IMG/VR virus record: IMGVR_UViG_3300037346_000373
Span: 1-27,887 of that record
Direction: 5' to 3' (one strand)
Origin: a virus
Length of the DNA stretch: 27,887 nt
A model generated the notes under the pieces. It was not told where the DNA came from. It made no database searches and saw nothing but the letters and a program-made list of their open reading frames with translations. How positions within the stretch are numbered: the first letter of the stretch is position 1; each line of letters begins with the position of its first letter. Of this stretch, positions 1 to 27,887 are shown one piece after another. The position numbers and the translations under genes were made by a program.

Positions 1-2
1 CA

Positions 3-323
3 GTGTCTGCTGCAATTTGCGCGGAATGGCTAAAAGAAAAATTTACTCCTACTACATTTCCACCTGGTTATGTAGCACCAGCGCCTGGATACTCTGTATT
101 AGTTCCTGGTGATCCTAACACTCTTAAGAAAGATTTAGCAAAGGCATTCTTTATTGCCCAGTCTGAACTTAATCAAGAAACTGCGTTTAATGTTTTTATT
201 ACTGCTCTCATTTTAGCATACTCTGAACATCTTCTTAAAATAGCTGGGTTATACAATGGTTTAATACCAGCAACACCTAACCCAATACCTGGTCCACCAT
301 TCCCATATCTTGGGGTAATATAA
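3..323 (+). CDS. Partial or short protein of unknown function, probably virion-associated
   Basis: The frame is open from the left edge to a TAA at 321-323. A GTG at position 3 could be a start, but the gene more likely begins before the window, so I treat it as 5'-truncated. The visible 106 residues have an N-terminal part rich in Pro, Gly and Thr, a central helical stretch (about residues 42-82, with many Ala, Leu and Phe), and a Pro-rich C-terminus (PNPIPGPPFPY). I do not recognise a family. It is on the same strand as the baseplate genes and just upstream of them, so a structural or assembly role is possible but unproven. Confidence 0.55.
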   Translation: MSAAICAEWLKEKFTPTTFPPGYVAPAPGYSVLVPGDPNTLKKDLAKAFFIAQSELNQETAFNVFITALILAYSEHLLKIAGLYNGLIPATPNPIPGPPFPYLGVI

Positions 324-407
324 ATGAAACAAATATCTAGTGTATGGGTAAAATAATAAACTAGATGGCTAATATATAATCTATAGTTAACATCTTAACA
401 TAAAAAA

Positions 408-1565
408 ATGATAGAACAAGAAATTGTAATCCAAGTTGGAGAAAATCCATTTGACACAAAAAAAGTAAAAGTACAGGTACCGCATGGTACTAAAATAATG
501 TGCACAGAACCATACGCGCTAGAAGCTTTAGCCTTATATGGTTTAGGTGGTGACGCAGAAAATAGTATACGTTTATGTGATACTAAACAAACTCATATTG
601 CACAAGGTGAGATTGTATCAATCACAAAAAATAAAGCTGGTGATAAGGAAAGTGCTCTTATTGATATAGGTTCTAAATTTACTGCTTTTTGCTCTTTAGT
701 AAAAGAACATAAAGAAATTGTAGATCAAATACAAATAGGCATGACAATTGATGTTAAGGTTAGAACAGCAGCAAATGGTACAATCATGGCATCAATCTCT
801 GATGCATTAAATGAAGTTAAATTTAATGAAATCCTAAAGGCAATTGGAAACAAATCGGTTGGATTTACTGGTAAAATTACTGAACTTATTAACGGTGGTT
901 ATTGGGTTGAATTAGGTGGAGTTAAATGCTTTATGCCAGGTTCTCTTGCAGGATTAAATAAATTATGGAACTTTGAATCTATAGTAGGTAAAACATTAAT
1001 TGTTATGCCAGTGTCATATTCAAATGAAAAGAATACAATCATAGTTTCACATAGGGAATATCTTAGTACTCTTATACCTAACGCGGTTAATGATCTTAAT
1101 GAAAATATTAAAGATTCAGTTACAGGATTTGTTACAGGTACTACTAAATTTGGTATCTTTGCTGAATTTAATGAATGTTTAACTGGACTAATACCTAATA
1201 CTGAATTAGACGAAGAAACTTTACAAAAGTTTAATAAGAATGAAATTAATCCAGGTGATGAAATTGAATTTTGGGCAAAAGACATTATATCAGATAAGAA
1301 GATCATATTAAGTCAAAAAGGACCTAAGGAAGATATATGGGATGGTATTAATGAAAGATACAAACCAATGATGATTACAACTGGTATTGTTACTAAAATT
1401 ACAAAGTATGGTGCTTTTGTTGAATTAGAAAAAGGCATCAGTGGTCTTATACATAAAACTAAACTTAAAGATGTTTCTTTGGATAAAGGTGATAAAGTAA
1501 ACATTAGAATCCAAGGTGTTAATATATCAGAGAGAAAAATCGCAATGGCGCTGGCTGATAATTAA
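408..1565 (+). CDS. Ribosomal protein S1-like RNA-binding protein with four S1 domains
   Basis: The 385-residue product has four OB-fold S1 repeats, at about residues 66-132, 150-216, 236-304 and 322-383. Domains 3 and 4 are the clearest, with the S1 signature 'G.V...T.FG.F.E' followed by 'GLIP' or 'GLIH', and 'G..V...I' before the last strand (TKYGAFVEL, SGLIHKTKL, KGDKVNIRI). The N-terminal 60 residues are not an S1 domain and might bind the ribosome or a virion partner. Cellular bS1 of Bacteroidota has about six domains, so this is a shortened form. In the family, S1 holds mRNA on the 30S subunit and is most important where no Shine-Dalgarno pairing occurs. The start at 408 has a run of seven A just before it and no SD. 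A role in steering host ribosomes to phage mRNA is inferred; RNA protection, or a scaffold role like that of S1 in Q-beta replicase, is an alternative. Confidence 0.85.
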   Translation: MIEQEIVIQVGENPFDTKKVKVQVPHGTKIMCTEPYALEALALYGLGGDAENSIRLCDTKQTHIAQGEIVSITKNKAGDKESALIDIGSKFTAFCSLVKEHKEIVDQIQIGMTIDVKVRTAANGTIMASISDALNEVKFNEILKAIGNKSVGFTGKITELINGGYWVELGGVKCFMPGSLAGLNKLWNFESIVGKTLIVMPVSYSNEKNTIIVSHREYLSTLIPNAVNDLNENIKDSVTGFVTGTTKFGIFAEFNECLTGLIPNTELDEETLQKFNKNEINPGDEIEFWAKDIISDKKIILSQKGPKEDIWDGINERYKPMMITTGIVTKITKYGAFVELEKGISGLIHKTKLKDVSLDKGDKVNIRIQGVNISERKIAMALADN

Positions 1566-1597
1566 ACCAGAATATATAAAACAAATAATGATATTAA

Positions 1598-2899
1598 ATG
1601 TATTCCAATGAACAGCTTAATGCTATACACTTTTCAAAAATAGGATTTGCATTTGAATTTTTTGTTAAGGAAGAAATTAATTTAGCAAAAGAAAATATTG
1701 CTAATATATTAAACAAAAAGATTCGAGTTGAAGAAAAAATACACAGTGTTTTTTTACCAACATCAAGTGTGTTTAAAATAGAACATGATAATTCAGGGGA
1801 ACTTGGTATGATTAATCTCATAACAGGTTCCCTTCCTTTTGTTGAGGCTAAAATGGTTTTATCTAAAATGTTAAAATGGATTAAAGAAAACGGTTCTACT
1901 AATGATAGATGTACAATTCTGGTAAATGTTTCATTTGATAATAAAAAATTAGGTCCTAATGTAAACGTTTCAAAACTAGACATTGGTAAATTTGTTCTTA
2001 ATTTTAATGAAGACAAAGTATATGAATCTTTTCCTGATAGAAAAGATTCAGTTTATGCAAAGTCAATAAAATTTATACTACCCTTAGGAGGCATGACCCA
2101 GCAATCACCAAATAAGAATATATGGAAAAACTATATGTTTGTTAATGAAAATTACTATGGTGCTAACTTTACTAAGATATCTGATGGTTACGTTAAATTT
2201 AGATATTTAGGTGGAGCTAATTATGAAAAAAAATATTCTACTATATTAGAAATGATAGAACATTTTATTACATCATTATATGAAACATTAGATAACCCAA
2301 TATATTCAAAAGAAGATCTTGCTAAATTAAACGAAGTTTTAAATAAGCACAGAGATGTTTTACAAGCATATAAGACATATGAAAAGTTTAATAAGAAATT
2401 TCCAGAAATTTCCATAATGATCGATCTTAAAACAGCAAAACAAACAGTTGAAATGTACTATCCTAAGATAAGAGAACGTGTTTTTGATTTATTAACTAAA
2501 GCTGATATGAAATCAGGTTTAATTAACTATGATAGTGATTCAGGTAGAATACAAATTAAAGATGCTGATTTAAAAAGATGTTTTGAAATTTCAGGATTTG
2601 ATATTTTTCAATGTACAGTAAAAGGTAATATTAAAAATTGTGATATTTTTGATTCTGAAATCAATGATGCATTTGTTTTTGAGTCTAACTTATTTGGTGG
2701 TACTACTTGCAAAGATTGTAAGATTGAAAATTCATATATAAGTAGAAATGTAAATGTTGATAACTCATTTATATTTGGAAAGAAAGGCGTTTTTAGTGGT
2801 GACATGAGAGGTGGTGTTTTTAGAGAAGGTAGAGCAACCAAATTTGCAAACATTGCAAACAGTACTAAAGTTGTCGAAATAGAAAAAATTAAATTATAA
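1598..2899 (+). CDS. Degenerate amidoligase-fold protein with C-terminal beta-helix-like region
   Basis: The first 230 of 433 residues follow the layout of the putative amidoligase family (ATP-grasp-related COOH-NH2 ligases): an opening FAFEFF (17-22), a D.S turn near 64-66, a 'LITGSLPF.EA' segment (74-84), a 'C...VNVSF' strand (105-113) and an 'FRYLGG..YEKK' strand (201-212). Key residues look lost. The usual first Glu/Asp of the opening strand is Ala18, the Glu before 'LIT' is Asn73, and the His of the 'H.N.S' strand is Val109. This suggests a fold kept for structure rather than catalysis. Residues about 325-425 alternate short hydrophobic and polar strands (CDIFDSEI, NSFIFGKKGVF) in a way that suggests a solenoid or beta-helix. 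It lies between the S1-like gene and a probable neck/tail gene, with a 1-base gap to the next. I infer a virion role. The amidoligase relation is from motif memory, not a search. Confidence 0.7.
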   Translation: MYSNEQLNAIHFSKIGFAFEFFVKEEINLAKENIANILNKKIRVEEKIHSVFLPTSSVFKIEHDNSGELGMINLITGSLPFVEAKMVLSKMLKWIKENGSTNDRCTILVNVSFDNKKLGPNVNVSKLDIGKFVLNFNEDKVYESFPDRKDSVYAKSIKFILPLGGMTQQSPNKNIWKNYMFVNENYYGANFTKISDGYVKFRYLGGANYEKKYSTILEMIEHFITSLYETLDNPIYSKEDLAKLNEVLNKHRDVLQAYKTYEKFNKKFPEISIMIDLKTAKQTVEMYYPKIRERVFDLLTKADMKSGLINYDSDSGRIQIKDADLKRCFEISGFDIFQCTVKGNIKNCDIFDSEINDAFVFESNLFGGTTCKDCKIENSYISRNVNVDNSFIFGKKGVFSGDMRGGVFREGRATKFANIANSTKVVEIEKIKL

Positions 2900-2900
2900 T

Positions 2901-3743
2901 ATGGCATATGTTGATTGTAATAGCCCAGAATCACTAGCATGTTTAGATACATTAATTAAAGAGATTAATGATGAGTTAACTGTTGGTTGTCAGCTTCCGT
3001 TTACGGTTCCTAAAAAAGAATTGGCTAGAATTATCCAGAGATCCAAGGAGTATTTTTACAAAATATACGAGGACAGTGTTGAAGAAATGTATATTGCCCT
3101 TCCTGCTTCTGCGTGGAATAAGACTAGCTTTAAAAAAGGTATACTTGATGAAAATGAAGTATTATCAAAAACCAATGTAAATAGTACCAGAGGTATTGTA
3201 CCAATGCCATCTACTGTTTATTCTGTAAATAATGTATTTGAGGTGAATGGGTTCAGTGGTGAAGATGGCGGTTTTGGTACTAATTCATTTTCTGCTGGTG
3301 ATGTTGACTTCTCTATTGAAAAATTTATTTACTCTGATTCATACGGCGCGGGATTAGGTTCTGAAAACTTAATGGCTTATGTTATTAATTCAAGTTTCGT
3401 AGACATGACAAGACAGATATTACTTTCACAAATATCATATTCTTATAACCGTTTGACTAAAAAGTTTAGATTCCAAGGTGAACTTCCAAAAAGTGCATGT
3501 ATATTTCAGGTTTATAATACCATTCCTGACTGTGCATTATTTCAAGATGAAACCTTTATTAGATATTGTATTGCAAAAGCAAAAGTACAATTAGCAAGAA
3601 TCTTAGGTACATTTTCTTTTAATCTTCCAGGTAACATTACAATCAATTATGATATGATTGCATCTGAAGGTAAGGATGAATTAACAGCAATCGTTGAGGA
3701 AATTAAAGGAGATGAAGGCGTTGACTATTTTTATACAGGGTGA
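2901..3743 (+). CDS. Probable virion structural protein (neck/tail or baseplate), 280 aa
   Basis: A 280-residue acidic protein that starts one base after the preceding stop, so the two are probably translated together. The N-terminal quarter is helical and Cys-containing. The middle (about 95-175) is Gly/Ser-rich and probably beta. The C-terminal part (about 215-280) has a long amphipathic helix 'FIRYCIAKAKVQLARILGTF', then 'LPGNITINYDMIASEGKDEL' and an acidic helix. This 'A.AK..L.RI......P...I..D...EG..E' pattern is one I associate with structural proteins beside phage baseplate genes, but I cannot name the family. The poly-T stretch just after the stop (about 3744-3751) could help transcript termination, though no GC-rich stem precedes it. 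Confidence 0.6.
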   Translation: MAYVDCNSPESLACLDTLIKEINDELTVGCQLPFTVPKKELARIIQRSKEYFYKIYEDSVEEMYIALPASAWNKTSFKKGILDENEVLSKTNVNSTRGIVPMPSTVYSVNNVFEVNGFSGEDGGFGTNSFSAGDVDFSIEKFIYSDSYGAGLGSENLMAYVINSSFVDMTRQILLSQISYSYNRLTKKFRFQGELPKSACIFQVYNTIPDCALFQDETFIRYCIAKAKVQLARILGTFSFNLPGNITINYDMIASEGKDELTAIVEEIKGDEGVDYFYTG

Positions 3744-3781
3744 TTTTTTTTATTTTATAATCTAATTTACTACTTTTTAGC

Positions 3782-3810
3782 AGAGAATATATATTAAAAC
3801 AATATTCTCT
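3782..3810 (+). repeat. Perfect 9-bp inverted repeat abutting the gp25-like start codon
   Basis: AGAGAATAT (3782-3790) and ATATTCTCT (3802-3810) are exact reverse complements separated by 11 bases. The right arm ends on the base before the ATG at 3811. In RNA this would form a hairpin that presses against the initiation site. No U-tract follows, so it does not look like an intrinsic terminator. It could be a translational operator, an RNA-processing site or a DNA operator. Confidence 0.5.
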
Positions 3811-4176
3811 ATGTTAATTGATATTTATAGCAGAGGAGCAGAAGAAAATAAATTTGCGCCTAATATAATAGAAGTTACAGATTCACTTTCACAGTTGATC
3901 TTAAAGATTGAGAACGCTCTATTTACAAGGAAAGGTGATGTTCTTGGTGTACCTGATTTTGGGTGTAATTTAGATGACCTTATCTTTTCATTAGTACTTA
4001 ATGAATCAGTAATTCAGCAAAAAATTAATAGTCAAATCCAAGCATATTGTTTACTCAATAGTGATGCTAGATTTAACATTGATACTCGTGTATCATTTTT
4101 TGAAACTGCTGGAAGAAATGGTGCTCTCGTTGATATTTATGTCAATGAGACTAGAGTACTTGGAGCCTTATTTTAA
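3811..4176 (+). CDS. Baseplate wedge protein, gp25 / GPW family
   Basis: The product is 121 residues, the usual size for T4 gp25 and phage P2 W. The family hallmark is present: a helix 'SLSQLILKIENALFTRKGDV' (25-44), followed by 'GVPDFGCNLDDLIFS' (46-60), where 'P.FG..L.DL.F' is the most conserved part of GPW_gp25. T4 gp25 bridges the wedge proteins and the central tube/sheath initiation complex, and the same role is expected here. It is followed 20 bases later by the gp6-like gene, the classical partner in the wedge core. The start at 3811 is supported by the family N-terminal length. An inverted repeat sits directly against the start codon and may control its translation. Confidence 0.88.
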   Translation: MLIDIYSRGAEENKFAPNIIEVTDSLSQLILKIENALFTRKGDVLGVPDFGCNLDDLIFSLVLNESVIQQKINSQIQAYCLLNSDARFNIDTRVSFFETAGRNGALVDIYVNETRVLGALF

Positions 4177-4196
4177 AAATAAAAATATAAAGATAA

Positions 4197-6053
4197 ATGT
4201 CATTCTTTAGTAAAACAAGATTAAAAGCAAGCCAGCTGTTCTATGATGCATTTGAGTATCTACAGACTACATATGATCAAGCAGCTGAAGTATTTACACC
4301 AGCTTCACCATTTGGTCAATTATTAACTGTTGTTGCGAATTTAGGTGAAATGATTTTTTATTATATTGAATCTGTTGCGACAGAGCTTAATATTTTTAGA
4401 GCGAGAAATATAGAATCAATATATGGTCTTTCTAGATTAACTGGACATGACCCTACTCGTGGTATTTCAGCAAGAGGTATAATTGGTCTTAGGCTTAATA
4501 ATAACGCAGGAAATGCGTTCAGTGGGGATTATGTACAAATATTAAATGGTGCTACACTTGAAATTGGTAATAATAGCCTTTCTTATTTTTTAAGATTTGA
4601 TAGTGATTTTATTAGATTAGAAAAAACAAATAAAAACTGGATTAATGTTGAATTAATACAGGGAGAAATTGATAATCAATCATTTACGGGCGACGGACAA
4701 GCATTACAAAGTTATAACTTAACAACAAAAGAACCTACCGATCAATATATGGTAACTGTTAATATAGACGGACAAATGTGGAAGAAGGTTGATTCTTTAT
4801 ATGATATGGGACCTGGTGAAAAATCGTTTATGTGTAAAACTAGTGTAAATGGAGGATTAAGTATCTTTTTTGGAAACAATCAATTTGGATATCCACCACC
4901 ATTAGGATCACTCATTAGAGTTACTTATGTTAAAACTAGAGGAAATAGCGGTAATATAGGTGGTAAGAATCTTGATATTAAATTTAAAGATCCTGGTACA
5001 GATTTTCTAGGTGAACAGGTTGATCTTAATGAAATAATGTCATTAGATATTGTTAGAAATCCTAATTTTGGTTCTGATAGTGAAGATCCTGCATTTACCA
5101 GACTAATTGCACCATACCAAAGTAATTCATTTGTTTTAGCAAATCCTAACAATTATATTTACTACTTAAGTAAATATGATTTCTTTTCATTTATCAATGC
5201 GTATAATACAAAGGATGACCAATACATTAATGATGATAATATTATATACTTATTTTTAGTTCCTGATATTAATAAAAAAATAACAAGTGACAAAGATTAT
5301 TTTACAGTTGCTCTTGAAGAATTTACTTTAACCGAGGATGAAAAATCACAAGTAATAGAAATACTAAATCAAAGCGGTAGACAAGTGGTTACTGCTGAGG
5401 TTAGAATAGATGATCCTATTGTTAAAAAGTATGTTATAAATATTGTAATTAGATGGATTGAAGGGTATGATAAGGATGCATTAAGCGTTGCGATAAGAAA
5501 GACATTAAATGATTATTTCTTAACAGTTAATAGAAGAGATAGGGTACCTAGATCTGATTTAATTGCTATGATAGAAGATATTGAAGGTATTGACTCGGTT
5601 AACTTATTTTTTCTATCACAAGAAAATGAAGAAGCTATTAGAAATGGCTTTTATTTTGTACCAGTATATGGCATTGATCCAGCGACAGATCAAAAAACAC
5701 TAATTGAAAATAAAAAGATTATATTAGGACTAGATGAAGATCCTCAATTAGGGTTAGATGAATTTGGTGATATTGTAATTGGACCTAATGATATTGTTGT
5801 AATTAGAGGAGGATGGGAAGATCGTAATAAAACATATTATGAAGAAATTCCTGTTACTAATGGTATAGGTTCTCTTAATATTTTCTTTAAGACTATGGTT
5901 GAATCAAATCTATATAATAAAACACAACAGGAAAAATTTAATAATTTAAGACGTAATCGTGGCACTACTATAGCCACGGGTAATAATGCAAGATCTACTA
6001 ATACAGGTAGACTTATTGGTACCAGTACGCAACAGGTTATTAAAAATCAATAA
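4197..6053 (+). CDS. Baseplate wedge protein, gp6 / baseplate-J-like
   Basis: The product is 618 residues, close to the 660 of T4 gp6. The N-terminal helical region (about 1-75) contains 'FTPASPFGQLLTVVANLGEMIFYYIES' features (25-52), followed by 'RNIESIYGLSRLTGHDPTR', typical of gp6-like wedge proteins. The middle is beta-rich (75-260). The C-terminal half includes 'VKKYVINIVIRWIEGYDKDAL' and 'VPRSDLIAMIEDIEGIDSVNLFF', resembling the last domain of baseplate-J proteins. gp6 forms the inter-wedge ring that clamps the tail tube region, so this gene places the phage among contractile-tailed phages. The extreme C-terminus (about 585-618) is low-complexity, rich in Asn, Thr, Arg and Gly, and is probably flexible. 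It follows the gp25-like gene by 20 bases and precedes the transpeptidase-like gene by 8. Confidence 0.85.
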   Translation: MSFFSKTRLKASQLFYDAFEYLQTTYDQAAEVFTPASPFGQLLTVVANLGEMIFYYIESVATELNIFRARNIESIYGLSRLTGHDPTRGISARGIIGLRLNNNAGNAFSGDYVQILNGATLEIGNNSLSYFLRFDSDFIRLEKTNKNWINVELIQGEIDNQSFTGDGQALQSYNLTTKEPTDQYMVTVNIDGQMWKKVDSLYDMGPGEKSFMCKTSVNGGLSIFFGNNQFGYPPPLGSLIRVTYVKTRGNSGNIGGKNLDIKFKDPGTDFLGEQVDLNEIMSLDIVRNPNFGSDSEDPAFTRLIAPYQSNSFVLANPNNYIYYLSKYDFFSFINAYNTKDDQYINDDNIIYLFLVPDINKKITSDKDYFTVALEEFTLTEDEKSQVIEILNQSGRQVVTAEVRIDDPIVKKYVINIVIRWIEGYDKDALSVAIRKTLNDYFLTVNRRDRVPRSDLIAMIEDIEGIDSVNLFFLSQENEEAIRNGFYFVPVYGIDPATDQKTLIENKKIILGLDEDPQLGLDEFGDIVIGPNDIVVIRGGWEDRNKTYYEEIPVTNGIGSLNIFFKTMVESNLYNKTQQEKFNNLRRNRGTTIATGNNARSTNTGRLIGTSTQQVIKNQ

Positions 6054-6061
6054 AACAAAAA

Positions 6062-6655
6062 ATGAGCTGTTATACAAGAGAACAAATCGAAAATGCGGTA
6101 AAAGCAAAAGGCCATGCTTGGTTTGAAGGACAAAAAGACTTTGATGTTAATATAGTAGGGGTTAGAAATTCTGCTACAGAAAATAAAGTTACAAATGTTT
6201 TTGATGACTGTATTACATTATCCTATAAAGAAGGTGGTGTTTGGAAATTCCAGTGCTGGTCAGCAACCACTGATCCTGGTACTAAAGGTGTCAAAGAATA
6301 TCATAATGCTGCTGGTGTTGCTCGTTTGGTTGAAGGTCAATATAGAGGATCTCATACATTAGGTTTACATCAAGGTAAATATGAAGCACTTAAGCAACAA
6401 AAACCAGTTAAGGTTTATCGTGATGCAAATCGTGACGTGACCTATGATGAGACTAAAATTGCAGAAGGTATTTTTGGTATTAATATTCATAAGGCTGGTG
6501 TAGATTCAACATATGTTGAAAATTGGTCTGAAGGTTGTCAGGTATTTAAAAGGTCAGCTGACTTTGAATCATTTATGACTATTATAAGAAAAGCTGCTGC
6601 AATACATGGTAAATCTTTTACATATACCTTAATTGAATCGGCGGACATTAAGTAA
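6062..6655 (+). CDS. L,D-transpeptidase-like (YkuD-like) peptidoglycan enzyme
   Basis: A 197-residue protein carrying 'GINIHKAG' (139-146) and 'WSEGCQVF' (155-162). This H...SxGC arrangement is the active-site signature of the L,D-transpeptidase catalytic fold, with His143 and Cys159 as the likely pair. Upstream, 'VGVRN' (32-36), 'TTDPGTKG' (69-76) and 'LGLHQGKYEAL' (100-110) match a subgroup I recall from Bacteroidota and their phages. There is no signal peptide or transmembrane segment. Its place in the baseplate block suggests either a tail-associated enzyme that opens peptidoglycan during injection, comparable in role to T4 gp5 lysozyme, or an endolysin. Cleavage (L,D-carboxypeptidase or endopeptidase) is more useful to a phage than crosslinking, but the reaction cannot be read from sequence. 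Confidence 0.75.
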   Translation: MSCYTREQIENAVKAKGHAWFEGQKDFDVNIVGVRNSATENKVTNVFDDCITLSYKEGGVWKFQCWSATTDPGTKGVKEYHNAAGVARLVEGQYRGSHTLGLHQGKYEALKQQKPVKVYRDANRDVTYDETKIAEGIFGINIHKAGVDSTYVENWSEGCQVFKRSADFESFMTIIRKAAAIHGKSFTYTLIESADIK

Positions 6656-6676
6656 TAATTAAACTAAGAAGATATA

Positions 6677-6946
6677 ATGAACAATTTAACAGAAAAAAGA
6701 AAAGGCTTCCCTAGTTTGTATAAAGCTACATATGAAAGTGATTGGGAACTTAAAAATACTGGAAATGATTACTCTGAAAATTTAATGAGAAATACATTAT
6801 CTTCTTATATGTTTAGAAATGAAAGATTACAAGCCTTCATTAATAATCACTTGGGTCCTATTATGATATTTTATATTAATAAGGTAAAGTATTTGAGAAT
6901 TTATTATAACTTTGCTGTACCTAAAGACTATCAAAAAATAAATTAA
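6677..6946 (+). CDS. Small protein of unknown function, 89 aa
   Basis: An 89-residue basic, aromatic-rich protein (many Tyr, Phe, Lys and Asn) between the transpeptidase-like gene and the 1111-residue baseplate gene. Its stop is one base before the next ATG, which suggests translational coupling. No motif is recognised. The segment 'LGPIMIFYINKVKYLRIYYNF' (59-79) is hydrophobic and beta-like but carries two lysines, so it is not a convincing membrane helix. By position it could be a small wedge component, but nothing in the sequence proves this. Confidence 0.6.
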   Translation: MNNLTEKRKGFPSLYKATYESDWELKNTGNDYSENLMRNTLSSYMFRNERLQAFINNHLGPIMIFYINKVKYLRIYYNFAVPKDYQKIN

Positions 6947-6947
6947 C

Positions 6948-9900
6948 ATGAATCGTTGGGAACATATATACTTTTTTGATAAAAATGGTAAGTATCATAA
7001 TTTTGACTATGATAAGACCCTTGATATGTGGTCAGGAAATATTTATTTACCTGAAGTATCTACTGGTTTATTTGAAGTAGGTCAATTATTTATTTTACAG
7101 GAATTTATACAAGCATCTTCGGGTACTAAGAAATTTGGTTACCCACATTCATATGAACCTCACCCAGTAACTGGTGTATCAGGTAGCACTGGTGATAATG
7201 GTACTTGTGATTGGATTGTTGAATGGGAAACATCAGATCCTGAAGATATATTTTTGTTTCAGTTTAATCAATATTTTAGCACAGGTACACAGTCTTCTCT
7301 AGAAATTGAAGTTACTGGACCACCGTTAATAAAGTATGATGAAATTAGTATACCATTGGATTATGACCCTCTACAGGTAATTGATTCAAATGATTATATG
7401 ATCACTAACGATATAAGATCTGAGATTATTCAAATTAATTTTACCATCAATTCAAATGAAGAAAATACATTTAAGAGAACTTTAGTAATTAGAGATGAAT
7501 GTACAGGTACGACGATTGGTAAATTCGTAGTTTATGCTGAAACTATAGGAGAAGACGAAAGACTTAAGGTTATGACCGAGAATTTAGGTTATAATATATC
7601 GATGGATGATAGTTTAATATTTAGGGATACTAATATTTATGAACAATATCCAAACTTTATTGAAATAAACAGAAAGAGAAAAGAATTAATGATGGAGGGT
7701 CATAACATATACCCTTATATTGGTTCTTATAAAGGTCTTATTAACGCTATTAAGTTTTTTGGATATAATAATTTACAGGTAAAGGAGTTTTGGAAAAATG
7801 TTAACAAATCTTCTCCTAGATATGGAAAGTATGTTCAATCAAATCCTATTAATATATTTGACCCACAGGTTAACTATAATGATATGTCTATAACATTACC
7901 TAATAAGAATTTTAGAAAAACTAATATGTTTAGTTTGATCTATAAAATCAATAAGGTAAAGGAAGGACAATATGATTTTCAAGATCTACCTCTAACCGAA
8001 GAAGTTTTTGATTTTACAATAGAAGAGGTATTAATTAAACTATTTGGTTTAAAAAGAAAGCTTGAAAAAGATTTTTTACCACTAAATGCTCACATTAAGG
8101 ATATTACTGGTGAGGCTGATTTTTTTGGTTCTACTATTATTACTAATACTATAAGTAGAAATGATAAGAGAAATATAAATGCAGGTGTACCTGTAGATTT
8201 TAAAGTATCACCAGAATCATGTGTTTACCTTGAAGATCTTAGATCATTTACAGATTTTTGTTTTATTGAAGATGCTGTTGTTGGGAATGCTGTTGTTGGT
8301 TTATGTAATGCATTTATTGGACCTTTAGTAATTTCTTCAGGTGAAGATTCTTCTTCAAGAAATTTATTATTAGGACCGTATACGCCAGGTGATCTATTAC
8401 CACCATCACCATTTGGACCTGACCTTAATAATGTATTAGGTACACCGGTTGGTGGTCAGTCTTTTACTATCGCAGAAATAGCGGATGTATATTTAGCTTA
8501 TTTTAGTAGATATTCTCCTAACCTAAATAGAATTGGCGATGCTATTAATGGGTATTCCTCGCTGTACTTACCAGATAGACCGGGTATACCTGTAGGTGCT
8601 CATATAGTTTTAGAAAATGATAGCTTTCAAAACTTAACATGGAGCAATATTGGTATGACATTTGATCAGGTATCTAATGCAAATAAATTTCATACATTTG
8701 ATTTATATCCGCAAGTAGCAAGTGTAGGTGATACGTTTATCATCAATGATCCAATCACAAATACCGGTGCAACATACACTGCTCAGGTTGGGGATAATGA
8801 TACAGACGTTAGGAATGCTCTATATAACCAATTAATGATACTAAAGAGTAATTTTGTTTTACCCTGGTTACACTGGGATATTTCACAAATTAATTTACCA
8901 GTTAGTGGTGATGTAATTAGAATTTTTGGTAGTGATACACAGCGTATAAATACTAGAGTTATCAGGACGCCTATTAGTGGTGCCATGTTTGATAAATTTG
9001 ACAATCCTGGTGAAATCTTATATACTTGGGGTAGTATTGAAAGCGGTAACTTTAGTGAAATTCAATGGGTTGTATTTAAAGAGGAGACTGAAATTTCACC
9101 TGAATATTTTTTTACAATAAGAGGACCAATCAATCAATATAAATCATTACCTATGACATTACCTTATGTTGGTAATTATAATGTAGAAATGAGATTATAT
9201 GATATGTTTAATAATATATCATCTCTGGTTAAGTCTGATGTTATTTGTATTGAATCTAAAGAAGTCGAATATTCAGGATGGTATCAAGCAAGAAAGGAAA
9301 CATATACATGGGCTAATGAAGGGAAGTGGCAGTGGAATGATTATGGGTCATCTTGGAATTTAGCTATTGAACCTAGTGTAACATGGGATGATGAAACACC
9401 AAGTTTATATGAATCTCTTGATCGTGTTAATGCAATATTAAATAATTTTGGTTTAGGAGTATCACCTAACTTTACATTACTCAATTTTCAAGATAATGGA
9501 TCTGCTAGTTTTACAGGACCATATTTTTGGAGTAACTTAAAAAGTGGTACCTGGAACGATTCATATCATTTATGGTGGGATTTAACCGCAGTTACTGGTG
9601 ATACACCTGCATTTTTTCAATTTAAAGAAATTGAACAAAATACTTATCTTAGAATTGTGGATCTTAAAGGTGATATTGGTACTTTTTATTTTAATCAAAA
9701 TATAATAACATTAGCACAAGCTGCTAGTGAATTAAATTTAAGCAAAGATTCTATCATAAATAAATATGTATATAATGTAGTATATGATGCTACGTATGGG
9801 CAGAAATTCATACAAGCAGTATCTAGATATTTTGGAGCTTACGGTGATTGGATTGATGTTGATATAGTTGATGTCAATGATAATAGAATTTGTGCATCTA

Positions 9901-10283
9901 CTGGAGTCACTGGTAATACTGGAGTCACGGGTAATACTGGAGTCACGGGTAATACTGGTTGCCAAAGTCTTATTTATAGAAAAGGTCTTCACTATTCAAG
10001 TAATCCATCATGGAATACTGCTAGATTTATTAATGATGGGATAACATTACCTAAGTTAACATGGATAATGTTTGTTTATGATAAATGTAAAATAAATGGT
10101 AAGGATAAACCTAAGTGGACTATAAGAAATACTTCTAATCCTAATGTGCCTGATATATATTTTGAGAGTAAGTATTTAACTTATTTGTTTCAGGACTCTG
10201 GTAAATATGAAATAGGTTTAGAACTTACTGATTCTAATGGGAATAAATATAAAAATGAAAGAAACATTCTAATAATAAAATAA
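6948..10283 (+). CDS. Giant baseplate wedge-like protein (gp7-like by position and size) with collagen-like tracts
   Basis: The product is 1111 residues; T4 gp7 is about 1030 and also follows gp6. A conserved-looking segment 'IYPYIGSYKGLINAIKFFGY' (about 254-273) resembles part of large phage tail/baseplate proteins. Two interruptions are collagen-like, with Gly every third residue: GVSGSTGDNGTC (76-87) and GVT/GNT triplets (about 985-1004). Each is followed at once by Cys. Segments around 690-760 and 1010-1111 look like Ig/PKD-type beta domains ('GKYEIGLELTDSNGN' near the end). A Trp-rich stretch lies near 785-830. The gene starts one base after the previous stop. The gp7 assignment is inferred from order and length; a fibre or adhesin attached to the wedge is the alternative. 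Confidence 0.6.
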   Translation: MNRWEHIYFFDKNGKYHNFDYDKTLDMWSGNIYLPEVSTGLFEVGQLFILQEFIQASSGTKKFGYPHSYEPHPVTGVSGSTGDNGTCDWIVEWETSDPEDIFLFQFNQYFSTGTQSSLEIEVTGPPLIKYDEISIPLDYDPLQVIDSNDYMITNDIRSEIIQINFTINSNEENTFKRTLVIRDECTGTTIGKFVVYAETIGEDERLKVMTENLGYNISMDDSLIFRDTNIYEQYPNFIEINRKRKELMMEGHNIYPYIGSYKGLINAIKFFGYNNLQVKEFWKNVNKSSPRYGKYVQSNPINIFDPQVNYNDMSITLPNKNFRKTNMFSLIYKINKVKEGQYDFQDLPLTEEVFDFTIEEVLIKLFGLKRKLEKDFLPLNAHIKDITGEADFFGSTIITNTISRNDKRNINAGVPVDFKVSPESCVYLEDLRSFTDFCFIEDAVVGNAVVGLCNAFIGPLVISSGEDSSSRNLLLGPYTPGDLLPPSPFGPDLNNVLGTPVGGQSFTIAEIADVYLAYFSRYSPNLNRIGDAINGYSSLYLPDRPGIPVGAHIVLENDSFQNLTWSNIGMTFDQVSNANKFHTFDLYPQVASVGDTFIINDPITNTGATYTAQVGDNDTDVRNALYNQLMILKSNFVLPWLHWDISQINLPVSGDVIRIFGSDTQRINTRVIRTPISGAMFDKFDNPGEILYTWGSIESGNFSEIQWVVFKEETEISPEYFFTIRGPINQYKSLPMTLPYVGNYNVEMRLYDMFNNISSLVKSDVICIESKEVEYSGWYQARKETYTWANEGKWQWNDYGSSWNLAIEPSVTWDDETPSLYESLDRVNAILNNFGLGVSPNFTLLNFQDNGSASFTGPYFWSNLKSGTWNDSYHLWWDLTAVTGDTPAFFQFKEIEQNTYLRIVDLKGDIGTFYFNQNIITLAQAASELNLSKDSIINKYVYNVVYDATYGQKFIQAVSRYFGAYGDWIDVDIVDVNDNRICASTGVTGNTGVTGNTGVTGNTGCQSLIYRKGLHYSSNPSWNTARFINDGITLPKLTWIMFVYDKCKINGKDKPKWTIRNTSNPNVPDIYFESKYLTYLFQDSGKYEIGLELTDSNGNKYKNERNILIIK
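9901..9954 (+). repeat. Three tandem 18-bp units encoding TGVTGN
   Basis: The unit CTGGAGTCACGGGTAATA is repeated three times in frame at 9901-9918, 9919-9936 and 9937-9954; only the first copy differs (T for G at one position). A partial fourth copy follows (CTGG). It encodes collagen-like Gly-x-Thr triplets inside the 1111-residue protein. The near identity of the copies implies recent expansion, probably by slippage. Confidence 0.9.
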
Positions 10284-10292
10284 AAAAAAACA

Positions 10293-10952
10293 ATGATTGG
10301 AATATATGCAATAACTAATACGATTAACAACAAGGCCTATATTGGCTCTGCTGTTAATGTTGAGCGCAGATGGGCAAAGCATATATTTGGTTTAAATAAA
10401 AACATTCACCTGAATAAAAAATTACAAAATTCTTGGAATAAATATGGAGCTGATTTGTTCAACTTTATTGTGATTGAAGAATTAGAGGACAAGAATAACT
10501 TAGTTGAACGAGAGCAATATTATATGGATAATAGTAAAGTAGAACTTCTAAATATTCGGATTATTGCTAAGTCTAACTTAGGACTGAAGCACTCAAGCAA
10601 AACCAAAGATAGTATGAGGCAAGCTAGGTTAACATATTTCAAGAATAACCCTGATGCAAAAATTGCTATAGGTAAAGTAATGAAAGAAAAACCAAATAAA
10701 CCTTGGTTAGGTAAAACTGGTCCTAATAAGAATAAAAAAATGTCTGATTTACAAAAAAGCAAATTAAGTTATGCTAAAGTAACAAAAGGTATTTTACAAT
10801 ATGATAAAAAAAATAACTTTATAAAGAAATGGAATACCATGACCGATTTGCAAATCGCAGGGTTTCATAACAGTTGTATTCTTAGAGTTTGTAAAGGTGA
10901 AAGAAAAACCCACAAAGGGTTTAAGTGGGCAAAAGAAATTTCGAATAAATAA
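10293..10952 (+). CDS. GIY-YIG homing endonuclease with NUMOD modules
   Basis: A 219-residue free-standing endonuclease. The GIY-YIG nuclease domain spans about 1-92: 'GIY' at 3-5, 'YIG' at 16-18, the catalytic Arg in 'ERRW' (24-27) and a Glu in 'EREQYY' (72-77). Next comes a NUMOD3-like DNA-binding motif (96-112, 'NLGLKHSSKTKDSMRQAR') and a NUMOD1-like helix-turn-helix at the end (about 167-213, 'ILQYDK...FIKKW' to 'KGFKWAKE'). Such enzymes cut a site in genomes that lack the gene, and repair copies the gene in. It is intact, sits between two structural genes with a 9-base gap upstream, and is probably selfish rather than part of the tail. No intron is evident around it. Confidence 0.9.
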   Translation: MIGIYAITNTINNKAYIGSAVNVERRWAKHIFGLNKNIHLNKKLQNSWNKYGADLFNFIVIEELEDKNNLVEREQYYMDNSKVELLNIRIIAKSNLGLKHSSKTKDSMRQARLTYFKNNPDAKIAIGKVMKEKPNKPWLGKTGPNKNKKMSDLQKSKLSYAKVTKGILQYDKKNNFIKKWNTMTDLQIAGFHNSCILRVCKGERKTHKGFKWAKEISNK

Positions 10953-10989
10953 TAAAATAACAAATAACAATGAAAAATAAAAACAAATC

Positions 10990-11643
10990 ATGGCGATATC
11001 AGTAACAGAAATATTAGGAACAGATTCCTTATCCGGATCAAGACTAGTAATTAATGATAACTTTAATATTCTTGCTAGCGAGATTAATGCAATGGAGGTT
11101 TATTTTAACCCAACAGCAGGTACTATAACTAATCTTAATGATGTTAAAACAGAATCATTAAGAGTAGGATTAAGTACAGTCTTGCTTGATATCAATGCAA
11201 ACACATTTAATATATTGACACGTGTCAATATGAGTGGAAACCTTAATCTTAATGATTGTGGTTTATTTAGAAATGATATTGATCCACAGACATTAAACGA
11301 TACTTTCGCTGGTCCTTCAATGACAATCGGAGTTGGTACTAGTAATGCAATTCCGCCGTACACTGTTGAAAGAGTCGGTAACGCATCAACTGGTACACTT
11401 ACCGTTGAACTTAATGATGGCGCTATCGGTCAAGAGATATTTTTTGTATATTCTGTTGCATCTACTGGCGTAGTTGAAATTACAGGTGCAATTGATCCTA
11501 TTATACTTGACGGTGGTACAAGCCCAGGTGCAAGCATACAATTAAATGCAAAAGGTCAATCTGTTCATTTACTTTGTATCGATGATGGTACAGGTAATGG
11601 TGATTGGTATGTAGTAGGTGGCGATGGATATACAATAGTATAA
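10990..11643 (+). CDS. Virion structural protein with fibre-type N-terminal motif, 217 aa
   Basis: The N-terminus has 'DSLSGSRLVINDNFNILASE' (11-30), a short motif ('S....IN.NF..L') that recurs in the collar fibre at 22986 and that I associate with the virion-binding end of phage baseplate or fibre proteins. The rest is beta-rich and Gly/Thr/Asn-rich, without Lys-rich or catalytic motifs. The C-terminal half ('GTGNGDWYVVGGDGYTIV' at the end) resembles trimeric fibre heads. It is trapped between two homing endonuclease genes, which often sit next to conserved structural genes. ATG at 10990 is chosen because it begins the motif-bearing frame. A short baseplate fibre or connector is the best guess. 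Confidence 0.65.
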   Translation: MAISVTEILGTDSLSGSRLVINDNFNILASEINAMEVYFNPTAGTITNLNDVKTESLRVGLSTVLLDINANTFNILTRVNMSGNLNLNDCGLFRNDIDPQTLNDTFAGPSMTIGVGTSNAIPPYTVERVGNASTGTLTVELNDGAIGQEIFFVYSVASTGVVEITGAIDPIILDGGTSPGASIQLNAKGQSVHLLCIDDGTGNGDWYVVGGDGYTIV

Positions 11644-11657
11644 TAAAAAGAAAACAG

Positions 11658-12215
11658 ATGAAAAAGAATTACTATACATATTGTATAATAAACTTAGTGA
11701 ACGATAAAAAATATATAGGTTCAAGAGAAACTATATTAAATCCTAGTGATGATTTAGGTAAACTTTATTTTTCAAGTTCATCAGATAAAGAATTTATAAT
11801 TGACCAAAAAGAAAAGCCAAGTAATTATAAATATGATATTTTTAAAACCTTTACATCGCGAGAAGACGCTGATATACATGAATCTAATTTACATAATGAA
11901 TATGAAGTAGATAAAAATCCAATATTCTATAATAGATCAAGACAAACAATAAATAAATTCCGATATGATCCTACTGGTACAAAATTATCGAGGGAAACTA
12001 AAGCAAAAATATCTGAATCATTAAAAGGGCGACTTGTTTCAAAAGAAACTAGACAAAAATTAAGAAATGCGAATTTAGGGAAGAAATTAACCGGAACTTG
12101 TAAACTTAAACTATCAGTAGCTCATATAGGAATGCTTCATTCAGAAGAGACAAAAAAGAAGATGTCAACATCTAGAAAAAACGTATCGGTAACTTTGCAC
12201 CTTCATTTGGAATGA
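11658..12215 (+). CDS. GIY-YIG-type homing endonuclease, frameshifted and missing its zinc finger in frame 0
   Basis: The start at 11658 is preferred over an in-frame ATG at 11604, which would overlap the upstream gene; from 11658 the protein opens directly with the nuclease domain. Residues 4-22 ('YYTYCIINLVNDKKYIGS') are a variant GIY-YIG pair. 'HESNLHNEYEVDKNP' (74-88) carries the likely catalytic Glu, and NUMOD3-like repeats ('S.ET..K.S.SLKG', 'S.ETRQKLRNANLGKK', 'SEETKKKMS') follow at about 111-170. After residue 174 the frame 0 tail is only NVSVTLHLHLE. Shifting by -1 at the A6 run 12176-12181 restores 45 residues with a zinc finger. Frame 0 gives 185 residues; the shifted fusion gives 220, close to the 219 of the neighbouring endonuclease. 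It could be a decaying gene, a programmed -1 frameshift or a sequencing indel. Confidence 0.8.
   Translation: MKKNYYTYCIINLVNDKKYIGSRETILNPSDDLGKLYFSSSSDKEFIIDQKEKPSNYKYDIFKTFTSREDADIHESNLHNEYEVDKNPIFYNRSRQTINKFRYDPTGTKLSRETKAKISESLKGRLVSKETRQKLRNANLGKKLTGTCKLKLSVAHIGMLHSEETKKKMSTSRKNVSVTLHLHLE
12176..12182 (+). other. Putative -1 frameshift heptamer A AAA AAC
   Basis: In the frame of the endonuclease the heptamer reads as the third base of AGA, then AAA, then AAC. This is the X XXY YYZ phase needed for a simultaneous -1 slip. The codon read next after slippage is CGT at 12182, which leads into the zinc-finger frame. I see no clear stimulatory hairpin just downstream, and A AAA AAC is weaker than A AAA AAG in E. 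coli. Confidence 0.45.
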
Positions 12216-12319
12216 AACATAAGAGAAAGGAATGCCCTTACTGTAATAAAGACGTTAGTATAAATGTGTATAGTAGATTTCATAATGATAATTGTAAACA
12301 AAAGAATAGTATAGTATGA
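12182..12319 (+). pseudogene. Out-of-frame zinc-finger C-terminus of the second homing endonuclease
   Basis: Read in the -1 frame from 12182, this stretch gives 45 residues, including 'ECPYCNKDVS' and 'RFHNDNCK'. The C-x2-C and H-x4-C pairs are the zinc finger typical of the end of phage homing endonucleases. It has no start codon suited to independent expression at its beginning. Its TGA (12317-12319) overlaps the ATG of the next gene as ATGA, as expected if this was the native end of the endonuclease. It is either a detached 3' fragment or the product of frameshifting. Confidence 0.75.
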
Positions 12320-14427
12320 CAACGCCCTTAATTAAAACACCACAAGCCGATGGAGGAACGTTTTACACGTTTTCTTCAGCAGCAAGAGACCTTTCAAAGA
12401 CTCTAAATAATGAGAATCTTAGATTAGTCTTTTCTAAGTTTGTGCTTCTTAATATTCCAGATTTTGATAGATTAGATACTAACACATTTAGTAACTTTCA
12501 AAATTACATGCAGTTTGATACTATTGATGGTATGATTCAAAACGGTGGATTAAAGGGAGATCCTAACGTGAATTGGACTGAAAGTTTACAAAATTACGCG
12601 TTTAACTTAGAGGAATTAATTTTAAGTAATTCAGGTTATGACAATACTGCCCGTAGATCTGTTGCAGAGAGAGTGTTCTTCAAATGGTTAAAAGAAACTG
12701 GGGCAATTAGATTTAGGAAGGCAACTAATTTAGAAAGGAGTGGATTAGTAACAGGTGATGTTTATGTCGAAGAAGATGAAAAACCAACCGGGCCAACACA
12801 ATATCGTAGGGTGGTCAAATACGTTGGTGATATTGATATTGTAAACAATGTTGATAGAGCTGGTGAAGCATATACTGAACTATATATCAATGTCCCTACA
12901 GAGGTAGGTAATACTCCTACTATCATCTTTGATACTATTTCTGATAATAACTATCAGCCTAGTCTAAAAATAATCGGAAATGATGAATATATCCAAGGAA
13001 GAGGTACTAATACTATCCACCCACAAGGTTTAGATATTTTTGCATTTTATGATTATGATCAACCGTTATTAGGAGATGGGCCTGCAGGTTACACAGATCC
13101 TACTGCAAATTGGATGGATGAACCAACACCACCAATTACAACTGATGCATATTTTACAGAGCCAATTACATTTGATGATTCTCTTAACGATGATATTAGA
13201 AAATATCCTGCTGACTATGGTAGTCCTGCTGGTTTTAGTGGAGTTGCATATAGAAGAAGTAGATTAGATGGTATTTCAGTTGACTTTAATCCTAATCATT
13301 ATCAACAAATAGTACAAGACCCAACGGTTTCAACGATACAGCAATTCAATGGAACTGACCTTTCATCAACTTTTGAATTTAATACTGTTTTAGTTTATTA
13401 CGATCTTGTTGATTCAAGTAATTCTGCTAATAATACAACAAACCTATATGGTTTGCTAATGTTAGATAATATTACACCAACAACTGATGGTGGGTTTATG
13501 CAGAGATACCCAAAACATAAACCAAATAGAGTAACAGGTCAAAACGGTAATAGTTATGGCTTTAAAATTAATTTAAGATTTGACGCATCGCCAGGTACAT
13601 CTGGTGTTGATACTATAATCAATGACTATAACACATTTTCTATGGGACTGTTTGTTGACGCAACAACCCAATTACAAGAATCTGCCAAAATATTTCAAAG
13701 ACAGCAAATAGAATTACGTTTACTTGAACAAAAAGTACAAGGTTTAGAAAATAGCATAAGTGTAGTAGGTACAGTTTCTTCATTACAGGATCAAATTAAT
13801 AGTTTACAAAGACAGTTTGACAATGCATCGCTATCAATGGCAAACGGTACTACCCTATTGGATCTTATTGCAAAAAATGCTGATGAAATACAATCATTAG
13901 CCAATGGCAATATATCTACAACATTACAGTATAACACTGATGTACTAAGAGCAGGGCCTGGTATTGTATTAAATAAAAATACCCCAAATATAGTTAGAGT
14001 TGATATGATAACCCAACAGTATGAGTTTATGATACCTTTTGATGAAAATGGAAATGAGGTTAATTTTAACAATCCAGTTGATCTTAATGCAGCTACGCCA
14101 AATATATTTACATATTTGGTTCCATTCACTAACATGCTAAGAATCAATACAATTAATACCGCAAGTGGTGATTTATCAATATATGTTGATGATAGTTCAA
14201 TTCAATGGAAAAAAGGACAAACTATAAGATTAACATTTAACAGTGATCTTGCTATAGGTTCATATAACATAAGAATCTTTACCGATTCTACAAATAGGCT
14301 TAACCAAGGAGTTTACGGCGTGACAATTGCTGCAATTCCAAATATAGAGATAAGCACTAAACCTATCATCGAGCTGGTATGCACAGAACAAGGCGTACTT
14401 AGTTTCGTATATGATATTATCAAATAA
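12316..14427 (+). CDS. Large virion structural protein, 703 aa (baseplate/tail)
   Basis: A 703-residue acidic protein. The N-terminal 170 residues are mixed helix and strand ('ARDLSKTLNNENLRLVFSKF' at 23-42). The middle is loop- and beta-rich with many Asp, Pro, Thr and Asn. A helical heptad-rich stretch at about 455-510 ('QQIELRLLEQKVQGLENSI', then 'SSLQDQINSLQRQFDNASL') is a convincing coiled coil, probably trimeric. The last 150 residues are beta-rich. A rod joining two globular parts suits a baseplate peripheral or fibre-connecting protein such as T4 gp8 to gp10, but no motif fixes the identity. Its ATG overlaps the stop of the -1-frame endonuclease tail, so its translation was probably once coupled to that reading frame. 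Confidence 0.6.
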   Translation: MTTPLIKTPQADGGTFYTFSSAARDLSKTLNNENLRLVFSKFVLLNIPDFDRLDTNTFSNFQNYMQFDTIDGMIQNGGLKGDPNVNWTESLQNYAFNLEELILSNSGYDNTARRSVAERVFFKWLKETGAIRFRKATNLERSGLVTGDVYVEEDEKPTGPTQYRRVVKYVGDIDIVNNVDRAGEAYTELYINVPTEVGNTPTIIFDTISDNNYQPSLKIIGNDEYIQGRGTNTIHPQGLDIFAFYDYDQPLLGDGPAGYTDPTANWMDEPTPPITTDAYFTEPITFDDSLNDDIRKYPADYGSPAGFSGVAYRRSRLDGISVDFNPNHYQQIVQDPTVSTIQQFNGTDLSSTFEFNTVLVYYDLVDSSNSANNTTNLYGLLMLDNITPTTDGGFMQRYPKHKPNRVTGQNGNSYGFKINLRFDASPGTSGVDTIINDYNTFSMGLFVDATTQLQESAKIFQRQQIELRLLEQKVQGLENSISVVGTVSSLQDQINSLQRQFDNASLSMANGTTLLDLIAKNADEIQSLANGNISTTLQYNTDVLRAGPGIVLNKNTPNIVRVDMITQQYEFMIPFDENGNEVNFNNPVDLNAATPNIFTYLVPFTNMLRINTINTASGDLSIYVDDSSIQWKKGQTIRLTFNSDLAIGSYNIRIFTDSTNRLNQGVYGVTIAAIPNIEISTKPIIELVCTEQGVLSFVYDIIK

Positions 14428-14448
14428 ATAATAAAAGCATCTAAATAA

Positions 14449-17400
14449 ATGGCCGAAAGTAATTCAATATCAACCCTTTTACCTGAGTTGTTGAGACTTT
14501 TTAATAACTCTCTTGAAAGTTTTGAAAAGGTTAATCAAGCAATAACATCCAACAGGGAGTCAGTTACCATCAATGTACAAAATGCGGATGGTACAAATTC
14601 GCGTGTTACTATCCCGTCATTTGGATTTCTAAAGAATTCAGTTGATCGTTTACAATCTAACGTTGATACCATTACAAATGTAGGTGGTGGTTCAAGTTCA
14701 ATTAGATTAGCTGACGGTACTTTTAGAAAACTAGTATTGGCTAAACTGCCTACTGAGGCAGCAGACCTAACCTCCATTAACTCTGTTAATGAGTTTAGGA
14801 TAAAACCAAATTGGTTCTTTGAAGAGCTCATTAATCCGCTTCTATACATTTCATTTGATTTAACAGATCAAGTGCCAATTGACACAGAACGAGCAATCAT
14901 TCAAAGATACATATTGGATACTAATACACAGGCAAAAATTCAATTTTTTGAAAATAATTTTAATAGTAAGTCTGATATTAATTATTTTACATTTTTACAG
15001 CAAATTGTTGAAAGAAATATTTCATACGTACTAGATGAGGCTGTTGTAGACTTACCGCCAAGATCAAAAAGATATAATGGTAAATTTAGCGTTACGAGAA
15101 TAACTAATATTGAATTTACAGAAGAACTTAATGGAGTTTCTGTTACTTCACAAAAGAAACAATATAAGCTTAGTAAGATTTTCTACACGGATTCGGATGC
15201 TGATTTTGATGATACAATACAATTAAAGGTTGGTGATAGTTTAGAGGTAATTTCTAATCCAATTGATACTAGGTACATTATTAAGAGTGTTGATTCAAGT
15301 ACAAATACAGTTATTCTTGATATAGTAGAAGGAATTAAACCAATACAAATTGGAGCTGATATTTTAAAAATAGGATCTGCTATTGACGATAATGTACAGG
15401 TTGATGTAACGGTTGGATTTAATGAGAGATGTGTTACTTTCATTAAACCCATTGATCCTGATTCTAGAATACCATCTGTGAATTGGTCACCAGGTTCAGG
15501 TTTTTATACAAATGATTTAACAACAATATCTGAAACTGGTTCTTTACAGACTCTTGCTGAGTACTATCAGAGATATGCTATTGATTTTGGAAAGTTTTTA
15601 TTATCATTTGCTGAAGATAAGATACCAACCAGTAGAGAAGGTCTTATACCTAACTCGCCTGGATTAACTGCTGTTGATTTTAAAGTTAAATTAGTTAACG
15701 GTCAGGTCACTAATGCAAATGCTGTTGTACAATTGCAAGATCTTAGCGGTCAGAAAAATACATTAGATTCCACATTAAAGGAACTTAATACTGCAATATC
15801 TCAGTATAGAACAAAAATACAAACAACAAATTACGCAACTAATGTTGAACGTAGTGCTGATAAAAATGCGTTACAAGGATTAATTACAGAAAGAAGTTCT
15901 CAAGCTGAATTATATTCATCTTTAGTAAAAGAAATAGACGCAAAGAGTAAAGATAATTCAGTTGCAAGTATTGCTCCTAAGTATAGAGCACGTGGGTTTT
16001 GGGCAATGCCACAGGAAAAATCTACACCTGCAACAGGTTTACAAGCAGTTGTAAAGTTTAAGGTAAGATATAGATATCTGTCACAGGATGGTGCCGCAAA
16101 CCCAGTTGATCAATTTACCTTCGTTGATGGTGGATCTGAGAGCCAAGGTGCTTTTTCTAATTATGAAATTATAGAAAGTGTTTTAAGACCAAGATCTAAA
16201 AATGCTATCACAGGTCTATATGAATGGGCACCTATTAATAATGATAACGCAGATGCCGTTAACATTAATCAACTTGACTTGGCTATCAGAAAAGGTGAAA
16301 TTTTAGAAGTACAGGTAAAATCTATATCAGAAGCAGGTTGGCCATCAAATCCACTGGAAAGTGAATGGTCTTCACCAGTAAGAATAGATTTTCCTGCAGA
16401 TTTAAGTTCTGATAGTGTAGTTGAATCAATACTACAACAAAATAAACAGGATTTAGCTAAGGTTAGTTTACAAGAAACTCTTAATGCTAAAGGTATAGAT
16501 GAACATTTAAGTAGCGCATTTGTAGCAAATGAAAAATATTATGCACATGGTGCTTCGGTAATAGCATCTGGGTTTTTATCAGAAAACCAAACACCAATTG
16601 ATTTGTTTAGTAAGCTTGCAGAAATGCAAGCTAGATTAGATGAATTTACTGCAATTTTAAGTAATGCTGTTGGCGAGCTCGTAGTTACGTTAGTTGATGA
16701 TCAAGGTAACGTCATAAAGCTTAATCGTAATTCTGTTACTAAAGTTTTTGCAGGATTTTATTTTAATGAAGTTAAAGCTTTAGATGATCCAAGAGGAGCT
16801 ATCGTAAGTAAAACTTTCTTTATTAATGTTGCAAACAGTGAACAAACTGGTTTAAGATTAATATCAAGAATAGCTGGTTCTAGAACAAGAATGAGTAAAC
16901 AATCAGAATCACCGGGCTATACAAACAGTGAAGCAGTAGATGGAACTGTTATTCTTCCTGCTACATATTCGTGGTTAGATAATAGTGAAACAAATCAGAG
17001 TGATGCAAGACCTACATACGTAGCAAATGATAGTGATTATAATACAATTAGAAAATATGATCTAAGTCCAATTTTATTAACTAACCCATCGGTTACATCT
17101 GCGAATAAATATGGCCAAACTATATCGTTATCACCTTATCAATCATCACAAAATAAAAATCAATTCATATATTCGAGATTTAAAGATGTTTCGGCTGAGG
17201 AGAGTTTTTATAACTACATAAATATAGATAGTGAGTATACCTTTAATTTAGATACTTGTGAAAATGGTTATTCAAAGAATAGCTTTTCGCCAACTGCTGT
17301 TAACGGTGAGTTTATATGGGGAGGCGGATTTGATTCATTAGGAAATCCTACAACTGCTGCTGTGTATGGAACAGGAGGTGATCAAACAATAGAGGTTCAT

Positions 17401-18288
17401 GTAAATCACCCGTCATTAACTTCTTATGCTGCATACCGAAATGCTTATATATTATTAACAGGGGATTCAACTACATTGCCCCCTACATCAGTTAATACCG
17501 TAGACTGTACTGCGCCTACCGGTAACGGTACAGCTAGAGTAATGTTTAGACAATCAAAGTTTATATCTTTATTTTCAGATCAACTTAAAGGTAAACAGCA
17601 ATCAATTTATTTAAACGAAAATCCTAACTTGCTTACCAATCTTGCTATTACCCCAATTAACTTTAGCAGTGGTCAAGTTTTAGAAGCTAGCCCTTCATTA
17701 ATGTTTATATCAGCTTTAAGTGATTCATCAGATCCTAATTTTGTTAATTATTCAAGAAATGTTAAAACGTCATTTGAAATATTTGACCAATACTTGTTAG
17801 GTAAACATACATGTGGTTCGTATCTTTTTATATCGGCCGATGATCATCAGGTGATACAGGTTGACGGTGACTCTATTCAATCAGCTAAGATAATACAATT
17901 TGGTAGTTCTAATTCTATTAATGTGCCAATAGTTTTTCAATATAGAATGACTGATTATTATGGAATCGGTAGTGGATCTTCTGGTGGTGGTGGTAATGTC
18001 ATTGGTGATTTAACTGGTGCTACTACTAATTTAACATATGCTAAGAAAGTAGGTTTTGATATTTGGACGAATGGTAATAATGTATATCAATATGACATTG
18101 AATTATTTGCTAAGTATAAATCAGATAATTTAAACATTGATGTATTTCCTGCTGCTACTGTTACTAAAGGTTTAGTTGACTTGGAAAAGGTTATAAGTAC
18201 ACTAAGACCAAGCATAAATCAAAACGCGGTTTCCGGTGGCGGTGGCGGGGGCAAAAAGGGTTATTCTATAACATATGATGTTGAATAA
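14449..18288 (+). CDS. Very large virion protein with coiled coil, FN3-like domain and glycine-rich tip, 1279 aa
   Basis: The N-terminal helical region (about 1-70) is followed by mixed domains. A long coiled coil lies at about 430-500 ('TLKELNTAISQYRTKIQ'), followed by a fibronectin-III-like or Ig-like domain at about 510-650 ('VVKFKVRYRYLSQDG' to 'ILEVQVKSISEAGWPS' and 'SEWSSPVRI'). Another helical stretch is near 665-750. Glycine-rich loops occur at about 1177-1187 ('GSGSSGGGGN') and at the very end ('SGGGGGGKKG'). FN3-like domains and glycine-rich loops are common in phage tail tips and adhesins, so host contact or a baseplate hub/fibre role is plausible. The 21-base gap before it contains only A/T-rich sequence. 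I cannot name a homologue. Confidence 0.6.
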   Translation: MAESNSISTLLPELLRLFNNSLESFEKVNQAITSNRESVTINVQNADGTNSRVTIPSFGFLKNSVDRLQSNVDTITNVGGGSSSIRLADGTFRKLVLAKLPTEAADLTSINSVNEFRIKPNWFFEELINPLLYISFDLTDQVPIDTERAIIQRYILDTNTQAKIQFFENNFNSKSDINYFTFLQQIVERNISYVLDEAVVDLPPRSKRYNGKFSVTRITNIEFTEELNGVSVTSQKKQYKLSKIFYTDSDADFDDTIQLKVGDSLEVISNPIDTRYIIKSVDSSTNTVILDIVEGIKPIQIGADILKIGSAIDDNVQVDVTVGFNERCVTFIKPIDPDSRIPSVNWSPGSGFYTNDLTTISETGSLQTLAEYYQRYAIDFGKFLLSFAEDKIPTSREGLIPNSPGLTAVDFKVKLVNGQVTNANAVVQLQDLSGQKNTLDSTLKELNTAISQYRTKIQTTNYATNVERSADKNALQGLITERSSQAELYSSLVKEIDAKSKDNSVASIAPKYRARGFWAMPQEKSTPATGLQAVVKFKVRYRYLSQDGAANPVDQFTFVDGGSESQGAFSNYEIIESVLRPRSKNAITGLYEWAPINNDNADAVNINQLDLAIRKGEILEVQVKSISEAGWPSNPLESEWSSPVRIDFPADLSSDSVVESILQQNKQDLAKVSLQETLNAKGIDEHLSSAFVANEKYYAHGASVIASGFLSENQTPIDLFSKLAEMQARLDEFTAILSNAVGELVVTLVDDQGNVIKLNRNSVTKVFAGFYFNEVKALDDPRGAIVSKTFFINVANSEQTGLRLISRIAGSRTRMSKQSESPGYTNSEAVDGTVILPATYSWLDNSETNQSDARPTYVANDSDYNTIRKYDLSPILLTNPSVTSANKYGQTISLSPYQSSQNKNQFIYSRFKDVSAEESFYNYINIDSEYTFNLDTCENGYSKNSFSPTAVNGEFIWGGGFDSLGNPTTAAVYGTGGDQTIEVHVNHPSLTSYAAYRNAYILLTGDSTTLPPTSVNTVDCTAPTGNGTARVMFRQSKFISLFSDQLKGKQQSIYLNENPNLLTNLAITPINFSSGQVLEASPSLMFISALSDSSDPNFVNYSRNVKTSFEIFDQYLLGKHTCGSYLFISADDHQVIQVDGDSIQSAKIIQFGSSNSINVPIVFQYRMTDYYGIGSGSSGGGGNVIGDLTGATTNLTYAKKVGFDIWTNGNNVYQYDIELFAKYKSDNLNIDVFPAATVTKGLVDLEKVISTLRPSINQNAVSGGGGGGKKGYSITYDVE

Positions 18289-18299
18289 TAATTAACTGT

Positions 18300-18335
18300 G
18301 CCATTTAATTATGAGCTTTTAATTTATTAACTGGC
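18300..18335 (+). other. Imperfect hairpin in the 78-base gap between the two largest genes
   Basis: GCCATTTAAT (18300-18309) can pair with ATTAACTGGC (18326-18335) over 9 of 10 positions, leaving a 16-base loop. It lies in one of the two largest gaps in the window (18289-18366). No T-tract follows, so an intrinsic terminator is not supported. It could be an RNA-processing or stability element, or chance in AT-rich DNA. Confidence 0.3.
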
Positions 18336-18366
18336 TTAGTGAATAAATAAAAAAAGTGAAAATTAA

Positions 18367-21300
18367 ATGGCAGAGCCAATACTTGACAAAGCATCATATA
18401 GTGTAGTACGTACAAATCCTAAATTAACCGGTAATGTAAAACTTGTTACAAATGACACGGATTTATATCTAGAATCATTTAGTGCCAATACTTCACTTGC
18501 GTCCTCATCATTCAAAGCATTTAAAATTGATGGTAATTTAACATACGATCAGGACGTTTTTAAATTTTTTAAAAACGGTACATTTCCAGTTGACTTGGCC
18601 TATGAGTCATTCCAAGAATTCCAGGATATTGCTGTATTGCCATCGTATGGAAATCAATATGAAATGTTTTATTCAGCAGGTACTAGATCGTTATCGTCTG
18701 AGGTATATAGTGAAGATTTAGGAATATTAGCTCCAATTTGGTTAAACGAACAAATTCCTAATTATTTTGTAGTATTTAGAGTTGATAATCCACTATCTGT
18801 GAATAATATCAATACACTATTACCTAATAGTGGCGAAGGTTCTGCGCAGAGTTCTGAAGAATTTAATAAATTTATTTTACAAAACTGCACAGCAATAAAA
18901 ACATTTGATTTAAGAGAAACTTCAAAGTTAGGTGGATATCTTAGAAGATATTACAATCACGAAGGGTTTCCTAAAGCTCCACTTACCGTTAGTTGGAGAC
19001 AAGATGAACCTATCTTATGGAATGGAATATCATATCTTAAAGGTGGTTTTACATCGGGTGGAAATTATGCATATGATTCTTTAATTACTAAAGATGCTAC
19101 CATATTACAAAATGAATATTTTTTTACACAAGGGTTTCAGAGAAACGGTATCCTATTGGCAAACTTAATTAACTTAGAGTTTTTATTTTCCGATATAAAT
19201 GCAGATGAATATTCTATCAATCGATACTTTGGTCTATATGTTAATGAAATAGACGAAGGGTCATTTAAACTATCGGGATCAGGTTTTTATGAAAGTACGG
19301 AAAAAACGCAATTACCTAAAATAAAAACAATAACTGAAGTTTCACCACTATTAAACACACCTCTTAATATTACAAATAAAAATGGTATTGTTTTATACAT
19401 AGATGAAACTTCAATAGATACTGTAACAGGAATTCCTACACCAAATAGAGTTAAAGAAGTTGAGTCTATTTTTTATGTAAGGGATAAGATTGATCAATTT
19501 CACACTATTAAAAAAGGATCAACATGGGGTAACAACCAAGTAAGATTATTTGACACTAAAATTGATATATCATCATTAACAGGATTTAATAAACCTGATA
19601 CTTTTACAAATGCGCAAATTATAAATAAGGCTGGAAATTCTACTTCGTTTATTAAAATACTAAATGAAATACCGGACGGTGCAACAGTTACCTTTTTTGA
19701 TGGTACTTTTATAACTGGACAAATCACTGCTAATGAATCATTGACTGCTGGTCCTGGTACTTATTTTGAAGGGTTTTTTAATCCAACAGGTACACCACAG
19801 GAAATTGCGATTGCTATAAATAAGGCAATAACATTTGGAATTCCTGAAGGAAATAGATTTTTTAATTCAACAATAAATAATGATACTGTTTATCTACGGT
19901 CAAGATTTAGTGGGACAAGATTTAATCGTTTGCGTTTTACTATTGATTATAATCAATATCCTGAGCTTGAACAAATTATCATTACATATCCTGAAACTAA
20001 TGAATTATTAAGTAGTGCAGATTTTGTTGGTGGGACTGATAAGAAAAATACACTACTATTGATTGAACCAGGCGATCAAGATAGATTTACAAAAGGTGAC
20101 TATCTTAAAGCCAAAAATGGATTTGTTACAATTTTAGATTGGATACCTTATTTAGATGAACCAATTTTGAGTGGAAATGGTACACAGACTGGGTATCGTA
20201 ATATAGATAGATACATAATTATTACAACATCAGACGATCAAATAAATGTGACAAGATCTGGTCAGGTTGCTCTATTTTCTGATTATTCTCCAGCTTTTGG
20301 TAGATTTTCATTTTATCCTATTAGAGATTTTGATTTTGACTTCTATAGTGATCTATATAGTCAATTAGGTGAATTAAGGTTTGAAGATATTGAATATAAT
20401 AATACTGATTTGTCAGGTACTGGCAGTTGGCCAGATATCAAAATTTTTTATGATGAAGGTGGCTTTTCAAATTTAATTGGATTACTTAAAGATTCAGATC
20501 CTGACATATCATATGACATCGATATATCATCAGAGTATCAAAGATTAGAAGAAAACTTCTTAAAGGAACAGGCTGTTGCATCTAGAATTATACCTTATAT
20601 TAATAAATGGGTTTGGTATGATGGTGGAACAGATGTTAGGAATAATCCATATAGACTTAATTTAAGTCTTGCATTTGGTACAAATAATTTTGCACCATCT
20701 AAATGGAATAGTGGAAGATCTCCTGAAGGATTTAGCCATGAGTGGTATTACTTATGTAAATTTCCTTCATATTTTGATGCAGCTGCAATAGAAAGCTCAT
20801 GGAGTTATTTTGAAAATAAACCTGATGATAACATAGAAGCAAATCCGATATTTGATATAGAATTTATACCAGGTACATTTCAGCGTACTGATAAAAATTT
20901 ATTTAATGAATATTTCATAACAGATAGATTTAACCAAAATGGAGATATTACACTAATAAATCGTCAACTTAGATATGGTAGATTTACAGGTGGAAATAAA
21001 CAAAACTTCGCAGAAGCATTCTTAAGAGGTGTTAGAATAATTGCAAAAACAAAATCATCAGGTACCGAAAAGGCTAATTTTAATGCAAAGAAATTATCAT
21101 ACATATCAAACGGTGCATTTAATGATTATAAGTTTTCTGTAATGGTCGTACCTAATGAACCAGATAAACCAAAAAATCAAATTAAGATTATAAAAAATGA
21201 TAAGTGGAAAACTGTTGTAATGTTAATCTTTATTTCTTTTGATAATAATTGCCTAAACCCAACCAGTGATTCTGTTGATAGAACTTCTTTATATTCAATA

Positions 21301-22977
21301 AATAGTGAAATTCAAACTTCTACTGGATGCTCACCAGCAAATCCTATACAATATGAAGATTCTATCATGCAAGGCGCGATTAATTTTCTATCATCTAGCT
21401 GGTCTCCTGTTGCTGCGCAATGGCTAATACAAGGTACCACTGATACAAACGGTAACCCAACATCATTTTTTAGGGATATCACGGTTGGTGCTAACGGTCA
21501 ATATAATTATATTGAATTTAATGTAGCTGGGAATAATTATAAAATAGATGGAATATCTAGGATATTATCATCAGATCAATTATATGCATCATCGATTACA
21601 ATTAACGGTTACACAATAACACTACCTAAGCCTTCACCGGGTGCATTTGCTCTTAAGGGTGCAACATATTTAATTAGTGGTGGTGGTTTTAATGGATATT
21701 CTCCTACATTAGATGCTATTAGTTTTTCTAATATTTTTAATGATGTTAATGAAGGTAACCCTAGTATTGTTTACGAAACTATAAATGAATTAGGTGAGCA
21801 AGTAAGAAACACGGATGGTAGTCTTTCTCAAACATTTTCAATTGAATTAAGAGCACAAGATGATATTCTTAAATCAAGTTACATTGGTATTTTACCAGAT
21901 CCTAATAAACCAACCATATTTAATCTATCGGATGTCATAGGTTATGACCTATCATTACAGACTAAACCTAGAATTAATCCAATAGCGAGACATTCCGGTT
22001 GGTATAAGCCATTAGCAAAAGATATAATCTTTTTTAGAGATCCTTATGCTAATGTAAATTTTAACGACGGTTATTATACAGGATCAACCGGTACTGGTAC
22101 AACAGGCACAGGTAATCCACAAAATGATGAACTATATAAATTTAACGTTTTTAATTTATGTAGATTTAAAAATTCACAATTTTATAGTAATCATAATGAT
22201 TTTGGTATTCTTAAGAATTATTTTTATCATAAAGTCAATCAAGAAGACCCATCTACTGTGTTAGAATTATCAACAGATCGTGCATTTTTAAGTCTATACC
22301 CATTAATTAATGAAGTTGGTATAGATTATAAAGATTATTATGTTTTTTCTTCTAATTGGGAACCTGGATATTTTACAAAAAGTATTGATAAATTCAAAGT
22401 ACAATCTATCATAGGAACGCGCTCAATGTTGGAAAAACCTGCATTTTTTGCATCTAAGTATTTAAAAGTACCGCAGCAAATTACATTGGAAACTTTTATA
22501 CCAGCGCCTTTATTTAAAGATGCAATCAAAGATCCTAGCTTAACTAGTGGTACATTTATGTATAATGACACCCCTAGTTATGTTGAATTTTATTTACTAA
22601 TACAAAAAAGATTAACTGAGTATCTGTTTCAATTTGTAAAAGATTCATTTGAAAAATATGTTAACCCTGAATTTGGATTTGGTGATGTTACTACATTAAA
22701 TGATGATGTAACAAATTATATCGAACAAAATGTGTTAAGTTTATATAAGATTGGTTCTATTGATTTTTATGTAAAAGAAAGTAGAGAGAAGAAAGAACCT
22801 ACTTATAGTACTGCCGAATTAACCAATAGTGAAAAAATTGAAACAGGTCTTAAGATAGATCAAAATATATCTACAAAAACCCTTAATACAAATCTATTTG
22901 ATTTAAGGCTAATATATAATAAAAGGGCTGGGTTTTCTAATTCATACGGATTTAGTATAACCATCATTAAAAAATAA
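18367..22977 (+). CDS. Giant virion structural protein, 1536 aa
   Basis: The largest gene in the window. The N-terminus 'TNPKLTGNVKLVTNDTDLYL' (17-36) followed by 'LESFSAN' is a pattern I associate with very large structural proteins of phages of Bacteroidota, without a defined function. Around residues 430-560 there is a module of the type 'G.PQEIAIAINKAI', then 'NDTVYLRSRFSGTRFNRLRF', resembling the small inserted domain ('AIN....V.L.....G..N') found in phage tail proteins and flagellins. A Thr/Gly-rich linker ('TGSTGTGTTGTGN') is at about 1238-1250. The C-terminal 250 residues are richer in helix and charge. No signal peptide or transmembrane segment is seen. A tail or fibre component is inferred from context. 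Confidence 0.6.
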   Translation: MAEPILDKASYSVVRTNPKLTGNVKLVTNDTDLYLESFSANTSLASSSFKAFKIDGNLTYDQDVFKFFKNGTFPVDLAYESFQEFQDIAVLPSYGNQYEMFYSAGTRSLSSEVYSEDLGILAPIWLNEQIPNYFVVFRVDNPLSVNNINTLLPNSGEGSAQSSEEFNKFILQNCTAIKTFDLRETSKLGGYLRRYYNHEGFPKAPLTVSWRQDEPILWNGISYLKGGFTSGGNYAYDSLITKDATILQNEYFFTQGFQRNGILLANLINLEFLFSDINADEYSINRYFGLYVNEIDEGSFKLSGSGFYESTEKTQLPKIKTITEVSPLLNTPLNITNKNGIVLYIDETSIDTVTGIPTPNRVKEVESIFYVRDKIDQFHTIKKGSTWGNNQVRLFDTKIDISSLTGFNKPDTFTNAQIINKAGNSTSFIKILNEIPDGATVTFFDGTFITGQITANESLTAGPGTYFEGFFNPTGTPQEIAIAINKAITFGIPEGNRFFNSTINNDTVYLRSRFSGTRFNRLRFTIDYNQYPELEQIIITYPETNELLSSADFVGGTDKKNTLLLIEPGDQDRFTKGDYLKAKNGFVTILDWIPYLDEPILSGNGTQTGYRNIDRYIIITTSDDQINVTRSGQVALFSDYSPAFGRFSFYPIRDFDFDFYSDLYSQLGELRFEDIEYNNTDLSGTGSWPDIKIFYDEGGFSNLIGLLKDSDPDISYDIDISSEYQRLEENFLKEQAVASRIIPYINKWVWYDGGTDVRNNPYRLNLSLAFGTNNFAPSKWNSGRSPEGFSHEWYYLCKFPSYFDAAAIESSWSYFENKPDDNIEANPIFDIEFIPGTFQRTDKNLFNEYFITDRFNQNGDITLINRQLRYGRFTGGNKQNFAEAFLRGVRIIAKTKSSGTEKANFNAKKLSYISNGAFNDYKFSVMVVPNEPDKPKNQIKIIKNDKWKTVVMLIFISFDNNCLNPTSDSVDRTSLYSINSEIQTSTGCSPANPIQYEDSIMQGAINFLSSSWSPVAAQWLIQGTTDTNGNPTSFFRDITVGANGQYNYIEFNVAGNNYKIDGISRILSSDQLYASSITINGYTITLPKPSPGAFALKGATYLISGGGFNGYSPTLDAISFSNIFNDVNEGNPSIVYETINELGEQVRNTDGSLSQTFSIELRAQDDILKSSYIGILPDPNKPTIFNLSDVIGYDLSLQTKPRINPIARHSGWYKPLAKDIIFFRDPYANVNFNDGYYTGSTGTGTTGTGNPQNDELYKFNVFNLCRFKNSQFYSNHNDFGILKNYFYHKVNQEDPSTVLELSTDRAFLSLYPLINEVGIDYKDYYVFSSNWEPGYFTKSIDKFKVQSIIGTRSMLEKPAFFASKYLKVPQQITLETFIPAPLFKDAIKDPSLTSGTFMYNDTPSYVEFYLLIQKRLTEYLFQFVKDSFEKYVNPEFGFGDVTTLNDDVTNYIEQNVLSLYKIGSIDFYVKESREKKEPTYSTAELTNSEKIETGLKIDQNISTKTLNTNLFDLRLIYNKRAGFSNSYGFSITIIKK

Positions 22978-22985
22978 AGTATAGC

Positions 22986-25184
22986 ATGCCAATCGTAATA
23001 CAAGACCTAATAGCAGCTGATACAGTTTCACAAGCAGTTGATAAGATTAATTTTAATTTTGATCAACTCATATTAAACGGAGGTGGACCAGCAGGTCCTG
23101 CTGGTCCTGTTGGTCCAACGGGCCCTGTGGGTGGGCGTGGTAATAGGGGTGCAACCTGGTATAAAGATAATATCATAACACCAGGATCCAATCCTAACTC
23201 TCTTATTATCATAGGAGTAAATGAAGATGATTATTTTTTACGAAGTAATGGTCAGGTGTGGCAATATAATGGAGCGGTTTGGGTTCAAACTGTAGTGGAC
23301 CTGTTAGGACCACAGGGTTTACCTGGAGCTGCTAGTGGATTTAGTTATGCAGGAGGATTTCCAGGTGGTGCAAGTATAAATAACCAAAATGCAGCATATC
23401 TAGTTCCAATGTCATCTGGTTTAAATGGTGGTGCTGCACAAAATACAAATCAAGGAATATCATCCGTGTTATTTGGAGCGGTTGCATCTAATGCACCAGC
23501 TCCTGCTGGAATTAATTTTACTAGTGCATTTCAAATACCAGACGCAATAACAAAATCATTAGATGCAAGTGTATTAACCATGTTAATACATCAAAAAGAT
23601 TCAGCATCGTCTTCTATAAGATTTATGGGAGGTGGTGTTGCCCCAACTGATAAATATGAACAAGCTGTATTAACTGATTTATCTAATATAACGTTAGGAA
23701 TAGATGATTCTTTTGACATCAATGTACCTAAAGCAGCAACATCACCAGGTGCACTATCAGACCTGATTGGATTTAATCTAAACACATTAAGAAAAGGTCA
23801 GCAGTTTTATTCAGGTAAGCAGATTATAATGATATCTGGTGCCGATGGAGCGTATAGTGGTTTATCCAGTGAAATTTCTGATATCAGTTTTATGATTAAT
23901 ACTAGTAATCCATCATTACCAGCAAAATTTGTAGTTTCAACTACAGTTTCATCTGCGACTTCATTATTTGAAATAGGTGGTAGTATTACTATACCAACAT
24001 CTACGAATAAGACGGGTAAGGTACTAATTGAAACTGGAGAAATTGGATTAGTTGGAGCAACAAATATATCTTTAAGAAGATCAACTTCACAGTTTATTAG
24101 TCTCTCAGTTGCTGGTGTTATACTAAATGATCAAAGCACAATTTTAAACGAAATCACAGGTACAGGTAACACTGTATTAGTTCAATACGGTGCAGGTATT
24201 ACTATACCAACATCCACAACTAAGACTGGTAAGGCTCTAATTGAAACTGGAGAAATTGGATTAGTTGCAAATTCAATTAAATTAAATAGAGGAGCAGTTG
24301 ATTTTATAAATATTACTGGAGCGGGTACTGTTATCAATAATAGTAGTTTAATAACAATACAAACTACAACGCCAAGCACTTTTACAGGAAGAATTGTAAT
24401 AGGTGCAGTACAATCTGTACCAATCACATCTGATAAATTAGGATCAATATTAATTGATGCAACTGATATTAATTTACTAGGAAATCAAAATATAAAAATA
24501 GGACGAAGTTCTACACAATTTATTAACATATCACCAAGTGGTATTAACATAGTAGGAACCACGAGTGGGATTAAACTTACTGGTCAAGTTATGTTAGTAA
24601 CTCAACCTACTACAGTATCTGGTACGAATCAGTTATTAGTTAGAGATGATGTAACTGGTGAAGTTATGGTAGCGCCAGGAAATCCAGGCATGCCCGTTGG
24701 TGCTATTATAATGTGGAGCGGTGGGCAATTGCCAACCGGCTGGTATTTATGCAATGGGGCTGTGATTGGTACCACGATTACCCCTGATCTTAGAGGTAGA
24801 TTTATAGTTGGGCAGGATCCACAATCGTCTCCACAGCCATTTTCATCCACGGACTACGCTATTATTGGAGCTACAGGTGGACTAAAGGACGTTACATTAG
24901 ATCTAACTCAGATGCCTGTACATAGTCATGCATTCCCAGGTGATGATCAGCTATCATTAGGTAATGGTGCTGGTACTCCTCCTTATACATGGGCTGCTAG
25001 GGCTAATATTGCTTTTGCTTATGATGTAAGTTCCAAGGGTAGCGGCAACGGTAAAATATGGCTGACATCAGACAGTGGTGGATTTGGAGGGTCCGGGTCC
25101 GGGACCCCTCCAGCAATTACACAAGCACACGAAAACCGACCACCATACTATGTATTAGCATTTATTATATACCTTGGAGTTTAA
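22986..25184 (+). CDS. Tail collar-domain fibre with collagen-like N-terminus
   Basis: A 732-residue fibre. It opens with a virion-attachment-like motif ('SQAVDKINFNFDQL', about 15-28), followed by collagen-like G-x-y triplets at about 32-57 (GPA GPA GPV GPT) and a shorter run 'GPQGLPG' near 109-115. Three tandem beta-type repeats of about 72 residues start near 333, 404 and 477. The end (about 570-732) is a phage tail collar domain: 'PVGAIIMWSGGQLPTGWYLC', 'TPDLRGRFIVG', 'MPVHSHAF' and 'NRPPYYVLAFI', as in T4 gp12-type short fibres. Such domains bind receptors, often through metal-liganded His (here the HSH near 646). This is the best receptor-binding candidate in the window. The collar part is much more GC-rich than the rest, suggesting acquisition by recombination. 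Confidence 0.88.
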   Translation: MPIVIQDLIAADTVSQAVDKINFNFDQLILNGGGPAGPAGPVGPTGPVGGRGNRGATWYKDNIITPGSNPNSLIIIGVNEDDYFLRSNGQVWQYNGAVWVQTVVDLLGPQGLPGAASGFSYAGGFPGGASINNQNAAYLVPMSSGLNGGAAQNTNQGISSVLFGAVASNAPAPAGINFTSAFQIPDAITKSLDASVLTMLIHQKDSASSSIRFMGGGVAPTDKYEQAVLTDLSNITLGIDDSFDINVPKAATSPGALSDLIGFNLNTLRKGQQFYSGKQIIMISGADGAYSGLSSEISDISFMINTSNPSLPAKFVVSTTVSSATSLFEIGGSITIPTSTNKTGKVLIETGEIGLVGATNISLRRSTSQFISLSVAGVILNDQSTILNEITGTGNTVLVQYGAGITIPTSTTKTGKALIETGEIGLVANSIKLNRGAVDFINITGAGTVINNSSLITIQTTTPSTFTGRIVIGAVQSVPITSDKLGSILIDATDINLLGNQNIKIGRSSTQFINISPSGINIVGTTSGIKLTGQVMLVTQPTTVSGTNQLLVRDDVTGEVMVAPGNPGMPVGAIIMWSGGQLPTGWYLCNGAVIGTTITPDLRGRFIVGQDPQSSPQPFSSTDYAIIGATGGLKDVTLDLTQMPVHSHAFPGDDQLSLGNGAGTPPYTWAARANIAFAYDVSSKGSGNGKIWLTSDSGGFGGSGSGTPPAITQAHENRPPYYVLAFIIYLGV
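23985..24267 (+). repeat. 70-bp direct repeat pair, 213 bases apart, inside the collar fibre
   Basis: Segments 23985-24054 and 24198-24267 are identical at 64 of 70 positions by eye and are offset by exactly 71 codons. Both encode the start of a beta repeat (ITIPTST.KTGK, then LIETGEIGLV). A third, diverged copy begins near 24414 at protein level (VPITSDKLGS, ILIDATDINLL). This looks like fibre-shaft duplication. Confidence 0.85.
25086..25111 (+). other. Very GC-rich hairpin inside the collar-domain coding region
   Basis: The 26 bases are 21 G/C by count in an otherwise AT-rich genome. GGAGGGTCC (25086-25094) pairs with GGACCCCTCC (25102-25111), with a single bulged C and a 7-base loop. The loop and arms also contain GGGTCC twice in tandem. 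It encodes GGSGSGTPP about 75 bases before the stop. Confidence 0.75.
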
Positions 25185-25196
25185 TTAAAAATAGAT

Positions 25197-25439
25197 ATGA
25201 ACACAAAAGAAAAAAAAGAACTTAAAGAATTTGTAGACTGTTACAAGGAAATTGAAACGTCTATTGAATTAATGCAAAAAAGTATCGAAAGTTTAGCTGA
25301 AAAGAGGGATAACCTGTTTGATGAATTAGATACACTAAAAGTAAAAGAAGAAGGGTTTATGAATCGCTTAATTGAAAAATACGGAGCGTCAGAAATAACA
25401 CCATTTAAGCTTTTACAAATATATCAAGAAGAACGATGA
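25197..25439 (+). CDS. Small coiled-coil protein, 80 aa
   Basis: The product is 80 residues, highly charged (Lys/Glu), and almost entirely helical from 3 to 62 with a heptad pattern ('KKELKEFVDCYKEIETSIEL', 'SLAEKRDNLFDELDTLK'). A short conserved-looking tail, 'RLIEKYGASEITPFKLLQIY', follows. It probably forms a dimeric or trimeric coiled coil. Its TGA overlaps the next gene's ATG (ATGA at 25436-25439), so the two are translationally coupled and may act together. Possible roles are a chaperone or assembly factor for the preceding fibre, or a partner of the following membrane protein. No family is recognised. Confidence 0.65.
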   Translation: MNTKEKKELKEFVDCYKEIETSIELMQKSIESLAEKRDNLFDELDTLKVKEEGFMNRLIEKYGASEITPFKLLQIYQEER

Positions 25440-26206
25440 TTATATTAAAAAAAGTGTTATCGTTTATCACAAGTCCTAAAAATGGAAGATTAATAACAAT
25501 GATCATTCTTGTGGTTTTAGCTATTCTATTATTTAGACAGTGCGAACAGACCAAAAAGGCTGAATGGGAAACTACCAGGATCAACAATAATTGGAAAGTC
25601 AGTCAAGACACTATTCGCAATTATATAGACAAGAATGAAAATTCGGCTGCCGAAATAAGAGCACTTACTTTAACACTGGATGAAGCTAAAGAATCTTTGG
25701 ATTTTGAAAAAGGAAGACCGCCTGTTACTGTCATTAAATATGAAACACAAATAGTTGAAAAAATAACAGATGTAAAAGTAGCCTCCATTGATACCATAAT
25801 AGGTAATTATAACTCAGCTGCGGTTATTGCGTCTGAGGACTCTTGGGGTAAAAGTTCAAGAAAGATTAAAGGAATATTGCCTTATTCATTTGCCGATGGT
25901 AAAACAACGTTTGGGAATGCTACTATTGATCTAGAACAAAACATTTTCTTAAATGCAACCATTTTGCGAGATAAAAAGACAAAAGAAGTTTTTGTTAATC
26001 TATCAACAGACTATCCTGGTACTAAATTTAACAGTGCACAGGGTATAATGATTGATCAAAGTAGTGAGGGTTTTAGAGATCTCAAATTACAAAATAGAAA
26101 ATTAATGGGCTTAGGTTTACATATAGGAGTAGGTATCACTGGTACTGGTATAGGACCGTATGTTGGTGTAGGATTAAATTACACACCAAAGCTTTTGCAA
26201 TGGTAA
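25436..26206 (+). CDS. Membrane-anchored protein with coiled coil and C-terminal beta segment; possible spanin-like lysis factor
   Basis: A 256-residue protein. A basic N-terminus (KK at 5-6, K15, R18) precedes a single transmembrane helix at about 19-33 (LITMIILVVLAILLF), giving an N-in topology with the rest in the periplasm. Residues about 40-95 are helical and charged (coiled-coil-like). A mixed domain follows, and the end (224-256) alternates Gly, hydrophobic and aromatic residues ('GLGLHIGVGI', 'GPYVGVGLNY') and finishes in Trp, like an outer-membrane beta-strand end signal. An inner-membrane anchor, a periplasm-spanning coil and an outer-membrane-like end are features expected of a spanin, but no lipobox is seen and spanins are usually shorter. 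It overlaps the upstream coiled-coil gene by 4 bases. The alternative is an unrelated phage membrane protein of unknown role. Confidence 0.6.
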   Translation: MIILKKVLSFITSPKNGRLITMIILVVLAILLFRQCEQTKKAEWETTRINNNWKVSQDTIRNYIDKNENSAAEIRALTLTLDEAKESLDFEKGRPPVTVIKYETQIVEKITDVKVASIDTIIGNYNSAAVIASEDSWGKSSRKIKGILPYSFADGKTTFGNATIDLEQNIFLNATILRDKKTKEVFVNLSTDYPGTKFNSAQGIMIDQSSEGFRDLKLQNRKLMGLGLHIGVGITGTGIGPYVGVGLNYTPKLLQW

Positions 26207-26219
26207 ATAAATAAATTGA

Positions 26220-27581
26220 ATGGAATCATCTAAGTTTATACAATTATCAGAAGGTATATTGGTTGAGTATGTATATACCAACCAGGCTGACCCTACTGAA
26301 TATAATACATTGTCATTTCCGGTTGAAATTTTAAGAAACGGTTATACGGGAGGTTCTTATATGTTTAACACAGACTCTGTTTCAGGTACGATAGGAAATT
26401 ATAGGGATATATCAGCTATACCTATTAATACAGCAAAGAATAGATATGTATATTTAGATACCAGTGTAGGTATGCCTTATAACGACTTTGATCCTAACTT
26501 AACACCATCTGATAATTTAATCCAAACGTTTTCGCCTGATATTAATATTGAATATGATAGAGTAAGAATTCATTTTGTAGCCGGGTTTTCATTCCAGGAC
26601 TTTGATGGAATTATTTTTGATATAACTGTACCTAGACGTGACGGTAAAGATATTGTATTATCTTCAATTAATTTCTTAAAAACAGATACACCAGTATTTA
26701 ATCCAGATCCACTTTTAATTGCAGATAAGCTTTATTCAACATACATTGAATGGAGAATACCTGCTCTATATTATATGAATGCTGGTTTTTCTACCAGTAA
26801 TTCAAATACTTTAGCATACAAATTAACTGAAGGTCAAGGTTTTATTGGGACCCCGTATTTAACAATACGCGCAGTAGGTATTTTAACGACAACTGTAACC
26901 AACAGTTACAATTTCTATGAAATAAAGGAGATCAATGCAACAACTATACTAAATAGAGATATTTATGATAACTTATTCGCGAGTGTAGTTGAGTCAGCTG
27001 TTGGTGATTATTTTGAAATAACCGGGCTTGTTAGTGGATCTTCATTATCTAACTTTATCGCCCAATTAAATTCGGCTGGTGGCAATTATGTAATTTTTCA
27101 TGAAATTACATTAAGCGAACAGATAGGAACAAATTTCGTACAGACAAGTAATCAAATAGTATCACAAACTACTGATTTTGATGATCCTATTCTATATAGA
27201 CCAATAGTATTGAATAGTTCAATTGCAGTTTCATTTGCAATCAATTATGTTCTTAGACTATATAATAGAAGTGACAATACTCAAATTATTAAAAATGCAA
27301 GACTAACTTCATTTGATGTTAATAAATATGGTAGACGATTGATGAAGATTAATCTTGGAGTCGTACCTACAGTTGCAAATGTAGTGAATCAAATAGATCC
27401 TAAAGACGGTAGAAACATTATAGTTTCAACAGGTTCTTCATTAGGATCCCGTAGTGGTCAATCATCAGAGCAGCATGTTGCACAATTAGTTATTAAAACT
27501 AAATACGTAACTTCATTTAGAGATAGACTTAACATTAAAGCAGCTATATCACCTGCTAAAATACAAAACGTAACAGAATAA
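26220..27581 (+). CDS. Virion structural protein of unknown type, 453 aa
   Basis: A 453-residue beta-rich protein opening 'SSKFIQLSEGILVEYVYTNQ', with a middle rich in Asn, Thr, Tyr and Phe. A basic C-terminus contains 'NKYGRRLMKINLGV' (about 369-382) and 'SFRDRLNIKAAISPAKIQNV' at the end. There is no signal peptide, transmembrane segment or catalytic motif. The composition, strand and its place between fibre-type genes fit a tail or fibre-attachment protein. I do not recognise a named family. It begins 13 bases after the membrane-protein gene, and its stop is one base before the next ATG. Confidence 0.55.
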   Translation: MESSKFIQLSEGILVEYVYTNQADPTEYNTLSFPVEILRNGYTGGSYMFNTDSVSGTIGNYRDISAIPINTAKNRYVYLDTSVGMPYNDFDPNLTPSDNLIQTFSPDINIEYDRVRIHFVAGFSFQDFDGIIFDITVPRRDGKDIVLSSINFLKTDTPVFNPDPLLIADKLYSTYIEWRIPALYYMNAGFSTSNSNTLAYKLTEGQGFIGTPYLTIRAVGILTTTVTNSYNFYEIKEINATTILNRDIYDNLFASVVESAVGDYFEITGLVSGSSLSNFIAQLNSAGGNYVIFHEITLSEQIGTNFVQTSNQIVSQTTDFDDPILYRPIVLNSSIAVSFAINYVLRLYNRSDNTQIIKNARLTSFDVNKYGRRLMKINLGVVPTVANVVNQIDPKDGRNIIVSTGSSLGSRSGQSSEQHVAQLVIKTKYVTSFRDRLNIKAAISPAKIQNVTE

Positions 27582-27582
27582 G

Positions 27583-27887
27583 ATGGAGATACTTACCGAT
27601 ATAGCAATTTCAGAAAAGGAATCACAGATTTATAAAAAATTTAAAAATTTATCTGTCAATGAAGCACCTAGACCACAAGGCGAAGGGACTATAAGAATAT
27701 CGCCATTTGATGATTATTTTATATTTACATTATATGATGAAATTGATGGTGTTGATTCACCTATAGATTTAAGTAATGTTGGAACAATTTATATAGTGTT
27801 CATTGGTAAAAACAATGAAATAAGAATCCCTAATTATACTAATGTACAAGATATCAACATGTCGACTGGGCAAGTTCTATTTAGAAT
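27583..27887 (+). CDS. 3'-truncated structural protein, possibly BppU-like N-terminal domain
   Basis: ATG at 27583 lies one base after the preceding TAA, and the frame stays open to the right edge (101 codons plus two bases). After about 30 helical, charged residues the sequence reads as a small beta sandwich: 'DDYFIFTLYDEIDG', 'PIDLSNVGTIYIVFIG', 'IPNYTNV' and 'STGQVLF'. The order 'F.L.D....PIDL', then 'I...F', then 'G.V.F' recalls the N-terminal domain of baseplate upper proteins (BppU) of Gram-positive phages. The resemblance is loose and only the start of the gene is visible. Confidence 0.6.
   Translation, partial: MEILTDIAISEKESQIYKKFKNLSVNEAPRPQGEGTIRISPFDDYFIFTLYDEIDGVDSPIDLSNVGTIYIVFIGKNNEIRIPNYTNVQDINMSTGQVLFR

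What the first reader, a model, noticed from the sequence alone, without database searches (positions are those of the whole stretch)
408..1565. Phage-encoded S1-like protein with four S1 domains beside the baseplate genes
Four S1 repeats are visible in a stand-alone phage protein. Ribosomal protein genes including bS1 and bS21 are known from some viral genomes, but an S1 homologue placed in a late structural block, in a phage whose genes lack Shine-Dalgarno sites, suggests a way to bias host ribosomes toward phage mRNA at the late stage. The non-S1 N-terminal 60 residues could be a ribosome or virion tether.
Basis: partly seen in the sequence, partly recalled or inferred. Interest (0 to 1): 0.75.

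Follow-up and report, generated by a model that had tools for sequence, protein, structure and literature searches.

The report
Huge-phage four-domain ribosomal protein S1 homologue
A large phage of Bacteroidota carries, inside its tail-baseplate genes, a shortened and diverged copy of the bacterial ribosomal protein S1 that probably docks on host ribosomes; such phage S1-like genes have been reported since 2020, so this is a well-preserved new member of a known kind.

Summary
ORF 408-1565 (385 aa) has four S1/OB domains. It is more than generic S1 repeats: it is collinear with domains 1-4 of ribosomal bS1. Domains 1 and 2, the bS1-specific ones, match bS1 D1 and D2 best. The Lys that E. coli bS1 inserts into the uS2 zinc pocket is invariant in 35/35 relatives, and the model's best PDB matches are 30S-bound bS1. 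At least 590 IMG/VR stretches encode relatives; only three turned up in 84,980 bacterial/archaeal genomes. The gene is under purifying selection (dN/dS 0.06-0.12) and sits inside the baseplate block in 79 of 80 fetched contigs. The idea of rpS1-like proteins in huge phages lacking SD sites was published in 2020 (PMC7162821), and late-stage ribosome bias for phage bS21 in 2022. The 60 non-S1 residues split into a conserved beta-hairpin (1-33), with no relative found outside this lineage, and a helical stretch (34-58) overlying bS1's own uS2-binding N-terminus. Function on the ribosome is inferred, not shown.

The parts
408..1565 (+). S1-like protein, 385 aa, four S1/OB domains collinear with bS1 D1-D4
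408..506 (+). codons 1-33: conserved N-terminal beta-hairpin, absent from E. coli bS1 and from the larger Mahaphages/Lak; present in LR756500
   Evidence: 3.5 bits mean conservation over 35 sequences, higher than D1; strands 2-9 and 17-24 in model, pLDDT about 55-70; VIA alignment of model to bS1 starts at 33-36; profile finds it in no other ORF of the clade loci
507..581 (+). codons 34-58: helical segment overlying the uS2-binding N-terminus of bS1 (invariant Y36)
591..809 (+). domain 1 (residues 62-134), bS1 D1-like, invariant K90 aligned with E. coli K43 (uS2 zinc pocket)
   Evidence: PMC10123108
852..1064 (+). domain 2 (residues 149-219), bS1 D2-specific signature GGYWVELGGVKCFMPGSLAGLNKL
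   Evidence: 42.2 bits to E. coli D2, next best non-D2 domain 12.7
1101..1319 (+). domain 3 (residues 232-304), S1 repeat with invariant F248 and F251
1359..1556 (+). domain 4 (residues 318-383), best match bS1 D4, invariant Y334/F337/H349
   Evidence: 53.5 bits to E. coli D4
371..386 (+). AATATATAATCTATAG, promoter-like element; its core 12-mer TATATAATCTAT is exact in 61 of 80 relatives, 31-39 nt before the start codon in all with a match
1598..2899 (+). conserved neighbour of unknown function, next in line or after one inserted gene
2901..3743 (+). head-tail adaptor Ad2-like
   Evidence: phrog_211 E=9.7e-12
3811..4176 (+). gp25-like baseplate wedge
   Evidence: phrog_43 E=9.3e-5; PF04965 E=0.0016, below its cut-off
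4197..6053 (+). baseplate wedge (J/gp6-like); relatives in Tenacibaculum, Flavobacterium, Chryseobacterium and Prevotella phages
   Evidence: phrog_219 E=3.1e-25

Best explanation
The gene encodes a four-domain, strongly diverged bS1 homologue of a huge Bacteroidota-infecting myophage lineage. Shown: bS1 domain order D1-D4, bS1-specific D1-D2, conserved anchor Lys and RNA-facing aromatics, purifying selection, fixed place in the baseplate block behind the same kind of promoter-like element as its neighbours. Inferred: D1 with residues 34-58 docks on uS2 of host 30S subunits in place of (or beside) host bS1; D2-D4 hold the A-rich leader, whose A peak at -13 is where D4 of bS1 is placed in published models; the net effect is to favour or unfold phage mRNA during structural protein synthesis. 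The 1-33 hairpin would be a clade-specific contact (ribosome, RNA polymerase or another phage factor).
For: Sequence: phmmer to E. coli bS1 E=3.6e-34 over residues 51-353; domain-by-domain profile matrix gives D1 to D1, D2 to D2, D4 to D4. Structure: AF2 model built without bS1 in the alignment; top Foldseek hits are bS1 of the 30S mRNA delivery complexes (9gut_B E=5.4e-23), VIA Z 14.5 with model 34-385 on bS1 1-350. Residues: K90 35/35 at the position of E. coli K43, Y165 and F175 35/35 at F120/F130 of the OB2 mRNA pocket (roles from PMC10123108). Selection: dN/dS 0.06-0.12. Family: at least 590 phage relatives, 3 in 84,980 cell genomes. Leader: A at -13 in 68% of 764 starts against 38% background, SD core 4 against 15.5 expected; D4 positioned at -12 to -15 (PMC6847099). 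Context: baseplate block in 79/80 contigs.
Against: No experimental data. Bacteroidota jumbo phages without S1 domains have the same leaders and no SD, so the protein is not needed for this mode of initiation. The phenylalanine pair of the bS1 N-terminal helix is not recognisable by sequence; E. coli F79 is not conserved. Domains 5-6, part of the RNA-binding half in E. coli, are missing; Lak homologues also lack the anchor Lys and have no aligned fourth domain. The N-terminus is the least confident part of the model (pTM 0.54 overall).
Confidence: 0.52

Rival explanations
1. Off-ribosome RNA chaperone or mRNA-protecting / transcription-coupling factor: it coats A/U-rich phage transcripts or links phage transcripts to RNA polymerase, without replacing bS1 in 30S.
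For: Generic S1 RNA-binding aromatics are retained in D3-D4; the N-terminal hairpin is unrelated to bS1; PMC7162821 itself leaves 'on or off the ribosome' open; host bS1 has known extraribosomal roles.
Against: D1-D2, which in bS1 mainly serve ribosome binding, are retained and D2 is the most conserved region; the uS2-pocket Lys is invariant.
Confidence: 0.27
2. Virion or baseplate-associated protein (packaged, assembly chaperone, or injected at infection): its place between hub and wedge genes reflects a structural role.
For: 79/80 contigs keep it inside the baseplate block; upstream hub/lysozyme gene; conserved N-terminal hairpin as possible tether.
Against: In Lak phages, which also carry it, the gene lies with replication/tRNA genes; jumbo phages with homologous baseplate wedge genes lack it altogether; the hairpin is found in no other protein of the block.
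Confidence: 0.12
3. Competitive inhibitor of host translation: it displaces host bS1 through D1-D2 but, lacking D5-D6, serves host mRNAs poorly, giving host shut-off rather than active phage preference.
For: Four instead of six domains with the anchor half retained; viral bS21 incorporated into E. coli ribosomes cut translation to about 5% (PMC6375957).
Against: Phage and Bacteroidota leaders have the same A-rich pattern, so inhibition would hit phage mRNA too unless D2-D4 discriminate.
Confidence: 0.07
4. A generic multi-S1 protein unrelated to ribosomal bS1 (RNase R/PNPase/Rrp5-like repeat).
For: S1 domains are ubiquitous; PMC7162821 notes the difficulty of confirming true rpS1.
Against: Collinearity D1-D4 and D2 specificity, top structural matches are bS1, no catalytic domain.
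Confidence: 0.02

Closest known systems
rpS1-like proteins of huge phages (Al-Shayeb et al. 2020, PMC7162821)
   Same: Same family: the window protein is 43% identical to a homologue in LR756500 (462 kb) and aligns with those of the 634-735 kb records and Lak phages; that paper already proposed ribosome hijacking and the link to missing SD.
   Different: This clade (window, LR756500) adds a 33-residue N-terminal hairpin and has the gene in the baseplate block; the larger Mahaphages and Lak lack a recognisable hairpin and have the gene elsewhere.
Bacterial ribosomal protein bS1 (E. coli; Bacteroidota 9zcd_A)
   Same: Domain order D1-D4, D1/D2 identity, anchor Lys, OB2 aromatic pair, N-terminal helical segment in the model.
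   Different: Lacks D5-D6, low sequence identity, no recognisable F5/F9 pair, extra hairpin.
Phage bS21 of Bacteroidota phages (Chen et al. 2022, PMC9723584)
   Same: Phage-borne 30S initiation protein placed among structural genes and proposed to bias ribosomes late.
   Different: Different protein; bS21 was found in four of the huge phages here but not in LR756500 or Lak-A1; late expression was supported there by metatranscriptomes, not here.
S1 motif protein of Virus NIOZ-UU157 (A0A7S9STL2)
   Same: 59% identity in the fold search, 380 aa: a deposited member of the same clade.
   Different: Annotated only as S1 motif protein.

Membership tests
Ribosomal protein bS1 | Several tandem S1/OB domains in one chain | tested here: met
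Ribosomal protein bS1 | bS1-type D1 and D2 at the N-terminal side, in order, followed by RNA-binding repeats | tested here: met
   domain-by-domain profile matrix
Ribosomal protein bS1 | Lys in D1 loop that enters the uS2 zinc pocket | tested here: met
   K90, 35/35; absent in Lak homologues
Ribosomal protein bS1 | N-terminal helix with aromatic residues stacking on uS2 | tested here: inconclusive
   model segment 34-58 overlies the start of bS1 and Y36 is invariant, but no sequence match
Ribosomal protein bS1 (six-domain type of E. coli) | Six domains; not counted as defining for bS1 at large because bS1-like proteins of Gram-positives have fewer (PMC10123108) | tested here: not met
   four domains
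Ribosomal protein bS1 | Binds 30S and takes part in initiation | not testable with these tools
   needs biochemistry
Huge-phage rpS1-like proteins (PMC7162821) | S1-domain protein in a huge-phage lineage, homologous to those reported | tested here: met
   tblastn and alignment to LR756500, LR756501, LR756502, LR756504, LR745206, Lak
Huge-phage rpS1-like proteins (PMC7162821) | Carrier phage rarely has identifiable SD sites | tested here: met
   but also true of relatives without S1

The most novel reading that the evidence does not exclude
The hairpin-carrying phage S1 makes a phage-specialised ribosome: it replaces host bS1 through uS2 and uses the clade-specific N-terminal hairpin to recruit a phage factor or phage-transcribing RNA polymerase, so that structural-gene transcripts are handed directly to modified 30S subunits.
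Probability: 0.12. Interest if true: 0.8.

Novelty: new member of a known kind. Interest (0 to 1): 0.42.

Why it matters
If the protein docks on 30S, it is a natural four-domain bS1 variant under heavy selection in the one phylum where initiation works without SD pairing; comparing it with host bS1 would test directly whether bS1 reads the A-rich leader, an open question in Bacteroidota translation.

Tried and rejected
Generic S1 protein (rejected: domain matrix). Missing SD as evidence for S1 action (rejected: S1-less relatives pT24, PTm1, MaF61 and MA9V-1 look the same; PAU also lacks S1 but shows no -13 A peak). N-terminal hairpin in PDB by sequence: only a chance hit at E=0.12; hairpin in other phage ORFs of the loci: none. 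The profile search with A2 in the five S1-less phages had no positive control in that call, so the absence rests on the Pfam S1 search with its 14 control genomes. A phylogeny of the phage S1 against cellular bS1 was not attempted: divergence is deep and only one Bacteroidota bS1 (read from the PDB alignment, found with a remembered Bacteroides-like sequence used only as bait) was at hand, so the donor phylum is open. PHROGs has no useful family for it. The cellular hit L094 (Erysipelotrichaceae MAG) also carries gp25- and J-like phage genes beside S1 and is taken as a phage contig in a bin.

Full report
What is there. The window is a 27,887-base virus record. ORF 408-1565 on the + strand codes for 385 aa. 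Pfam S1 scores E=2.3e-23 with three stretches. phmmer against the PDB ranks E. coli bS1 first at E=3.6e-34, aligned over residues 51-353 to bS1 7-306.

Is it bS1 or just S1 repeats? I built profiles of each domain from 35 phage homologues (A2) and scored them against each domain of E. coli bS1 and of a Bacteroidota bS1 chain (9zcd_A, its sequence read). D1 matches Bacteroidota D1 best (16.8 bits, next 5.5), D2 matches E. coli and Bacteroidota D2 (42.2 and 34.3, next 12.7), D4 matches D4 best (53.5 and 44.5); D3 fits D4/D5 best. D1-D2 are the bS1-specific, ribosome-side domains, so this is a bS1 homologue that ends after D4. The AlphaFold2 model (mean pLDDT 78.8, pTM 0.54, no bS1 in the alignment) has four OB barrels; its top Foldseek matches are bS1 chains of the 30S mRNA delivery complexes (9gut_B, E=5.4e-23) and VIA-align gives Z 14.5 with model residues 34-385 on bS1 1-350.

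Residues. In E. coli, bS1 anchors to uS2 by F5/F9 stacking and by K43 in a zinc pocket, and OB2 holds mRNA with F120, F130 and K117 (PMC10123108). The phage K90 aligns with K43 and is present in 35/35; Y165 and F175 (35/35) align with F120 and F130; K117 is His in 32/35 and Asn in 3. The F5/F9 pair is not recognisable by sequence, but residues 34-58, with invariant Y36, overlie that segment in the model.

Distribution. tblastn in phage records finds the family in six uncultured huge-phage records (462-735 kb; LR756501 and LR756503 look like one genome) and in 15 Lak records. dN/dS is 0.06-0.12.

Context. In 79 of 80 fetched contigs S1 is followed by the homologue of 1598-2899, then the adaptor, gp25 and J-like wedge genes, all on one strand; the 80th ends just after S1. 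Many of the 80 are near-duplicates: 53 distinct 70-nt upstream sequences. In L014 the second gene upstream is a baseplate hub/tail lysozyme. Upstream of S1 lies TATATAATCTAT, exact in 61 of 80 relatives and 31-39 nt before the start in those with a match; related AATATATAA elements precede the next gene and gp25. This fits expression together with the baseplate genes, which is inference: no transcript data were available. The placement is not a family rule: in Lak-A1 the neighbours are a tRNA-His guanylyltransferase and a DnaB helicase.

Initiation signals. SD cores are absent from the 19 window genes and depleted in the clade (4 of 764 starts, 15.5 expected by shuffling), with A at -13 in 68% against 38% background. 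In F. johnsoniae A at -12/-13 favours initiation and D4 of bS1 is placed at -12 to -15 (PMC6847099), so a D1-D4 protein has what is needed to reach that site. But Tenacibaculum pT24 and PTm1, Flavobacterium MaF61 and Chryseobacterium MA9V-1, which share the wedge protein and have no S1 domain at all (with 14 positive controls), show the same leaders. Missing SD sites therefore come with the Bacteroidota host and are no evidence for an S1-based bias. This also bears on the published correlation in PMC7162821.

Known or new. PMC7162821 reported S1 (up to six domains) and S21 in huge phages, noted rare SD sites in rpS1 carriers, and proposed a role in initiation on or off the ribosome. PMC9723584 proposed late-stage ribosome bias for phage bS21, and PMC13157829 reports bS1 in a jumbo cyanophage. 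The finding is a new member of a known kind. What I add: the bS1 D1-D4 assignment, the invariant anchor Lys, the conserved hairpin, the fixed baseplate placement with promoter-like element, and the negative test on the SD argument.

Mechanism. Best supported (0.52): docking on 30S via D1 and residues 34-58, with D2-D4 holding A-rich leaders. Rivals: off-ribosome RNA factor (0.27), virion or assembly role (0.12), shut-off by displacing host bS1 (0.07), generic S1 protein (0.02).

Noticed in passing
window 3782-3810: A perfect 9-bp inverted repeat (AGAGAATAT / ATATTCTCT, 11-nt loop) abuts the ATG of the gp25-like gene; AGAGAATATATA occurs in 39 of 47 distinct upstream regions of that gene in relatives.
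   Followed up: partly
window 10293-10952 and 11652-12215: Two GIY-YIG / NUMOD3 type homing-endonuclease-like genes sit between tail genes.
   Followed up: no
window 6062-6655: A 197-aa gene between the J-like and 6677-6946 genes gave no hit in any related locus checked; no family.
   Followed up: no
L112 46-1719 and L114 1492-3147: Other S1-domain proteins in LR756504 and LR745206 look like RNase R-type exoribonucleases with a C-terminal S1 domain (judged from the sequence).
   Followed up: partly
L103-L106: bS21 genes occur in LR756504, LR756501, LR745206 and LR756502, but not in LR756500 or Lak-A1.
   Followed up: no
L094 3001-4137: An Erysipelotrichaceae MAG contig carries this phage S1 (51%) with gp25- and J-like genes on the opposite strand: a phage contig in a bin with a rearranged block.
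   Followed up: partly
L007 19569-22102: Lak S1 homologue lies two genes upstream of a tRNA-His guanylyltransferase, followed by a DnaB-like helicase.
   Followed up: no
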